A stretch of 64,000 nt of DNA from Tsukamurella conjunctivitidis. GTDB lineage: Bacteria; Actinomycetota; Actinomycetes; Mycobacteriales; Mycobacteriaceae. The DNA is taken from positions 241,893-305,892 of the forward strand of contig NZ_VIGX01000005.1 in the NCBI RefSeq assembly GCF_007858475.1, written 5' to 3'. The notes under the pieces were generated by a model. It was given only the letters and a program-made list of their open reading frames with translations. It searched no databases and was not told the DNA's origin. The position numbers and the translations under genes were made by a program. Below, piece after piece: positions 1 to 64,000 of this stretch; the first letter of the stretch is position 1; each line of letters starts with the position of its first letter.

Positions 1-2075
1 AGTCGGGCGATCCGTACATCACCCATCCCCTCGCGGTGGCGACGATCCTCGCCGAGCTCGGTATGGACACGACGACGCTGGTGGCGGCGCTGCTGCACGA
101 CACCGTCGAGGACACGGGGTACAGCCTCGAGCAGCTCACCACCGAGTTCGGCCCCGAGGTGGCCCACCTGGTGGACGGCGTCACGAAGCTGGACAAGGTC
201 GCGCTCGGCAGCGCGGCCGAGGCCGAGACCATTCGCAAGATGATCATCGCGATGGCCCGCGATCCGCGCGTGCTGGTGATCAAGGTCGCGGACCGGCTGC
301 ACAACATGCGCACCATGCGGTTCCTGCCGCCGGAGAAGCAGGCCCGCAAGGCCCGCGAGACGCTCGAGGTGATCGCCCCGCTGGCGCACCGCCTCGGCAT
401 GGCGACGGTCAAGTGGGAGCTCGAGGACCTGGCCTTCGCCATCCTCCACCCGAAGAAGTACGACGAGATCGTGCGGCTCGTGGCCGACCGGGCACCGTCG
501 CGCGACACCTACCTGGCCGCGGTGCGCGCGGAGATCAACGGGGCGCTGGCGGCGCAGCGGATCGTGGCCGACGTGCAGGGCCGCCCCAAGCACTACTGGT
601 CGATCTACCAGAAGATGATCGTCAAGGGCCGCGACTTCGACGACATCCACGACCTGGTCGGCGTGCGGATCCTGTGCGACGAGGTCCGTGACTGCTACGC
701 CGCCGTCGGCACCGTGCACTCGCTGTGGCAGCCGATGGCGGGCCGGTTCAAGGACTACATCGCGCAGCCGCGGTACGGCGTCTACCAGTCGCTGCACACG
801 ACCGTGATCGGCCCGGAGGGCAAGCCCCTCGAAGTGCAGATCCGCACGCGCGAGATGCACCGGACGGCCGAGTTCGGCATCGCCGCGCACTGGCGCTACA
901 AGGAGACGAAGGGGCGCGCGGGCGGCGGCGCCAAGGGGTCGGACCTGGCCGAGGTCGACGACATGGCGTGGATGCGTCAGCTGCTCGACTGGCAGCGGGA
1001 GGCGGCGGACCCGGGGGAGTTCCTCGAGTCGCTCCGTTACGACCTCGCGGTCAAGGAGATCTTCGTCTTCACGCCCAAGGGTGACGTCATCACGCTGCCC
1101 GCGGGCAGCACCCCGGTGGACTTCGCCTACGCCGTGCACACCGAGGTGGGACATCGGTGCATCGGCGCCCGCGTGAACGGCCGGCTCGTGGCGCTGGAGC
1201 GCAAACTCGAGAACGGTGAGGTCGTCGAGGTCTTCACCAGCAAGGCGGAGAACGCCGGCCCGTCCCGCGACTGGCAGTCCTTCGTCGTCTCCCCGCGCGC
1301 GAAGGCCAAGATCCGGCAGTGGTTCGCCAAGGAGCGCCGCGAGGAGGCGCTGGAGAACGGCCGCGACGCCATCGCCAAGGAGGTGCGCCGTTCCGGCCTC
1401 CCACTGCAACGCCTGACGAACGCGGAGTCGATGGCGGGCATCGCCAAGGAACTGCGCTACGCGGACGTCTCAGCGCTCTACACGGCCGTGGGCGAGCACC
1501 AGGTGTCCGCGCACACCGTCGTGCAGCGGATGCTCGAACAACTCGGCGGCATCGAGGAGGCGACGGAGGAACTCGCCGAGCGCAGCACCCCGTCGACCAT
1601 CTCCGGCCCCACCGCGACGACGGACGTCGGCGTGCTCGTCACCGGCCAGCCGGGCGTGCTCGCGAAGCTCGCCAAGTGCTGCACCCCGGTGCCCGGCGAC
1701 GAGATCGTCGGCTTCGTGACCCGGGGTGGCGGCGTCAGTGTGCACCGCACCGACTGCACCAACGTCGCCGAGCTGCGCAAGGAGCCGGAGCGCTTCCTGG
1801 ACGTGAAGTGGGCGCCGTCGGCGTCGTCGGTCTTCCTGGTCGCGATCCAGGTGGAGGCGCTCGACCGGCACCGCCTGCTGTCCGACGTGACGAAGGTGCT
1901 CGCCGACGAGAAGGTGAACATCCTCTCGGCGTCGGTCACCACGTCACGCGACCGGGTCGCGGTGTCGCGCTTCACCTTCGAGATGGGCGATCCGAAGCAC
2001 CTCGGGCACGTGCTCAACGTGGTGCGCAACGTGGAGGGCGTGTACGACGTCTACCGCGTGACCTCCGCGCAGTAG
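1..2075 (+). CDS. rel: Rel bifunctional (p)ppGpp synthetase/hydrolase, 5' end missing
   Basis: Makes and breaks down the stringent-response alarmone (p)ppGpp in the cytosol. The reading frame is open from base 3, so the start codon lies before the window; 690 residues are visible. Domain order fits the long RelA/SpoT family: HD hydrolase domain with LLHDTVEDT at about visible residues 30-38, synthetase domain with RFKD near 249 and YQSLHTT near 261, TGS domain beginning VFTPKGD near 355, and a C-terminal ACT domain from about 610. RFKD is the RXKD form typical of bifunctional Rel enzymes rather than the EXDD form of synthetase-only RelA (family knowledge). The intact HD pair supports hydrolase activity. 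It is convergent with the cyclophilin gene and separated from it by a strong hairpin. Function is secure; only the N terminus is unseen. Confidence 0.96.
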
Positions 2076-2148
2076 CCGCCCGGGCACGGCCGCGCGCCCC
2101 ATAGCCGCCCCGCGCGCCCGCCGGCGCGCTCGCGATTCCCGGCGACGA

Positions 2149-2178
2149 CGAAGGCCCCCGCCGGAGCGGGGGCCTTCG
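2149..2178. terminator. Bidirectional terminator hairpin between rel and ppiB
   Basis: A perfect 13-bp stem (2149-2161 pairing with 2166-2178) with a 4-base loop, GC-rich, sits between two convergent genes 115 bases apart. It has no clear U-tract, as is common in actinobacteria, and could serve both strands. Confidence 0.8.
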
Positions 2179-2190
2179 CGGTGTCGCCTG

Positions 2191-3291
2191 CTACTGGGCG
2201 AGCGCCATGGTGGTGATGTTCACCGGCTCCTTGGGCTTGCCGTCGGTGACGGGCTTGTCGCCCGGCTTCGGCGCGGGGTCGCCGTCCTTGGGGACGATGC
2301 CCTTCTTCGCGATCATCTGCAGCACCGTCAGGCCCGCATCGTCGACCTTGCCGATCACGGCGTAGTTCGCGGGCAGGGTCGTCTCCTTGTAGACCAGGAA
2401 GAACTGGCTGGACCCGGTGTTCGTGGTGGCCGGTTGGCCCGTCATCGGGTTCGCCTCGGAGTTCGCGTTCGCGACCGCGATCGTGCCGGCGGGGTAGACC
2501 ACGTTCGGCGTCTGCTGCATCGGGTTCGCGGAGCCGCCCGCCTCCTTGAGGAAGGTCGGCTTCTCGTCGGGGGAGGTCCAGCTCGGGCCGCCGCTGCCCG
2601 TGCCGGTCGGGTCGCCGCACTGGAGCACGAACAGGTCGGAGGTCCCGGCCTTGGGATCCGCCGTGTTCGCCACCTCGCGGTGGCAGGGGGTGCCGTCGAA
2701 GTACTTCGCCTCGATGAGCGTCAGGAAGGTCTGCACGTTGCACGGAGCCTTCGACCGGTCGAGCTCGAAACCGATCGCGCCGGCGTTGGTCGTGATGGTG
2801 CCGTTCGCGGTTCCGGTGTTCGGGACGTCCTTGCCGTCGGGCTTGGTGACGCCCTTGTTCTTCCCGGTCAGCGTGTCCAGCGCGGGCAGCGCCTTCTCCG
2901 CCTCGACGATCTGCTTCTCGACGGTGTCGATCTGCTCCTGAGCGGTCTTCTGCTGATCGGCGGGCATCTTGGCCATGCCGGCCTTCTGCTGCGCGATCTG
3001 CCCGCGCGCCTTGGTGATGTTCTCGCGCAGCGCGGCCGCCTGATCGGGACGATCGGCGAAATCGCACGTCACGTGGAGCGACTTGTAGCGGTCCTCGGCG
3101 CCGACCCGGAGCGGGGCCCGGGGCCCCTGCGGGAGCCAGATGTAACAGCCGGCGGCGACGAGCGCGACCACGACGACGCCGGCGACGGCACCCGCCTTGA
3201 TCTTGCGCTTGCGCGCGTCGGCCTCACGCCGCTCGTTCTGCTTCGCCAGCTTCTCGCGGGCGGCCTGGCGGCGCTCTTCATTGCTCGGCAC
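2191..3291 (-). CDS. ppiB: Membrane-anchored cyclophilin-type peptidyl-prolyl isomerase with coiled-coil insert
   Basis: Predicted peptidyl-prolyl cis-trans isomerase folding proteins outside the membrane. The 366-residue protein starts with a basic, charged cytosolic segment, one membrane helix at about residues 33-53, then a strongly helical Gln/Lys/Glu-rich segment (about 80-135, likely coiled coil), and a C-terminal cyclophilin domain with CHREV and LQCGDPTGTGSGGP. The GTG start at 3291 is backed by GAGGAGGT at 3301-3308. Position next to rel matches M. tuberculosis Rv2583c/Rv2582 (ppiB). The mycobacterial protein is shorter as I recall it, about 308 residues, and the helical insert seems to account for the difference. 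The isomerase family is secure; the insert's role is unknown. Confidence 0.88.
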   Translation of the reverse strand: MPSNEERRQAAREKLAKQNERREADARKRKIKAGAVAGVVVVALVAAGCYIWLPQGPRAPLRVGAEDRYKSLHVTCDFADRPDQAAALRENITKARGQIAQQKAGMAKMPADQQKTAQEQIDTVEKQIVEAEKALPALDTLTGKNKGVTKPDGKDVPNTGTANGTITTNAGAIGFELDRSKAPCNVQTFLTLIEAKYFDGTPCHREVANTADPKAGTSDLFVLQCGDPTGTGSGGPSWTSPDEKPTFLKEAGGSANPMQQTPNVVYPAGTIAVANANSEANPMTGQPATTNTGSSQFFLVYKETTLPANYAVIGKVDDAGLTVLQMIAKKGIVPKDGDPAPKPGDKPVTDGKPKEPVNITTMALAQ

Positions 3292-3399
3292 GGTGTGACG
3301 ACCTCCTCATTACCGACATCCGGCGGGCACAACTGATCGCCAAGTCTGCCAGTTAAACCTGATAGACGCCGCCACCGGGTCTGGTGCCACAATGGTCGG

Positions 3400-4137
3400 A
3401 TGCTGATCACCGGATTCCCCGCGGGGGTGTTCCAGACCAACTGCTACGTCGTCGCGGCCGGTCCGGACTCCGACGCCGTCGTCATCGACCCCGGTCAGGA
3501 CGCCGTCGAGCCCCTCAAGCAGCTCCTGGCCGAGCACCGGCTCAACCCCGTCGCGGTCCTGCTCACGCACGGTCACCTCGACCACACGTGGACCGCGCAG
3601 CCCTTCGCCGACGAGTTCGGCATCCCCGTGCACATCCACGAGGCGGACCGGCCGATGCTCGCGGATCCCGCCGTCGGGATCGGGGCCGCGCTCGGCGCGA
3701 TGATCGGGGATCAGGTCTTCGTCGAGCCGCAGAAGGTGATCGACCTCGTCGACGGCGAGCCCGTCACCCTGGCGGGCATCACCTTCGGCGTCGACCATGC
3801 GCCCGGCCACTCGGCGGGCTCGATCGTCTTCACCGTCGACGCGCCCGCGGTCGACGGTGCCGGTACCCCGGTCGAGGGCGAGACGGTCACCGTCGCCTTC
3901 GACGGCGACGTCCTGTTCCAGGGGTCCATCGGCCGGACGGATCTGCCGGGCGGGAGCCACGAGCAGCTGCTGGGCTCGATCGCGGCGAAGCTGCTGCCGC
4001 TGCGGGACGACACCGTCGTCCTGCCGGGCCACGGCCCGGCCACCACCATCGGGCGGGAGCGGGCGTCGAACCCGTTCCTGCAGGGGCTCACGGGTACCGA
4101 GACACCCGCTGAGCGGAAAGGACGATACGGACTGTGA
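3400..4137 (+). CDS. Metallo-beta-lactamase-fold hydrolase, glyoxalase II-like
   Basis: A 245-residue zinc-dependent hydrolase of the glyoxalase II branch of the metallo-beta-lactamase superfamily. The metal-binding signature THGHLDHT is at about residues 64-71, followed by further ligands in [25 protein letters not shown] and LPGHGPAT. The natural substrate is not shown by the sequence; hydroxyacylglutathione-type or mycothiol-type thioesters are possible, since actinobacteria lack glutathione. The ATG at 3400 is the first good start. Its stop overlaps the hisS start by 4 bases (GTGA), so the two are probably co-transcribed. The same neighbour pair occurs in M. tuberculosis (Rv2581c-hisS). 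Fold secure, substrate unknown. Confidence 0.88.
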
Positions 4138-5432
4138 GCGCCGGTAGCTTCCAGGCTCCCAAGGGCATTCCCGACTACATCCCGGTGCCGTCGGGGGAGA
4201 AGAACAGCTCCGCCGATTTCCTCGCCGTGCGCACCGCGCTGCTGCGGGCGACCGCCGAGGCGGGGTACGGCTACATCGAGCTGCCGATCTTCGAGGACAC
4301 CACGCTGTTCGCGCGCGGCGTCGGCGAGTCGACCGACGTCGTCGCCAAGGAGATGTACACCTTCGCCGACCGTGGCGACCGCTCGGTGACGCTGCGTCCC
4401 GAGGGCACCGCAGGTGTGGTCCGCGCGGTGCTGCAGCACGGACTCGACCGCGGCCAGCTGCCGGTCAAGGCCGCCTACGCCGGGCCGTTCTTCCGGTACG
4501 AACGGCCTCAGGAAGGGCGCTACCGGCAGTTGCAACAGGTGGGCATCGAGGCCATCGGGGTCGACGACCCCGCGCTCGACGCCGAGGTGATCGCGGTCGC
4601 GGACCGCGCGTACCGCAGCGTCGGCCTCGACGGTTTCCGCCTGGAGGTCTCGAGCCTCGGCGACGGCACCTGTCGCCCGCAGTACCGGGAGAAGCTGCAG
4701 GAGTTCCTGTTCGCGCTCGACCTCGACGAGGAGACGCGGCGCCGTGCCGAGATCAACCCGCTCCGGGTGCTGGACGACAAGCGGCCGGAGGTGAGGGCCA
4801 TGACGGCCGACGCGCCGCTCATGATCGACAACCTGACGCCGGAGCCCAAGGAGCACTTCGAGAAGGTGCTCGGCTACCTCGACGCGCTCGGTGTGCCCTA
4901 CGTCGTGAATCCGCGCCTGGTCCGCGGCCTCGACTACTACACGAAGACGTGTTTCGAGTTCGTCCACGACGGCCTGGGTGCCCAGTCGGGCATCGGCGGC
5001 GGCGGCCGCTACGACGGTCTCGTCGAGCAGCTCGGCGGGCGTGAAGGCGTCACGGGCGTGGGCTTCGGCCTCGGCGTCGATCGCACCCTGCTCGCCCTGG
5101 CCGCGGAGGGCAAGCGCGCCCCGTCGGCGCCGCGGGTCACCGCCTTCGGCGTGCCCCTCGGTGACGCCGCGCGCGATGCGATGGTGCCGCTACTGGGGCG
5201 CCTGCGGCAGGCCGGGGTCGCGTCCGACATGGCGTACGGCAACCGTGCCATGAAGGGCGCGATGAAGGCCGCGGACCGTTCGGGTGCCCGATTCGCCCTG
5301 ATCCTGGGCGATTCCGAGCTCGAACAGGGCGTCGTGATGGTCAAGGATCTCGCGAAGGGTGAGCAGCGGGCCCTCCCGATCGATACCGTCGTGGGCGTGA
5401 TCGTGACCGAGAGCGCCGAGAGCGCAGGGTAG
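4134..5432 (+). CDS. hisS: Histidyl-tRNA synthetase
   Basis: Charges tRNA-His with histidine; class II synthetase, cytosolic homodimer. The 432 residues match the family length. Visible signatures are motif 2 ([14 protein letters not shown], about residues 120-133), the histidine-specific loop [15 protein letters not shown] (about 262-276), a glycine-rich [11 protein letters not shown], and motif 3 [15 protein letters not shown] (about 304-318), followed by an anticodon-binding domain. The GTG start is fixed by the 4-base overlap with the preceding hydrolase gene. No T-box leader is possible given that overlap, so expression appears tied to the upstream gene. Identification is secure. Confidence 0.97.
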
Positions 5433-5437
5433 CCCGC

Positions 5438-6130
5438 GTGTCCTCCAGTCCCGCCGAGCCCGGCGCCCGCGACCCGCGGGAGCTGAGCGCGGAGGACGCC
5501 GTCGACGTGGACTTGATCCCGCCGCGCATGGTGCTGCCCAAGGTGCGCCGCGCGGTGGCCGTGGGACTCGCGGTGACCGTCGTGATCGCGGTGGTCGTCA
5601 CCGTCCTCGCCGGACCGATGTGGGGCATCGCGGTCCTGGTCGCGGGCGCCGCGCCGGGCCTGGGCGGCTATCTCGGCGTCGCGCGGCGTCGAGTGGTGCT
5701 CGATCACCGCGTGCTCACCCGCCGGACGCTGCGGACGCAGCGCGTCAACCTGATGGACGCCGACGAGGTCGACCTGGTCGCGGAGGTGGCACGGCTCGCG
5801 CAGGTCTCGTTGCGCATCCGGCACGGGCGCACGACGATGCGCCTGCCGATCGCCCTGTACGAGGGCCCCGCTCGCGGTCGTGTGCGGGGCCGCGAGCTGC
5901 CGATGCTGGGCACGCGCCGGCTCGCGGAGGCGCTCGACCGGAACCGTCGCCCCGAGGTGCGCGACATCGGACGGGTGCTCGCCGAGCAGTCGCGCGGCCA
6001 GGCCGCGTCGATGCCGATGCGCGACCGTCCGCTGTTCCGCGCGGCGGGGATCGCGCGAGAGGTCGGTGGCGCGGAGGAACTGGTGTTCACGGCCGACGAG
6101 GTGGACGAGATCGCCCGCCCTCCGTGGTAG
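5438..6130 (+). CDS. Conserved two-helix membrane protein of unknown function
   Basis: A 230-residue protein I do not recognise by function. An acidic N-terminal 30 residues is followed by two adjacent hydrophobic segments (about residues 35-57 and 60-78) and a long soluble C-terminal part rich in Arg and acidic residues. The short segment after the second helix, with LDHRVLTRRTLRTQRVNLMDA, has the look of a PH-like or bPH2-type membrane-proximal fold, but this is only an impression. The GTG start at 5438 lies 5 bases after the hisS stop, so it is likely in the hisS operon. Coding is supported by frame continuity and by codon use like its neighbours. Confidence 0.72.
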   Translation: MSSSPAEPGARDPRELSAEDAVDVDLIPPRMVLPKVRRAVAVGLAVTVVIAVVVTVLAGPMWGIAVLVAGAAPGLGGYLGVARRRVVLDHRVLTRRTLRTQRVNLMDADEVDLVAEVARLAQVSLRIRHGRTTMRLPIALYEGPARGRVRGRELPMLGTRRLAEALDRNRRPEVRDIGRVLAEQSRGQAASMPMRDRPLFRAAGIAREVGGAEELVFTADEVDEIARPPW

Positions 6131-6151
6131 AGGTGGCGGTGGACGCGCGGT

Positions 6152-6190
6152 GTTCGAACGCTTGACTGTCATCGAACCACATGTTCGAAT
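6152..6190 (+). promoter_or_regulatory. Putative LexA-type operator and promoter of the radical SAM gene
   Basis: GTTCGAAC at 6152-6159 is a perfect 8-base palindrome. A second element, TCGAAC-N5-GTTCGA, spans 6172-6188. The mycobacterial SOS box is TCGAAC-N4-GTTCGA, so the half-sites match exactly but the spacer is one base too long. TTGACT at 6162-6167 and TCGAAT at 6185-6190 are 17 bases apart and could be -35 and -10 elements. A transcript would then begin at about the GTG at 6197, leaderless, with the LexA-like box covering the -10. I recall the M. tuberculosis orthologue (Rv2578c) being listed among DNA-damage-induced genes. Confidence 0.55.
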
Positions 6191-6196
6191 GGCGGT

Positions 6197-7237
6197 GTGC
6201 GATGGGACGGTCAGCTGCTGAGTGATGCCGGTTCGGGCGTGCGTGCGCTGCCGGGCCTCGAGGGCGTCGGGCGCACGGTCACGACGCCGGAGTTCGAGGG
6301 CGTCACCTTCCACGAGGTGCTGTGCAAGAGCGCGCTGAACAGGGTGCCGGAGTCGTCGGCCATGCCCTTCTCCTGGACTGTCAACCCGTACCGCGGATGC
6401 ACGCACGCGTGCACCTACTGTTTCGCCCGGTCGAGTCACGAGTACCTCGAGTTCGACGCCGGCGGTGACTTCGACTCGCAGATCGTGGTGAAGACGAATC
6501 TGGTCTCGGTCCTCAAGAAGGAACTGCGGCGCGCGTCCTGGCGGGGGGAGCCGGTCGCGCTCGGCACCAACACCGATCCCTACCAGCGCGCCGAGGGCCG
6601 CTATCGCCTGATGCCGGGTGTGATCGGGGCGTTGGCCGGCGCGGGCTCGCCGATCTCGATCCTCACGAAGGGGACGCTGCTGCGGCGCGATCTCCCGCTG
6701 CTGACGACCGCTGCCACTCGGGTCCCGGTACAACTGTCGGTGTCGCTGGCACTGCTCGACCCGGAGCTGCAGCGCTCGCTGGAGCCGGGCACGCCCAAAC
6801 CCGAAGCGCGCCTGGAACTCATCCGCGCGATCGCGGAGGCGGGGTTCGACTGCCACGTCATGGTCGCGCCGGTGGTGCCCTACCTCACTGACGACGCCGC
6901 GTCGCTGCGCGCACTGATCGCCGCGCTCGCGGACGCCGGGGCCACCAGCGCCTCGGTCATGGCGCTGAACCTCACCGGGCGGTACCGGGAGTGGTTCCTC
7001 GGGTGGCTGTCGGAGAACCATCCGATGCTGGTGCGGCGCTACCGCCAGCTGTACGGCTCCACGGGCCGCGTCTCGTCGGAGTACCGCACGCACCTGCGCG
7101 CCCGCGTCACCCCGATGCTCGAGGAGTTCGGCCTGATGCGGCTGGAGGATCCCTACGCGAGCCCGCCGCCGCGCGCGCCGCGCGCCCCGCGGGTCGACGG
7201 CTCCGCCGCGCCCGATCTTCAGGAGTCGCTCTTCTAG
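6197..7237 (+). CDS. Radical SAM protein of the Rv2578c family
   Basis: A 346-residue radical S-adenosylmethionine enzyme of unknown substrate. The iron-sulfur signature is CTHACTYC at about residues 71-78, within YRGCTHACTYCFARSSHEYL; the cysteines bind a 4Fe-4S cluster that cleaves SAM. The N-terminal segment FHEVLCKSALNRV resembles M. tuberculosis Rv2578c closely, and SplB-like photoproduct-lyase relatives share the overall layout. The GTG at 6197 has no Shine-Dalgarno sequence; the promoter upstream suggests a leaderless message. The LexA-like box suggests induction by DNA damage, which would fit a repair role, but the reaction is not known to me. Family assignment is strong, function open. 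Confidence 0.85.
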   Translation: MRWDGQLLSDAGSGVRALPGLEGVGRTVTTPEFEGVTFHEVLCKSALNRVPESSAMPFSWTVNPYRGCTHACTYCFARSSHEYLEFDAGGDFDSQIVVKTNLVSVLKKELRRASWRGEPVALGTNTDPYQRAEGRYRLMPGVIGALAGAGSPISILTKGTLLRRDLPLLTTAATRVPVQLSVSLALLDPELQRSLEPGTPKPEARLELIRAIAEAGFDCHVMVAPVVPYLTDDAASLRALIAALADAGATSASVMALNLTGRYREWFLGWLSENHPMLVRRYRQLYGSTGRVSSEYRTHLRARVTPMLEEFGLMRLEDPYASPPPRAPRAPRVDGSAAPDLQESLF

Positions 7238-7243
7238 ACAGGT

Positions 7244-7263
7244 GCGTAACCAATGCGTTACGC
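7244..7263. promoter_or_regulatory. Inverted-repeat operator in front of the ArsR-type regulator
   Basis: GCGTAAC (7244-7250) and GTTACGC (7257-7263) form a perfect 7-bp inverted repeat with a 6-base spacer, 8 bases before the GTG at 7271. Position and symmetry fit autoregulation by the winged-helix repressor encoded immediately downstream. The repeat covers an ATG at 7253, which argues against that ATG as the start. Confidence 0.6.
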
Positions 7264-7270
7264 TTTTCCG

Positions 7271-7660
7271 GTGAGCGTCTTCACCGCCATCGCCGACCCG
7301 GTTCGCCGGAGGATTGTCGTCCTGCTGAGCGGGACTCCGATGACCGCGGGCCAGATCGCCGGCGAGTTCGACATCAGTCGGCCGGCCGTCAGTCGACATC
7401 TCCGCGTCCTGCGCGACGCGGGGGTGGTGGAGGGCGGACCGTTGGGCGAGGACGGCCGCGAGCGGTCGTACGTGCTACGGCTCGGCGCCCTCGACGAGGT
7501 CGACGGTTGGCTGGCGCGGGTGCGCGGCTCCGCGCGGCTCGGGGGTCTGCTCGCCTCGCCCGCGCTGGACACCGAGGTGCGCCGCGCGCGGCGCGACAGC
7601 GCTCCAAGTGCGAATCCTGGGAACGGCATCGACCGAACGAATGAACGGGGAACGGCATGA
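7271..7660 (+). CDS. ArsR-family winged-helix transcriptional regulator
   Basis: A 129-residue DNA-binding repressor of the ArsR family. It begins SVFTAIADPVRRRIVVLLS, the usual opening of the SRPBCC-linked ArsR subgroup, and has the recognition-helix segment ISRPAVSRHLRVLRDAGVV at about residues 38-56. No CXC metal-binding motif is seen in the winged-helix core, so it is probably not a metal sensor. I chose GTG at 7271 over the in-frame ATG at 7253 because the latter lies inside the inverted-repeat operator. Its stop overlaps the next gene's ATG by 4 bases (ATGA), the classical ArsR-SRPBCC pair. It probably represses that pair; the inducer is unknown. Confidence 0.85.
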   Translation: MSVFTAIADPVRRRIVVLLSGTPMTAGQIAGEFDISRPAVSRHLRVLRDAGVVEGGPLGEDGRERSYVLRLGALDEVDGWLARVRGSARLGGLLASPALDTEVRRARRDSAPSANPGNGIDRTNERGTA

Positions 7661-8145
7661 CCAAGCGGGCGACGGGACGTGTGGAGTCCACCGGCGACGG
7701 GCGCGACCTGATACTCGAGCGCTACTTCGTCGCCGGGGTGGAGGATGTCTGGGCTTCGATCACGGAGCCGGACCGGACCGCGCGATGGTTCGGGGCGTGG
7801 ACCGGCGAGCCCGGGGTGGGTGCGGTGGTGCGGGTGACGATGGGCTTCGAGGAGGGGGCGCCGGTGATGCCCATGACCATCACCGCGTGTGAGCCGCCCC
7901 GCCGCCTCGGCGTGCACGCCAAGGACGAGTACGGCGAGTGGAACCTCGAGGCGCTCGTCGAGCGCGACGGTGACCGCACGCGCCTGACCTTCGTGCATCA
8001 CCTCGACGGCGCGGCGAACGCGGCGGAGGTCGGACCGGGGTGGGAGTACTACCTCGACGCGCTCGTCGCCGCCGAGAGCGGCGATGCCGCACCGGATTTC
8101 GATGACTACTTCCCGGCGATGTCGAAGCACTACGGCGGCGACTGA
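7657..8145 (+). CDS. SRPBCC (AHSA1-like) ligand-binding domain protein
   Basis: A 162-residue protein of the START/Bet v1-like SRPBCC superfamily, AHSA1 subgroup. The N-terminal [25 protein letters not shown] (residues split around 25-50) is the typical helix-grip opening, and the C-terminal half ends with a long amphipathic helix containing GWEYYLDAL. Such proteins bind hydrophobic ligands or act as small-molecule lyases or sensors; no substrate can be read from the sequence. Translationally coupled to the ArsR gene by an ATGA overlap, so it is likely the regulated partner in a two-gene operon. Family assignment is good; role unknown. Confidence 0.8.
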
Positions 8146-8166
8146 GGGGTCTGTCGTCGCCGCTAC

Positions 8167-8187
8167 TAATGGAAATGATTACTATTA
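8167..8187. promoter_or_regulatory. Zur-box-like palindrome before the CobW-type GTPase
   Basis: A 21-base imperfect palindrome, centred on G at 8177, with 8 of 10 base pairs matching and a core AAATGATTA. It resembles actinobacterial Zur operators (TGAAAATGATTTTCA type) and ends 5 bases before the chosen ATG. It is far more AT-rich than the surrounding DNA. This placement predicts zinc-dependent repression. Confidence 0.65.
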
Positions 8188-8192
8188 GTGGC

Positions 8193-9340
<1,148 letters not shown>

Positions 9341-9347
<7 letters not shown>

Positions 9348-10891
9348 GCGGCGAGGGCCGACTGCGCCGCGCCGGCGGCGGCCTCGGCGATCTCCGGGAT
9401 GAGCGCGAGGCGCGTGCGGCGCTCGAGGAGGTCCGCCGGCGTGATCGCGCCCTCGACGAGCGCGCCGAAGACGAGTTCCGCGCCGGTGACGTCGGTGCCG
9501 GCGGCGACCGGCTCCGCAAGCGCGGGATCGGCCTCGCCGAGCGCGACCACCGCGGGCGCCTCGGTGCCGTAGGCGCGGACGAGCCGCTCCGGGGCGTCGA
9601 TGTGCTGCAGCGTCTTCCGCGGCGCCGCGCCGACCAGGGGGAGGGTCCGGGTGAGGCAGGGGCCGGCCACCAGACCCGTTGCGGCCAGCGCGGCGTCGAC
9701 CGCGTCCTCCGCCATCCGCCGGTACGTCGTGAGCTTGCCGCCCACGACGGTCACGAGGCCGTCGCCGCGAGTCAGTACGGCGTGCTTGCGGGAGACGTCC
9801 GCGGTCTTCCCGGCGCCCGAATTCAGGAGCGGGCGCAGGCCGGCGAAGGTGCCGACCACGTCGTGCCGGGTCAAGGGGGCGCCGAGTGCGAGATTCACCG
9901 TCGCGAGCAGGAAGTCGATCTCCGCGTCCGACGGGGTCGGAACGTCGGGGACGGCACCGTCGGCCTCCTCGTCCGTGAGTCCCACGTAGACCCGCCCGTC
10001 CGGCTGCGGCAGCGCGAAGACGTACCGGCCGAAGGAGTCGGGGACGGGCACGGTCAGGCCCGCGGAGAGTCCACCGAAGCTCTCCTGACGGAAGACGAGG
10101 TGCGTTCCCCGGCTGGGGCGCAGCGAGACCGCGGGGTCCACGGTGCCCGACCACACGCCGGTCGCGTTGATCACGCTCTTCGCGCGGACCGTCACCGAGT
10201 GACCGGTCAGTTCGTCGGTGACGGTGGCCGCGGTGCCGGTGACCTGGGAGGCCGCGCAGTGCGTGAGGATCACGGCGCCGTGTCGCGCCGCGGTGCGGGC
10301 GATGCCCACCGTGAGACGGGCGTCGTCGGTGAGCTGCCCGTCCCAGTTGAGAAGGCCGCCGCGCAGGCCTGCGCGGCGCACCGTGGGCGCCATCGCGATC
10401 ACGTCGGCGGGGGAGATGCGGCGGGAGCGCGAGAGTTCCGAGCCGGGAGTGCGGGCGGCGAGGCGCAGCGCGTCGCCCGCGAGGAATCCGACCCGCGTGA
10501 GCGCGGCGTCACGCCGCGAGACGTCGCCCAGCAGCGGCACCACCTGCGGCAGCGGTCGGGTCAGGTGCGGCGCGATCGATCGGATCAGGGCATCGCGCTC
10601 GACGGCGCTCTCGTAGGCGATGCCCACGGCGCCCGAGGCCAGGTAACGCAGGCCGCCGTGCACCAGCTTCGAGGACCAGCGGCTCGTGCCGAAGGCGAGG
10701 TCGTGCTTCTCGACCAGGGCCACCCGCAGACCGCGGCTCGCCGCGTCCAGCGCGACGCCGGTGCCGGTGACGCCGCCGCCGATGACGAGTACGTCGACCG
10801 ACGGGTCGTCCGCCAGTGCGGCAAGATCGGCGGCGCGCCGGGCCGCCGAGAGGCGGGCCGCGGGGGCGATGGATTCGACGGCCGCGGTCAC
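9341..10891 (-). CDS. glpD: Aerobic glycerol-3-phosphate dehydrogenase
   Basis: FAD enzyme that oxidises sn-glycerol 3-phosphate to dihydroxyacetone phosphate and feeds electrons to the membrane quinone pool. The 516 residues start with a dinucleotide-binding motif [17 protein letters not shown] (about residues 36-52), then the GlpD signature [18 protein letters not shown] (about 67-84). A C-terminal DAO_C-like domain is present. The GTG at 10891 overlaps the stop of the upstream TetR gene by 4 bases, so regulator and enzyme form one operon. The arrangement matches M. tuberculosis Rv2250c-Rv2249c (glpD1). Dihydroxyacetone phosphate is the substrate used by ether-lipid synthases such as the one divergently encoded at 11512, which may be relevant. 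Confidence 0.93.
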
Positions 10892-11496
10892 GGCTGCAGG
10901 TACCGGTCGATGAGGTCGAAGAGCTGCGCGTCGAGCAGGTCGGCCGACTCGGTGAAGACGGGTCCTGTGAGCGCCGACGACCAGGCGAGTTGCAGCACGA
11001 CCGCCGCGAGCTCAGCGGGCTCACCGTCGCGGATGCTGCCGTCGGCCTGCCCGGCGGCCACACCGCCGGTGATGGCTTCGAGTTGGGCGCGCGACGTGCG
11101 ACCGGTCCGGTGGAGCAGATAGGGCATGAGGAACTCCGGGTCCAGCTCGACGATGCGCCGCAGCAGGGGGTGCGAGCGCGCCGCGGCGGTCACGTGCACG
11201 ACCGTGCGCGCGACGGTCTCGCGGCCGGTGGCACCGTCGAACAGGCCCATGGAGGAGAGCGCGGCGACGAACTCGCGGGTGGTGACGGCGGCTGCGAGGG
11301 CCTGCACGTTGGGGTAGCGGCGGTACAGCGTGGCGCGCGAGACCTGTGCGGTGCGGGCGACGTCGGCCATCGTCGTGCGGCGGATGCCGATGGTGGACAT
11401 CAGGTCGCGGGCCGCATCGAGGATGTGCTCGTCGTCGACGGCGTTGGCCGGGCCGCGGGGAGACGACCCTCGGGGATTGAGATCCTGCGACATCAT
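10888..11496 (-). CDS. TetR-family transcriptional regulator
   Basis: A 202-residue repressor with an N-terminal TetR helix-turn-helix: ILDAARDLMSTIGIRRTTM, then DVARTAQVSRATLYRRYPN (about residues 43-61). The C-terminal ligand-binding half is helical and ends RYLQP. The start is ATG at 11496 or the adjacent ATG at 11493; further upstream extension runs into the divergent gene. Only 15 bases separate it from the divergent flavoprotein start, so the operator must overlap one or both start regions. Co-transcribed with glpD through a 4-base overlap. Likely controls both directions of the glycerolipid locus, as suggested by the same layout around Rv2250c. Confidence 0.85.
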   Translation of the reverse strand: MMSQDLNPRGSSPRGPANAVDDEHILDAARDLMSTIGIRRTTMADVARTAQVSRATLYRRYPNVQALAAAVTTREFVAALSSMGLFDGATGRETVARTVVHVTAAARSHPLLRRIVELDPEFLMPYLLHRTGRTSRAQLEAITGGVAAGQADGSIRDGEPAELAAVVLQLAWSSALTGPVFTESADLLDAQLFDLIDRYLQP

Positions 11497-11511
11497 GTGT
11501 ACAAATGTATC
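11497..11511. promoter_or_regulatory. 15-base divergent start region with TACA/TGTA inverted repeat
   Basis: The gap between the TetR ATG (11496) and the flavoprotein ATG (11512) is only 15 bases and contains TACA-AA-TGTA. There is no room for Shine-Dalgarno sequences on either side, so both messages are probably leaderless, with promoters inside the opposite coding regions. The AT-rich repeat is a candidate half of the TetR operator. Confidence 0.4.
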
Positions 11512-13101
11512 ATGACTTCGTCCGAGGTGGATCTGCCCGTCGTCGCCTTCGAGCCCGGCCGCTGGGGCGATCCCGCGAACCCGATGCACCTGTCCGAATC
11601 CGTGCTCGGCGCGCTCACCATGCTCGGCATCGACGGCGGCCCCGGGGAGCCCGAGCAGCCCTTCCTGATGCCGTCCCGGGTGTCGGGGCGTGCGCTCGCG
11701 GCCCTGCAGAAGACGGGTGTGACCGTCGCCACCGACGACGCTACCCGGCTCGCGCACCTGCGCGGCTTCTCCACGCCGGACCTGCTCAAGTTCCGCGCCG
11801 GCGATACCTCGGACGCACCCGACGCGGTCGTGACGCCCACGTCGGCCGACCAGGTGGCCGAGGTGCTGGCCGTCTGCGCCGCGAAGGACCTCACGCTGAG
11901 CCCGTTCGCCGGCGGCACCTCCGTCACCGGCGGCCTCGCGCCCGAGCGGAGCCGGCCCGTCGTCGCCCTCGACCTGCGCGGGCTCAGCGGCCTCCTCGCG
12001 CTGGACCCGGTCTCGCAGATCGCCACCCTCGCCGCCGGTACCCGCCTGCCGGAGGCCGAGCGTCTCCTCGCCGAGGAGGGCTTCGAGCTCGGCCACTTCC
12101 CACAGTCGTACGAGGGCGCGACCATCGGCGGCTGCGCGGTCACCCGCTCCGCCGGGCAGTCGTCCATCGGGTACGGCCGGTTCGACGAGATGGTCGTCGG
12201 GCTCACCGTCGCCACCCCGCAGGGCGACGCCGAGATCGGCACCGCTCCCAAGTCGGCGGCGGGCCCTGACCTGCGCCAGCTCTTCCTCGGCTCCGAGGGC
12301 GCCTTCGGCCTGGTCACCGCCGTCCGCGTCCGCGTGCACCCGGTCCCGACGGTCCGCCGGTTCTACGGCTGGCGCTTCCCCGACTTCGCCGCCGGCGCGA
12401 ACGCCATGCGCGTGCTCGCGCAGGGCGCCGTCCGCCCGACGGTGCTCCGCCTGTCCGACGAAGCCGAGACCGGCCTCAACCTCGCGGATCCTGGCGCCGC
12501 GGGCAAGGCCGCCGTCGGCGGCTGCCTCATGGTCGTCGGCTTCGAGGGCGACGAGCCGGACGTCGACTGTCGCGACGGCTACGTCTCCGCGCGGCTCGTC
12601 GAGCTGGGCGGAGAGTTCCTCGGCGAGGACGCGGGCGAGGCCTGGCGCACCGGCCGGTTCCGTGGCCCCTACCTGCGCGATCCGCTGCTCGACGCCGGTG
12701 CGCTGGTCGAGACGCTGGAGACCGTGACCTTCTGGTCGAACGTCGACCGGCTCAAGGCCGACGTGACCGCGGCACTCACGACGACCCTCGGCGAGCAGGG
12801 CACGCCCGCCGTGGTCATGTGCCACATCTCGCATGTCTACCCGACCGGGGCCTCGCTGTACTTCACGGTGATCTGCAAGGCGCTGGAGGACCCGCTCGCC
12901 CAGTGGGCCGCCGCCAAGGCCGCCGCCAACGCGGCGATCCGCTCGGCCGGCGCCTCGATCACGCATCACCACGCCGTCGGCACCGACCATCGCGCCACCT
13001 ACCTCGAGGAGATCGGCGACGTGCAGGTCACGGCACTGCGCGCGGTCAAGGACGCGCTGGACCCGCAGGGCGTCCTCAACCCGGGGATCCTGCTCCCGTG
13101 A
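11512..13101 (+). CDS. FAD-linked oxidase, alkyldihydroxyacetonephosphate synthase-like
   Basis: A 529-residue flavoprotein of the vanillyl-alcohol oxidase/FAD-binding-4 family. The FAD domain shows PFAGGTSVTGGLAPE (about residues 142-156), GGCAVTRSAGQSSIGYGR (about 206-223) and LGSEGAFGLVTAV (about 260-272). Near the C terminus, ASITHHHAVGTDHR (about 482-495) resembles the His-rich active-site loop of alkylglycerone-phosphate synthase, which exchanges an acyl for an alkyl chain on dihydroxyacetone phosphate. The mycobacterial counterpart is Rv2251. Glycolate oxidase GlcD is the main alternative, but the HHH loop and the lipid-gene neighbours favour the synthase-like branch. Its stop overlaps the kinase start (GTGA). 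Divergent from TetR-glpD. Confidence 0.82.
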   Translation: MTSSEVDLPVVAFEPGRWGDPANPMHLSESVLGALTMLGIDGGPGEPEQPFLMPSRVSGRALAALQKTGVTVATDDATRLAHLRGFSTPDLLKFRAGDTSDAPDAVVTPTSADQVAEVLAVCAAKDLTLSPFAGGTSVTGGLAPERSRPVVALDLRGLSGLLALDPVSQIATLAAGTRLPEAERLLAEEGFELGHFPQSYEGATIGGCAVTRSAGQSSIGYGRFDEMVVGLTVATPQGDAEIGTAPKSAAGPDLRQLFLGSEGAFGLVTAVRVRVHPVPTVRRFYGWRFPDFAAGANAMRVLAQGAVRPTVLRLSDEAETGLNLADPGAAGKAAVGGCLMVVGFEGDEPDVDCRDGYVSARLVELGGEFLGEDAGEAWRTGRFRGPYLRDPLLDAGALVETLETVTFWSNVDRLKADVTAALTTTLGEQGTPAVVMCHISHVYPTGASLYFTVICKALEDPLAQWAAAKAAANAAIRSAGASITHHHAVGTDHRATYLEEIGDVQVTALRAVKDALDPQGVLNPGILLP

Positions 13102-13979
13102 CCGGCACCGACGTCATCGCCGTCCTCAACCCGATATCCGGCGGCGGGGTCGCGCGGACGCGCTGGGCCGCCGTGGCGGACGAGCTGGCCCGCCGGGACG
13201 TCTCGACCGACGTCGTCGAGTCGACCTCGGGCACCGACGCCCGCCGGCTCGCGGAGGAGGCCGCGGCGTCCGGCGCGCTCACCGTCGCCGTCGGCGGCGA
13301 CGGCCAGATCCGCGAGGTCGCCACCGGCGTGCTGCGTGTGCCCGGGGCCCCGATGGGCATCGTCACCGCCGGCCGCGGCAACGACATGGCCCGCCACCTC
13401 CACCTGCCCGACCACCCGTCCGCTATCGCCGACGTCCTCGCCGACGGTAGGCGCGCGGATCTCGACGTGCTCACCGTCGGCGGCGAGATCGCCGTCGGGA
13501 ACGTCTACGTCGGCCTCGACTCCGTGGCCACCGAACTCATCAACCGGCTCCGCTGGATGGGGCCGCTCGCATACCGGCTCGCGCCGGCCATCGCCGCGTT
13601 GCGCTGGAAGCCCGCCGGCTTCCGCATCGAGGTCGACGGTTCCGTCCACGAGGGCCCGGTCCACATGGTGATCGTCGCGAACTCCGGCTGGTACGGCAGC
13701 GGGCTCCACATGGTTCCGGCCGCCTCGTCCGACAACGGCCGCATCGACGTGCTCGCCGTCGACGGTGCCGGCAACAAGCTCAAGCTCATCAGCGCGATGG
13801 GGGAGGCCAAGACGGGCTCGCACGTCGCGCGGGCCGAGGTGCTCACCTTCAGCGGGCAGGAGGTCGTGGTCAGCGCCGACCGCCCCATCCCGGTCCACGC
13901 CGACGGCGACTACCTGCAGGAGCTGCCCGTCACGGTCGGCATCCGGAAGGCCGTGCTCCCGGTTCTCGTGCCCCGCTGA
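13098..13979 (+). CDS. Diacylglycerol/lipid kinase (DagK family)
   Basis: A 293-residue lipid kinase of the DagK/YegS family that phosphorylates diacylglycerol or a related lipid with ATP. Nucleotide-binding motifs are LNPISGGGVARTRW near the N terminus and AVGGDGQIREVATG (about residues 63-76), with GRGNDMARHL (about 92-101) typical of the family. The GTG at 13098 overlaps the preceding stop by 4 bases and is the only start that gives the normal N terminus. The M. tuberculosis orthologue by position, Rv2252, is reported as a diacylglycerol kinase linked to phosphatidylinositol mannoside synthesis. Probably works with the flavoprotein in glycerolipid metabolism. Confidence 0.88.
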   Translation: MTGTDVIAVLNPISGGGVARTRWAAVADELARRDVSTDVVESTSGTDARRLAEEAAASGALTVAVGGDGQIREVATGVLRVPGAPMGIVTAGRGNDMARHLHLPDHPSAIADVLADGRRADLDVLTVGGEIAVGNVYVGLDSVATELINRLRWMGPLAYRLAPAIAALRWKPAGFRIEVDGSVHEGPVHMVIVANSGWYGSGLHMVPAASSDNGRIDVLAVDGAGNKLKLISAMGEAKTGSHVARAEVLTFSGQEVVVSADRPIPVHADGDYLQELPVTVGIRKAVLPVLVPR

Positions 13980-13991
13980 GGCCCCGGTACT

Positions 13992-14041
13992 GGTCTTCGG
14001 TCACGAACTGTTGTCCTCAGAGCTCTTCGTGACCGAAGACC
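13992..14041. repeat. 50-base palindrome, copy 1, downstream of the DUF559 gene
   Basis: Perfect 16-bp inverted repeat (13992-14007 and 14026-14041) around an 18-base loop. The arm contains TCTTCGGTCACGAA. Copy 2, at 14958-15003, has the same arm core and a loop of the same length that is identical at 14 of 18 positions, in the same orientation. Copy 1 lies 6 bases after the DUF559 stop and 12 bases after the dagK stop, so it could also end both transcripts. Confidence 0.85.
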
Positions 14042-14047
14042 GTCGTC

Positions 14048-14968
14048 CTACGCCGCGCGGCGGCCGAGAGTTTCAGCGACGGTGGTGATCACGCCCTCGG
14101 GATCTTCGTTGAGGTGGTGCCACGAGAAATTCAGCACCGACCAGCCCGCCGACGTGAGCGCGTTCGACTTGTCCTGGTCCCGCATCCACCGCGCCCGGGA
14201 CCGGTGGAACGCCCAGCCGTTGATCTCGACGGCCAGCTTCGACTCCGGAAACGCGAAGTCCACCGCCCAGCCGCGGAACGGAAGCTGTGCGTACCACCCG
14301 GTGATCCCGTGCAGTTGCAGGAGCTCGAGGAACATCCGCTCGGCCTCGGACTCGGTCTGGCCGGCCGCGACATTGAAGATCGCGCGGGCCTCGACGATTC
14401 CGCGCGACTTCGCGTTGCGCTCCAACGCGGATTCGAGGTCGTCCAGGTTCACCACCTCCGTCTGCAGCGCACGATCCATGATCCGCGCGTCGCAGACCTC
14501 GAGCACGCTGAGCGGTTTGCCGGTCACGGACAGCCCGTCGACCTGCACGATGTCGGCCGGATCCAGCCACCTGCGGCGTGTCTCGATGCGGTAGCCGGCG
14601 GCCTGGCGGAGCCGCCGCTCGGGCGGGACAGTGACGGTTACGGTCTCGGGCGGGGCGTTCACCACGCCGTGCCAGTACAGGGCGGTCGTCCGGTCCGCCA
14701 CGCCGCCCGCGAGGATCACCGCGACCCGCACGCCCGTCCGATCGGTGTGGGGATGGTGCCTCGTCCGGAACAGGCCCCGGGTGATCCGCACCAGTTCACC
14801 TGATGCCAGCCGCGCGCGGATCGCGGTGTCAGTGAGCCCGGCGCCCCTGAGCTGGTCCAATGTCGCGATGCCGTCCTGGGCGGCGAAAACCTCCGCTGCT
14901 TTCGTCCACATATCAATTGGACGCATCAGCGCGGCTTCCAGTTCCGAACGTCGTCGTTCTTCGGTCAC
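14048..14968 (-). CDS. DUF559-type nuclease-fold protein with AbiEi-like N-terminal domain
   Basis: A 306-residue protein with two visible parts. The N-terminal half (about residues 25-90) includes GIATLDQLRGAGLTDTAIRA and LVRITRGLFRTR, a winged-helix segment typical of AbiEi-type antitoxin-like proteins. The C-terminal part (about 215-300) carries RGWAVDFAFPESKLAVEING, then WMRDQDKSNALTSAGWSVL, the DUF559/Vsr-like PD-(D/E)XK fold in which D of VDFAF and E of AVEING would bind metal. Role unknown; no toxin partner is adjacent. The longest frame starts with GTG at 14968, inside palindrome copy 2; ATG at 14926 is a good alternative. The gene is bracketed by two copies of the same palindrome, which suggests it may have moved as a unit. 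Confidence 0.72.
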   Translation of the reverse strand: MTEERRRSELEAALMRPIDMWTKAAEVFAAQDGIATLDQLRGAGLTDTAIRARLASGELVRITRGLFRTRHHPHTDRTGVRVAVILAGGVADRTTALYWHGVVNAPPETVTVTVPPERRLRQAAGYRIETRRRWLDPADIVQVDGLSVTGKPLSVLEVCDARIMDRALQTEVVNLDDLESALERNAKSRGIVEARAIFNVAAGQTESEAERMFLELLQLHGITGWYAQLPFRGWAVDFAFPESKLAVEINGWAFHRSRARWMRDQDKSNALTSAGWSVLNFSWHHLNEDPEGVITTVAETLGRRAA

Positions 14969-15003
14969 GAACCGTCGTTCTCAGAGCCCTTCGTGACCGA
15001 AGA
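14958..15003. repeat. Palindrome copy 2, at the 5' end of the DUF559 gene
   Basis: Inverted repeat with 14-bp perfect arms (14958-14971 and 14990-15003) and an 18-base loop closely like that of copy 1; loop differences are four C/T changes. The left arm contains the GTG at 14968 that opens the DUF559 frame, so the first residues of that frame (TEERR) are encoded by repeat sequence. The distance from copy 1 start to copy 2 end is 1012 bases. Confidence 0.85.
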
Positions 15004-15035
15004 CGAGCAACTGGGCGGAATACACTGATCTGCAT

Positions 15036-15057
15036 GGGGGAGTTTCGTCATTCCCCC
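15036..15057. terminator. Weak hairpin downstream of the DUF885 gene
   Basis: GGGGGA (15036-15041) can pair with TCCCCC (15052-15057) across a 10-base loop, 26 bases after the DUF885 stop on the minus strand. Only 6 bp and no U-tract, so it is a modest terminator candidate. Confidence 0.35.
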
Positions 15058-15082
15058 GGCCCCGCTACCGCTGCGGCAAGCT

Positions 15083-16714
15083 TTAGACGATCGCGGCGCG
15101 CAGCGTATCCAGGCCCATGCCGCCGAGCGCGAGGGCGTCGCGGTGGAAGTCCTTGATCGTCGATCCCGGGTGCGCACTGAGGTAGGCGTCGCGGGTCTGC
15201 TGCCACACGCGCTGGCCCACCGAGTACGACGGCGCCTGCCCGGGCCAGCCGAGGTAGCGGTGGTACTCGAAGCGCAGCTGCTCGTCCGACATGGCGACGT
15301 GCGAGCGGAGGAAGGACCAGCCCTTGTCGTAGGTCCATGCTCCTCCGCCCAGCTCGGCGGGCGCCTCGAAGCCGCAGTGCACGCCGATGTCGAGCACCAC
15401 GCGGGCCGCGCGGAGCCGCTGCGAGTCGAGCATGCCCATGAGATCGCCGTCGTCGTCCAGGAACCCCAGGTCGCGCATCAGGCGTTCGGCGTACAGCGCC
15501 CAGCCCTCGCCGTGGCCCGAGGTGAACGAGTAGAGCCCCCGCCAGCGGTTGAGCGGCGCGATCACGGCCTGCCCGATCTGCAGGTGATGGCCGGGCACGC
15601 CCTCGTGGTAGACGGTCGTCTTCTCCTGCCAGGTGTGGAACTCGGTGACGCCGGGCGGCACGGACCACCACATCGATCCCGGGCGCGTGAGGTCCGCGGA
15701 CGGGCCGGTGTAGTAGATGCCGCCATTGCTGCTCGGCGCGATCCGGCAGTCCAGGTGATGCAGCTCGGCGGGGATGTCGAAGTGCGTGCCGGCGAGCGCG
15801 GCCACCGACTCGTCCGACGTGCGCTGCATCCACTCGCGCAGGGCTTCGGTGCCCTGCAGCACGTACCGCGGCTCGGTGTCGAGCTTCGCCAAGGTCTCCG
15901 CGACCGTCGCGCCCGGGTACAGGCGGGCCGCCACCTCGTTCTGTTCGGCGACGATCGACGCGAGGAGCTCCTGCCCCCATGCGTAGGTCTCCGCCAGATC
16001 GACGGCGGTGCCCAGGAACAGTCGCGAGTACAGTGGGTAGAGCTCGCGACCGACGCCGAGGCCGCCCGGCTGGTCCACCGGGATCGCCGAGGGCGCGATC
16101 TCCGCCTCCAAGACCTCCGCGAACCGCGCGAAGGCCGCCCGGATCTCGTCGGTGAGGCCGGGCGCGGCGTCCATCGCCCGCTCGGCGTTGGCGGCGACCT
16201 GCTCGCCCGCCTCGCGGGCCTGGGCGATCACTTCCCGGACCTGCAGCGCGGGGAACGGCCAGGAGCCGTCGGCGAGGCGGGCGCGCAGGCCCGAGATCGC
16301 CGACTCGAGCGCCTGCGGCACGGCTGCCAGGCGTGGCGCGAGGCGCGGGTCACCGTCGGGCATGAGGTCGAAGACGTCGCGGATCGCCTGCAACGGCGAG
16401 GCGATCACGTTGAGGTCGCCGACGATCCGCCCGGCGTCGGCGAGCTCGATCTCCACGCCGAGGCGCTCGCGCAGCGCGTCCGCGGTCACCCGGTCGGCGT
16501 CCGATTCCGGTGCCAGCGACGCCAGTTCGGCGAGCGTCTCGCGCGCGACCTCGACCCGGGCGGCGACGCCGGCGGGGGAGAAGTCGGTGAGCCGATCGTC
16601 GAAGTCCGTGATCCCCACCGCGGTCGCCTCGATCGGATCGACCTCGGCGAGCCGCAGGGCAAGCCGGTCCGCGAGGGCGTCGATCGGCGTGGAGGTGTGA
16701 GTGGTGTCAGCCAT
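15083..16714 (-). CDS. DUF885 family protein, predicted zinc peptidase
   Basis: A 543-residue DUF885 protein, a family often annotated as putative lipoprotein or metallopeptidase. The zinc-binding type signature HEGVPGHHLQIG is near residue 370, preceded by TVY and followed by SGHGEGWALYAERL (about 395-410), which supplies a further Glu. No signal peptide is seen; the N terminus is polar and the whole protein is likely cytosolic. The ATG at 16714 is the first suitable start. Substrate unknown; a role in peptide cleavage is inferred from the HEXXH-like motif. It stands alone, downstream of two membrane-protein genes on the same strand. Confidence 0.82.
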   Translation of the reverse strand: MADTTHTSTPIDALADRLALRLAEVDPIEATAVGITDFDDRLTDFSPAGVAARVEVARETLAELASLAPESDADRVTADALRERLGVEIELADAGRIVGDLNVIASPLQAIRDVFDLMPDGDPRLAPRLAAVPQALESAISGLRARLADGSWPFPALQVREVIAQAREAGEQVAANAERAMDAAPGLTDEIRAAFARFAEVLEAEIAPSAIPVDQPGGLGVGRELYPLYSRLFLGTAVDLAETYAWGQELLASIVAEQNEVAARLYPGATVAETLAKLDTEPRYVLQGTEALREWMQRTSDESVAALAGTHFDIPAELHHLDCRIAPSSNGGIYYTGPSADLTRPGSMWWSVPPGVTEFHTWQEKTTVYHEGVPGHHLQIGQAVIAPLNRWRGLYSFTSGHGEGWALYAERLMRDLGFLDDDGDLMGMLDSQRLRAARVVLDIGVHCGFEAPAELGGGAWTYDKGWSFLRSHVAMSDEQLRFEYHRYLGWPGQAPSYSVGQRVWQQTRDAYLSAHPGSTIKDFHRDALALGGMGLDTLRAAIV

Positions 16715-16769
16715 GCTCCGAGGTTATGGGAATCGTGGCCGGAAGGGGATCGGGTTGTACGCGCGCCGC

Positions 16770-17246
16770 TCAGTGTCTGCGGTCGCGGTGATCGGAGTAC
16801 GCCGATGCGGCGCCGTTCAGCGCGGCGATGCAGAGCAGGGCCACGGCCGCGAGCGCCCAGAATCCGGGCGTGCCCCAATGCATGTGGTGCGCGAGTTCGA
16901 AGGTCTCCTTGAGCGCGATGAGCGCGGCGCCCGCGGCCACGATCATCCACGCGCGCGCGACCGCGAAGTAGCGGGCCAGATTCGCCAGCTGCGCCGGCGT
17001 CAGCACCGTAGTGAGGGTCGCGACGTACGCGGACTGTCGCTGGCGGGCGAGGTACAGCGCGGCCGGAGGGAACAGCCACCAGACCGCGGACGGCCGAGAC
17101 GGCGGCGCCGTCGCGCGCACGGCTTCGCGTACCTCGGCGAGGTGCGAGCGCTCCCGCTCCAGCTCGAGGCGGGACTGCAGGAGCGGCCCCGCCACGAGCA
17201 GCCACCCGCCGAGGTACGCGCCCCAGCGGATCAGCGTTTCGAGCAC
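16770..17246 (-). CDS. Small membrane protein with three to four helices, unknown function
   Basis: A 158-residue protein not recognised. Hydrophobic segments at about residues 7-23, 54-68, 98-114 and 128-148 predict three or four membrane helices; a charged loop (about 25-50) and an Arg/His-rich C terminus are likely cytosolic. The GTG at 17246 lies 4 bases after the stop of the metallopeptidase gene, so the two probably share an operon. Coding support comes from frame length, hydrophobic pattern and tight spacing. Confidence 0.7.
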   Translation of the reverse strand: MLETLIRWGAYLGGWLLVAGPLLQSRLELERERSHLAEVREAVRATAPPSRPSAVWWLFPPAALYLARQRQSAYVATLTTVLTPAQLANLARYFAVARAWMIVAAGAALIALKETFELAHHMHWGTPGFWALAAVALLCIAALNGAASAYSDHRDRRH

Positions 17247-17250
17247 CGGA

Positions 17251-18144
17251 TCAGATGGTGCCGGTGAACGTGTTGCACTGCCTGAAGTCGCCGGTCTGAT
17301 AGCCCTGGGAGAACCACTTCACTCGTTGCTGCGAGGTTCCGTGGGAGAAGGACTCGGGGTTGACGTTGCGGCCCGCGTTGCGCTGGATGGTGTCGTCGCC
17401 GATGGCCTGGGCGGTGGTGATCGCGTCGGAGATCTCCTCCTGCGTGAGCGGCTTGAGCATGGCGTCCTCGCCCTTGTCGGCGTGCGCCGCCCAGACGCCC
17501 GCGTAGCAGTCGGCCTGCAACTCGACCCGCACCGAGCCGCCCTGCGCGCCCTTGCCCTGCTGCGCCTTGTTGATATCGCCCAGCAGCGTCTGCACGTGGT
17601 GGCCGAACTCGTGGGCCACGATGTACTCCTGCGAGAACGGCGCGTTGGTGCCGCCCATCTTCTTGATCACGCGGTCCATGAAGTCGAGCTGGAACACCGC
17701 GACCTGATCGCTCGGGCAGTAGAACGGGCCGGTGTCGGCCCCGGCCACGCCGCACGCGGTGTTGATGGACTGGGCGCCCACCGGCATGATCTTGGTCCCA
17801 CCGCGCGGCGGCTGGTAGCCGCGCAGGACCGTCGGCCACACCTTGTCCAGGGAGATGGTGGTGGCCTTGATGCGGCACGCCGTGTCGCTGTTGGCCTGCT
17901 CTCTGGTGCAGTTCTTGAGCTTCTCGTCGAGCTGCTGCTCCGCCTGGGAGAGGCCCGGCGACGGAGCCTGCTGGCCGCCGCCCGTGTTGAGGAAGCCGAG
18001 GTTGCCGGTCAGCGCGGCCAGGATCAGGCCGATCACGACCGTGCCGATGCTGCCGCCGCCGATGATCATGCCGCGGCCCATGCCGCCACCGCCGCCTGCG
18101 CTGACGTTGCCGCCCTCGAGCGGCCCGTTGCCCTGAAAGGTCAT
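17251..18144 (-). CDS. Neutral zinc metallopeptidase (YpfJ/Rv2575 family), membrane-anchored
   Basis: A 297-residue putative membrane zinc protease. A Gly-rich N terminus leads into one membrane helix (about residues 25-46, GGGSIGTVVIGLILAALTG), so the catalytic domain is probably extracytoplasmic. The zinc motif HEFGHH lies in YIVAHEFGHHVQTLLG (about 176-191). Further family segments are FYCPSDQVAVFQLDF and ELQADCYAGVWA. The frame is open upstream to 18252, but ATG 18144 gives the usual N terminus and leaves a promoter region divergent from aspS. Known as the neutral zinc metallopeptidase family; the M. tuberculosis counterpart Rv2575 has similar length. Substrates unknown. Confidence 0.86.
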   Translation of the reverse strand: MTFQGNGPLEGGNVSAGGGGGMGRGMIIGGGSIGTVVIGLILAALTGNLGFLNTGGGQQAPSPGLSQAEQQLDEKLKNCTREQANSDTACRIKATTISLDKVWPTVLRGYQPPRGGTKIMPVGAQSINTACGVAGADTGPFYCPSDQVAVFQLDFMDRVIKKMGGTNAPFSQEYIVAHEFGHHVQTLLGDINKAQQGKGAQGGSVRVELQADCYAGVWAAHADKGEDAMLKPLTQEEISDAITTAQAIGDDTIQRNAGRNVNPESFSHGTSQQRVKWFSQGYQTGDFRQCNTFTGTI

Positions 18145-18193
18145 GCGCACAGCATTCCATGACAGCGGTGAGATCGTGAACCGGTTCGCCCCG

Positions 18194-18235
18194 TAGCATG
18201 ACAGTCGCTCGAAGATTCCCTGTCGAAAGGACACC
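18194..18235 (+). promoter_or_regulatory. Putative aspS -10 element and ribosome binding site
   Basis: TAGCAT at 18194-18199 fits the TANNNT -10 of actinobacterial housekeeping promoters, about 43 bases before the GTG. GAAAGGA near 18223-18229 is a plausible Shine-Dalgarno sequence. No convincing -35 is seen. Confidence 0.4.
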
Positions 18236-18241
18236 CCGAAC

Positions 18242-20044
18242 GTGCTGCGCACTCACTTGGCCGGATCGTTGCGTGCGGAGGATGCCGGCACCGTCGTCAC
18301 CCTCGCGGGCTGGGTGGCGCGCCGGCGTGACCACGGCGGAGTGATCTTCATCGACCTCCGCGACAGCTCCGGCGTCGCCCAGGTCGTCTTCCGCGAGTCG
18401 GACGTCGCCGAGCAGGCGCACCGGCTGCGCTCCGAGTACTGCGTGCTGGTGACCGGCACCGTCGAGAAGCGGCCCGAGGGCAGCGAGAACCCGAACCTGC
18501 CGTCGGGGGCCATCGAGGTCAACGTCACGGAGCTCGAGGTGCTCAACGAGTCGGCGCCGCTGCCTTTCCAGCTCGACGAGGAGCCGGGCGAGGAGGCGCG
18601 CCTGAAGTACCGCTACCTGGACCTGCGCCGGGAGTCGCCCGCCGCCGCGATCAAGCTGCGCAGCCAGGCCAACGCCGTGGCGCGCAACATCCTCGCGCTC
18701 AACGACTTCACCGAGATCGAGACGCCGACGCTGACCCGCTCCACCCCGGAGGGCGCCCGCGACTTCCTGGTGCCCGCGCGCCTGCGCCCCGGCACCTTCT
18801 ACGCGCTCCCGCAGAGCCCGCAGCTGTTCAAGCAGCTGCTCATGGTCGCGGGCATGGAGCGGTACTACCAGATCGCGCGCTGCTACCGCGACGAGGACTT
18901 CCGCGCCGACCGGCAGCCCGAGTTCACCCAGCTCGACATCGAGATGAGCTTCGTGGACCAGGAGGACGTGATCGCCCTCGGCGAGCAGATCGTCAAGGCA
19001 CTGTGGTCGCTCATCGGACACGAGGTCCCCACCCCGATCCCGCGCCTGACCTACGCCGAGGCCATGCGCCGCTTCGGCTCCGACAAGCCGGACCTGCGCT
19101 TCGGTCTCGAGCTCGTCGAGTGCACCGAGTACTTCAAGGACACGCCGTTCCGCGTCTTCCAGGCGCCGTACGTCGGCGCCGTCGTCATGCCGGGCGGCGC
19201 GAGCCAGCCCCGTCGCCAGCTCGACGCGTGGCAGGAGTGGGCGAAGCAGCGCGGCGCCCGCGGCCTCGCGTACGTGCTGATCGGCGAGGACGGCGAGCTG
19301 ACCGGCCCCGTCGCCAAGAACCTCTCGGACGACGAGCGCGCCGGCCTCGCGGCCCACGTGGGTGCCCAGCCGGGTGACTGCGTCTTCTTCGCCGCCGGCC
19401 CCACCAAGACGATGCGGGCTCTGCTCGGCGCGGCGCGCGGCGAGATCGCGGACAAGCTCGGCCTCATCAAGGAAGGCGACTGGGCGTTCACCTGGGTCGT
19501 CGACGCCCCGCTGTTCGAGCCGGCCGACGATGCGACCGCGTCGGGCGACGTGGCCGTGGGCGACGGCGCCTGGACGGCCGTGCACCACGCCTTCACGAGC
19601 CCCAAGCCGGAGTCGATCGACACCTTCGACACCGACCCGGGCAGTGCGCTGGCCTACGCCTACGACATCGTCTGCAACGGCAACGAGATCGGTGGCGGCT
19701 CGATCCGTATCCATCGCAAGGACGTGCAGGAGCGCGTCTTCGCGATCATGGGTATCGACGAGGAGCAGGCCCGCGAGAAGTTCGGCTTCCTGCTCGACGC
19801 CTTCTCCTACGGCGCCCCGCCGCACGGCGGCATCGCCTTCGGCTGGGACCGCGTGGTCTCGCTGCTGGCCGGCGCGCCGTCGATCCGCGAGGTCATCGCG
19901 TTCCCGAAGTCGGGCGGCGGCGTCGACCCGCTCACCGACGCGCCTGCGGCCATCACGGTGCAGCAGCGCCGTGAGTCGGGTATGGACGCCAAGCCCAAGA
20001 AGCCCGAGCAGGCCGCGGCGGACCAGGGCACCGAGCAGAAGTAG
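18242..20044 (+). CDS. aspS: Aspartyl-tRNA synthetase (bacterial type)
   Basis: Class II synthetase that charges tRNA-Asp, and in mycobacteria also tRNA-Asn (non-discriminating). The 600 residues show the N-terminal OB-fold anticodon domain ([20 protein letters not shown], about residues 21-40), KYRYLDLRR, motif 2 [19 protein letters not shown] (about 214-232), the bacterial GAD insert, and motif 3 [13 protein letters not shown] near 537-549. The C terminus has an extra Lys/Glu/Gln-rich tail of about 20 residues. No asparagine-specific features can be judged by eye, so tRNA range is an inference. The stop is 4 bases before the DUF389 gene. Position matches the Rv2572c region. Confidence 0.96.
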
Positions 20045-20048
20045 CCGC

Positions 20049-20981
20049 GTGCGCCACATCCGGGTGATCAGCCCGCCGGACCGGACCGACGCGGTACTCG
20101 CGCTGCTGCGGTCGCGGCCGGGGGTCACCCACATCACGCTGGCGCTCGGCGCGTCGCTCGTCCCCGCGGGCGACGTGCTCAGCGCGGAGGTCACCCGGGA
20201 GGCCGCGCACCGCGTGCTGCAGGGCCTCGAGGAGCTCGACATCCCCGCCGACGGTGCCGTCACCGTCTCGACGCTGGACACGGTGCTCTCCGATGCCGCG
20301 GACGCGGCGGAGAAGGCCGTACCCGGCGACCCGTCGGACGCGGTCGTCTGGGAGGAGCTCACGGCCCGCACCCGCGAGGAGTCGACGCTCAACTCCACCT
20401 TCGTCGCCTTCCTGGTGCTCGCGGTCCTGCTGGCCGCGGTCGGCGTGGTCACGAACTCGCCGGTCACGGTCGTCGGCGCGATGGTCGTGGGGCCGGAGTT
20501 CGGCCCGCTCGCGGCCATCGCGGTGGCGCTCGCGACCCGGCGCTTCCACTTCGCGGTGCGCCCGATGATCGCGCTCTCCGTCGGATTCCCGGTGGCGATG
20601 CTGTGCACCTGGCTGGGCGCGGAGGCGGCGCTCGCGGCGGATCTGTTCACCGTCGACGTCCTCGACTCGGCCGGCCAGGTCGACTTCATCTATCGTGTCG
20701 GCCCGTTCTCCCTCATCGTCGCGCTGCTCGCGGGCGCCGCCGGCATGATCTCGATGGTCACCGCCAAGTCGGCGGCGCTGGTGGGCGTCTTCATCTCGGT
20801 CACGACGGTGCCCGCCGCCGGGTACGCCGTGGTGGCCGCCACGGTCGGGGAATGGCAGCGCGCTCTCGAATCCACGGGCCAGCTCGCGATCAACCTCGCC
20901 GGCATCGTCGTCGCGGGCGTGCTGGTGCTGGTGCTTCGTCCTGCGGCGTGGCGCGACATGCGGGAGCAGGTGGGCCTGTGA
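20049..20981 (+). CDS. DUF389 multi-pass membrane protein
   Basis: A 310-residue DUF389 protein. Residues 1-105 form a soluble domain; the remainder has about six hydrophobic segments, including FVAFLVLAVLLAAVGVVT and the family-typical VTVVGAMVVGPEFGPLAAIA (about 133-152). Family members are annotated only as conserved membrane proteins; a transport role is plausible but unproven. I use GTG 20049, just after the aspS stop, because the longer frame upstream reads through aspS in a shadow frame. The stop overlaps the next gene's GTG by 4 bases, tying it to the ATP-grasp/transglutaminase operon. Confidence 0.82.
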   Translation: MRHIRVISPPDRTDAVLALLRSRPGVTHITLALGASLVPAGDVLSAEVTREAAHRVLQGLEELDIPADGAVTVSTLDTVLSDAADAAEKAVPGDPSDAVVWEELTARTREESTLNSTFVAFLVLAVLLAAVGVVTNSPVTVVGAMVVGPEFGPLAAIAVALATRRFHFAVRPMIALSVGFPVAMLCTWLGAEAALAADLFTVDVLDSAGQVDFIYRVGPFSLIVALLAGAAGMISMVTAKSAALVGVFISVTTVPAAGYAVVAATVGEWQRALESTGQLAINLAGIVVAGVLVLVLRPAAWRDMREQVGL

Positions 20982-23452
20982 GCATCGACGCGCTCCGCGA
21001 CCTCGACCCCGCGGCCCTGCGCCGTCTCTCGGCCCGGGTCCGCGGCCTCATCGACGACGAGGGCATCACCTACAACGCACTCGACGCCCTGCCCGCGGCC
21101 CACGATCCGGCGGTCCCCGGGGCCGCGACCGAGCCGGGGCCGTGGCGGCTCGACCCGCTGCCGGTGCTGCTCGGCGCGGAGGAGTGGGACGCCCTCGCCC
21201 GCGGCGTCGCGCAGCGCTCGTTGCTGCTGGACGCCGTGCTCAAGGACTTCTACGGCGAACAGCGCACGCTGCGCAGCGGCACCGTGCCGCCGGAGGTGCT
21301 GTTCGCGCACCCCGGCTTCATCCGCCGGGCCGTCGGCGTCCCGTCGCCCGGACCGCGCTCGCTGTTCCTGCACGGCATCGACCTCGGCGAGGCCGTCGGC
21401 GACGAGGTGAGCGGGTACGTCGCGGTCGCGGACCGCACCCAGGCCCCGTCGGGCGTGGGGTATGCGCTCGCGGATCGGCGCGTGACCTCCCGCGCCCTGC
21501 CGCGCGAGCTCCGCTCGGAGACGCCGCGCCCCGTCGCCTCCTTCGCGGCGGCGCTGCGCGTGCAGCTGGTGGAGGCCGCCCCGCCGGGCGTCGACGACCC
21601 GACCGTCGTCGTGCTGAGCCCCGGGTCGTTCTCCGAGACCGCGTTCGACCAGGCCTATCTCGCCTCCGTCCTCGGCTTCCCGCTCGTCGAGGCGACCGAC
21701 CTGACGGTGCGCGACGGCGGCGTCTTCATGCGCTCGCTCGGCCGGATGAAGCGCGTCCACGTGATCCTCCGGCGCGTGGACTCCGAGTTCTCCGACCCCC
21801 TCGACCTCCGCACCGATTCGCAGCTCGGCGTCGTCGGCCTGGTGGAGATGATGACCCGCGGCGCGGTCACCGTCGTCAACACGCTCGGCTCGGGAGTGCT
21901 CGAGAACCCCGCCCTGCACGCCTACCTCCCGCAGCTGTGCCGGGACCTGCTCGACGAGGAGCTGCTGCTGCCGTCCACGCCGACCCTGCACGCCACGAGC
22001 CCGGCCGGGCGCGCCGCTCTCGACGGTCCGCTCGACGACCGGCTCGTGTTGAACTTCGCCACCGGCGAGCGCATCGCGGGCGCGGACCTCACCGCCGCCC
22101 GGGCCGACGACCTGCGGCAGCGGATCGCTGCGGACCCGACCGTCTGGTGCGTGAAGACGCTCGTGCGCTTCACCGGCCGCCCCGCGATCGACGGCGGCGC
22201 CGTCGCCGAGCGCGGCTTCGCGCTGCGGGCGTTCGCGCTCGCGCAGGAGTCCGGTTACACCGTGCTGCCGGGCGGTCTCGGCCAGGTTCTGGTCGACGGT
22301 CCCGACGGCGCCCTCCTGCACTCGTCGGCGGCCCGCGACGTCTGGGTGCCCACGCCGGAGGACCTGCGCGCCCCCGCGCGGGTCGCGACTGCGCCCCGGT
22401 CGGGCCGGATCGGTTCCGTCGCGAGCGGGCCCGTCGCGACCCCGCGCGTGCTGTCGGACCAGTTCTGGATCGGCCGGTACGCCGAGCGGGCGGAGGCCAC
22501 CGTCCGGATGCTGTCGATGGCGCACGACCGCAGTCGCGAGTTCCGGCACCGGCCGTGGCAGGCGGGTGCCGACGTGCTGCAACCGCTGCTCGACGCGGTG
22601 GTCGCGGCCACCGTGACCGATCACCTGGGGCCGATCGTCGTGGAGGGCTCCGAGCAGACGGACGTCCTCGCGCGGCTGCGTCGTCTCACCCTCGACGTCG
22701 ACGTGCCGGGCAGCGTCGCCCACTCGGGCGTGCGGCTGCGGGCCTGCCTGCGGGCCGTCCGCGACCAGATGTCCACCGACACGTGGCTCGTGCTCAGCGG
22801 CGCCGAGCGTTCACTGGGACGGTTGGCCGCCGACCGCGACGACGCGGGCGAGCAACTCGACCAGACGCTCGGCGAGGTGCTGGTCTCGCTGCTCGCCTTC
22901 GCCGGCCTCGGCCGCGAGTCCCTCGTGCAGGATCCCGCGTGGCTGATGATGGACGCCGGCCGCCGGATCGAGCGCGCTCTACAGCTCAGTGCCGTGACCC
23001 GCGCGATGGTGGTGCCCGAGAACCCCGCCGACATCGAGGCGGGCCTGCTCGACGCCTACCTCGTGACGTGCGAGTCCGCGGTCACCTACCGGCGCCGGCA
23101 CCGCGCCGTGCTGCGGGCGGGCGCCGCGGTCGACCTGATGTTCCTCGACGCCACCAACCCGCGGTCGCTCGTCGCCGCGCTCACGGCGCTGTCCGCCGAC
23201 CTGGCGCAGCTGCCCGACGAACTGCGCAGCGCGACGTGCGAGCGCACCGTCGGTGAGGTCCTCGGGCGCCTCGGTCGGTTCGACCCCGACGACGCGGAGA
23301 CCGTGGCCGACGGCCGGCGGACCGAGATCGAGGGGCTGCTGGACGCCGTCGACGAGGGACTGCGGGAGGTCTCGGACGTGCTCGAACGCACTCGCTTCGC
23401 GCCGCCCGCCGCGGCCCGCCCGATCTGGGTGGGGGTGCAGTCGTGGGCCTGA
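20978..23452 (+). CDS. Circularly permuted ATP-grasp and alpha-E domain fusion protein
   Basis: An 824-residue fusion of two families. Residues 1-470 are a circularly permuted type 2 ATP-grasp (DUF407-like) ligase: YGEQRTLRSG, GVGYALADRR, GRMKRVHVILRRVD and VVNTLGSGVLENPAL are recognisable segments. From about 490 to the end is an alpha-E (DUF403) domain beginning LSDQFWIGRYAERAEATVRM and including WLMMDAGRRIERALQL. ATP-grasp/alpha-E/transglutaminase sets are predicted from comparative genomics to make or remove peptide tags, with no reaction shown to my knowledge. M. tuberculosis Rv2567 is a comparable fusion. Translationally coupled to both neighbours (4-base and 10-base overlaps). Confidence 0.87.
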   Translation: MSIDALRDLDPAALRRLSARVRGLIDDEGITYNALDALPAAHDPAVPGAATEPGPWRLDPLPVLLGAEEWDALARGVAQRSLLLDAVLKDFYGEQRTLRSGTVPPEVLFAHPGFIRRAVGVPSPGPRSLFLHGIDLGEAVGDEVSGYVAVADRTQAPSGVGYALADRRVTSRALPRELRSETPRPVASFAAALRVQLVEAAPPGVDDPTVVVLSPGSFSETAFDQAYLASVLGFPLVEATDLTVRDGGVFMRSLGRMKRVHVILRRVDSEFSDPLDLRTDSQLGVVGLVEMMTRGAVTVVNTLGSGVLENPALHAYLPQLCRDLLDEELLLPSTPTLHATSPAGRAALDGPLDDRLVLNFATGERIAGADLTAARADDLRQRIAADPTVWCVKTLVRFTGRPAIDGGAVAERGFALRAFALAQESGYTVLPGGLGQVLVDGPDGALLHSSAARDVWVPTPEDLRAPARVATAPRSGRIGSVASGPVATPRVLSDQFWIGRYAERAEATVRMLSMAHDRSREFRHRPWQAGADVLQPLLDAVVAATVTDHLGPIVVEGSEQTDVLARLRRLTLDVDVPGSVAHSGVRLRACLRAVRDQMSTDTWLVLSGAERSLGRLAADRDDAGEQLDQTLGEVLVSLLAFAGLGRESLVQDPAWLMMDAGRRIERALQLSAVTRAMVVPENPADIEAGLLDAYLVTCESAVTYRRRHRAVLRAGAAVDLMFLDATNPRSLVAALTALSADLAQLPDELRSATCERTVGEVLGRLGRFDPDDAETVADGRRTEIEGLLDAVDEGLREVSDVLERTRFAPPAAARPIWVGVQSWA

Positions 23453-24375
23453 GTTTCTCCCGTCGCACCGAGGACTCCCGGTCGCGCCGCTACCGCGTGG
23501 TGCACGAGACCACCTACACGTACGACGCGGAGGTCACCTCGAGTTTCGGCCGCTGCTACCTGTCGCCGCGCGACCTGCCCGATCAGCGGGTCGAGGAGCA
23601 CGCCATCACGGTCGGACCGGAGCCCTCCGACCGCTCGGAGGGCGTCGACGCGTACGGCAACACCGACACGTACTTCCACGTGACGACGCCGCACACGCGG
23701 CTGTTGGTGCGGGGCGAATCGGTGGTCGAGGTGGACCCGCTGGACCGCGCGATCACCGACGAGGGGCCGGCGCTCGCGCCGTGGGAGCTCGCCCGGCCCG
23801 TCGGCGAGGCGGGCGCGCTCGCGGCGCAGTACCGGCTCGACCAGCGGCCCGCCGAGATCGACGACGCCGTGCGCGCGTACGCCGACGCGATCTTCACGCC
23901 CGGGAAACCCCTGGTCGAGGCGATCGAGGAGCTCACCACGCGGATCTACACCGATTTCGCGTACAAGTCCGGCGCCACCAACGTCTCGACCCGCGTGGGC
24001 ACCGTCATGGAGCGCCGCGAGGGCGTCTGCCAGGACTTCGCGCGGGTCGCGATCGCCTGCCTGCGGTCGAAGGGGCTCGCCGCGCGCTACGTCTCCGGAT
24101 ACCTCGCCACCGAGCCGCCGCCCGGCCAGGACCGGGTCGTCGGCGCGGGCGCCACCCACGCCTGGGCCGCAGTGTGGCTGCCCGGTGACGCCTGGCTGCC
24201 CTTCGATCCCACCAACAACAAGTTCGTCGACGAGCGGCACGTGACCGTCGCATGGGGTCGGGATTACGAGGACGTGCCGCCCCTGCGCGGCGTCATCTAC
24301 ACCGAATCGAAGGGATCGAAGATCCATGTCTCCGTGGACGTCGCGCCCCTGCCGACTGAGGTAGGTTGGACGTGA
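23443..24375 (+). CDS. Transglutaminase-like cysteine protease-fold protein
   Basis: A 310-residue protein with the bacterial transglutaminase N-terminal domain (YRVVHETTYTYDAEVTSSFG, about residues 17-36) and a papain-like catalytic core. The triad is visible: Cys in RREGVCQDFARVAI (about 187-200), His in GATHAWAAVW (about 227-236), and Asp in LPFDPTNNK (about 246-254). Such proteins occur beside ATP-grasp and alpha-E domains and are thought to cleave or transfer peptides. The GTG at 23443 overlaps the fusion gene by 10 bases. Cytosolic, with no signal peptide. Family secure; substrate unknown. Confidence 0.88.
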   Translation: MGLSFSRRTEDSRSRRYRVVHETTYTYDAEVTSSFGRCYLSPRDLPDQRVEEHAITVGPEPSDRSEGVDAYGNTDTYFHVTTPHTRLLVRGESVVEVDPLDRAITDEGPALAPWELARPVGEAGALAAQYRLDQRPAEIDDAVRAYADAIFTPGKPLVEAIEELTTRIYTDFAYKSGATNVSTRVGTVMERREGVCQDFARVAIACLRSKGLAARYVSGYLATEPPPGQDRVVGAGATHAWAAVWLPGDAWLPFDPTNNKFVDERHVTVAWGRDYEDVPPLRGVIYTESKGSKIHVSVDVAPLPTEVGWT

Positions 24376-25481
24376 TGGTCACCGCGCTGGGTTACGAGAC
24401 GACGAGGGCGGCTCTCACTGCGGTGGAGGGCCTGCTGGGGCGCCGGGTCGGCGCATCCGTCGAGCTGGGCGAGCCGGAGGATCTGGGCGGCTCGGGCCGC
24501 ACGCTCGTGATGCGTGTGCGGGTGCTGCACAACAACCCGCTGCTGCCGCGATCCGTCGTGATCAAGCAGTTGCGTGCCGCGGACCACATCGACAAGGACT
24601 ACTCGGAGGCCTTCGCCCGCGAGGGCGCCGCCTACAAGTTCGCCACCGCGCTGCCCGTCGACGCCCGGCCCGGACCGCAGCTCCTCGCCTCCGATGCGGA
24701 GGAGCGCATCCTCGTGCTGCAGGACCTCGGCGAGGGCGAGACCATGGGCGATCTGCTGCGGCGCACCCCGTCCTCCGGCGCGGCCACGGTGCTGTCCGCC
24801 TGGGCCCAGGCCCTGGGGCGCATGCACGCCGGCACCTACGGCCGCGAACGCGACCTGTCCGTGCTCGCCCGTCGCGAGCACACCGACTCCCGTAACGATC
24901 CCGTCGCCGGGGAGGCCGCCCGCGCCGCCGAAGCGGTGCCCGCCGCCGTGGGCGGTATCGACGAGGCCGCGCGCGCCGTGCTCGACGCCGCGGTCGCCCT
25001 GTTCACCGAGGGGCCCTTCCGAGCCTTCAGCCCGTCCGACGTCGGGCCCGACAACACGCACGTCGTGGGCGGCGCCGTGCGCTTCCTCGACTACGAATGG
25101 GCGGGCTTCCGCGACGGCGCGCTGGACGTGGCCTACGTGCTGCTGACCTACCCCGACTGCATCGAGGACGGCCACGACCCCGACCTCGACGTGGCGATCG
25201 TGGAGGCATGGCGCTCCGAGGTCGTGCGTCTGTGGCCCCGCCTCGCCGACGACGTGGCGCTCCGCCGCCACGTCACCACCGCCAAGCTCGCCTGGCTGAC
25301 GCTCGCCACCTACTGGGCCCTCGGCCTCGATTCGGCGAGCCGCATCGACGCCGGCCACCTCGACAGCCTGCCCGCGTGGTCCAACGACGACCTCGCGGCC
25401 CGCTGGGACCGGCTCGCCGCCGCCGACCCGCGCGTGCACGACTTCGCCGTCGCCGCCGCCGCCGAGGTCCGCGCGCTATGA
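24375..25481 (+). CDS. Aminoglycoside phosphotransferase-like kinase
   Basis: A 368-residue protein with a kinase fold of the APH/choline-kinase type. The N lobe includes [12 protein letters not shown] (Lys of VIK as probable ATP anchor), with hinge-like [14 protein letters not shown]. The catalytic loop is [14 protein letters not shown] (about residues 220-233), keeping Asp and Asn but replacing the usual HGD with PSD; the metal Asp is in [12 protein letters not shown]. The substrate is not aminoglycosides by necessity; the operon suggests a peptide or tag substrate. ATG 24375 overlaps the previous stop as TGATG; a TTG at 24366 opens the longer frame but is less likely. Comparable to the gene next to Rv2567-Rv2569c in M. 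tuberculosis. Confidence 0.75.
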
Positions 25482-25506
25482 CCCTTCCCTCGGAGGTCCG
25501 CGCCCG

Positions 25507-26877
25507 GTGACCGGATCCCTGTTCGGCGACGACGGGGACCTCGGAGCGCCACCCGAAGCACCGCCCGCGCGGGGGCCGGTCGAGTTCGTTCCCACTCACG
25601 CGGGGACGCCGCTGGCGGTCCGCATGCGGCCCCGCGACCTCGACGAGGTCCTCGGCCAGGAGCACCTGCTCGGCCCGGGGACGCCCCTGCGCCGCCTCAT
25701 CGACGGTGCGGGCGCCGCCAGCGTGATCCTCTACGGCCCGCCCGGCACCGGTAAGACCACGATCGCCTCGCTCATCTCGGGCGCGACGGGCCGCCGCTTC
25801 GAGGCGCTGTCCGCCCTGTCGGCGGGCGTGAAGGACGTGCGCGCGGTCATCGAGCTGGCGCGCCGACGCCTCCTCGTGGACGAGCAGACGGTGCTGTTCA
25901 TCGACGAGGTACACCGGTTCTCCAAGGCGCAGCAGGATGCGCTGCTCGCGGCCGTCGAGAACCGGGTCGTGCTCCTCGTCGCGGCCACCACCGAGAATCC
26001 CAGCTTCTCGGTGGTCTCGCCGTTGCTCTCGCGGTCCCTGATCCTGCAGCTGCGGCCGCTGGAGCCCGCGCACATCTCCGAGCTCATCGACCGGGCGCTG
26101 TCGGACCCGCGTGGCTACGACGGTGCCCTCACCATCGCCGACGAGGCCCGCGAGCACCTGGTGCGGCTCGCCGGCGGCGACGCCCGCCGTTCCCTCACCG
26201 CGCTCGAGGCCGCCGCCGACGTGACAGTGGGGGAGGGCGGCGACGAGATCACCCTGGACGCGGTCGAGTCGTCGATCGACACGGCGGCCGTGCGCTACGA
26301 CCGCGCCGGGGATCAGCACTACGACGTGATCAGCGCCTTCATCAAGTCGATCCGCGGTTCCGACGTCGACGCGGCGCTGCATTACCTGGCCCGGATGATC
26401 TCGGCGGGAGAGGACCCGCGGTTCATCGCTCGACGCCTCGTCGTGCATGCCTCCGAGGACATCGGCATGGCCGACCCGCAGGCGCTGCTCGTCGCCACCG
26501 CCGCCGCGCAGGCCGTCCAGCTGATCGGCATGCCCGAGGCCCGATTGGCCCTGGCGCAGGCCACCATCCACCTCGCTTCGGCCCCGAAGTCCGACGGGGT
26601 CGTCGCCGCCATCGGCGCGGCGATGGGCGATGTCGCGGCGGGCAAGGCGGGCCCGGTGCCCCCGCACCTGCGCGACGGCCACTACGCCGGCGCCGAGAAG
26701 CTCGGCAACGCCCAGGGCTACGTCTACCCGCACGGGGTGCCGGGTGGCGTCGCCGCGCAGCAGTACCCGCCCGACGACCTCGTCGGCGCCGACTACTACA
26801 AGCCCACCGACCACGGCTTCGAGCGCGAGATCGGCCCGCGGGTAGCGCGGCTGCGGGGGATCCTGCGGCGTCGATAG
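25507..26877 (+). CDS. rarA: Replication-associated recombination AAA ATPase RarA/MgsA
   Basis: A 456-residue AAA+ ATPase of the clamp-loader-like RarA (MgsA, WRNIP1) family, acting at stalled replication forks. Motifs: Walker [17 protein letters not shown] (about residues 77-92), Walker [19 protein letters not shown] (about 131-148), sensor 1 [11 protein letters not shown], sensor 2 near [12 protein letters not shown], then the RarA-specific C-terminal tetramerisation region with [17 protein letters not shown] and [21 protein letters not shown] at 25507 is 25 bases after the kinase stop. The MPD/RarA-alaS order matches Rv2559c-Rv2555c. Identification is secure. Confidence 0.95.
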
Positions 26878-26932
26878 CGGGCGAGACGACGGTGGCCGAG
26901 GAACGCACGTGCGCGGGTACGCGGCGCGTCGG

Positions 26933-26938
26933 TAAGGT
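26933..26938 (+). promoter_or_regulatory. Candidate -10 element upstream of alaS
   Basis: TAAGGT fits the actinobacterial TANNNT -10. It would place transcription near 26945 and leave a leader of about 40 bases before the alaS GTG at 26987. No matching -35 and no T-box or other structured leader is seen in the 109-base gap. Confidence 0.35.
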
Positions 26939-26986
26939 GGTCGGGTCGCTGTAAGGCTCGAAGACATTTGAACGCGAAGGATCGTT

Positions 26987-29659
26987 GTGCAGACCCATGA
27001 GATTCGGAAGCGGTTCACGGACCACTTCGTCAAGGCCGGACACACCTCGGTGCCGAGCGCATCGCTGGTCCTGAACGATCCGAATCAGCTCTTCGTCATC
27101 GCGGGCATGGTTCCCTTCGTGCCGTACTTCCTCGGGCAGCAGACCCCGCCGTACGAGCGCGCCACCTCGATCCAGAAGTGCGTCCGCACACTGGACATCG
27201 AAGAGGTCGGCATCACCACACGCCACAACACCTTCTTCCAGATGGCCGGCAACTTCAGCTTCGGCGACTACTTCAAGCGCGACGCGATCCGCTTCGCCTG
27301 GTCGCTCCTCACGAACCCCGTCGACGAGGGCGGCTTCGGCATGGACCCCGAGCGCCTGTGGTCGACGGTCTACCTCGACGACGACGAGGCTCGCGACCTG
27401 TGGCTCGAGGTCGGCCAGGTGCCCGAACGCATCCAGCGCCGCGGCATGAAGGACAACTACTGGTCCATGGGCATCCCCGGCCCCGCCGGGCCCTGCTCCG
27501 AGATCTTCTACGACCGCGGGCCCGAGTACGGCGTCGAGGGCGGCCCCGAGGCCGACGAGGACCGCTACATCGAGATCTGGAACCTCGTCTTCATGCAGAA
27601 CGAGCGGGGCCAGGGCGGCGGCAAGGAGAACTTCGAGATCCTCGGCGAGCTGCCGAAGAAGAACATCGACACCGGCATGGGCATCGAGCGCGTCGCCTTC
27701 CTGTTGCAGGGGGTCGACAACGTCTACGACACCGATCTGCTGCGCCCCGTCATCGACCGCGCGCAGGAGCTCACGGGCCAGCGCTACAACGCCGGCGATG
27801 CCGAGCACGACCGGCTGTTCCGTGTCATCGCGGACCACACGCGCACCGCTGTCATGCTCATCCAGGACGGCGTGAACCCCGGCAACGACGGCCGCGGCTA
27901 CGTGCTGCGCCGCTTGCTGCGCCGAGTCGTCCGTTCGGCGCGCCTCCTCGGCGCCACCGGCGAGACCATGGGCGAGTTCGTCGACACCGTGCTGTCCACG
28001 ATGTCGCCGTCGTACCCCGAGCTCGCGGACGACGCGCAGCGCATCCGCACCGTCGCCACCGGCGAGGAGCAGGCCTTCCTCAAGACCCTCGAGCAGGGCA
28101 CCACCCTGTTCGGCAACGCCGTCGACTCCACCAAGTCGTCCGGGCAGACGGTGCTCTCCGGCGATGACGCCTTCACCCTGCACGACACCTACGGCTTCCC
28201 GATCGACCTCACGCTGGAGATGGCCTCCGAGGCCGGGCTGTCGGTCGACGAGGACGGCTTCCGCGCCCTCATGGCCGAACAGCGTCAGCGCGCCAAGGAC
28301 GACGCGAACTCCCGCAAGTCGGCCCTCGCCGATCTCTCGGTCTTCCGCGAGTTCGTCGACCGCGGCCCCACCGAGTTCACCGGATTCGACGAGCTCGTCT
28401 CCGACGCCCAGGTCCTCGGCCTGATCAAGGACGGCGTGCGCGTGCCCGTCGTGCACCAGGGCGACGACGTCGAGATCGTGCTCGACCGCAGCCCCCTGTA
28501 TGCCGAGGCCGGCGGACAGCTCGCCGACATCGGCACGATCACCACCGCAGCGGGCGCGCAGATCGTCGTCACCGACGTGCAGCGCGTGGCCAAGACCCTG
28601 TGGCGGCACCAGGGCACCGTCGCCGCCGGCGAGGTCTCCGAGGGCGACACGGTCACCGTCGCCGTCGACGCGGGCCACCGCCACGGCAGCACCCAGGGCC
28701 ACTCCGGCACCCACCTCGTGCACGCCGCGCTGCGCCAGGTGCTCGGTCCCAACGCCGTGCAGGCGGGCTCGCTCAACAAGCCCGGCTACCTGCGCTTCGA
28801 CTTCCGCTGGTCCGGTGGCCTCACCGACGATCAGCGGGCCGACATCGAGCGCGTCACCAATGAGGCCGTCCAGGCCGATTACGCCGTGCACACCGACGTG
28901 ACGGACCTGGAGACCGCGAAGCAGCGCGGCGCGATGGCCCTGTTCGGCGAGAACTACGGCGACCGCGTCCGCGTCGTCGAGATCGGCGGCCCCTTCTCGA
29001 TGGAGCTCTGCGGCGGCACGCACGTCGCGAGCTCGGGCCTCGTCGGGCCGGTGACCGTGCTCGGCGAGAGCTCCGTCGGCTCGGGCGTGCGCCGCGTCGA
29101 GGCGTACGTGGGGCTCGACTCGCAGAAGTTCCTCGCGAAGGAGCACGCGCTCGTCTCGGCGCTGTCCAGCTCGCTCAAGGTGCCCTCCGAGGAGGTGCCC
29201 GGTCGGGTCGAGTCGCTGGTGACGCGCCTCAAGGACGCCGAGAAGGAGCTCGAGAAGCTCCGTGCGCAGGCGGCGTTGTCGGCGCTCGCCGAGCTCGCCT
29301 CGTCGCCCGAGCGCGTCGGCGCTGTGCGGCTCGTCGCCGCGAAGGCGCCGCAGGGCGTGACGGCCGGCGAGCTGCGCGGCCTGGTCTCGCAGCTCAAGGG
29401 TCGTCTCGGGGCGGACCCTGCCGTGATCGCGCTGTTCGCGGTCGACGGCGAGAAGGTTCCGTTCGTGGTGGCCGCCAACGACGCGGCCCAGGACCTGGGA
29501 GTCAAGGCGGGCGATCTGGTCAAGGCCGCGGCGCCTTCGATCGGCGGTCGCGGCGGCGGTAAGGCCGACCTGGCGCAGGGCGCCGGTTCGGACGCCACCG
29601 GTATCGAGGGCGGTATCGCCGCGGTCCGGGCCGAGGTCGCGCGGACGGTCGGCGCCTGA
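26987..29659 (+). CDS. alaS: Alanyl-tRNA synthetase
   Basis: Charges tRNA-Ala and edits mischarged Ser/Gly. The 890 residues are full length. The catalytic core has [18 protein letters not shown] (about residues 88-105) and MGIEREVAFLLQ-type motif 3 (here [12 protein letters not shown], about 230-241). The editing domain has [11 protein letters not shown] (about 571-581) and the zinc motif CGGTHV (about 674-679). The C-terminal C-Ala domain ([12 protein letters not shown]-like end, here [12 protein letters not shown]) closes the protein. The GTG start gives the standard [13 protein letters not shown] opening. Followed 2 bases after its stop by ruvX, as in Rv2555c-Rv2554c. Confidence 0.97.
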
Positions 29660-29661
29660 CG

Positions 29662-30150
29662 GTGGGCGGCGCGGAACCCGCCTGGGAGCGGGGCCGACGG
29701 CTGGCCCTCGACGTGGGCAAGGCCCGCATCGGGGTGGCCGTCTCCGATCCCGACGGGATCCTCGCGACACCGGTGGAGACGGTGCGCGCGGCGAAGGACG
29801 GGTCCGACCTGCGGCGGATCGCCCAACTCGTGGTCGATTACGAGCCGGTGGAGATCGTGATCGGGATGCCCCGAACGCTGCGGGGCGAGCGGGGCTCGTC
29901 GGCGCGGATGGCGGAGGGATTCGCCCGACGGCTCGCCGACGTGCTCGGTGCCGCGAATGCAACACCGCCGCGGGTATGTTTTTCGGATGAGCGCTTCACC
30001 ACCGTCACGGCGCAGCGGGCGCTGCGGGAGAACGGGGTGCGGGCGAAGGAGCAGCGAGCGGTGATCGATCAGGCCGCCGCGGTGGCCATCCTGCAGGGAT
30101 GGCTCGACGAGCGGCGGCCGGTCCCCGGCCGCGAGGAGGTCGACGAGTGA
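29662..30150 (+). CDS. ruvX: Holliday junction resolvase-like protein RuvX/YqgF
   Basis: A 162-residue RNase H-fold nuclease-like protein (YqgF), implicated in pre-16S rRNA processing in Escherichia coli and in Holliday-junction cleavage in mycobacteria. The N-terminal [18 protein letters not shown] (about residues 16-33) supplies the first catalytic Asp, [16 protein letters not shown] (about 69-84) is the family signature, and [15 protein letters not shown] (about 110-124) holds further acidic residues. GTG at 29662 follows the alaS stop by 2 bases and its own stop overlaps mltG by 4, so alaS-ruvX-mltG-aroE is one operon. Confidence 0.93.
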
Positions 30151-31403
30151 GCGACGGGTGGAACAGGCACCGGGCCGAGCCGGTGTCGGTCGGCGAACAG
30201 CGGACCACCCGGGCCGAGCGGCGTCGGGCCGCGGAGCGCGCGCGGATCAAGCGGCGGCGGCGCGTCGCCCTGCTGTCGATGCTCGTGGTCTTCCTGGTGG
30301 TCGTGGGCGGCGTGCTGTGGACCGTGCGCGGTTCCCTCTTCGGCGGCGCCGCGGCGCCCGACGACTACGCGTCCGGGCAGGCGGGACCCGAGGTGGTGGT
30401 GCACATCGTCGGGCAGAACAACTCGGATTTCGCGCAGAATCTCGTCGACGCCGGGGTCGTGAAGTCGGTGGGCGCGTTCAACCAGGCCGCGGGCGACAAG
30501 CCGATCTCCGCGGGCTATTACGAGCTGCGCAAGTCCCTGCCCGCGGCCGAGGCCGTCACCATGCTCGTCGACCCGGACCGCTCGCACCGCGTCGGCATGC
30601 TCAACGTGCCCGCCGGCGCGGTCCTCGACGACAAGCGCAACAAGGACGGCAAGACCGCGCTCGGCATCTTCAGCCAGCTCTCCGCGGCCACGGCGCACAC
30701 CGTCGACGGTGTGAAGAAGCAGACGCCGAAGGCCGATTTCGTGAGGATCGCGTCCTCCGCGACCGTCGCCGATCTGGGCGTCCCGGAGTGGGCGGCCGGC
30801 ACCGTCACCCGGCTCAAGGGCGACCACCGGCGTCTCGAGGGGCTCATCGCGCCCGGCATCTGGGACCAGATCGATCCCGCGGGCACGCCGATCGCCATCC
30901 TCAAGCAGCTCATCACCGCCTCCGCGAAGCAGTACGAGGCCCAGGGCCTGCTCACCGCGAGCCGCAGTTCGGCGGCCAAGCTGGCGCCCTACCAGGTGCT
31001 GGTGTCGGCGTCGATCGTCGAACGCGAGGTCAACCAGGCGGACGACTACCCCAAGGTGGCCCGCGTGATCCTCAACCGGCTCGCCAAGAACCAGAAGCTC
31101 GAGATGGACTCGACGGTCAACTACGGCGAGGCCGTGACCGGCATCGACGTCGCGGGCGAGAAGCTGCTCAAGAAGACCGAGTGGAACACCTACGCCAAGA
31201 CGGGCCTGCCCGCCACGCCGATCGGCGCCGTCGGCACCGACGCGCTCGTCGCGACGGAGAACCCGGCGCCGGGCCCGTGGCTGTACTTCGTCACCGTCGA
31301 CAACAAGGGCACCACCCTCTTCACCGATGACTTCGCGCAGCACGAGCGGAACCGGCAGAAGGCCTGCGACACCAAGTTCCTCACGGTGGGCTGCGGGCCG
31401 TGA
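30147..31403 (+). CDS. mltG: Endolytic murein transglycosylase MltG (YceG)
   Basis: Cleaves nascent peptidoglycan strands at the membrane. The 418 residues have an Arg-rich cytosolic N terminus (about 1-38), a single membrane helix [19 protein letters not shown] (about 39-57), a LysM-like region, and the YceG catalytic domain. The catalytic Glu is in SIVEREV (about 288-294), and [16 protein letters not shown] follows. GTG 30147 is supported by GAGGAGGT at 30133-30140 and a 4-base overlap with ruvX; the upstream GTG/ATG at 30099 reads through ruvX and is not needed. Matches Rv2553c. Confidence 0.93.
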
Positions 31404-32212
31404 CGCGGCGCGCCGCCGTCCTCGGCAAGCCGATCGCGCACTCGCTCTCGCCCGTCCTGCACGGCGCGGCGTTCGCCGCTTTGGGCCTGGACTGGTCCTA
31501 CGAACGGATCGAGTGCGACGCCGACGCGTTGCCCGGCCTCGTCGGCGGGTTCGGCCCGGAGTGGGTCGGCGTCTCGGTCACGATGCCCGGCAAGTTCGCG
31601 GCGCTGGAGTTCGCCGACGAGCGCACCGACCGCGCCGTCACCGTCGGCTCCGCCAACACCCTGGTCCGTACCGCGGCGGGGTGGCTCGCCGACTGCACCG
31701 ACGTCGACGGTGCCGAAGGCCTCCTCGCAGAGTGCGGCGCGAAGGGGGAGTCCGCGATCGTCGTCGGCGCCGGCGGCACCGCTCGGCCGGTCTTCGCCGC
31801 CCTCGGTGACCGGGGTTTCCGCCGCGTGGTGGTGCTCGCCCGTTCCGAGGAGCGCGCGCAGGGCGCGCTGGCGTGCGCCGAGGCGTTCGGGCTCGCCGCG
31901 AGCTGGGCGCCGCTCGCCGCGGCCTCGGTTCCGGCCGCCGACGCGGTCGTCTCGACGCTGCCCGGCACGACGCAGTCCGACGACTTCCCGCTCATGGACG
32001 CGTTGTCGTCCGCGGCGCCGGCCGTGGCCGACGTCGCCTACGACCCGTGGCCGACGCTGCTGGTGGCGGCCGCGCAGGCGAAGGGCGCGCGCACTGCGGG
32101 CGGTCTGACGATGCTGCTGCACCAGGCCTTCCGACAGGCCGAGTGGTTCTCCGGGCGTCCCGCGCCCCGCGAGGCGATGGCGGCGGCGCTGACCGCCGCG
32201 AGGGAGGCATGA
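31400..32212 (+). CDS. aroE: Shikimate dehydrogenase
   Basis: NADPH-dependent reduction of 3-dehydroshikimate to shikimate in aromatic amino acid synthesis. The 270 residues open with AVLGKPIAHSLSPVLH, the substrate-binding Ser-Leu-Ser motif at about residues 12-20. VTMPGKFAAL (about 56-65) supplies the catalytic Lys, and ADCTDVDGAEG plus VVGAGGTARPVFAAL (about 117-131) form the Asp and nucleotide-binding segments. The C-terminal GGLTMLLHQAF is typical. GTG start overlaps the mltG stop by 4 bases. Position equals Rv2552c. Identification is secure. Confidence 0.95.
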   Translation: MTRRAAVLGKPIAHSLSPVLHGAAFAALGLDWSYERIECDADALPGLVGGFGPEWVGVSVTMPGKFAALEFADERTDRAVTVGSANTLVRTAAGWLADCTDVDGAEGLLAECGAKGESAIVVGAGGTARPVFAALGDRGFRRVVVLARSEERAQGALACAEAFGLAASWAPLAAASVPAADAVVSTLPGTTQSDDFPLMDALSSAAPAVADVAYDPWPTLLVAAAQAKGARTAGGLTMLLHQAFRQAEWFSGRPAPREAMAAALTAAREA

Positions 32213-32622
32213 TGTCCGAATTCCGTCACCGGTTCCGGCCGCGCTACTACGAGATCGACCGCCAGGGCGTCGTGTTCAACATGTGGTACCTCGCGTACCT
32301 CGACGACGCCGTCGGCCGGTTCTTCACCGAGCGCGGCGCGGCGTGGGAGCAGTGGGTCGGCCAGGGCTTCGACACCCAGGTCGTGCACGTCGAACTCGAC
32401 TACGCCGCCGGGCTCACCGATGACCGGGACTCCGAGATCGTGATCCGGCCCGGCCGGATCGGGAACAAGAGCTTCACGCTCGACTTCGCCTTCGAGACGG
32501 ACCTCGAGGCCGGGGAGCCGAAACGCGCCGTCGCCGGCCGGATCGTCTACGCCGTGATCGCCGCCGACGGTTCGGGCGCGATCACGGTCCCCGATGCGCT
32601 GCGCGAGGCCCTGCAGGCCTGA
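32209..32622 (+). CDS. Hotdog-fold acyl-CoA thioesterase (4-hydroxybenzoyl-CoA type)
   Basis: A 137-residue hotdog-fold thioesterase. The 4HBT signature is YYEIDRQGVVFNMWYLAYLD (about residues 12-31), with the catalytic-type Asp in EIDRQG. The next helix holds FFTERG. Acts on an unknown acyl-CoA in the cytosol. ATG 32209 overlaps the aroE stop (ATGA); a second ATG follows directly at 32212, and a GGGAGG ribosome binding site precedes both. Co-transcription with the mltG-aroE operon is likely. Confidence 0.86.
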   Translation: MMSEFRHRFRPRYYEIDRQGVVFNMWYLAYLDDAVGRFFTERGAAWEQWVGQGFDTQVVHVELDYAAGLTDDRDSEIVIRPGRIGNKSFTLDFAFETDLEAGEPKRAVAGRIVYAVIAADGSGAITVPDALREALQA

Positions 32623-32634
32623 CACACTGGGCCC

Positions 32635-33063
32635 GTGGAGTGGGGGCTCTTCGGGGGTTTCGTCCTGGCGCTGTTCGTGTCGTGGTGCGCCGCGCTGTGC
32701 TGGTACGACGTGCGCGAGCGTCGCCTGCCGAACGCGCTGACGCTGCCCGCTGCGGGCGTCGCTGTGGTCGGCTCGCTCTGGGCCCTGGTCGACGGTGCGC
32801 CCGCCTCCTTGGTCGGCGCCACCCTCTGGACGGCGGTGAACGCCGCCGCCTTCCTCGCGCGCGGGATGGGCGCCGGCGACGTGAAGCTGGCGCCGACGCT
32901 CGGCGCGGTGGTCGGCGCCGCGAGCGGTGTGCCGGAGGTGCTGCTCGCCGTCCTGGGCGCGCAGGTCGTCACCATCGCCTGGGCCATCGCCGCCCGCGAT
33001 CGGACGGTGCCACATGGCCCGGCGATGATCGCCGCCGCCCTCGTGGCTGTGCTCGTGGCGTGA
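32635..33063 (+). CDS. Prepilin peptidase (A24 family), short form
   Basis: A 142-residue membrane aspartyl protease of the type IV prepilin peptidase family, core domain only. The two catalytic Asp residues are in CWYDVRERRLPN (about residues 22-33) and the family motif GAGDVKLAPTLGA (about 79-91). Four to five membrane helices. The N-terminal methylase part of the long PilD form is absent, as usual in actinobacterial homologues. GTG 32635 is 12 bases after the thioesterase stop. In M. tuberculosis the equivalent position is Rv2551c. No pilin gene is in the window, so its substrate is elsewhere. Convergent with the MarR gene, stops adjacent. Confidence 0.87.
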   Translation: MEWGLFGGFVLALFVSWCAALCWYDVRERRLPNALTLPAAGVAVVGSLWALVDGAPASLVGATLWTAVNAAAFLARGMGAGDVKLAPTLGAVVGAASGVPEVLLAVLGAQVVTIAWAIAARDRTVPHGPAMIAAALVAVLVA

Positions 33064-33540
33064 TCAGCCGGCGGTGAGCCGCCGGAGGAGTGCGTCGAGC
33101 GTCTGCAGTTCCTCGCGGGTCAGCGCGGAGAGGAGTTCGCGCTCGCGCTCGACGTGTCCGGGCAGTACGCGCTCGACGAGTCGACGACCGTGCGCGGTGA
33201 GCGTCACGGTCTTCCCCCGGCCGTCGGCCGGATTCGGGCTGCGTGCGACGAGCCCCGCCGTCTCCAGACGATCGAGCCGGGAGGTCAGGCCGGCCCGGGT
33301 TATCAGGAGCTGGTCCGCGAGCGATGCCGGGGAGAGCGCATACGGTGCGCCGCAGCGGCGCAGTGTCGCGAGCACATCGAACTCGCCCCGTCGGAGGCCC
33401 TCGTGCTCCAACGGAACCTCGATGGCGGCGCGGCCGGCGGCCTCGAGATTCGCGAGACGTCCGATGACGCTCATCGGCAGCGTGTCGAGATCGGGGTACT
33501 CGGTGTGCCACTGGGCCATGGCGGCGTCGACGTCCTGCAC
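33064..33540 (-). CDS. MarR-family transcriptional regulator
   Basis: A 158-residue winged-helix repressor. It has the N-terminal dimerisation segment WHTEYPDLDTLPMSVIGRL (about residues 10-28), a winged helix with LADQLLITRAGLTSRLDRLE (about 73-92) and a basic wing NPADGRGKTVTLT. The open frame begins at 33585 but the GTG at 33540 gives the family-typical N terminus and leaves a regulatory gap; ATG 33519 is also possible. Divergent from the cupin gene, with a tandem operator between them, so it likely represses itself and the cupin. Inducer unknown. Confidence 0.84.
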   Translation of the reverse strand: MQDVDAAMAQWHTEYPDLDTLPMSVIGRLANLEAAGRAAIEVPLEHEGLRRGEFDVLATLRRCGAPYALSPASLADQLLITRAGLTSRLDRLETAGLVARSPNPADGRGKTVTLTAHGRRLVERVLPGHVERERELLSALTREELQTLDALLRRLTAG

Positions 33541-33566
33541 GGGCCGAGGGTACCTCTTGACCAAGA

Positions 33567-33606
33567 TAGTTAGATGGTGAATCATTAGTAGTTAGACGGC
33601 TAATCA
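33567..33606. promoter_or_regulatory. Tandem 18-base operator repeats between MarR and cupin genes
   Basis: Two direct repeats at 33567-33584 and 33589-33606 share 15 of 18 bases and both start TAGTTAGA and end AATCA. They are 22 bases apart start to start, about two helical turns. The second contains TTAG-ACGG-CTAA, an inverted repeat. The segment is AT-rich compared with its flanks and lies in the only gap between the divergent genes. Confidence 0.65.
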
Positions 33607-33619
33607 ATGGAGGAAGATC

Positions 33620-34081
33620 ATGATCGTGCAGGATCCTGAGATCGTGGGCGGCGAGGACGGTCCGCAGGTGGCGCTGTTCGTCGACGCGGCGGCAACGGGA
33701 GGAGCGGTGAGCGTGCAGCGCGTGCACCTTCCCGCCGGTGCCGACGGCGCCTCACCCCATTTCCACACCAGGTCGACCGAGGTCTTCCATATCCTCGACG
33801 GTGCGCTCGAGATGCTCATCGGCGACGAACTCCGCGTGGTCGCCGCGGGCGGGCTCGCCGTGATCCCGCCGGACACGGTGCACGCCTTCGCCGCACATGC
33901 CGGACGTGCGGCGACGGCGCTCATCGTGCTGACGCCGGGCGTGGAGCGCTTCGGGTACTTCCGGCTCCTCCGCGATGTCGCATCCGGCGCGGCGGCACCG
34001 TCGGAGCTGCTCGCGGCGCAGGACGAGTACGACAACCACTTCGTCGACAGTCCACTCTGGCGCGAACGTCCGCGCGGCTGA
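33620..34081 (+). CDS. Cupin-domain protein
   Basis: A 153-residue single-domain cupin. Cupin motif 1 is seen as GADGASPHFHTRSTEVFHIL (about residues 39-58), with two His and a Glu as probable metal ligands, and motif 2 as PPDTVHAFA (about 83-91). The C-terminal part DEYDNHFVDSPLW is unassigned. A strong ribosome binding site GGAGGAAG lies at 33609-33616. Enzymatic or sensing role not determinable; many such MarR-linked cupins are quercetinase- or dioxygenase-like. Expression is probably controlled by the divergent MarR protein through the tandem repeats. Confidence 0.83.
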   Translation: MIVQDPEIVGGEDGPQVALFVDAAATGGAVSVQRVHLPAGADGASPHFHTRSTEVFHILDGALEMLIGDELRVVAAGGLAVIPPDTVHAFAAHAGRAATALIVLTPGVERFGYFRLLRDVASGAAAPSELLAAQDEYDNHFVDSPLWRERPRG

Positions 34082-34154
34082 GCCGACGATTCCCTTGGAT
34101 CCACGGTGAGCGCAAGGGGTCACAGACGAAACCGCGCCGCCTACCGTCGAATCC

Positions 34155-35249
34155 GTGACCGCGCCTACCTCACGCCCTGTCCTCGGGATAGCCCTGGAGC
34201 CCTTCGGCTGGCATCCCGCAGCGTTCGCGGAGGTGGGAGCGGATCCACTGGAGGCCACCTCCGCGGAGCACTGGGTTGGGCTGGCCCGCTCCGCGGAGGC
34301 GGCCGCCGCCGACCTCGTGACCTTCGAGGATTCCTTCTCCCTCTCCGGGCGTGACCGCCTCTCGGGCCGGTTCGACGCCACCCTGCTCGCCGCCCGCGTG
34401 GCGCCCGCGGTCCCGCGGATCGGGCTGGTCCCGACCGTCACCGCCACGCACACCGAGCCCTTCCACGCCTCGAAGGCCATCGCGACGCTCGACTACGTCA
34501 GCGGTGGCCGTGCCGGAGTGCTTCCGGCGACCACGGGCGCCGCTGCCGACGCGGCGCTCTTCGGCCGCAAGGCCCCCCAGGACGCGGCGTCGCGCGCCGG
34601 CGAGGCCCGCGAGTACGTCGAGGTGCTGCGCGACCTCTGGGACAGCTGGGAGGACGAGGCGATCGTCAAGGACGTCGCCACCGGTCGGTTCGTCGACCGG
34701 GACCGACTGCACTACATCGACTTCCAGGGCGAGAACTTCTCCGTCAAGGGTCCGTCGATCACGCCCCGGCCACCGCAGGGGCGGCCGCCGGTGGTCGTGC
34801 GCGTCGCCGACGCGGCCGCCGAATCGGTCGCCGCGGACGCGGATCTCGCGATTGTGCCCGCAGGTAGCGACGAGGAGTTGGCAGAGACCGCCCGCCGGCT
34901 TCGAGCCTCCGGGGTCCCGCTCCTTCTCGTGGACGTGACCGTCCACCTCGCCGACTCCGAGCGGACCGCGCTGCGCCGCATCGAGAAGCTGGACCGCCGC
35001 GAACCCGCGGACGACGACACCCGGGTGTTCGCCGGTACGGGGGAGTCGCTCGCCCGCGCCGTGGCTGGCTGGCAGTCCCTCGGCTTCGACGGCGCCCGGC
35101 TGCGCCCGGGCGTCAACGCCGTGGACCTGCCCAGGCTCCGCGCGTCCTTCGCGCCGCTCCTGCCCGGGGCTCCGCGGACGGGGACGCTCCGCGAGATCCT
35201 GGGTCTCGGGCCCGCGATCAACCGCTTCGCCGCCGTGAAGGGGGCCTGA
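34155..35249 (+). CDS. Luciferase-like FMN-dependent monooxygenase (LLM class), first of three
   Basis: A 364-residue member of the bacterial luciferase-like flavin-dependent oxidoreductase superfamily. Typical segments: AAAADLVTFEDSFSLSGR near residues 50-67, VPRIGLVPTVTATHTEPFHASKAIATLDYVS-type core (HTEPFHASKAIATLD about 98-112), SGGRAGVLPATTG, and IDFQGENFSVKGPSITPRPP (the substrate/flavin region). It resembles members found beside NtaA/SnaA-type monooxygenases and ABC transporters. Uses reduced FMN supplied by a separate reductase, which is not encoded nearby. GTG 34155; stop overlaps the next ATG (TGATG), so it is the first gene of a three-monooxygenase operon. Confidence 0.84.
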   Translation: MTAPTSRPVLGIALEPFGWHPAAFAEVGADPLEATSAEHWVGLARSAEAAAADLVTFEDSFSLSGRDRLSGRFDATLLAARVAPAVPRIGLVPTVTATHTEPFHASKAIATLDYVSGGRAGVLPATTGAAADAALFGRKAPQDAASRAGEAREYVEVLRDLWDSWEDEAIVKDVATGRFVDRDRLHYIDFQGENFSVKGPSITPRPPQGRPPVVVRVADAAAESVAADADLAIVPAGSDEELAETARRLRASGVPLLLVDVTVHLADSERTALRRIEKLDRREPADDDTRVFAGTGESLARAVAGWQSLGFDGARLRPGVNAVDLPRLRASFAPLLPGAPRTGTLREILGLGPAINRFAAVKGA

Positions 35250-36277
35250 TGACCGGCCTGAACGTCCTCGATCTGGCGCCGATCCCGGACGGGGGAACCC
35301 CGTCGGACGCACTCCGCAACACCCTGGATCTCGCGCGGCGCGCGGAGGACTGGGGGTACGGCCGGTACTGGGTGGCCGAGCACCACTTCGCGCACGTCGC
35401 GAGCGCCGCTCCGGCCGTCCTCATCGCCGAGATCCTGGCCCGCACCACCCGGATCCGTGTCGGTTCCGCGGCCGTGCTCATCGGCTTCACCACCGCACCC
35501 GCCGTCGCCGACGCCTTCGGCGTGCTCGCCTCCCTGCACCCCGGCCGGGTGGACATCGGACTCGGGAGGACGGGGCAACGCCTGCGGACGCCCCCGCCGG
35601 GCGCGCCGGCACCGAATCCGGCGATCGTCGCCGGCTACGAACAGCTCTACCACCCGAAGGCCGAGCCGCCGACCTACACGCAGCAGGTCGACGACGTCCT
35701 CGCCCTGGTGTCCGGCACGTTCGTGGCAGACGGTCACCCGCTGCGTTCGCCCGTCGCCGAGGCGGCCCACGACGCGCCCGTCTGGATCTTCGGCAGCAGC
35801 GCGGGGGAGAGCGCTCGCCTGGCCGGCGCCCGCGGCCTGCCCTTCGTCGCCAATTACCACGTGAGCCCGAGAACCACCGTCGAGGCGGCGCAGGCGTACC
35901 GTGACGCCTTCCGGCCCTCGGCGCGACTCGCCGAGCCCCGCCTCGTGGTCAGCGCAGACGTGGTGGTCGGCGATACCGACGACCAGGCTCGCGAGCTCGC
36001 CTCCGGCTTCCCCGCGTGGGTGCACTCCATCCGCCACGGCAGCGGCGCCATCGCCTACCCGCGCGACAGCTCCGCACTCACCGACGATCAGCGCGCCGCG
36101 GTCGCCGACCGGACCGAGACCCAGTTCGTCGGCGAGGCCGGCCGCGTCGCCGACGGACTGCGTGCGCTCGCCGAGCGCACCGGCGCCGACGAACTCGTGA
36201 TCACCTCGGTCACCCACGACCACGCCGCGCGCCTGCGCAGCCACGAACTGCTCGCCAAGGAATGGGGACTGCTATGA
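35249..36277 (+). CDS. Luciferase-like monooxygenase, MsnO8-like
   Basis: A 342-residue LLM-class oxidoreductase. It opens NVLDLAPIPDGGTPSDAL, the usual opening of the MsnO8-like subgroup, then YGRYWVAEHHFAHVASAAP (about residues 34-52), the flavin-binding RIRVGSAAVLIGF (about 70-82) and DIGLGRTGQR. GTPase-like or other motifs are absent. Substrate unknown; many subgroup members are linked to sulfonate or S-substituted cysteine use. Coupled to both neighbours by overlapping stop and start codons, so all three monooxygenases should be made in equal amounts. Confidence 0.86.
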   Translation: MTGLNVLDLAPIPDGGTPSDALRNTLDLARRAEDWGYGRYWVAEHHFAHVASAAPAVLIAEILARTTRIRVGSAAVLIGFTTAPAVADAFGVLASLHPGRVDIGLGRTGQRLRTPPPGAPAPNPAIVAGYEQLYHPKAEPPTYTQQVDDVLALVSGTFVADGHPLRSPVAEAAHDAPVWIFGSSAGESARLAGARGLPFVANYHVSPRTTVEAAQAYRDAFRPSARLAEPRLVVSADVVVGDTDDQARELASGFPAWVHSIRHGSGAIAYPRDSSALTDDQRAAVADRTETQFVGEAGRVADGLRALAERTGADELVITSVTHDHAARLRSHELLAKEWGLL

Positions 36278-37599
36278 CCGAGGTCCCCGTGCGGGAGGGC
36301 GCACACCGCAAGCCGATCCACTTGGCCGCCCACTTCCCGGGCGTCAACCACAACACGGTGTGGTCGGACCCCGCGGCGCGCAGTCAGGTGGAGTTCGATT
36401 CCTTCGTGTACCTGGCCCGTGCAGCCGAGCGCGCGAAGTTCGACTTCTTCTTCCTCGCCGAGGGCCTGCGGCTGCGCGAACACCTCGGGCGGATCCACGA
36501 CCTCGACGTGGTGGGCCGGCCCGATACCTTCACCGTCCTGTCCGCGCTGGCGGCGGTGACCGACCGGATCGGCCTCGCGGGGACGATCAACACCACCTTC
36601 AACGAGCCCTTCGACGTGGCCCGGCAGTTCGCCACGCTCGATCATCTCAGCGCGGGCCGCGCGGCCTGGAACATGGTGACGAGCTCTGACGCCTTCACCG
36701 GCGAGAACTTCCGTCGCGGTGGCTTCCTCGCGCACGCCGACCGCTACCACCGCGCCGACGAGTTCATCACCGTCGCACGGAAGTTCTGGGAGGGCTGGCA
36801 GCGCGGTGAGATCGTGCACCACGGCGCGCAGTTCGACGTGCGGGGCGCCGCACCGCTTCCACCCTCGCCGCAGGGCCGCCCCGTGCTCCTGCAGGCTGGT
36901 GATTCCGGGGAGGGGCGCGACTTCGCCGCGGCGCAGGCAGACGCGATCTTCACCCGGCACGGCTCCCTCGAGAGTGGCCGGGCCTTCTACGCCGACGTCA
37001 AGCGACGCGCCGCCGACCGCGGACGGAACCCCGAGCACCTCAAGGTCTTCCCCGGCGCCGCCGCCGTCATCGGCGACACGCCCGAGGAGGCGCAGGAGAA
37101 GGCGCGCGACATCCGGCGGCGGCAGGTGAGCCCGCAGACGGCGCTCAACTTCCTCGAGCAGGTGTGGGGCCGGGAGCTGCAGTCCTACGATCCCGACGGT
37201 CCACTGCCCGACGTGGAACCGGTCTACGAGGCGAAGGCGGTGCAGGGGCGCGTCCTGCATGCGGACCCGCGGGAGATCGTCGCCGCCTACCGCTCCCGCG
37301 CCGAGGCGGGCGGTCTGTCGATCCGGGAACTGGTCATCGAGCTCAACACCCGGCCCCAGTTCGTGGGCACCGCGCACCAGGTGGCCGACGAGATCGACAC
37401 CTTTATCCAGGCGGACGCCGCGGACGGCTTCATCCTGGTGCCGCACCTCACGCCCACGGGCTTGGACGAGTTCATCGACGGCGTCGTCCCGTTGCTGCAG
37501 GAGCGCGGTGCTTTCCGGACCGAGTACGAGGGCACCACGGTGCGCGAGCATCTCGGCCTGCCACTGCCGGAGGAGACCGCGGCGCAGCGCGCGGGTTAG
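36274..37599 (+). CDS. NtaA/SnaA/DszA-family FMN monooxygenase
   Basis: A 441-residue LLM oxidoreductase of the nitrilotriacetate/dibenzothiophene-sulfone monooxygenase group. Characteristic segments: LAAHFPGVNHNTVWSDPAA (about residues 16-34), FDFFFLAEGLRLREH, GLAGTINTTFNEPFDVARQF (about 106-125), NMVTSSDAFTGENFRRGG (about 142-159) and LLQAGDSGEGRDFAA (about 209-223). Such enzymes cleave C-N or C-S bonds using FMNH2 and oxygen. ATG 36274 overlaps the previous stop (ATGA). With two other monooxygenases and an amino-acid-type importer nearby, oxidative release of sulfur or nitrogen from a small imported compound is a reasonable inference. Confidence 0.88.
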   Translation: MTEVPVREGAHRKPIHLAAHFPGVNHNTVWSDPAARSQVEFDSFVYLARAAERAKFDFFFLAEGLRLREHLGRIHDLDVVGRPDTFTVLSALAAVTDRIGLAGTINTTFNEPFDVARQFATLDHLSAGRAAWNMVTSSDAFTGENFRRGGFLAHADRYHRADEFITVARKFWEGWQRGEIVHHGAQFDVRGAAPLPPSPQGRPVLLQAGDSGEGRDFAAAQADAIFTRHGSLESGRAFYADVKRRAADRGRNPEHLKVFPGAAAVIGDTPEEAQEKARDIRRRQVSPQTALNFLEQVWGRELQSYDPDGPLPDVEPVYEAKAVQGRVLHADPREIVAAYRSRAEAGGLSIRELVIELNTRPQFVGTAHQVADEIDTFIQADAADGFILVPHLTPTGLDEFIDGVVPLLQERGAFRTEYEGTTVREHLGLPLPEETAAQRAG

Positions 37600-37654
37600 T
37601 GGATCTTCACTCGTTCGCCCCGCGGACGCCGTGGGAACGGGCTAGCGTGCGGCC

Positions 37655-39280
37655 ATGAGTCGATCGATGCGCCCCGATCTCAGCGGTGTCGACCCCCTTG
37701 TCGTCAACCTGACCCACCGCGTCTGCCTGGGCGACCTGCCGACCCGCGCCGCCCGGTCCTTCGGGGACCGGCCCGCCATCGTCGACGGTGACCACACCGT
37801 CACCTACCGGCAACTCGAGAGCCGGGCGAACGCCCTCGCCCGGGGGCTGCAGGCGCGCGGCTACCAGCGCGGTGACGCGATCGCGCTCCAGCTGCAGAAC
37901 CGCTGGGAGTTCGTGGTCTCTGTGTTCGCCTGCGCCAAGCTCGGTGTGGTCGCGATGCCGCTGAACCTGCTCCTGGCCCCGGGCGACGTGGCGTACCAGC
38001 TGGCCGACAGCGGCGTGCGCGCCGTCATCACCGAGGACGTCTTCGCGCCCGCTCTCACCGCTGCGCTCGGTGCCGCCGGCCACGCGGTCGAGGCGGTCTA
38101 CGTCGTCTCGAACGGCGCGGGCGAGATCCCGGGCGAGGTGGGCGGCGTCCCGTCGACCGGCTTCGCCGAGGTGGTTGACCCCGACGACTCCGTGGTGGAG
38201 ACGATCGTCGAGGACCGCGACATCCTGCACTGCCTGTACACGTCCGGCACCACTGCGCGGCCCAAGGGCGTCGTCACCAGCCATGTCGCGGTGCACATCT
38301 CGGCGCTGTCCTCCGCACTCGGGCTGGGCCTGCGCCCTGATGTACAGCCCGTGGTCCAGCCGATCGCGCTGCCGCTCTTCCACGTCACGGCCCTCGACGC
38401 GCTGCTCATGCCGACGCTCGTCACCGGTGGCACGGCGGTGCTGCTGCGGGGATTCGACCCCGAGAAGCTGGCCCGCGCGTTCGTCGATCACCGCGTCACC
38501 CACATCACCCTCCTGCCGATGATGTGGGCGGCGCTGCTGGCCCGCCCCGAACTGGACGACGACAACACCGCGTCGCTCGTCGCGGGCATGTACGCGATGG
38601 CACCGATGCCGCCGGAGCTGCTCGCCGCGCTGCGGGCCAGGTTCGCCTCGGCCGCCATCATTCTCGGCTCGGGCCAGACCGAGACGACGCCGGCGTCGGA
38701 ACTGCAGTGGTCGGGTCACCAGGGCGTCAAGGACGACTCCTGGGGCCCCGCGACCGTCTCCACCGACGTCGCGATCATGGGCGACGACGGGGCGCTGCTC
38801 CCGCCCGGCGAGGTCGGCGAGATCGTCTACCGCGCGCCGCAGCTCATGGAGGGCTACTGGAACAACGCGGCCGCGAACGCGGAGGCCTTCGCACACGGCT
38901 GGTTCCACGGCGGCGACATCGGCTACCTGGACGACGCGGGCGTCGTCTACTTCACCGACCGCGCGAAGGACATCATCAAGTCGGGCGGCGAGAACGTCTC
39001 CTCCGTCGAGGTCGAGCGGGTGCTCCTCGGCCACGACGCCGTCGCCGAGGTCGCCGTCGTCGGTGTCCCGCACGAGCGCTGGGGCGAGGCGGTCACCGCC
39101 TTCGTCGTCAGTGCACCGGCGGCCGAGGCCGACGGTGCCGTCCTGCTCGAGTACGCGAAGCAGAACCTCGCGGGGTTCAAGGCGCCCAAGGAGATCGTCT
39201 TCGTCGATGCGCTCCCCAAGACGGCGACAGGCAAGATCCAGAAGAACCTGGTGCGGACGCTGCGGGAGACGCGGACCTAG
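37655..39280 (+). CDS. Acyl-CoA/AMP-dependent synthetase (ANL superfamily)
   Basis: A 541-residue adenylate-forming ligase that activates a carboxylic acid with ATP and joins it to CoA. The P-loop motif is LYTSGTTARPKGVVTSH (about residues 193-209); the later motifs YFTDRAKDIIKSGGENVSSV (about 432-451) and TATGKIQKNLV with the catalytic Lys (about 525-535) are intact. Resembles FadD-type long- or medium-chain ligases; the substrate cannot be read. It starts 55 bases after the third monooxygenase and is probably in the same transcript. Convergent with the fourth monooxygenase gene, stops overlapping by 4 bases. Confidence 0.9.
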   Translation: MSRSMRPDLSGVDPLVVNLTHRVCLGDLPTRAARSFGDRPAIVDGDHTVTYRQLESRANALARGLQARGYQRGDAIALQLQNRWEFVVSVFACAKLGVVAMPLNLLLAPGDVAYQLADSGVRAVITEDVFAPALTAALGAAGHAVEAVYVVSNGAGEIPGEVGGVPSTGFAEVVDPDDSVVETIVEDRDILHCLYTSGTTARPKGVVTSHVAVHISALSSALGLGLRPDVQPVVQPIALPLFHVTALDALLMPTLVTGGTAVLLRGFDPEKLARAFVDHRVTHITLLPMMWAALLARPELDDDNTASLVAGMYAMAPMPPELLAALRARFASAAIILGSGQTETTPASELQWSGHQGVKDDSWGPATVSTDVAIMGDDGALLPPGEVGEIVYRAPQLMEGYWNNAAANAEAFAHGWFHGGDIGYLDDAGVVYFTDRAKDIIKSGGENVSSVEVERVLLGHDAVAEVAVVGVPHERWGEAVTAFVVSAPAAEADGAVLLEYAKQNLAGFKAPKEIVFVDALPKTATGKIQKNLVRTLRETRT

Positions 39281-40281
39281 GCCGCCGAGGAGAGCGCGGG
39301 CACCAGGCCGCGGGCATCGGTGAGGATCTGCTCGTAGTCGCGGACATCGAACTCGTAGGGCAGCTCGAGCCGGAACTCGGTGACCGGCCCCGTCTCCGGG
39401 GAGAACGCCGGGTCGGCGACGAGTCGCTCGGCGATCTCCGCGATCGGACCCACGAGATCCTCCGCGAACAGCGTGCGCTTCTCGCCGTGGGCCGCCAGGG
39501 TCCGCTCGTACCGCGAGCGTGCGTAGGCCCGGTAGCGCTCCGCCGTGGCTCGGTCGGCGCTGTCCGTCGGGACGATCACGCGCCCGACGGCCACCCGCCG
39601 GTCCGCGCCGCCGGCCCTGCGGTACTCGTCGATGAGCGCGGCCTGGACGGTGCCGAAGTCGTCGGAATCGATGCCCCCGGCGGAGACGATGTTGCCGGTG
39701 AGCAGGTGCAGTCCGGCCTCGCCGGTCCATCGCGCCGAACCGAGCGACGTTCCGCCGTACCAGGATCGGTCGGCCAATCCGGGGGTGTGCGGCTGCAGGC
39801 GCGGCCGCTGCACGTTGCCGGGGGACTCGATCCGCGTGTCGTCATCGCCGAGGTAGGCGCCCCGCAGGTGCTCGACGGTGCGCGCCACCCGCGCGTACCC
39901 GGTGTCGGTGGGAAGGTGCTCGAACACCACGTCCGCGAGCAGGTCCGCGTGCGGCATCCCGGTGGAGAAGCCGGCCTGGACGCGTCCGCGCGCCAGGGCG
40001 TCGGCGAGGGACAGGTCCTCCGCCAGCCGGAAGGGGTTCTCGTAGCCGATCGGGATGACGGCGGTGCCCAACTCGATCGTGGCGGTGCGCTGCGAGGCCG
40101 CGCCGAGGAAGACCGCGGCGGAGGATATCCCGTGCTCCAGATGCCGTTGGCGCACCCAGGCGCCGCGATAGCCCAGTCGCTCGCCGAACTCGATGAGGCG
40201 CAGAGTGTCCTCGAGCCCGGCGGCCGGGTCGCCGTCCTCGTAATTGCCCGGAGTGAGGAAGGCGAGCGAATCGATCGTCAT
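39277..40281 (-). CDS. Luciferase-like FMN-dependent oxidoreductase, fourth of the locus
   Basis: A 334-residue LLM-class protein. It opens SLAFLTPGNYEDGDPAAGLE, then LGYRGAWVRQRHLEHGISSA (about residues 37-56) and RTATIELGTAVIPIGYENP (about 66-84), typical flavin-barrel segments of this class. FAEDLVGPIAEIAERLVADP near 240 is the usual C-terminal helix. The ATG at 40281 is 3 bases after the stop of the substrate-binding protein gene, so it belongs to the ABC-transporter operon on the minus strand, not to the plus-strand monooxygenase operon with which it converges. Probably acts on the imported compound. Confidence 0.85.
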   Translation of the reverse strand: MTIDSLAFLTPGNYEDGDPAAGLEDTLRLIEFGERLGYRGAWVRQRHLEHGISSAAVFLGAASQRTATIELGTAVIPIGYENPFRLAEDLSLADALARGRVQAGFSTGMPHADLLADVVFEHLPTDTGYARVARTVEHLRGAYLGDDDTRIESPGNVQRPRLQPHTPGLADRSWYGGTSLGSARWTGEAGLHLLTGNIVSAGGIDSDDFGTVQAALIDEYRRAGGADRRVAVGRVIVPTDSADRATAERYRAYARSRYERTLAAHGEKRTLFAEDLVGPIAEIAERLVADPAFSPETGPVTEFRLELPYEFDVRDYEQILTDARGLVPALSSAA

Positions 40282-40284
40282 CGG

Positions 40285-41202
40285 TCAGAACCCCGCCGCC
40301 GGGTTGATCTCGGACTTCGGCAGCGCCGAGGTCGGCACCTTCCACTTCTCGAACAGCCGCTGGTACTCGCCGCGTGCGATGAGGGTGTTGATCGCCTGTG
40401 CGATGGCCGGCGCGATCGGGGATCCCTTCGCGGTGACGAAACCGACCACCGTCGTGGAGTACTCACCCAGGAACGTCGTGCCGGGGACCTTGTCCACGAG
40501 GTAGCGCAGCGAGAGCGTGGGGCCGAAGTAGGCGTCCACCTTGTTGTTCTGCAGGCTCAGGATCACCGCGCCCTGATCGTCGAGGTACTGGACGGTGTAC
40601 GCGGGCTTGCCCTTCGACGTGCACTGCTGCACGCCCTTCTCGAGGATCTGCTGGAAGGTGGTGCCCGAGCCGGTGACGATCTTCTTGCCGCACAGGTCCT
40701 CCAGCGTCTTGACGCCGGTGAGGCCGGAGTTCGAGGAGCCGACGAAGGACTGTCCGTCGTTGAGGTAGGTCGCGAAGTCGACGACCTCGAGGCGCGGCTT
40801 GGTGACGCCGAAGTTGCCCTGGCCCACCTGGTACCGGCCGTTCTGCACCCCCGGGATGATCGTGGAGAAAGTCCCGATCTCCTGCTTCCAGGTCACGCCG
40901 AGGGCCTTGGCCACGGCGTTGCGGAGATCCACGTCCAGGCCCACCGGGTTGCCGTCGGGGATCTCCCCGGCGTGCGGCAGGTTGTTGATGCCCGGCTGCC
41001 GGGTGAGCCCCAGCGTCAGCTCCTTCGTGCCGGCCGGCAGCAGTGCCTGGGCGGCCGGGTCGACGGCGACGGACGACACCACGTCCTGCGTCGGGATCGG
41101 GTAGCTCGAGCTCTGTGCCGCCGGATCGGACGAGCCGCCGCACGCCGACAGGAGCGTGGCGGCGGCGATCAGGGGCAGGGCGAGCAGGGCGCGGCTGCGC
41201 AT
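40285..41202 (-). CDS. ABC transporter substrate-binding lipoprotein (amino-acid type, family 3)
   Basis: A 305-residue extracellular solute-binding protein. The N terminus is a lipoprotein signal: charged start, hydrophobic LLALPLIAAATLLSAC with the lipobox LSAC giving Cys at about residue 21. The mature part shows GLDVDLRNAVAKALGV (about 89-104), FATYLNDGQSFVG and LSLQNNKVDAYFGP, typical of family 3 polar amino acid binding proteins. Captures a small amino-acid-like ligand outside the membrane and delivers it to the permease encoded upstream. Lies between the ATPase and monooxygenase genes in the same operon. Confidence 0.9.
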   Translation of the reverse strand: MRSRALLALPLIAAATLLSACGGSSDPAAQSSSYPIPTQDVVSSVAVDPAAQALLPAGTKELTLGLTRQPGINNLPHAGEIPDGNPVGLDVDLRNAVAKALGVTWKQEIGTFSTIIPGVQNGRYQVGQGNFGVTKPRLEVVDFATYLNDGQSFVGSSNSGLTGVKTLEDLCGKKIVTGSGTTFQQILEKGVQQCTSKGKPAYTVQYLDDQGAVILSLQNNKVDAYFGPTLSLRYLVDKVPGTTFLGEYSTTVVGFVTAKGSPIAPAIAQAINTLIARGEYQRLFEKWKVPTSALPKSEINPAAGF

Positions 41203-41234
41203 GGGGTCTCCTTGGACTCGGATCTAGCGGGGGA

Positions 41235-42005
41235 TCAGCGCACGGCCGCGAGGAATTCGCGGGTGCGGGGGTGCTCGGCGTCGGCGAAGATCGCGTCGGG
41301 CCGGCCGGTCTCGACGATGCGGCCGTCGTCCATGAAGATCACGGTGTCGGCGACATCGCGGGCGAAGCCGATCTCGTGCGTCACCACGACGAGGGTCATG
41401 CCCGACTCCGCGAGGTCCCGGATCACGGCCAGCACCTCGCCGACCAGCTCCGGGTCGAGCGCCGAGGTGGGCTCGTCGAAGAGCACGACGTCGGGCCGCA
41501 TGGCCAGGGTGCGGGCAATCGCGACGCGCTGCTGCTGGCCGCCCGAGAGCTGCGACGGGTACGCCTTCTCGCGGCCCGCGAGCCCGACACGGGCGAGGAG
41601 CTCGCGGCCGCGCTCAGCGGCCTCGGCGGGCGCGACACCGGTGGCGAGCTGCCCCTCGGTGAGGTTCTCCAGGACGGTGAAGTGCGGAAAGAGGTTGAAC
41701 TGCTGGAAGACCATGCCGATGCGGCGGCGCTGCCCCGCCACGTCTCGGGGGTGCAGCTCGCGGAGGACGCTCGTTCCACCGCGACGCCGCGCCTCGCGGT
41801 AGCCGATCAGGTCGTCGTTCACCCGCACGTACCCGGCGTCGGGCTGCTCCAGGTGGTTGATGCAGCGCAGCAGGGTCGACTTCCCGGACCCGGAGGGCCC
41901 GAGGATGATGGCGACCTCGCCCTGCGCGACGTCCAGGTCGACGCCGCGCAGCACCTCGGTGCCGCCGAAGGACTTCCGGAGCCCGCGGACCTCGATCGCG
42001 CTCAT
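41235..42005 (-). CDS. ABC transporter ATP-binding protein, polar amino acid type
   Basis: A 256-residue ATPase of the GlnQ/HisP type. Walker A is [19 protein letters not shown] (about residues 34-52), the Q-loop is in [17 protein letters not shown] (about 99-115), the ABC signature is [16 protein letters not shown] (about 151-166), and Walker B is [16 protein letters not shown] (about 172-187), followed by the H-loop VVVTHE. The much longer open frame upstream reads through the permease gene in a shadow frame; ATG 42005 is fixed by the 4-base overlap with the permease stop. Energises uptake of the lipoprotein-bound substrate. Confidence 0.94.
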
Positions 42006-42976
42006 GCCCGGTCTCCCGCCGCGCGGACAGTGCGGGGGAGCCGTGGGCGCAGGCGTGCCGCGTCGGCGACGATCTCGCGGAAGAGACGGGCATCCCGGTG
42101 GCCCCGGCGGAAGTGTCGCTCCACGAAGTACTGGCCCACGGCCAGCACCGAGGTGATCACGATGTACCAGATCGTCGCCACCAGCAGCAGCGGCATCACC
42201 TTGAAGTTCTGGTTGTAGACCAGCTGCACCGAGTACAGCAGATCGGTCACGGCGATGACGCTCACCAGTGACGTCGACTTGAGCAGCCCGATCAGCAGAT
42301 TGCCGGACGCGGGGATGATGGCGGGCATCGCCTGCGGAAGCACGATGCGGCGGAAGATGCGTCGCGGGCTCAGCCCCAGCGACCGCGCGGCCTCCGTCTG
42401 CCCCGGGTCGACGGACACCAGTCCGCCGCGCACGATCTCCGCGGCGAACGCAGCGACGTCGATGGTCAACGCGATGAACGCCGCGACCAGACCGCTGATG
42501 AGGTGCGTGGTGTTGAACGTGACGAACTCGGGGCCGAAGGGGATGCCCAGCGACAACTGCGGGTACAGGGACGCGAGTTGGAACCAGAACAGCAGCAGCA
42601 CCAGCGGCGGCACCGATCGCACCAGCCAGACGAACACGAAGGACACCGTGCGGAGTACGGGCCCACCCCACAGTCGCATGGCCGCGAGGCCGATGCCGAG
42701 GACGAATCCCGCGGCGAAGGTGACCGCGGTGAGCCATAGGGTGAGCCAGAGGCCCTTGAGGACCGACTCCTGCGTGAAGTAATGGGCGACCGTCGGCCAC
42801 TCGAAACGCTCATTGGTGAACAGGGTGTGCGCCAACATCGCGCCGAGGACCGCGACCACGGCGGCCGCCACCCAGCGCCCGGGGCGGCGGCGCGGCACGA
42901 GGCGCACCGGTCCCGTCGAGGTGTCCGCCGGCGGGCCCTGCGCAGGCCGCGACGGGGAGAGAATCGTTGTCGCCAT
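42002..42976 (-). CDS. ABC transporter permease, polar amino acid type
   Basis: A 324-residue inner-membrane permease. After a cytosolic N terminus with one helix ([19 protein letters not shown], about residues 34-52) there are five further helices. The EAA loop that contacts the ATPase is [20 protein letters not shown] (about 207-226). Only one permease gene is present, so it should act as a homodimer. Start ATG 42976 lies 42 bases after the stop of the response regulator gene, which leaves room for a small promoter; read-through from the two-component genes is possible. Confidence 0.9.
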
Positions 42977-43018
42977 GAGGTACGACCGTAAGTCGTTGGC
43001 GCGCAGAGAAGAAGGTTT

Positions 43019-43732
43019 TCAATCGCCCTGACCGGATGCGGCGATCCCGGAATCGAAGGCGTACCGCACGGCGTGGGCGCGGTCCCGGAGCCGGGCCTTC
43101 GCGAACAGATTGTTGATGTGCGTCTTCACCGTCGACTCGCTGACGAACAGGCGGGCGGCGATCTCTCGGTTCGTGAGGCCGTCGGCGATGAGGCGCAACA
43201 CCTCGGTCTCGCGGGGCGTCAGATCGACCGGCGGTGCCGTCGCGGGTTCCGACGGTGCCGCGCGCTGCCCGGACCTGCCGGTCGCCGAGACGAGCAGGCG
43301 CTGTTGTACGACCGGATCGAGCACGGACTGCCCGGCGGCGGCCGCCATGATCGCCGCCGCGATCTCGGCGCGCCCCGCGTTCTTGGTGAGATATCCTCGG
43401 GCACCGGCCTGCAGCCCCTGCAGGATCGACTCCTCGTCGTCGAAGGTCGTGAGCAGGACGACGGCCGTCTCCGGCGCGTCGGCGAGGACTCGCGCGGTGG
43501 CGCCGGCACCGTCGAGGTTGGGCATCCGCAGGTCGGTGAGCAGCACGTCGGGACGGTGTTCCCGGACCAGCGCCACCGCCTCCACCCCGTCCGCCGCCGC
43601 GCCGACCACGGCGATGCCGGGCGAGAGGTCGAGCATCGCGGCGAGCGCGTCGCGCACCGTCGCCTGGTCGTCGGCCACGACCACACGGACGTCTTCGCTC
43701 GCAGGCCGGTCGCCCTGCCCCTCGATCGTCAC
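43019..43732 (-). CDS. NarL/LuxR-family response regulator
   Basis: A 237-residue DNA-binding response regulator. The receiver domain has the acidic pair VVADDQATVRD (about residues 18-28), the phosphoacceptor Asp in VLLTDLRMPNLDG (about 63-75) and the Lys of YLTKNAG (about 114-120). A linker of about 40 residues leads to the LuxR helix-turn-helix LTPRETEVLRLIADGLTNRE, then IAARLFVSESTVKTHINN. GTG 43732 directly abuts the stop of the sensor kinase gene (TGAGTG). Together they form a classical two-component system; the target genes are unknown, the adjacent ABC operon being a candidate. Confidence 0.93.
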   Translation of the reverse strand: MTIEGQGDRPASEDVRVVVADDQATVRDALAAMLDLSPGIAVVGAAADGVEAVALVREHRPDVLLTDLRMPNLDGAGATARVLADAPETAVVLLTTFDDEESILQGLQAGARGYLTKNAGRAEIAAAIMAAAAGQSVLDPVVQQRLLVSATGRSGQRAAPSEPATAPPVDLTPRETEVLRLIADGLTNREIAARLFVSESTVKTHINNLFAKARLRDRAHAVRYAFDSGIAASGQGD

Positions 43733-44860
43733 TCACAGCTCCTTCGTCGGTTCGGGCGAGCCTTCGGACGCGTGGTCCGTCGCACGGGGGAGGAACAGCC
43801 GGACGGACCAGCCTCCCTCGGCGGTCGGTCCTGCGTGCAGCGTGCCACCGACTTCGGCCGCACGCTCGCGCATGCCGATCAGTCCCATGCCGGAGCCGTG
43901 GGTCTGCGTGTCGGTCCCGGCCCCGTTGGTCACGGTGAGCTCGGCACCGTCGGGCGCGGGGGAGACGCGGGCCGTGACGGGCGCGCCCGCGGCGTACCGT
44001 CGGGCGTTGGTGATCGCCTCCTGTGCGACGCGCAGCACCGCCCGGGCCTGCGGGTCCGTCAGCTCGACGGGCTGCGTCTCCACGGCCTCGTCGGGTCCGT
44101 CGGCGAGCGCGGCCAGTGCCGCAGGCAGATCGACGGTGTCCTCCCGCAGGGCGTGGACGGCGCCGCGGGCCTCGGTGACGCCGTCGGCGATGGCGCCACG
44201 GGCGCGCTGCACGGCGGCGCGGGCGTCGGCGGGACGGTTCGCTTCGAGAAGGGCGTCGGCGAGCTCGAGCTGCATCCCGGCACCGGAGAGCGTATGGGCG
44301 AGGACGTCGTGCAGGTCGCGGGCGATGCGGGCCCGCTCCGCGAGCGCGCTGCTGCGCGCCTCGGAGTCCGCCGTGAGCCTGGTCTGTTCCACCAGCTGTT
44401 CGAGCGCCCGGGTCCGCTCGTGGCGCGTCCGCCGGGCGATGCCGGCCCAGACCGTGACGGCGATCGTGAAGCCGATCCAGAAATCCCCCGAGCGCTGCAG
44501 TCCGAGCCCGAGTGCGACGGTGCCGCCGAGGAGCGCCGCGAGGGGGATCGAGACCCGTTGGGGGAAGCGGACACCGTAGTAGACGGCGGAGACGTACAGC
44601 AGGACGCCCGTGCCGGGATTCGGCTGCAGGACGAAGAACGCGGCTCCCGCCACGGCCCCGATCGCCTCCACGCCGATCCACGCGCGTTCGGGGAGCACGG
44701 TCCCGGGCGCCGCTCGGGACGCGACGACGAGACACACCACCGCGAAGAGGATCGGCGCGAGCGGGAGGTGCTCGCCCCAGCGGACGGTGACAGCCGCGAG
44801 GCCCAGACCGATGACCGAGGCGGCGAATCCGAAGCGCATGCGGTCACCGTCGAACACCAG
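43733..44860 (-). CDS. Sensor histidine kinase (HisKA_3 type)
   Basis: Membrane-bound sensor kinase of about 375 residues. The N-terminal half has roughly five to six hydrophobic segments with short loops, so the sensor part is embedded in the membrane. The phosphoacceptor His is in RIARDLHDVLAHTLSGAGMQ, and the ATPase domain shows AQEAITNARRYA (N box) and GSGMGLIGMRERA (G box). The open frame begins with an ATG at 44884 overlapping the divergent gene's start; GTG 44860 or ATG 44839 are more likely starts. Partner of the response regulator immediately downstream. Signal unknown. Confidence 0.88.
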   Translation of the reverse strand: MVFDGDRMRFGFAASVIGLGLAAVTVRWGEHLPLAPILFAVVCLVVASRAAPGTVLPERAWIGVEAIGAVAGAAFFVLQPNPGTGVLLYVSAVYYGVRFPQRVSIPLAALLGGTVALGLGLQRSGDFWIGFTIAVTVWAGIARRTRHERTRALEQLVEQTRLTADSEARSSALAERARIARDLHDVLAHTLSGAGMQLELADALLEANRPADARAAVQRARGAIADGVTEARGAVHALREDTVDLPAALAALADGPDEAVETQPVELTDPQARAVLRVAQEAITNARRYAAGAPVTARVSPAPDGAELTVTNGAGTDTQTHGSGMGLIGMRERAAEVGGTLHAGPTAEGGWSVRLFLPRATDHASEGSPEPTKEL

Positions 44861-44882
44861 GCAATGATGGCAGAGTGGCGGC

Positions 44883-45317
44883 ATGCGCGTCGCAGTGGTG
44901 CTGGTGGGGCTCGCCGTCGTGTCGGCGGGGGCCTGGTTCGCCTTCCTGGGGTGGGACCAGGAGTACTACGAGGTCGACGGTGTGGCGCAGGGGCCCTACC
45001 GGCCGTGGCAGGTGATCGCGTGCGGCGCGGTGATCGTGCTCGCGTGTACCGCCGCCTTCTGGTACCTCCGGCGGCTCTCGCTCATGGCGCTGATCCCCGT
45101 GGTCGCGGTCGTGGGCTTCGCGATCCCGTGGGTGGCGTGGGCGTCGCGCGACGACACCGGGCTGTGGATGGCGGGGCTGATCTTCCTCCTGGTGGGTGGC
45201 GTGATGAGCCTGACGGTGTGGCTCGCGCTGGGCTACGCCGCGGTCGAAACGGTGCGTTCCGTGCGTCGGCGACGGTCCGGTGCGCCGCCGACGATCCCCG
45301 GTCCGTGGGTGGGGTGA
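44883..45317 (+). CDS. Four-helix membrane protein of unknown function
   Basis: A 144-residue protein not recognised. Four hydrophobic segments at about residues 3-22, 43-60, 66-86 and 93-115 predict four membrane helices, with a Tyr/Asp-rich loop (WDQEYYEVDGVAQGPY) between the first two and a basic C-terminal tail. The ATG at 44883 is the first start and faces the histidine kinase gene; the two reading frames would overlap if the kinase used its longest start. It ends 25 to 35 bases before ilvA. Coding is likely by hydrophobic pattern and codon bias. Confidence 0.7.
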   Translation: MRVAVVLVGLAVVSAGAWFAFLGWDQEYYEVDGVAQGPYRPWQVIACGAVIVLACTAAFWYLRRLSLMALIPVVAVVGFAIPWVAWASRDDTGLWMAGLIFLLVGGVMSLTVWLALGYAAVETVRSVRRRRSGAPPTIPGPWVG

Positions 45318-45351
45318 GCCGCGCCGCGGCGTGGGTGGGAAAATGGCGGGC

Positions 45352-46674
45352 ATGTCTACGTCATCGATGTCCAGTGCCGCCGCCGACCTGACGGTGCACT
45401 CGATCATCGAGGCCCGCGCGCGGCTCGCCGGAGTGGTGTCGGTGAGCCCGCTGCAGCACTGCGATCGGCTCTCCGCGCTGACCGGTGCGAAGGTCTACCT
45501 CAAGCGCGAGGACCTGCAGGTGGTGCGCTCGTACAAGATCCGCGGCGCCTACAACCTGATGGCGCAGCTCACCGAGGCGGAGAAGGCGGCCGGCGTGGTC
45601 GCGGCCTCGGCCGGTAACCACGCGCAGGGCGTCGCCTTCGCGTGCCGCGCGATGGAGGTGCACGGGCGCATCTACGTCCCGACCACCACGCCCAAGCAGA
45701 AGCGCGACCGGATCCGGGCGCACGGCGGCCGGTACGTCGAGCTGATCGCCACCGGCGAGACCTACGACGCCGCGGCCGCCGCGGCCCAGGAGGACGTCGC
45801 CTCGACCGGCGCGACCTGGGTACACGCCTTCGACGATCCCCGCACCACCGCCGGGCAGGGCACCATCGGTGTCGAGCTCGTCGAACAGCTCGGCGGCGTC
45901 GTCCCCGACGTCACCGTGATGCCTGTCGGCGGTGCGGGCTGCTTCGCCGGCGTCACCCGATACCTGCGGTCGCAGTCCGCCTCCGCCACGATCGTGGGCG
46001 CCGAGCCCGCGGGCGCACCGTCGTTGGCCCGCGCGATCGAGGCGGGCGGCCCGATCGACCTCCCGACCATCGACCCGTTCGTCGACGGTGCTGCCGTGAA
46101 GAAGATCGGCGGCATCGGCTACGACGTCGCCGTCTCCGAGGGCGCCGCGGTGTGGCCCGCCCACGCGGTCCGTGATGTGGCGGCCGGCGAGCTCGGGATC
46201 GTCGAGGTCGACGAGGGCGCGATCTGCACCGCCATGCTCGACCTCTACCAGAACGAGGGCGTCATCGCCGAGCCGGCGGGCGCGCTGTCCGTGGCCGCGC
46301 TGGCGCAGCTGCGCTTCGAGCCGGGCGCGACGGTCGTGTGCCTGCTGTCCGGTGGCAACAACGACGTGTCGCGGTACAACGAGGTGATCGAGCGGTCGCT
46401 GGTGCACCAGGGGCTCAAGCACTACTTCCTCGTCGCCTTCCCGCAGGAGCCCGGCGCGCTGCGCCGCTTCCTCGACGAGGTGCTCGGCCCCGACGACGAC
46501 GTGACGCTGTTCGAGTACGTCAAGCGCAATAACCGCGACACCGGCGAGGCGCTGGTGGGCATCGAACTCGGGCATGCCGGGGATCTCGGTGCGCTGCTCG
46601 AGCGGATGGATTCCTCACGCCTGCACTGTGAGCGGCTCGAGCCGGGTTCGCCCGCGTACCGCTACCTGACGTAG
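45352..46674 (+). CDS. ilvA: Threonine dehydratase (threonine ammonia-lyase)
   Basis: PLP enzyme converting threonine to 2-oxobutyrate and ammonia, the first step of isoleucine synthesis. About 440 residues. The PLP-binding Lys is in VVRSYKIRGAYNLM (about residues 58-71), with the Ser/Asn loop ASAGNHAQGVAFACRAM (about 85-101) and the glycine-rich phosphate loop PVGGAGCFAG (about 189-198). The C-terminal ACT-like regulatory domain, from HYFLVAFPQEPGALRRF, predicts feedback control by isoleucine. Three ATGs (45343, 45352, 45367) could start it; 45352 is chosen tentatively, with GGTGGGA upstream. Matches Rv1559. Its 3' end overlaps the decayed pseudogene on the other strand. Confidence 0.94.
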   Translation: MSTSSMSSAAADLTVHSIIEARARLAGVVSVSPLQHCDRLSALTGAKVYLKREDLQVVRSYKIRGAYNLMAQLTEAEKAAGVVAASAGNHAQGVAFACRAMEVHGRIYVPTTTPKQKRDRIRAHGGRYVELIATGETYDAAAAAAQEDVASTGATWVHAFDDPRTTAGQGTIGVELVEQLGGVVPDVTVMPVGGAGCFAGVTRYLRSQSASATIVGAEPAGAPSLARAIEAGGPIDLPTIDPFVDGAAVKKIGGIGYDVAVSEGAAVWPAHAVRDVAAGELGIVEVDEGAICTAMLDLYQNEGVIAEPAGALSVAALAQLRFEPGATVVCLLSGGNNDVSRYNEVIERSLVHQGLKHYFLVAFPQEPGALRRFLDEVLGPDDDVTLFEYVKRNNRDTGEALVGIELGHAGDLGALLERMDSSRLHCERLEPGSPAYRYLT

Positions 46675-47094
46675 CTTCTGCGTTTGTAGTTTCTGTGTCG
46701 ATCGCAGGACCGGAAGGTCGAGTTCAGCAAGCGCGAGAGCAGATAGGCCGTCACTGTCTGCGAGTTGTCGAAGCCCGCGTGCCCGAAGTGCACGTGCTCC
46801 CCGAGAAAATTGTCCGCGCCGTTGCGGGTGCGATCGTCGACGAGGAAGACACCGGCGTTCAGGTTCTTGTGGTGCGACAGGATGAGTCGCTGGTAAGCCC
46901 GAGGTTCGGGCACACGTCCGCGATTGCGGCGAATCCAGAGCACCTTGTCCGTCCAGGCTCTATCACGGCGAGGATTCCAACGGCGTTGTCACAGTGGCGC
47001 CCATACCGGTTCCGAACCTCCGGATCGATCGCGCGATCCCGGATGGAAAGTCGACGAGACCGGTGTCCAAGTCCATGCACAGCGTCGCCGTCAC
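46662..47094 (-). pseudogene. Decayed 5'(3')-deoxyribonucleotidase-like HAD phosphatase
   Basis: Three consecutive pieces in three frames read like one HAD-type nucleotidase. Piece 1 (from GTG 47094): CMDLDTGLVDFPSGI, the D-X-D nucleophile motif. Piece 2 (from about 47038): DPEVRNRYGRHCDNAVGI, then ILAVIEP. Piece 3 (from about 46967 to the stop at 46662): AWTDKVLWIRRNRG, then LILSHHKNLNAGVFLVDDRT and NGADNFLGEHVHFG, the later catalytic Lys and Asp motifs. About 30 residues expected between IEP and AWTDK, including the Ser/Thr motif, are missing. So there are at least two frame changes and one deletion, too many for a sequencing slip. TAGCGT just upstream of 47094 could have been a leaderless promoter. 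It accounts for most of the otherwise gene-free gap 46675-47251. Confidence 0.78.
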
Positions 47095-47251
47095 CCGTCG
47101 AACGCTACATTCCGGGGACATCGGTTCGTGTCGTTCAGCGGTTCGCCAGGTTGGGGGTCGCAGTTGTTGGACGGTGGCTACCCTCAAGCCCTGAAGGCGG
47201 GTACGGCCCGCACTGTAACGGTACGTTGCGGAATGACGGGCAGGGGGCGAT

Positions 47252-48988
47252 GTGAGTAAGCTGGGCAACTTCGTGTGGGGGATCGCGGATCAACTCCGCG
47301 GGGTGTATAAACCACATCAGTATGGCGGGGTGATCCTGCCGTTCACCATCCTTCGTCGCCTGGACTGCATCATGGAGCCGCACCGCGACGAGATGCGCAA
47401 GCTCGCCGAGAAGTACGCCGGTGGGGCTCTGGAGGTGCAGGTCAAGCGCAAGACCGGGCTGCAGTTCTACAACACGAGTCCGTTCGACTTCAAGCTCCTA
47501 CTCGAGGACCCCGAGGGTCTAGAAGCGAACTTGCTCGACTACGTCAACAGCTTCTCCGGGAACATCGACGTATTCGACCGATTCAAGTTCGAGAACGAGA
47601 TCGCGACGCTGGACGAGAAGGACCGGCTGTACCTGGTCACCTCACAGTTCGCCAGCGTCGACCTGCACCCGAAGGTGGTCCCCAACGCCGAGATGGGCGA
47701 CCTGTTCGAGCACCTCATCTACAAGTTCGCGGAGGCCTCCAACGAGGAGGCCGGCGAGCACTACACCCCACGCGATGCGATCCGGCTGATGGTGGACCTC
47801 CTGTTCGCCGAGGACAACGACGCGCTCCTCGAGCCCGGCACCATCCGCACCATCTACGACCCCACGGCCGGTACCGGCGGCATGCTCTCGGTCGCCGAGG
47901 AGCGGCTGCTGGAGCGGAACCCGGATGCGCGGCTGCGGCTGTACGGGCAGGAGATCAACGACCAATCGTACGCGATCTGCAAGTCCGACATGCTCTCGAA
48001 GGGGCAGGACCCGGGCAACATTCGCCTTGGCGACACGCTGGCCGAGGACAAATTCTTCGACCGAACCTTCGACTTCTGCATGTCCAACCCGCCCTACGGT
48101 GTGGACTGGAAAGCGTCCGCTGAGACGGTCAAGCAGGAGGCGCTCGCGCAGAACTCCCGCTTCTCCCACGGCCTGCCGGCGATCGGCGATGGGCAGATGC
48201 TGTTCCTGAGCCACCTCGCGAGCAAGATGCGGCCCGCGCACGACGGCGGCGGCCGCGCCGGCATCGTCCTCAACGGCTCACCGCTTTTCAACGGCGCCGC
48301 CGAGTCGGGGCCGTCGAAGATCCGGCAATGGCTCCTCGAAGCCGACCTGGTCGAGGCGATCGTCGCGTTGCCGACGAACATGTTCTTCAACACCGCCATC
48401 GCCACCTACATCTGGATACTGGACAACACGAAACGGCCCGAGCGGCAAGGCAAGGTCCAGCTGATCGACGCCACCTCGTTCTGGACGAAGATGCGCAAGA
48501 GCCTCGGCGCCAAGAGCCGCGAGCTCGACGAGGCCGCCCGGGACCGGATCCTCGGGCTCTACGACGCGTTCGACGAGGCCGATCCCGACTTCTCGAAGGT
48601 CTTCACCGCCGACGACTTCGGCTACTGGACTGTGACCGTCGAGCGGCCGTTGCTGACGCCGGCCGGCAAGGTGTCGACCGACCGGAAGGGCAATCCGAAG
48701 CCCGATACGAAGAAGCGCGATACCGAGAACATCCCCTTCACCTACGGCGGCAACACCGACGGGCAGGCCGGCCGGGACGCGACGATCGAGGCGTACTTCG
48801 AAGCGGAGGTCCTGCCGCACGTACCGGACGCTTGGATCGAAGAGACGAAGACCAAAGTCGGATACGAGATCCCGTTCACGCGCCAATTCTACAAGTACAT
48901 CCCTCCCCGCCCCCTCGCCGAGATCGACGCCGACTTAGAGAAGCAGGTCGCGAAGATCATGAACCTGCTGCGGGAGGTAGAGGGGTGA
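47252..48988 (+). CDS. hsdM: Type I restriction-modification system methyltransferase subunit HsdM
   Basis: Modification subunit; transfers methyl from SAM to adenine in the sequence chosen by HsdS. The 578 residues have an N-terminal helical HsdM_N domain (FVWGIADQLRGVYKPHQYGG, about residues 6-25), the SAM motif DPTAGTGGMLSVAEE (about 204-218) and the N6-adenine motif NPPYGVDWKA (about 278-287). The C-terminal region (FTADDFGYWTVTVERPLL) is typical of this branch. GTG 47252 has AGGGGGC as ribosome binding site. First gene of hsdM-hsdS-hsdR, all overlapping, so one transcript. The 157 bases between pseudogene and hsdM should hold the operon promoter; no element stood out. Confidence 0.95.
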   Translation: MSKLGNFVWGIADQLRGVYKPHQYGGVILPFTILRRLDCIMEPHRDEMRKLAEKYAGGALEVQVKRKTGLQFYNTSPFDFKLLLEDPEGLEANLLDYVNSFSGNIDVFDRFKFENEIATLDEKDRLYLVTSQFASVDLHPKVVPNAEMGDLFEHLIYKFAEASNEEAGEHYTPRDAIRLMVDLLFAEDNDALLEPGTIRTIYDPTAGTGGMLSVAEERLLERNPDARLRLYGQEINDQSYAICKSDMLSKGQDPGNIRLGDTLAEDKFFDRTFDFCMSNPPYGVDWKASAETVKQEALAQNSRFSHGLPAIGDGQMLFLSHLASKMRPAHDGGGRAGIVLNGSPLFNGAAESGPSKIRQWLLEADLVEAIVALPTNMFFNTAIATYIWILDNTKRPERQGKVQLIDATSFWTKMRKSLGAKSRELDEAARDRILGLYDAFDEADPDFSKVFTADDFGYWTVTVERPLLTPAGKVSTDRKGNPKPDTKKRDTENIPFTYGGNTDGQAGRDATIEAYFEAEVLPHVPDAWIEETKTKVGYEIPFTRQFYKYIPPRPLAEIDADLEKQVAKIMNLLREVEG

Positions 48989-50241
48989 CCACCACGGAAG
49001 ATTGGACCTCCACGCGGCTGCGGTTTTGTCTTGAGGTAGATCCGCCTACTCTTCCTGCCTTGCGCGTAGATGCGGATCGCGTAGGATCGCTGCTACCGAT
49101 GGAGGCCATTGGTGAGCGCGGGGCGCTGGACCTATCCCGCGAAACTACCGTGAGCGATGTCTCGTCAGGGATGACATTCGTCGCCGATGGCGACGTGCTC
49201 CTGGCAAAGGTGACGCCGTGTTTCGAGAACGGCAAAGGCGCGATCGCCGCCGGGCTCAAGAATGGGTTCGCATTCGCCACAACCGAGGTGTATGCATTGC
49301 GGCCAACGGACTGCGTCGAGGCAAGGTTCCTTGACTACCTCTTGAGGTCGGAGACATTCCGGCAGTACGGCACCGCTCGCCTTCTTGGCGCGGGCGGATT
49401 GAAACGACTGTCCGCAACCGATCTTCGGAACTTCGAATTCGAGCTGCCCAGCTCTCAACAGCAGCGTGCGATCGCCGACTTCCTGGACCGGGAGACGGCA
49501 GGGATCGACACGTTGATCGAGGAGCAGCAGCGGCTCGTGGACCTGCTGCGGGAGCGGCGTCACGCTGCCGTCGAGTCGAGCGTTGCCGATGCATCATCGA
49601 CCACGTCTGGTCAGCGGCTGAAGCACGTGGTCTCGGCCGTGCAGCAGGGGTGGAGCCCGCAGTGTTATCCCTGGCCCGCGGACGGAGTTGAAAAGTGGGC
49701 GGTCTTGAAAGCTGGGGCAGCGAACGGGGGTGTCTTTCGCTCGACCGAGAACAAGGAGTTGCCCGACTCAGCGATACCTCGACCCGAGACCGTCGTGACT
49801 CGGGGACAGCTGATTGTCTCTCGTGCTAACACCCGCGAACTCGCGGGTAGTGCTGCCGTTGTGGACGGCGACTTTCCGCGGCTCATGCTATCCGACAAGC
49901 TGTACGGCTTTTCGCTTGACTCGACGGCCGCGGATCCCGCGTATGTCGCAGCTGTCCTCGGCACGAAGCGGTGGCGTGGACTGATCGAGCTGGAAGCGAC
50001 CGGGTCGTCACCTTCGATGCAGAACATTAGCCAGGCCGACATTCTGAACCTGCCTATGGATCTGCCGTCCCTGGCCGAGCAGCGCCGTATCGTGGCTTAC
50101 CTCGATGAGCAGACGTCGAAGATCGACAACCTGATCGCCGAGTCAGAGCGGTTTATAGAGCTGGCGCGGGAGCGTCGTGCTGCGGTGGTCACTTGTGCGG
50201 TGACAGGGAAGATCGATGTGCGGGATGAGGTTATGAGCTGA
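48985..50241 (+). CDS. hsdS: Type I restriction-modification specificity subunit HsdS
   Basis: Determines the DNA target of the type I complex. The 418 residues have two target-recognition domains: about residues 5-160 and 210-370. Each is followed by a conserved helical spacer: QQQRAIADFLDRETAGIDTL (about 165-184) and EQRRIVAYLDEQTSKIDNLI (about 375-394). These repeats, each ending with an Arg-rich RERR-AAV segment, set the gap between the two half-sites. GTG 48985 is fixed by the 4-base overlap with hsdM. The two recognition domains are visibly richer in A+T than the rest, as expected for a segment exchanged by recombination. The recognised sequence cannot be predicted by eye. Confidence 0.93.
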   Translation: MTTTEDWTSTRLRFCLEVDPPTLPALRVDADRVGSLLPMEAIGERGALDLSRETTVSDVSSGMTFVADGDVLLAKVTPCFENGKGAIAAGLKNGFAFATTEVYALRPTDCVEARFLDYLLRSETFRQYGTARLLGAGGLKRLSATDLRNFEFELPSSQQQRAIADFLDRETAGIDTLIEEQQRLVDLLRERRHAAVESSVADASSTTSGQRLKHVVSAVQQGWSPQCYPWPADGVEKWAVLKAGAANGGVFRSTENKELPDSAIPRPETVVTRGQLIVSRANTRELAGSAAVVDGDFPRLMLSDKLYGFSLDSTAADPAYVAAVLGTKRWRGLIELEATGSSPSMQNISQADILNLPMDLPSLAEQRRIVAYLDEQTSKIDNLIAESERFIELARERRAAVVTCAVTGKIDVRDEVMS

Positions 50242-53200
50242 TGGCGCAGCACAACGAGGTGGAGTTCGAGCGCGAGATTGCCGAGTACCTGGCCGGGCAT
50301 GGCTGGCTGTATTCGCCGACCGACGAGGGTTACGACCGCGAACGCGCGATGTTCCCGGCGGATCTGCTCGGGTACTTGTCAGACACGCAGCCGGAGCAGT
50401 TGGCGAAGGTGGTCAAGCCGGGGGCGAAGGATATTGCGAAGCAGCAGGTGCAGCTGCTGGACCGGGTGGTGAAGGTCCTCGACACTCCGATGGAGAACGG
50501 CGGCGGCACCCTCAACGCGCTGCGGAAGCCAGTGTCGCACCTGGCGGCGAAGGTCTCGCTGTGCCAGTTCCGGCCGGAGTCGACGCTGAACCCGAAGACC
50601 GTCTCCGATCACGCGGCGGTCCGGCTGCGGGTGATGCGGCAGGTGCACTTCTCTCCCGTTACGGGGGACACCCGCAGTGTGGATCTGGTGTTCTTCGTCA
50701 ACGGGCTCCCGGTCGCGACGGCGGAGCTGAAGACCGACTTCACCCAGTCCGTCGGGGATGCGATGACGCAGTACCGCACCTCCCGCCTGCCGAAGGACCC
50801 CGACACCGGCCAGGTGCAGCCGCTGTTCGCGTCCGGTGCCCGCGCGCTGGTGCATTTCGCGGTGTCCAACGATGAGGTGTGGATGACCACCAACCTCGTC
50901 GGGGAGAAGACGCACTTCCTGCCGTTCAACCGCGGCACCGAGACCGGCGGCGCCGGTAACCCGCTGAACCCGGGTGGGTCACCGTCGTCGTACCTGTGGG
51001 AGCGGGTGCTGCAGCGCGACGCGTGGCTGAACATCCTCGGCCGACTGATGTACATCAAGCACGAGAAGCACACCGACCCGATCAGCGGGAAGACGAGCCG
51101 CTCGTCGTCACTGCGGTTCCCACGGTTCCATCAGTGGGAGGCCGTCACCAACCTCACGGCCGCCGTCGTCGCTGAGGGCGTCGGGCAGCGGTACCTGATC
51201 CAGCACTCCGCCGGCTCCGGGAAGACCGACTCGATCGCGTGGACCGCGCACCGCATGGCGCGCCTGCAGGTCGACAACAAGAAGGTCTTCGACTCCGTCA
51301 TCGTGGTCACCGACCGCAACGTCCTCGACGCGCAGCTACAGGACGCGATCAAGCAGATCGACAACGACAGCAACATCGTCGTCGCGATCGATCGGGATGC
51401 CGCGTCCAAGTCCGGAACGTCGAAGTCGGGTCTACTCGCGGACGCCCTGACGCACGAGAAGCTGATCATCGTCGTCACGATCCAGACCTTCCCGTTCGCG
51501 ATGAACGAGATCCGGAAGAACAAAGGCCTCAAGGGCAAGACGTTCGCGGTGATCGCCGACGAGGCGCACAGCTCCCAGTCCGGGCAGGTCGCCGGCAAGC
51601 TCAAGGCCGTCCTCACGGCCGAGGAGCTGCAGGATATCGAGGACGGCGGTGAGATCGACGCCGAGGCCTTCCTCGCCGCGGAGGCCACCGAACGCGCCGC
51701 GTCGCAGAACATTTCCTACTTCGCGTTCACAGCGACCCCGAAGGGCAAGACGCTCGAGCTGTTCGGACGCCGGCCCACCCCGGACACAGCACCGGAGCCG
51801 TTCCACTTCTACACGATGAAGCAGGCGATCGAGGAGGGGTACATCCTCGACGTCCTCACCGGCTACCACTCCTTCAAGCTGGCCTTCCAGATCGGCCAGA
51901 ACGTGACCCACAGCGTCGACGAGGTGGACCAGAGCGAGGCCACCCAGGCCGTGATGAAGTGGGTCAAGCTCAACCCACAGACGATCGCACAGAAGGCCGC
52001 GATCATCGTCGAGCACTTCCGCGGCAACGTCGCGCACCTGCTCGAAGGGCACGCGAAAGCGATGGTCGTCGCCGACTCCCGCAAGGCCGCAGTGCGGTTC
52101 AAGCTCGCGATCGACGAGTACGTCGCGAAGAGGGGCTACGGCTACGGCACCCTCGTCGCGTTCTCCGGCTCGGTCCAGGACCCGGAGTCCGGGCCCGAGG
52201 ACTTCACCGAGGCATCGATGAATCCCGGCGTGCATGATCTGCGGACCTCGTTCACCGGCGATCAGTACAAGGTGATGATCGTCGCGAACAAGTTTCAGAC
52301 CGGGTTCGACCAGCCTCTGCTCTGCGCGATGTACGTCGACCGCAAGCTCTCCGGTGTCACGGCGGTACAGACCCTCTCGCGGCTCAACCGCACCTACCGC
52401 ACCCCGTCGGGGGTGTCGAAGACCGCGGCGATGACCCAGGTGGTCGACTTCGTCAACGACCCCGCCGCGATCCAGGAGTCGTTCGAGCCGTACTTCACTG
52501 ACGCGTTCCTCGAGACCGAGACGGACCCGAACCTGGTGCACGACCTCGCCGCGAAGCTTGACACCGCCGCGATCTACACTCAGGTCGAGGTCGACCAGTG
52601 CGCGCACGCCTTCGTCAACGGCAAGGGCAACAACGCCCTGAAGGCCGCAGTCGGGCCCGGCCAGAAGCGATTCGCCGAGCGGTACAACGCGGCGCTCCTG
52701 CACAACGGTGGCGACGGCGACAAGACCGAGCTGGCGATCCTCGACATGTTCCGTAAGGACGTCGGCTCGTTCGTGCGGCTCTACGACTTCATGTCCCAGA
52801 TCGTCGACTACGGCGACGCCGAGTTGGAGAAGAAGCAGATCTACCTGCGACACCTCGACCGCGTCATCCAGCCCGAGAACTACACCGCCCCGATCGATCT
52901 CTCCGACGTTGTTCTGCTGCAGGTCAAGCAAGTGGACCAGGGCAAGACCGACATCACTCTCGGCTCGCGCATCGGACTGAGCGGCATGACCGCTGCCGGC
53001 TCGGGGGAGAAGCGTGACCCGACCATGGTCGCGTTCCAGGCCGTCCTCGATCGCCTAAATGACCTGTTCGGCTCCGAGGACTTCACGACCTCGCAGAAAG
53101 TGTCGTTCCTGCAGGCCCTGCTCCGTACCCTGCTCGACGACGACGCGCTGGTGCAGCAGGCGAAGGTGAACTCCACCAAGCAGTTCGTCGAGTCCCCGGA

Positions 53201-53489
53201 CTTCGACGACGCCGTCACCGGCGCGGTGGCCGATAACCAAGGCGCGCATCAGAAGATGAGCGACTACTTCTTCAGCGACGCACCCGGCCGCACGAAGCTG
53301 ATCTCGGACATCGCGAAGTGGTTCTACCAGGTCGTCGCCGTGGAGGCCGACGTACCGTTGAATCACGGCGACAGCATCGGTGGCGGCTTCGGCGAATGGA
53401 ATCCGCACGGAAGAAGTCCCGTTGTCGGCCAGACGGCTCAGACTGCAGATCGCGGACACGGAGGTGACGATGGTGACCGAACCAACTGA
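50241..53489 (+). CDS. hsdR: Type I restriction endonuclease subunit HsdR
   Basis: Motor and nuclease subunit. The 1082 residues show an N-terminal PD-(D/E)XK nuclease with LVFFVNGLPVATAELKTDFT (ELK motif, about residues 149-168). The helicase part has Walker A HSAGSGKTDSIAWTAHRMA (about 322-340) and the DEAH box VIADEAHSSQSG (about 439-450), then motif III ISYFAFTATPKGKT and motif VI TLSRLNRTYRTPSG (about 709-722). ATG 50241 overlaps the hsdS stop (TGATG). The last 35 residues are Gly/Asp/Arg-rich and low-complexity and run over a short alternative frame (53473-53607). Nothing suggests inactivation, so the system looks complete. Confidence 0.95.
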   Translation: MAQHNEVEFEREIAEYLAGHGWLYSPTDEGYDRERAMFPADLLGYLSDTQPEQLAKVVKPGAKDIAKQQVQLLDRVVKVLDTPMENGGGTLNALRKPVSHLAAKVSLCQFRPESTLNPKTVSDHAAVRLRVMRQVHFSPVTGDTRSVDLVFFVNGLPVATAELKTDFTQSVGDAMTQYRTSRLPKDPDTGQVQPLFASGARALVHFAVSNDEVWMTTNLVGEKTHFLPFNRGTETGGAGNPLNPGGSPSSYLWERVLQRDAWLNILGRLMYIKHEKHTDPISGKTSRSSSLRFPRFHQWEAVTNLTAAVVAEGVGQRYLIQHSAGSGKTDSIAWTAHRMARLQVDNKKVFDSVIVVTDRNVLDAQLQDAIKQIDNDSNIVVAIDRDAASKSGTSKSGLLADALTHEKLIIVVTIQTFPFAMNEIRKNKGLKGKTFAVIADEAHSSQSGQVAGKLKAVLTAEELQDIEDGGEIDAEAFLAAEATERAASQNISYFAFTATPKGKTLELFGRRPTPDTAPEPFHFYTMKQAIEEGYILDVLTGYHSFKLAFQIGQNVTHSVDEVDQSEATQAVMKWVKLNPQTIAQKAAIIVEHFRGNVAHLLEGHAKAMVVADSRKAAVRFKLAIDEYVAKRGYGYGTLVAFSGSVQDPESGPEDFTEASMNPGVHDLRTSFTGDQYKVMIVANKFQTGFDQPLLCAMYVDRKLSGVTAVQTLSRLNRTYRTPSGVSKTAAMTQVVDFVNDPAAIQESFEPYFTDAFLETETDPNLVHDLAAKLDTAAIYTQVEVDQCAHAFVNGKGNNALKAAVGPGQKRFAERYNAALLHNGGDGDKTELAILDMFRKDVGSFVRLYDFMSQIVDYGDAELEKKQIYLRHLDRVIQPENYTAPIDLSDVVLLQVKQVDQGKTDITLGSRIGLSGMTAAGSGEKRDPTMVAFQAVLDRLNDLFGSEDFTTSQKVSFLQALLRTLLDDDALVQQAKVNSTKQFVESPDFDDAVTGAVADNQGAHQKMSDYFFSDAPGRTKLISDIAKWFYQVVAVEADVPLNHGDSIGGGFGEWNPHGRSPVVGQTAQTADRGHGGDDGDRTN

Positions 53490-53607
53490 CACCGGCGATG
53501 CGTCGCGGCCGGTGCGGATCACCGACCTCATCGGTGACGACGATTCGGCGGAAATCGAACTCGAACCCGATCGGCTCGGGCTGACCGCGAGGACGTCCGA
53601 GCTCTGA
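53473..53607 (+). CDS. Possible small acidic protein after hsdR
   Basis: A 44-residue frame starting GTG 53473 (or ATG 53470), overlapping the last 17 bases of hsdR. GGAGGTG at 53460-53466 is a good ribosome binding site. The product is acidic: MTEPTDTGDASRPVRITDLI, then GDDDSAEIELEPDRLGL. No domain is recognised. The frame may simply be the old hsdR 3' end or chance. It ends 12 bases before the terminator hairpin, which is consistent with a last gene of the operon. Low certainty. Confidence 0.35.
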   Translation: MTEPTDTGDASRPVRITDLIGDDDSAEIELEPDRLGLTARTSEL

Positions 53608-53619
53608 CCGCACCCCAAT

Positions 53620-53647
53620 GCCCGACGGTGAGCCGTCACCGTCGGGC
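53620..53647. terminator. Terminator hairpin closing the hsd operon
   Basis: A perfect 12-bp stem (53620-53631 with 53636-53647) and a 4-base loop, between convergent genes. It follows the hsdR/small-ORF end and precedes the membrane-protein stop at 53665 by 17 bases, so it can serve both strands. Confidence 0.8.
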
Positions 53648-53664
53648 CTGAGAAGCGGGACGAT

Positions 53665-54168
53665 TCAGGCGACCGGGACCGCGGCCTGCTGCGCGCGGTG
53701 CGCAGCGACGCGCTGCTGGATGAACCAGGTCTGGGCGTAGAGGGTGATGCCGATGAAGAGCATCGTCGTGACGCCTGCGAAGCCGCGGCCGGTGTGATCG
53801 CCCATCGCCATCGGCACCAGCACGTCGACGCCCACGTGCAGGACGATCGCCACGATCCACAAGCCGATCGTGGCCGCAGTGCCCTGGCGCAGGTACTGGC
53901 CGTCCGGGCGGGGGAAGACCTTCGTGGTGAGGGCCCGGGGGTAGGCGAGGGCGACGGCGATGACGAGGCCCAGGATCGCGGCGACCATGTGGCCGGCGCC
54001 GACCTCGCCGCCGCTGGAGACGTACTGCACCGTCTGGTAGAGGCCCACGGCGGCGAGCACGAGCGCGATGCGGGCGGTCTTGTCCTTGAGCGGCCGCGCC
54101 TGCAGTTGGCGGTAGAAGATCCAGCCGATGGCGAGGACGGCGATGACGGCGGTGGTCGCTGTGTTCAT
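53665..54168 (-). CDS. Five-helix membrane protein, CcdC/DUF1453-like
   Basis: A 167-residue integral membrane protein with five hydrophobic segments (about residues 5-20, 36-52, 62-79, 99-121 and 134-152). The first part WIFYRQLQARPLKDKTARIAL resembles the DUF1453/CcdC-like pattern of helix, RPL loop, helix, but the family call is tentative. ATG 54168 is preferred; a GTG at 54177 extends it by 3 residues. Role unknown. It faces a PPOX-family gene with 80 bases between starts and ends against the hsd terminator, so it marks the right border of the island. Confidence 0.7.
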   Translation of the reverse strand: MNTATTAVIAVLAIGWIFYRQLQARPLKDKTARIALVLAAVGLYQTVQYVSSGGEVGAGHMVAAILGLVIAVALAYPRALTTKVFPRPDGQYLRQGTAATIGLWIVAIVLHVGVDVLVPMAMGDHTGRGFAGVTTMLFIGITLYAQTWFIQQRVAAHRAQQAAVPVA

Positions 54169-54248
54169 GCGGATCACTCTGCCGCCGCCGCGCCCGCCGC
54201 GGATCGACCGACGGGTGGAGATCCGGGTGGAGACGTAGCCTCGACCGC

Positions 54249-54680
54249 ATGCAGATCAGCGAGAACCTGACGCCCGCCGCCGTCGACTTCCTTTCCGCCG
54301 GAACCCGCACCGGCCACCTGGCCTACCTCGCGAGCGACGGACGGCCACTCACCACACCCGTCTGGTTCGTGATCGACGACGGTGCCCTCGTTTTCGCGAC
54401 CGGCCGGGACACGCCGAAGGGGCGACTCCTGGCGAAGGACCCGCGGGTCGCGGTGTCCGTCGACCTGCAGGAACCGCCCTACGCCTTCGCCCAGGTCCAG
54501 GGCATCGCCGAGTTCGTCGACGACCCCGACTACCTGCTGAAGATCTGCACCGCCTGCGGCGTCCGCTACATGGGCGCCGAGCGGGGCGAGGAGTTCGGGC
54601 GGCGCAACGCCGTGCCGGAGGAGATCGTCGTGCGCGTGAGCCCCACCCGGGTGTTGTTCAACGGGGACGTCACCGCGTAG
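54249..54680 (+). CDS. PPOX-class flavin/F420-dependent oxidoreductase
   Basis: A 143-residue split-barrel protein of the pyridoxamine-5'-phosphate-oxidase-like family, actinobacterial F420-binding branch (Rv1155-like). It opens LTPAAVDFLSAGTRTGHLAY; GRPLTTPVWFVIDDGALVF (about residues 32-50) and GRDTPKGRLLAKDPRVAVSV (about 53-72) supply the typical cofactor phosphate-binding Lys and Arg. A homodimer is expected. Physiological substrate unknown; redox of small molecules in the cytosol. ATG 54249 is the first start, divergent from the membrane-protein gene. Confidence 0.85.
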   Translation: MQISENLTPAAVDFLSAGTRTGHLAYLASDGRPLTTPVWFVIDDGALVFATGRDTPKGRLLAKDPRVAVSVDLQEPPYAFAQVQGIAEFVDDPDYLLKICTACGVRYMGAERGEEFGRRNAVPEEIVVRVSPTRVLFNGDVTA

Positions 54681-54697
54681 GCGGAAACGGCCGGAGC

Positions 54698-55723
54698 TCA
54701 GCCGAGCTGGTCGACGGCGCCCTTGATCAGCTCGAGGCTGTGCTTGCGCTCGGCGAGGCCGGGGATCATGCCGGAGATCATCAGCTCCTGCGGCTGCGTG
54801 CGGGCGAGCAGCTCGCGGAGCTCGTCGCGGACCGTCTCCTGCGAGCCCACGATCCACGCCGACGTCGTCGGGGCGATCGCGTGCTCCTGCTCCGGCGTCA
54901 GCGGCTGCGCCGCGGCCTGTTCGTACGTCAGCATCCGGCCCGGATTGCCGGTGCGCACCCGGTACATCGAGGCCTTCGCGGGCCCGGCGATGCGCTGGGC
55001 CTCCTCGTCCGTGTCCGCCGCGACGACGGTGACCGTCAGCATGGCGTTGGGGGAGTCGAGGTCGCCCGGGCGGAAGGTCTCGCGGTACTCGGCGAGCGCG
55101 GGCAGCGTGGCCTGCGGCGCGAAGTGCCGCGCGAACGCGAAGGGCAGGCCGAGCAGACCCGCGAGCTTCGCGCTGAACGTCGACGAGCCGAGCAGCCACA
55201 TCTGCGGGTTCGAACCGATGCCCGGCGTCGCCGTGATCGCGGCGTACGGGTGATCGGCGGGGAAGTCGTCGCGCAGGAAGGCCCGCAGATGCGCGAGGGC
55301 CTGCGGGAAGTCGTCGACGGACTCGCTGACCTTGCCGCCGCGCAGCGCGTGCGCGGTCAGCTGGTCGGTGCCGGGCGCGCGGCCGATGCCGAGGTCGATG
55401 CGGTCGGGGAACAGCGCGTCGAGCGTGCCGAACTGTTCGGCGACCACCAGTGGCTGGTGGTTCGGCAGCATCACCCCGCCCGAGCCCACGCGGATCCGCT
55501 CCGTCGCGCCCGCGATCTGCCCGATGAGCACGGCCGGGGCCGAGCTGGCGATGCCCGGCATCGAGTGGTGCTCGGCGACCCAGACCCGCTCGTAGCCAAG
55601 GCGTTCGGCCTCCTGCGCGGTCGCGATGGTGTCGCGGAGGGCGTCGCCGAAGGACGCACCGTCGACGACGGGGGCGAGCTCGAGCAGGGACAGGCGAGGG
55701 CGGGGGAAGGGTGCTTCGGTCAC
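54698..55723 (-). CDS. Luciferase-like FMN-dependent oxidoreductase (MsnO8-like)
   Basis: A 341-residue LLM-class protein: [20 protein letters not shown] at the start, [20 protein letters not shown] (about residues 38-57), [22 protein letters not shown] split around 72-93, and [11 protein letters not shown] (about 107-117). The open frame extends upstream, but the ATG at 55756 lies in the loop of a terminator hairpin, so I use GTG 55723, which gives [11 protein letters not shown]. No ribosome binding site is obvious there. It is a paralogue of the protein at 35249. Probably transcribed separately from the next gene upstream because of the hairpin. Substrate unknown. Confidence 0.84.
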
Positions 55724-55735
55724 AGAAGAGACAAC

Positions 55736-55771
55736 CGGGGGCGGCCCGGAAATCATCCCGGACCGCCCCCG
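55736..55771. terminator. Terminator hairpin between two minus-strand oxidoreductase genes
   Basis: Long GC stem: GGGGGCGGCCCGG (55737-55749) pairs with CCGGACCGCCCCC (55758-55770) with one mismatch and an 8-base loop, extended by C55736-G55771. It lies 18 bases past the stop of the upstream F420-type gene and before the next gene's start. Confidence 0.8.
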
Positions 55772-55788
55772 TGGGCGTGTGTCGGCGA

Positions 55789-56829
55789 CTACACCAGCTC
55801 GCGGAGCAGCTCCACCTGCTTGACGCGGCCGGCCGCGTCCTCGGCGATCGGCACGACGTTGAGCACCGTGGCGCCGGCCTCCTCGAAGGCGGCGACCCGC
55901 TCCTTGACGTAGCCCTTGGGGCCGATGAGGGAGACGCTGCGGGCCAGTTCGTCCGGCACGGCCTCGACCGCGGCCGCCTTGTCGCCCGCCAGGTACAGCT
56001 CCTGGATCCGGTCGGCCTCGGCGCCGTAGCCGTAGTTGGTGGCCAGCGTGTGATAGAAGTTCTTGCCCTTGGCGCCCATGCCGCCGATGTACAGCGCGAG
56101 GTGCGGCTTCACGAAGCCGAGCAGGTGGTCGACGTTCTCGCCGATCGCCAGCGCGGGGCCCGCGTAGACGTCCAACTCGCCCAGCGCGGGATCGCGCTTG
56201 GCCTTGCCCTCGGCGACGGCGTCGCCCCACACGTCCTTCGCCTTCTCCGGGAGGAAGAAGATCGGCTGCCAGCCCTCGGCGACCTCCGCCGCGAGCGCGA
56301 CGTTCTTCTGGCCGAGCGCGGCGAGCAGGACCGGGATGCGCTCGCGCACCGGGTGGTTGATCAGCTTGAGGGGCTTGCCGAGGCCGGTGCCGCCCTGTTC
56401 GGCGGTCAGGGGCATCGAGTAGAACTTGCCCTGGTGCTCGAGACGTTCGCGGCGCCAGACCTTACGGCAGATCTCGATGATCTCGCGGGTGCGGCCGATC
56501 GGCGCGTCGTACTTCACGCCGTGGAAGCCCTCGATGACCTGCGGCCCCGAAGCGCCGAGGCCCAGAATGAACCGGCCGTCGGAGACGTTGTCGAGGCCCG
56601 CGGCGGTCATCGCCGTCAGCGTGGGCGTCCGGGTGTAGATCTGCAGGATGCCGGAGGCCAACTGCACGCGCTCCGTCTTCGCGGCGAGGTAGCCCAGAGC
56701 GCTGACCGCGTCGAACGAGTACGCCTCGGGGACGAAGACGATGTCCAATCCCGCCCGCTCCAGGTCGAGGACCTCGTCGGCCGTGGCCTTGAACCCGTCC
56801 GTGTAGTTGATGCCCAATCCGATTCGCAT
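55789..56829 (-). CDS. F420-dependent luciferase-like oxidoreductase (Rv3520c-like)
   Basis: A 346-residue LLM-class oxidoreductase of the F420-using actinobacterial branch. It opens [20 protein letters not shown], then [20 protein letters not shown] (about residues 28-47), [19 protein letters not shown] (about 53-71), [20 protein letters not shown] (about 85-104) and a C-terminal [18 protein letters not shown]. The [12 protein letters not shown] segment is typical of the F420 members. Probably transfers hydride from reduced F420 to an unknown substrate. ATG 56829; a 12-base palindrome lies 19 bases upstream, and a strong terminator follows the stop, so it is a single-gene unit. Confidence 0.86.
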
Positions 56830-56847
56830 AGGCGCAAGGTTCTCACA

Positions 56848-56859
56848 AAGCGACCGCTT
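56848..56859. promoter_or_regulatory. AAGCG-N2-CGCTT palindrome upstream of the F420-type gene
   Basis: AAGCG-AC-CGCTT is a 5-bp inverted repeat 19 bases before the ATG at 56829, flanked by a direct repeat of GTCGCT on the minus strand. The form is like TetR-type operators of mycolic-acid bacteria, but no TetR gene is adjacent. Confidence 0.4.
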
Positions 56860-56885
56860 AGCGACAGGGCGCCCGCGGATTGTGG

Positions 56886-58625
56886 TCAGGTACGCCGACG
56901 GAGGACGATGAAGGAGTGTCCGGGCAGGGTGACGCCGCCCGGGTCCGGCGTCGCGTCGTCCCACGCGAGCAGCGGATCGCCGGTGACCGGCGCCCTGACC
57001 GGCGACGGGGTGAAGTTGACGACCAGCGTGAGGTCGCCGCGGTGCACCGCGAACCAGGTGGTCTCGCCGGGGTGGTCGCAGCGGACGCTCCGGAAGTCGT
57101 CGCCGGCGAGGGCCGGGTCGCGACGCAGCGCGATCAGGGCGCGGTACGTGCCCAGCAGGCGCGCGTGTTCCGGTCGCGCAGGCTCGGACCAGTCGAGGCG
57201 CGAGGCGGCGAAGGTCGACGGATCCTGCGGGTCGGGCACGTCGCCGGGCGGCCAGCCGTGCTCGGCGAACTCGGCCTTGCGGCCCTCCGCCGTGGCGCGG
57301 GCCAGTTCCGGCTCCGGATGGCTCGTGAAGAAGCGGAAGGGCGTCCGCGCGCCCCACTCCTCGCCCATGAACAGCATGGGCGTGAACGGGGAGAACAGCA
57401 CGAGTGCGGCCTTCACCGCGAGCTGCCCGGGGGACAGGTACTCCGACGGCCGGTCGCCGCGGGCTCGGTTGCCGACCTGGTCGTGGGTACACGTGTAGGC
57501 CAGGAGTTGCGACGGTGCTACCCGATCGGGGTCGATCCGCTCCCCGTGGACGCGTCCGCGGAACGAACTGTAGGTGCCGGCGTGGAAGAAGCCCTGGGTG
57601 AGAACGGTCGCGAGGCACTCGGGGGCGCCGAAGTCGGCGTAGTAGCCCTGCCGTTCGCCGGAGACGATGGTGTGGATCGCGTGGTGCACGTCGTCGTTCC
57701 ACTGGGCTGCGAGGCCGTAGCCGCCCAGTTCGGCGGGCGTGACCAGGCGCGGGTCGTTGAGGTCCGATTCGGCGACCAGGGCCAACGGGCGGCCGAGCTC
57801 GGTTGAGAGCGCGCCGCCCAGTGCGGCGGCGTCCTCGAGGAGGTGGCGCTCCGAGTGGTCGACGAGGGCGTGCACCGCGTCGAGCCGCAGCCCGTCGACG
57901 CCGTAGCGGCGCAGCCACCACGCGATGTCATCGAGGATGAAGCGCCGGACCTCCGCGCTGCCCTCCCCGGACAGGTTGATCGTGCGGCCCCAGGTGTTGG
58001 CGCCGTCGGTCTCGTAGGGGCCGAACCGCCCGAGGTAGTTGCCCGACGGACCCAGGTGGTTGTGCACCACGTCGAGCAGGACGCCGAGTCCCAGGCCGTG
58101 TGCGGCCGCGACGAACCGCTCCAGCCCCGACGGTCCGCCGTAGGGCTCGTGCACCGCGAACCACCCGACGCCGTCGTAGCCCCAGCCGTGCACGCCGTTG
58201 AAAGCGTTGACCGGCATCACCTGGACGAAGTCGACGCCCAGGTCCACCAGGTGCGGCAGCTTCGCGGCGGCGGCGTCGAACGTGCCCTCTGGCGTGAAGG
58301 TGCCGATGTGCAGTTCGTAGACGACCGCGCCCCGCAACTCGCGTCCCGCCCACCGCGGGCCCTCCACCTCGGGGATCAGTGCCGACGGGGCGTGCACCCC
58401 GTCCGGCTGTCGCGGCGACCGCGGATCGGGAAGCACCGTCTCGTCGTCATCGAGCAGGAAGCCGTACCGGGCGCCGGGTGCTGCGGGCACGGTGACCCGC
58501 CACCGGTCGTCGTCACCGCGTTCCATCGGATGAATCGCTCCGTCGAGCCAGAGTCGCACTCGACGCGGCAGCGGGGCCCACACCTGGAAGGCGTGGTCGG
58601 CGGAATGATCGGACGGGGCGGGCAT
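56886..58625 (-). CDS. treZ: Malto-oligosyltrehalose trehalohydrolase
   Basis: Releases trehalose from the end of maltooligosyl-trehalose, the second step of the TreY-TreZ route from glycogen. The 579 residues have an N-terminal carbohydrate-binding-like domain (FQVWAPLPRRVRLWLDG, about residues 13-29), then the GH13 barrel. GH13 signatures: DVVHNHLGPSGNYL (about 185-198), GLRLDAVHALVDHS with catalytic Asp (about 246-259), and LVAESDLNDPRL with the catalytic Glu (about 281-292). The later THDQVGNRARGDR segment is present. ATG 58625 is the first start. Same strand as treY with one unknown gene between. Confidence 0.94.
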   Translation of the reverse strand: MPAPSDHSADHAFQVWAPLPRRVRLWLDGAIHPMERGDDDRWRVTVPAAPGARYGFLLDDDETVLPDPRSPRQPDGVHAPSALIPEVEGPRWAGRELRGAVVYELHIGTFTPEGTFDAAAAKLPHLVDLGVDFVQVMPVNAFNGVHGWGYDGVGWFAVHEPYGGPSGLERFVAAAHGLGLGVLLDVVHNHLGPSGNYLGRFGPYETDGANTWGRTINLSGEGSAEVRRFILDDIAWWLRRYGVDGLRLDAVHALVDHSERHLLEDAAALGGALSTELGRPLALVAESDLNDPRLVTPAELGGYGLAAQWNDDVHHAIHTIVSGERQGYYADFGAPECLATVLTQGFFHAGTYSSFRGRVHGERIDPDRVAPSQLLAYTCTHDQVGNRARGDRPSEYLSPGQLAVKAALVLFSPFTPMLFMGEEWGARTPFRFFTSHPEPELARATAEGRKAEFAEHGWPPGDVPDPQDPSTFAASRLDWSEPARPEHARLLGTYRALIALRRDPALAGDDFRSVRCDHPGETTWFAVHRGDLTLVVNFTPSPVRAPVTGDPLLAWDDATPDPGGVTLPGHSFIVLRRRT

Positions 58626-58643
58626 CGGTTCGCAACGATAGCC

Positions 58644-59321
58644 TCAGTGCAGGCCTTCCCACTCCGCGGTGCGGGCGCGGTGCAACTCCAGCGCCGCGAG
58701 GGCCGACTCCGCAGTCTCGTGCCGGCCGCCGGTGATGCAACCGATGGACCGGTACTCGTGCCGGTCCAGGGAGCGGAACCGCCAGACCTCGTCCAGCGAA
58801 TGCGTGCAGACGTGCGTGGTGAGGGTGACCTCCGCCGGTGTGCCGAGGCACGCGCTGGCATCCTCGGCGAAGACCTCCGCGAACGTGCGCTCGCCGAGAC
58901 GGATGTAGAGCGTGTCGCTCATGGGCACCTCGCTGAGCACCGTGCGGTCACCGGCCAGGATCAGCCGGTCGTGGATCTCCGCGGTGAGCTCCCACGCCGA
59001 CGCCATGCCCGCGCAACGGATCAGCAGGTGCGCGACCTCCTCCGCGTCCTCCAGCAGGCCCAGGATCGAGTTGCGCCCCTCCCGCAGGGCGCGGACCTCG
59101 ATCGCGCCGCCGGGCAATGTCTGTGCCGTCAGCCGTGAGGTACCGGCGACGACGACCAGGCGCCCCGTGGGGAGCAGATCGGCCGGGAGCCCGTGCTCGC
59201 GCAGCGATTCCGCGACCCGGGCCAGGGAGGAAGCACGGATCCGATTGCCGCTGACGCCGGCGCGCGCGGTGGCGGACTGGACGAGTGCCGTGGTGAGCGG
59301 CCGCGGGGTTTCGCTGTTCAT
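58644..59321 (-). CDS. Conserved protein of unknown function between treY and treZ
   Basis: A 225-residue soluble protein that I do not recognise. The N-terminal third is Arg/Leu-rich and helical; the middle has LLEDAEEVAHLLIRCAGMAS and a possible beta-rich part AEIHDRLILAGDRTVLSEVP; the C-terminal part has VTLTTHVCTHSLDEVWRFRS, then a helical end. No signal peptide or membrane helix. ATG 59321 (MNSETPRP) is preferred over the longer frame from 59351. It starts 35 bases after treY's stop and ends 18 bases before treZ's start, so it is in the trehalose operon. A regulatory or sugar-related function is only a guess from context. Confidence 0.65.
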   Translation of the reverse strand: MNSETPRPLTTALVQSATARAGVSGNRIRASSLARVAESLREHGLPADLLPTGRLVVVAGTSRLTAQTLPGGAIEVRALREGRNSILGLLEDAEEVAHLLIRCAGMASAWELTAEIHDRLILAGDRTVLSEVPMSDTLYIRLGERTFAEVFAEDASACLGTPAEVTLTTHVCTHSLDEVWRFRSLDRHEYRSIGCITGGRHETAESALAALELHRARTAEWEGLH

Positions 59322-59356
59322 GTTTCGAAGTGTGCGCGGACCCACTGACAAGTTTT

Positions 59357-61717
59357 CTACTCGCGCACCAACAGGGCGACAGGATGTTCGAGGAAGATCT
59401 CCTGGAGAGGTGTCCTACCGGTCACGATGTGCCCCGTCAGCCGGTCGGTCCATGCTCCGTCGCCGAGGTCGATCCGCGTGTCGGCCCATCCGCCCGCACG
59501 CTCCAAGCGCAGGGAGTGCCGCGTCGCCAGAGCCGCGACGTCCGGCGCTCCGCCGGAGGGCCCGCGATGGAAACCGAGCAGGTGGCCCGCCGCCGTACCG
59601 TCGGCGACGAGCGGGCGGTACGACCCGCGGACGAAGCTCTCCGGGCGCTCCCGCCGCAGCCGCAGCACGGTGCGCACCAGGTGCTGCTTGGGGTGGGAGT
59701 CGTCCGCAGCGGACCAGTCGACGGGCCGCCGGTTGTCGGGATCGACCAGCGAGTCCTCCCACCGTTCCGTGCCCTGGTAGACGTCGGGCACCCCCGGGCC
59801 GGCGAGCTGGAGGAGTTTCTGGGCCAGCGAATCCGACCGGCCGTGCGGGGCCAGCCGCGCGACCAACTCCGTCATCCCGGCACCGACGGTATCGGCGAGG
59901 AGGGCGTCGAGGAAGGCGTGCCCGGCCGCCTCGAAGGCACCGTCGGGCGAGGTCCACGACGTGCCGCGGCGGCCCTCCCGCATCGCCTTCTCCGCGTATG
60001 CGTGCAGGCGCGCCCGCAGATCGTCCGTGATCGCCCCGTCCTCCGGCCACACCCCGAACACGGTCTGCAGGAGGAACAGGCCCGTCACCGGATCCGGCGG
60101 GGAGGGGAGCAGCGGCATCCACCGGCCGACGGCGGTCGCCCAGTCGTCCGGGCACTGGCTCAGCACGCCGATCCGGGCGCGGACGTCCTCGCCGCGCTTG
60201 GTGTCGTGCGTCGAGAGCGTCGTCATCGCCGCCGGCCACTGCGCGGCGCGGCGGGCGAATGCGGAGTGTGGATCACTCGGACCGAAGTCCGACGGCGAGC
60301 CACCCACCTCCTGCAGGGAGATCAGGCGCGCGGTGCGGTAGAACAGCGTGTCCTCGACGGTCTTCGCGGTGAGCGCGCCCGTGAACTGCGCGAACCGCGC
60401 CGCCGTCTCGGCGCCCCGATCGCGCGCCTCCGCGAGCAGGTCGAAGGCCGCGCCGCTGCCGGGGGCGCCGTCATCGCACCCGTGGGAGCGCGTGCGGATG
60501 TCCTCGCGCAGCCGGGCGGCGGGCTCCGCCAGCGCGGGGTAGTCGTCGCGGTAGAAGCGCGAGTCGCGCGCCCAGCGCACGGCCGCCGCCTCGACCAGCG
60601 GCGCCGGGGGCGGTCCGGCGAGCGACCGCGGCGTCGACTCGCGCAGCGCGGCCCGGGCGAGACGGCGCAACTCGGGTCCGAGGTCGCCGCGGGCGATGTC
60701 GTCGGCGATCTCCCCGCGCGCGGCCCGCAGCGCGCCGTCGCCCCCATCGTCACCGGTCCAGCGCTCGTGCAGGGCGCCCAGCCCCGCCGCGCCGTCCGGA
60801 TCGAGCAGCGCGTGACCGAGCTCGCGGAGCGCGTCGTAGCCGGTGGTCCCGGCCACCGGGAGGGAGGGCTCCAGCGGCTCGCGCGGCTCGAGGATCTTCT
60901 CGATCACGATCCACGCATCGGGACCGGTGAGCTCGCGGAGCCGGTGCAGGTACGAAACCGGATCGGCCAGCCCGTCGGGGTGGTCGACGCGCAGGCCGTC
61001 GGCGATGCCATCGGTGAACCAGGACCCGATCTCCGCGTGCGTCGCGGCGAACACGTCGGAATCCTCGACGCGGACCGCGGCCAGGTCGTCGACCGTGAAG
61101 AACCGGCGGTACGAGCGGACCGCGGAGTCCCAGGGCACCAACCGGTAGGGCTGCGCGTAGTGGATCCGCTCGGCGTCGCCGCCACCCACGTCGCGACCGA
61201 TCGGGAACATCCGGTCGTGGTAACGGAGCACGGGCTCGGGCCCGGTCCGGTCGACGGTGATCGCGGCGACGTCGCCCTCGGACGCGAGGACCGGGAGGGC
61301 GAGCTTGCCGCCGGCGCCGTTGCGCGGGTCCCAGTCGATGTCGAAGTAGTGCGCGAACGCCGACTTCCGGCCGTGGGTGAGCACGTCCCACCACCACGGG
61401 TTCTGCTCGGGACGGCCGACGCCGAGGTGGTTCGGGACGATGTCCATGACGAGGCCGAGACCGTCGACGTGCGCAGCATCGGCGAGCCGCTCGAGCCCCC
61501 TGCGCCCGCCGAGCTCGGCACGGACCCTCGTCGGATCGGTCACGTCGTAGCCGTGTGCGGAGCCGTGCACCGCCTCGAGCACGGGGGAGAGGTAGAGGTG
61601 CGTCACGCCGAGATCGGCGAGGTACGGCACGCGGCGGGCGGCGTCCTCGAAGGTGAAGGACGGCCCCAACTGCAGGCGGTAGGTCGCGCCGACGGGCCGC
61701 GGTACGCCGGAAGCCAT
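59357..61717 (-). CDS. treY: Maltooligosyl trehalose synthase
   Basis: Isomerises the reducing-end alpha-1,4 bond of maltodextrins to the alpha,alpha-1,1 bond of trehalose. The 786-residue GH13 protein has [20 protein letters not shown] at the start (about residues 9-28), [20 protein letters not shown] (about 34-53), DIVPNHLGV (about 84-92), [13 protein letters not shown] with the catalytic Asp (about 228-240) and [13 protein letters not shown] with the catalytic Glu (about 254-266). The frame is open to 61846 but ATG 61717 gives the normal N terminus and leaves a short gap to divergent bioA. Partner of treZ. No treX is adjacent. Confidence 0.94.
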
Positions 61718-61814
61718 GGCCCGATCATGCCATCCGCTGCTCTCGCCGCCGGGCGACGCCGCACCCACCCGGCGGATGGCGACGCCGCGCGGGGCGAGGC
61801 TAACGTGGCCCGAC

Positions 61815-63086
61815 ATGACGCCCGACGAGATCCTCGCCCTGGACACCCGGACGCTCTGGCATCCCTACAGCGCCGTCGGCGGCGTAGGAGCGCGGGTCGT
61901 CACCTCCGCCGACGGGGTCCGCCTCACGCTCGGCGACGGCACGCGGGTCATCGACGGGATGAGCTCCTGGTGGGCCGCGATCCACGGCTACCGCCACCCG
62001 GTGCTCGACGCGGCGGCGAAGGCCCAGATCGACACGATGTCGCACGTCATGTTCGGCGGCCTGACCCACGAGAGCGCCGCCCGCCTCGGCGAGTTGCTGG
62101 TGCGCATCACGCCCGAGGGCCTCGACCGCGTCTTCCTCGCCGACAGCGGCTCGGTCTCCATCGAGGTCGCCGTGAAGACCGCGCTGCAGTACTGGCGGGC
62201 CCGCGGCGTCGAAGGCCGCAACCGGCTGCTGACCTGGCGCGGCGGCTATCACGGCGACACCTTCACCCCGATGAGCGTCTGTGATCCCGACGGCGGGATG
62301 CACTCGCTGTGGACCGATGTGCTCGCCACGCAGGTGTTCGCACCCGCGCCGCCCGCCGAGTTCGACGAGGCCTACGTCGCCGAGCTCGACCGGCTCGTCG
62401 GGGAGCACGCGCACGAGCTCGCCGCGGTGATCATCGAGCCCGTCGTCCAGGGCGCGGGCGGCATGCGCTTCCATCCCCCGGCGTACGTCGCCGCGCTCCG
62501 TGAGATCACCCGGCGGCACGACGTCCTGCTCATCTGCGACGAGATCGCGACCGGTTTCGGCCGCACGGGTTCGCTGTTCGCCTGCGACGCCGCCGGGATC
62601 ACGCCCGACATCCTGTGCGTCGGCAAGGCGCTGACCGGCGGCTACCTCACCCTCGCGGCCATGCTCTGCACCGACGAGCTCGCGCTCACCATCTCGCGCT
62701 CGGATCAGGGGGCGCTCATGCACGGCCCCACGTTCATGGGCAATCCGCTGGCCTGCGCCGTCGCCGTCGCCAGCACCGAGCTGCTGCTCGCGCAGGACTG
62801 GAAGGCGCGGGTCGCGGCGATCGAGCAGGGACTGCGGGAGGGACTCGCGCCGCTGCGCGACCTGCCCGGAGTCGTCGACGTGCGGGTGCTCGGCGCCATC
62901 GGCGTCGTGCAGCTCGACCGGCCCGTCGACATGGCCGCGGCGACCGATGCCACGATCGCCGCGGGCGTCTGGCTGCGGCCCTTTCGCGACCTCGTCTACA
63001 CGATGCCGCCGTTCATCAGCACGCCCGCCGACATCGCGGCGATCTGCGGCGGGGTCTCGGCGGCGGTGCGCGCAGCGCTACAGTGA
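61815..63086 (+). CDS. bioA: Adenosylmethionine-8-amino-7-oxononanoate aminotransferase
   Basis: PLP aminotransferase of biotin synthesis; moves the amino group of SAM to KAPA to give DAPA. The 423 residues have WHPYSAVGG (about residues 14-22), [20 protein letters not shown] (about 53-72), [12 protein letters not shown] (about 78-89), [19 protein letters not shown] (about 238-256) and the PLP Lys in [12 protein letters not shown] (about 267-278). ATG 61815 gives the standard N terminus; the upstream frame to 61716 overlaps the treY start region. TAACGT at 61801-61806 could be a -10 for a nearly leaderless message. Followed by bioF with 4 bases between, as in Rv1568-Rv1569. Confidence 0.95.
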
Positions 63087-63090
63087 GGAC

Positions 63091-64000
63091 ATGAACGGTG
63101 TTCAATTCACGGCGCGCCGTGGCGCTCCGGTTCCGCCCCGGAGCCGGGGGCGCGATGCCCTCGGGTGGCTCGACGGCTACGCGGCGGACCGCGCCGCAGC
63201 GGGCCTGCGGCGCACGCTGACGGCCCGCCGTCCCGACGAGCCCGGCCTCGACCTGGCGTCCAACGACTACCTCGGGCTCAGCGGCCACCCCCGGGTGCTC
63301 GCCGCCGCCGCGGAGGCGCTCCGTGTCTGGGGCGCGGGCGCCACCGGATCGCGACTGGTCACGGGTACGACGGAGCTCCACGAGGCGTTCGAACGCAACC
63401 TGGCCGACTTTCTGGGCGCCGAATCGGCGCTGTGCTTCTCCTCGGGCTACTTGGCGAACCTCGGCGTCGTCACCGCGCTCGCCGGCCGGGGCACGCTCGT
63501 CGTCTCCGACGGCGGCTCCCACGCCTCGCTCGTCGACGCGTGCCGGCTCTCCCGCGCTCGGATCGTCGTGACCCCGCGGGGTGACGTGAACGCCGTTCGG
63601 GACGCCCTCGCCGACCGTGACGAGGAGCGTGCCATCGTCCTCACCGACTCCGTCTACAGCGCCGACGGCGTGCTCGCGCCCGTCGTCGAACTGCACGCCG
63701 CCGCCCGCGCGCACGGCGCGGCCCTCGTGGTCGACGAGGCGCACGGGCTCGGCGTCCGCGGCGACGGTGGCCGCGGTCTGGTCCACGAGCTGGGCCTGGC
63801 GGGCGAGCCGGACCTCGTCGTCACCGCCACCATGTCCAAGGCCCTCGGCGCGCAGGGCGGCGTCGTCCTCGGGCCCGAGCGCGTGCGCGCGCACCTCATC
63901 GACGCCGCGCGTCCCTTCATCTTCGACACCGGCCTCGCACCGGCCGCCGTGGCCGCCGCGGACGCCGCGCTGGCCGAGCTGCGCGCACAGCCCGCGCTCG
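63091..64000 (+). CDS. bioF: 8-amino-7-oxononanoate synthase, 3' end missing
   Basis: PLP-dependent enzyme joining pimeloyl thioester and alanine to give KAPA, the step before bioA. The frame is open from ATG 63091 to the window end (303 residues seen). Recognised segments: DLASNDYLGLSGHPRVL (about 57-73), WGAGATGSRLVTGTTELHEA (about 83-102), VDEAHGLGVRGDGG (about 214-227), and the PLP Lys in TATMSKALGAQGGV (about 246-259). GAGG just before the ATG is a ribosome binding site. The N terminus has about 20 extra residues (QFTARRGAPVPPRSRGR) before the usual start of homology, and a BioQ-like palindrome overlaps the start codon. Family secure. Confidence 0.93.
   Translation, partial: MNGVQFTARRGAPVPPRSRGRDALGWLDGYAADRAAAGLRRTLTARRPDEPGLDLASNDYLGLSGHPRVLAAAAEALRVWGAGATGSRLVTGTTELHEAFERNLADFLGAESALCFSSGYLANLGVVTALAGRGTLVVSDGGSHASLVDACRLSRARIVVTPRGDVNAVRDALADRDEERAIVLTDSVYSADGVLAPVVELHAAARAHGAALVVDEAHGLGVRGDGGRGLVHELGLAGEPDLVVTATMSKALGAQGGVVLGPERVRAHLIDAARPFIFDTGLAPAAVAAADAALAELRAQPAL
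63092..63104. promoter_or_regulatory. BioQ-like operator overlapping the bioF start codon
   Basis: TGAAC-GGT-GTTCA is a perfect 13-base palindrome with a 3-base centre that begins at the second base of the bioF ATG. It matches the TGAAC-N3-GTTCA type I recall for BioQ, the TetR repressor of biotin genes in corynebacteria and mycobacteria. No bioQ gene is in the window. It could block a bioF promoter at the end of bioA or act as a roadblock to read-through. Confidence 0.6.

Follow-up and report, generated by a model that had tools for sequence, protein, structure and literature searches.

An AbiEi-DUF559 gene flanked by matching palindromes recurs at many sites in Tsukamurella, Mycobacterium and related genera

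The window, the whole stretch of 64,000 nucleotides of Tsukamurella conjunctivitidis DNA that was analysed, contains a small gene that is bracketed by two palindromes and located between two neighbours that converge upon each other. The features of the locus are the following:

13098..13979, forward strand: diacylglycerol-kinase-like gene, convergent neighbour outside the cassette (Pfam DAGK_cat 3.2e-23, YegS_C 2e-35)
13992..14041, no strand: first palindrome (copy 1), on the downstream side of the cassette, with 16-bp arms and an 18-nt loop (from sequence, genome count and folding)
14048..14911, reverse strand: gene of the cassette (287 aa), in which a DUF559 nuclease-like domain is joined to an AbiEi-type N-terminal part (Pfam, PADLOC and PDB sequence matches)
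14069..14356, reverse strand: DUF559 domain, residues 186-281 (Pfam and alignment)
14765..14896, reverse strand: AbiEi_4 domain, residues 6-49, predicted to bind DNA (Pfam)
14916..14945, reverse strand: conserved motif GGAAC-N17-CGTCCAAT, promoter-like, followed immediately by the ATG of the leaderless gene (motif scan)
14958..15003, no strand: second palindrome (copy 2), on the upstream side of the cassette ahead of the promoter, with 14-bp arms (same basis as copy 1)
15083..16714, reverse strand: DUF885 gene, convergent neighbour outside the cassette (Pfam PF05960 7.9e-139)

The coordinates, arms, loops and orientation of the two near-identical palindromes are as the sequence-only reading had described them. 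Copy 1 starts 6 nt past the stop codon of the cassette gene, the arm core TCTTCGGTCACGAA is common to both copies, and the 18-nt loops are identical at 14 of 18 positions and have the same orientation (the flanks align with a score of 39 direct versus 29 inverted). The two-arm pattern occurs twice in the window and in 0 of 100 dinucleotide shuffles. A search of all 343 contigs of the genome (5.07 Mb), with up to 3 mismatches allowed, located the palindrome at two places only, both flanking the DUF559 gene. The genome count and the shuffles rule out a chance origin of the pair. Genome-wide copies standing apart from DUF559 genes, which had been named as an outcome fatal to the cassette idea, were not encountered here, as 2 of 2 copies flank the gene. 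Folding as RNA yielded -28.4 kcal/mol (z -5.5) for copy 1 and -25.8 kcal/mol (z -3.3) for copy 2, and a scan of six loci for known RNA families returned nothing beyond a tRNA. No second gene was seen between the palindromes, and a Pfam scan of the gene and its two neighbours revealed no transposase, in agreement with the earlier description of a single gene without one.

The same reading had placed the start of the gene at a GTG inside copy 2, which is probably wrong. The gene probably begins with the ATG at 14911, since the GGAAC-N17-CGTC motif, presumably ECF-sigma-like, ends just ahead of it and is conserved across related loci; with this start, copy 2 does not lie over the beginning of the gene, as had been proposed, and stands upstream of the promoter-like motif. 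Among 19 loci of the genus, counting the window, 18 have CGTCYAAT at a distance of 12 nt from a following ATG or GTG; the exception, L079, is a broken copy. By eye, GGAAC precedes it in 17 of those 18 loci (exception L080).

Pfam assigns both DUF559 (2.7e-9) and AbiEi_4 (3.6e-9) to the window gene, and among 50 members of the family the two domains are present in 49 and 46, respectively; the six Pfam families listed for these 50 members include no transposase domain (no Y1 HUH). PADLOC matches residues 7-166 with AbiEi models and residues 191-269 with a homing endonuclease model. In the 50-sequence alignment E191, D218, H236 and D245 are invariant and E229 is conserved in at least 90%. The corresponding profile matched PDB entries 3hrl (2.4e-12), 3r3p (a mobile intron protein, 2e-6) and 6y8q/9hlo (Abi proteins, 3.6e-5). 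Entry 3r3p is, we assume, I-Bth0305I, an EDxHD endonuclease; in the alignment to its chain E191, E229 and D245 correspond to E, E and D, and D218 and H236 to N and A. The dN/dS values of 0.07-0.26 across 14 pairs indicate purifying selection, which would also fit a useful host gene and is counted against a cassette. The partial correlation between palindrome and protein part was 0.08-0.10 for the N-terminal part and 0.19 for the nuclease part.

The arrangement is not confined to the window. In its own genome Pfam detects DUF559 at 8 places, and three of the seven other genes (L006, L007 and L009, with upstream-downstream scores of 47, 25 and 22) carry matching palindromes at both ends by eye; CGTCYAAT likewise precedes the ATG in L006 and L009. 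The remaining four scored 14 (L004), 15 (L005), 14 (L008) and 23 (L010), the last without a strong palindrome. Within 1.264 Mb of this genome (60 stretches and the window) the palindrome types of L006 and L009 occur exactly twice each, both times at their own gene, and that of L007 once by arm pattern, its other copy being diverged. Just past the stop codon of fadD in the same genome (L264), a sequence resembling half of an L009-type palindrome (GGTGCGTGTCGGCGACGACACGCCG) was noticed, perhaps a relic; the full L009-type two-arm pattern is absent from this stretch (L378/L379).

Relatives of the cassette protein are present in 16 of 16 genomes of the genus, the full-length ones being 35-76% identical. 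Inspection by eye of 18 loci of the genus besides the window revealed palindromes on both sides, with arms agreeing within the element, in 12 (L060, L061, L063, L066, L067, L068, L069, L070, L071, L072, L076 and L078), palindromes on the left side only in L073, L074 and L075, and none in L077, L079 and L080. The arms differ between elements: GGTCACGAA is found in G000 (the window genome), G188, G125 and G070, GGTCATCCG or GGTCATTCG in G158 and G137, TGCGGTGGAT in G100 and G168, and GTGGTCGAT in G137 and G070. Across 301 genomes of the family, with up to 3 mismatches allowed, the window-type palindrome was detected in 7. Four of these, all with a cassette that matches the window's at 71% identity or more, belong to the genus, and the three others show 3 mismatches each.

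Several side observations were made in the genus. The sister-species copy at the window site in G188 (L060, about 4590; also L102) is 96% identical and split into two frames at a C run, owing to a frameshift or a sequencing error. In different Tsukamurella species the same intergenic site harbours cassettes in opposite orientations with different arms (L070/L071 versus L072/L078). A metagenome bin titled Acidobacteriaceae bacterium BOG_194 (G198; L107, L110, L121) contains cassette genes and groups with the genus of the window, and its title looks mistaken. In the same bin a short palindrome, GAGGTCACGAACTC-AGAA-GAGTTCGTGACCTC, adjoins a tRNA-like sequence (L082, 5035-5068), with no cassette gene nearby.

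For a wider sample, chosen by protein, an alignment of 16 homologues retrieved 173 relatives, of which the best 80 were taken; these loci derive from Tsukamurella, Gordonia, Mycobacterium/Mycolicibacterium, Rhodococcus and others, and with three more, 83 elements were measured. An inverted-repeat score of at least 10 was reached upstream in 55, downstream in 33 and on both sides in 24 of the 83, as compared with 31, 54 and 5 of 415 control ORFs from the same loci. The best local alignment between upstream and downstream flank had a median score of 24 within and 13 between elements, and scores of at least 20 were obtained for 49 of 83 elements versus 71 of 1636 between-element pairs. Unrelated flanks, part of the second outcome named beforehand as speaking against a cassette, are therefore not what was found. 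The two flank copies occur in direct as well as in inverted relative orientation. GGA(A/G)C-N15-18-CGTC stands near the start in 74 of the 80 loci, with a spacer of 17 in 59, versus 15 of 417 control ORFs, and the 24 elements with both palindromes called measure 846-1083 bp. As read from these alignments, the unit is about 1 kb and consists of a palindrome, a putative GGAAC-N17-CGTC promoter, a leaderless AbiEi-DUF559 gene and a second palindrome.

The flanks (blastn, 1 kb) group 84 elements into 29 clusters, an upper estimate of the number of sites because diverged flanks may split one site. In the trios L126/L174/L179 and L136/L143/L144 the proteins are 84-89% identical and the flanks lack similarity. 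Conversely, in 26 of 33 pairs of elements at the same site the nucleotide identity of the element was below that of both flanks, in 16 of them by at least 8 points; in the other 7 the element was not less similar than both flanks, which we count against exchange. In 9 of 14 hand-picked pairs the dS of the element exceeded all flank values listed. The pair L134/L172, with flanks 96 and 95% identical, shows a dS of 0.94 for the element and of 0.14, 0.10, 0.13 and 0.48 for the flanking ORFs, and it is a mosaic, with a dS of 2.0 (capped) in the N-terminal and 0.18 in the C-terminal part. Among five aligned exchange pairs, the divergence runs from one palindrome to past the other in two (L146/L147 and L103/L106); in L134/L172 it extends from the left palindrome to inside the gene, and in L152/L155 the right edge similarly lies inside the gene, both of which are counted against the cassette; the fifth pair, L104/L106, shows no clear edges. 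The element thus appears often to have been exchanged independently of its neighbours at common sites.

Empty and partly filled sites were compared at three places. At the window site, 12 of the 15 genomes tried were readable. The DUF885 gene was matched in 16 of 16 genomes of the genus and adjoins the diacylglycerol-kinase-like gene in 12 of 15 genomes tried. Only two genomes (G000 and G188) are occupied, so that most relatives lack the gene at this site, contrary to the other part of that second outcome. The spacer is at most 40 bp in 7; G207 (L086) and G070 (L090) contain a different long hairpin with arms near ACATCNTTCGARGCNTTCTGCG and no cassette, and G168 other sequence. Gene and cassette palindrome are both absent in 7 of the 12, which we count against the cassette. 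The fadD site is occupied in 4 of 16 genomes, and 6 others carry GC-rich hairpins (by eye) in the absence of the cassette; G000, G188 and G207 have other sequence, and G178 and G198 are not comparable. A single solo palindrome of the G158 type is found at this site in G113, where the right-hand gene differs from that at occupied sites, again counted against. The third place is the 3' end of a gene that we take to be leuS. Here, L127, L140, L160, L164, L317 and L318 contain the cassette, and G301 contains a single palindrome 1 nt past the stop codon, as judged from five matches per side among those listed. Of 56 solo sites, four have some flank in common with an occupied site and only one, at leuS, corresponds to the exact place on both sides, which is counted against; L215 matches on both sides, but more than 1 kb from the cassette. 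No target-site duplication was evident by eye at the sites compared, in species too diverged for a sharp comparison.

Carriage by phages or plasmids was considered and rejected: with the Mycobacterium protein of L179 as query, 0 matches were obtained among 50,697 phage records at E 1e-10 and one among 72,556 plasmid records at E 1e-20, namely 'plasmid 12' of T. tyrosinosolvens. The latter (L319) contains a palindrome-flanked cassette together with chromosomal-looking genes (pntB and others). Among viral contigs 40 pattern matches were obtained, none of which was confirmed, and the DNA encoding the window protein had no near match in plasmids.

In Mycobacterium the palindromes are dispersed. 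The family GATTTGTG-N16-46-CACAAATC was detected in 17 of 20 genomes, picked via loci of the protein-based sample, with 2 to 34 exact copies each, and a survey of 148 Mycobacterium genomes, 7 of which overlapped the earlier list, raised the maximum to 51 exact copies per genome. Most copies listed are 49 nt in length, and in G310, G307, G301 and G318 the gene lies between paired copies at a spacing of about 0.95 kb. Of 52 solo palindromes, 43 adjoin the stop codon of a long reading frame on at least one side and 26 do so on both, as compared with 159 and 6 of 2080 random 49-mers. Different, compensatory pair types give 97 distinct 49-mers more pairing than expected at positions 9-13 and 17-20, with little excess at 14-16, positions 1-8 being set by the search pattern and kinship being ignored. 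For the 52 solo copies, the gene-linked palindrome of the own genome was the best match in 23.7 (ties split) versus 5.4 expected. G301 has two cassette genes with different palindrome subtypes, each of which has solo copies; a third subtype there is without a matching gene, which we count against a link.

Of the 148 genomes, 42 contain the palindrome family and 67 the gene (cut-off E 1e-20): both are present in 40, the palindrome only in 2, the gene only in 27 and neither in 79 (Fisher p 8.5e-16, kinship ignored). The gene is thus present in 40 of 42 palindrome-bearing versus 27 of 106 palindrome-free genomes, which ties the palindromes to DUF559 genes in the relatives as well; the two exceptions, G360 with 4 copies and G365 with one short match, are counted against the association. 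In the 30 best gene matches, an upstream inverted repeat scored at least 10 in 28, the GGAACC motif was present in 29, and a downstream repeat scored at least 13 in 5 only. Flank scores of at least 20 were reached in 10 of 30 within versus 48 of 288 between elements (medians 16.5 versus 14), a small excess that we attribute to frequent loss or divergence of the downstream copy and to arm types common to several elements. Moreover, 19 of 91 match rows from Mycobacterium show one in-frame stop, and four further rows are pieces of two split copies (hand count), a share of broken gene copies that, judged without comparison genes, is high.

Taken together, the genome comparisons show gene and palindromes co-occurring at many sites and exchanged at common ones, the palindrome varying with the lineage of the gene, and this unit has the look of a cognate enzyme-target pair. 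The idea of the sequence-only reading, a small cassette that may travel together with its palindromes, fares well in that it outlasted both outcomes named against it and the arrangement recurs across relatives, and less well in the small excess among the 30 Mycobacterium matches. Our main reading, in which a nuclease cassette and its cognate palindromes spread jointly in a homing-like or RAYT/REP-like manner, we give slightly under an even chance. A more specific version can be advanced only tentatively, as possible but rather less than evenly probable: a new class of autonomous one-gene element in the Mycobacteriales, in which the AbiEi part guides the DUF559 nuclease to the element's own palindromes of 40-60 bp, with homing into gene ends in either orientation and solo palindromes seeded in some genomes; this would amount to a REP-like system built on an unrelated enzyme. 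In the main reading, the AbiEi-like part would bind the palindrome of its own cassette, the nuclease would cut at or near it, and when the break is repaired from the cassette and its palindromes, the cassette would be copied into or between gene-end sites; in Mycobacterium, copying may also leave or seed solo palindromes, in resemblance to RAYT/REP. What favours homing-like copying is the likeness of the nuclease domain to a homing endonuclease and the replacement of alleles at fixed sites, together with exchange edges that in some pairs lie at palindromes and a leuS site that exists in both solo and occupied form. Insertion would be cheap for the host because the sites lie just past stop codons, often between convergent genes, where the palindromes could terminate transcription from both sides.

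Other readings account for parts of these data. Simply dispersed terminators, the alternative offered at the outset, are ruled out in the form without a tie to the gene by the flank matching and the co-occurrence in Mycobacterium; a terminator role as such is retained because solo palindromes abut gene ends (43/52), and termination, if it occurs, would explain this placement. It is on the whole unlikely that the palindromes are insulating bidirectional terminators which shield a stress-induced AbiEi-nuclease gene for defence or stress, with alleles swapping by homologous recombination. The position of solo copies at stop codons, often on both sides, the hairpins in six cassette-free species at the fadD site, the AbiEi matches of PADLOC and the purifying selection all agree with it, yet terminators need no common sequence, and arms are often common to both palindromes of an element and distinct from those of other elements; nor would terminators track the presence of the gene or keep to 49 nt in most Mycobacterium copies listed.

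A division of labour as in REP/RAYT, in which a resident nuclease mobilises short palindromes as non-autonomous elements and the gene itself moves rarely, we regard as improbable. It draws on the up to 51 exact copies in Mycobacterium genomes, on the excess of best matches to the own genome's palindrome and on the two genes of G301 with solo copies of each subtype, but the window genome has no solo copy of its window-type palindrome nor, within the 1.264 Mb, of two other types, the 50 members lack a transposase domain, and the third subtype of G301 has no matching gene. Least probable, and in our view a distant candidate, is that the palindromes are operators, bound by the AbiEi part to regulate its own promoter, with a second copy downstream. 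The upstream repeat of 28 of the 30 Mycobacterium matches, close to the GGAACC motif, and the rarity of a strong downstream one (5/30) are in line with this, as is the binding of AbiEi antitoxins to inverted repeats in their own promoters described in parts of PMC7319586; operators leave the matching downstream copies, the solo copies at gene ends and the compensatory pairing in solo copies unexplained.

In mycobacteria and related groups the arrangement recurs with palindrome sequences of their own, and this points to what may be a very small mobile cassette of a kind not recognised before. Dispersed bacterial palindromes are best known from one class of enzymes, the RAYT transposases. Here, a different protein, composed of an antitoxin-like DNA-binding part and DUF559, goes with palindromes of its own in many genomes. 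Should the proposed spreading be correct, it would suggest a function for DUF559, a domain of unknown function, and show another way for REP-like repeats to come about, and it would provide many natural enzyme-target pairs of differing sequence for direct tests. Among open-licence PMC papers no title on DUF559 concerned such cassettes and nothing on REP/RAYT in Mycobacterium was found, which does not establish absence from print; the text of PMC3733652 does not contain mycobacter-, actinobacter-, gordonia or rhodococc-.

The cassette shares features with several known systems. Classical insertion sequences differ from it in that it carries no transposase gene (Pfam, 50 members). Elements of the IS200/IS605 family consist of one gene between terminal hairpins, as does the cassette, which differs in having no Y1 transposase and two ends with a common arm sequence. 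With the AbiE type IV toxin-antitoxin systems (AbiEi, Rv2827c) it has in common the N-terminal AbiEi part and, going by parts of PMC7319586, inverted repeats near the promoter; it differs by the C-terminal fusion to DUF559 and the additional palindrome downstream, and no AbiEii nucleotidyltransferase toxin gene lies next to the window gene, whose neighbours are diacylglycerol-kinase-like and DUF885 genes. RAYT/REPtrons, as described in sections of PMC3733652 and PMC8266576, consist of a single enzyme gene flanked by palindromes, with cognate palindromes dispersed in intergenic DNA. The cassette gene is likewise flanked by palindromes that are dispersed in Mycobacterium, although the window's genome has no scattered copies of the window type; its enzyme is an AbiEi-DUF559 protein and not a Y1 HUH transposase, and exact copies do not exceed 51 per genome. 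The RAYT/REP comparison is therefore apt as an analogy and not as membership, given the lack of a Y1 transposase and of a GTAG tag: none of 62 upstream and none of 35 downstream palindromes carried GTAG or CTAC at an end, and one of the 62 upstream ones had it within 6 nt of an end. From homing endonuclease genes the cassette differs in lying outside introns, inteins and phages, in being flanked by palindromes and in its AbiEi-type N-terminal part, and homing itself is here our interpretation of the sequence comparisons. Like I-Bth0305I and other free-standing homing endonucleases, it combines a small nuclease, similar in its domain to 3r3p (2e-6), with a DNA-binding part, and like homing endonuclease genes it is apparently exchanged at common sites. 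In addition, I-Bth0305I is described in PMC3943268 as forming a dimer on a target almost 60 bp long, a size close to the length of the cassette palindromes.
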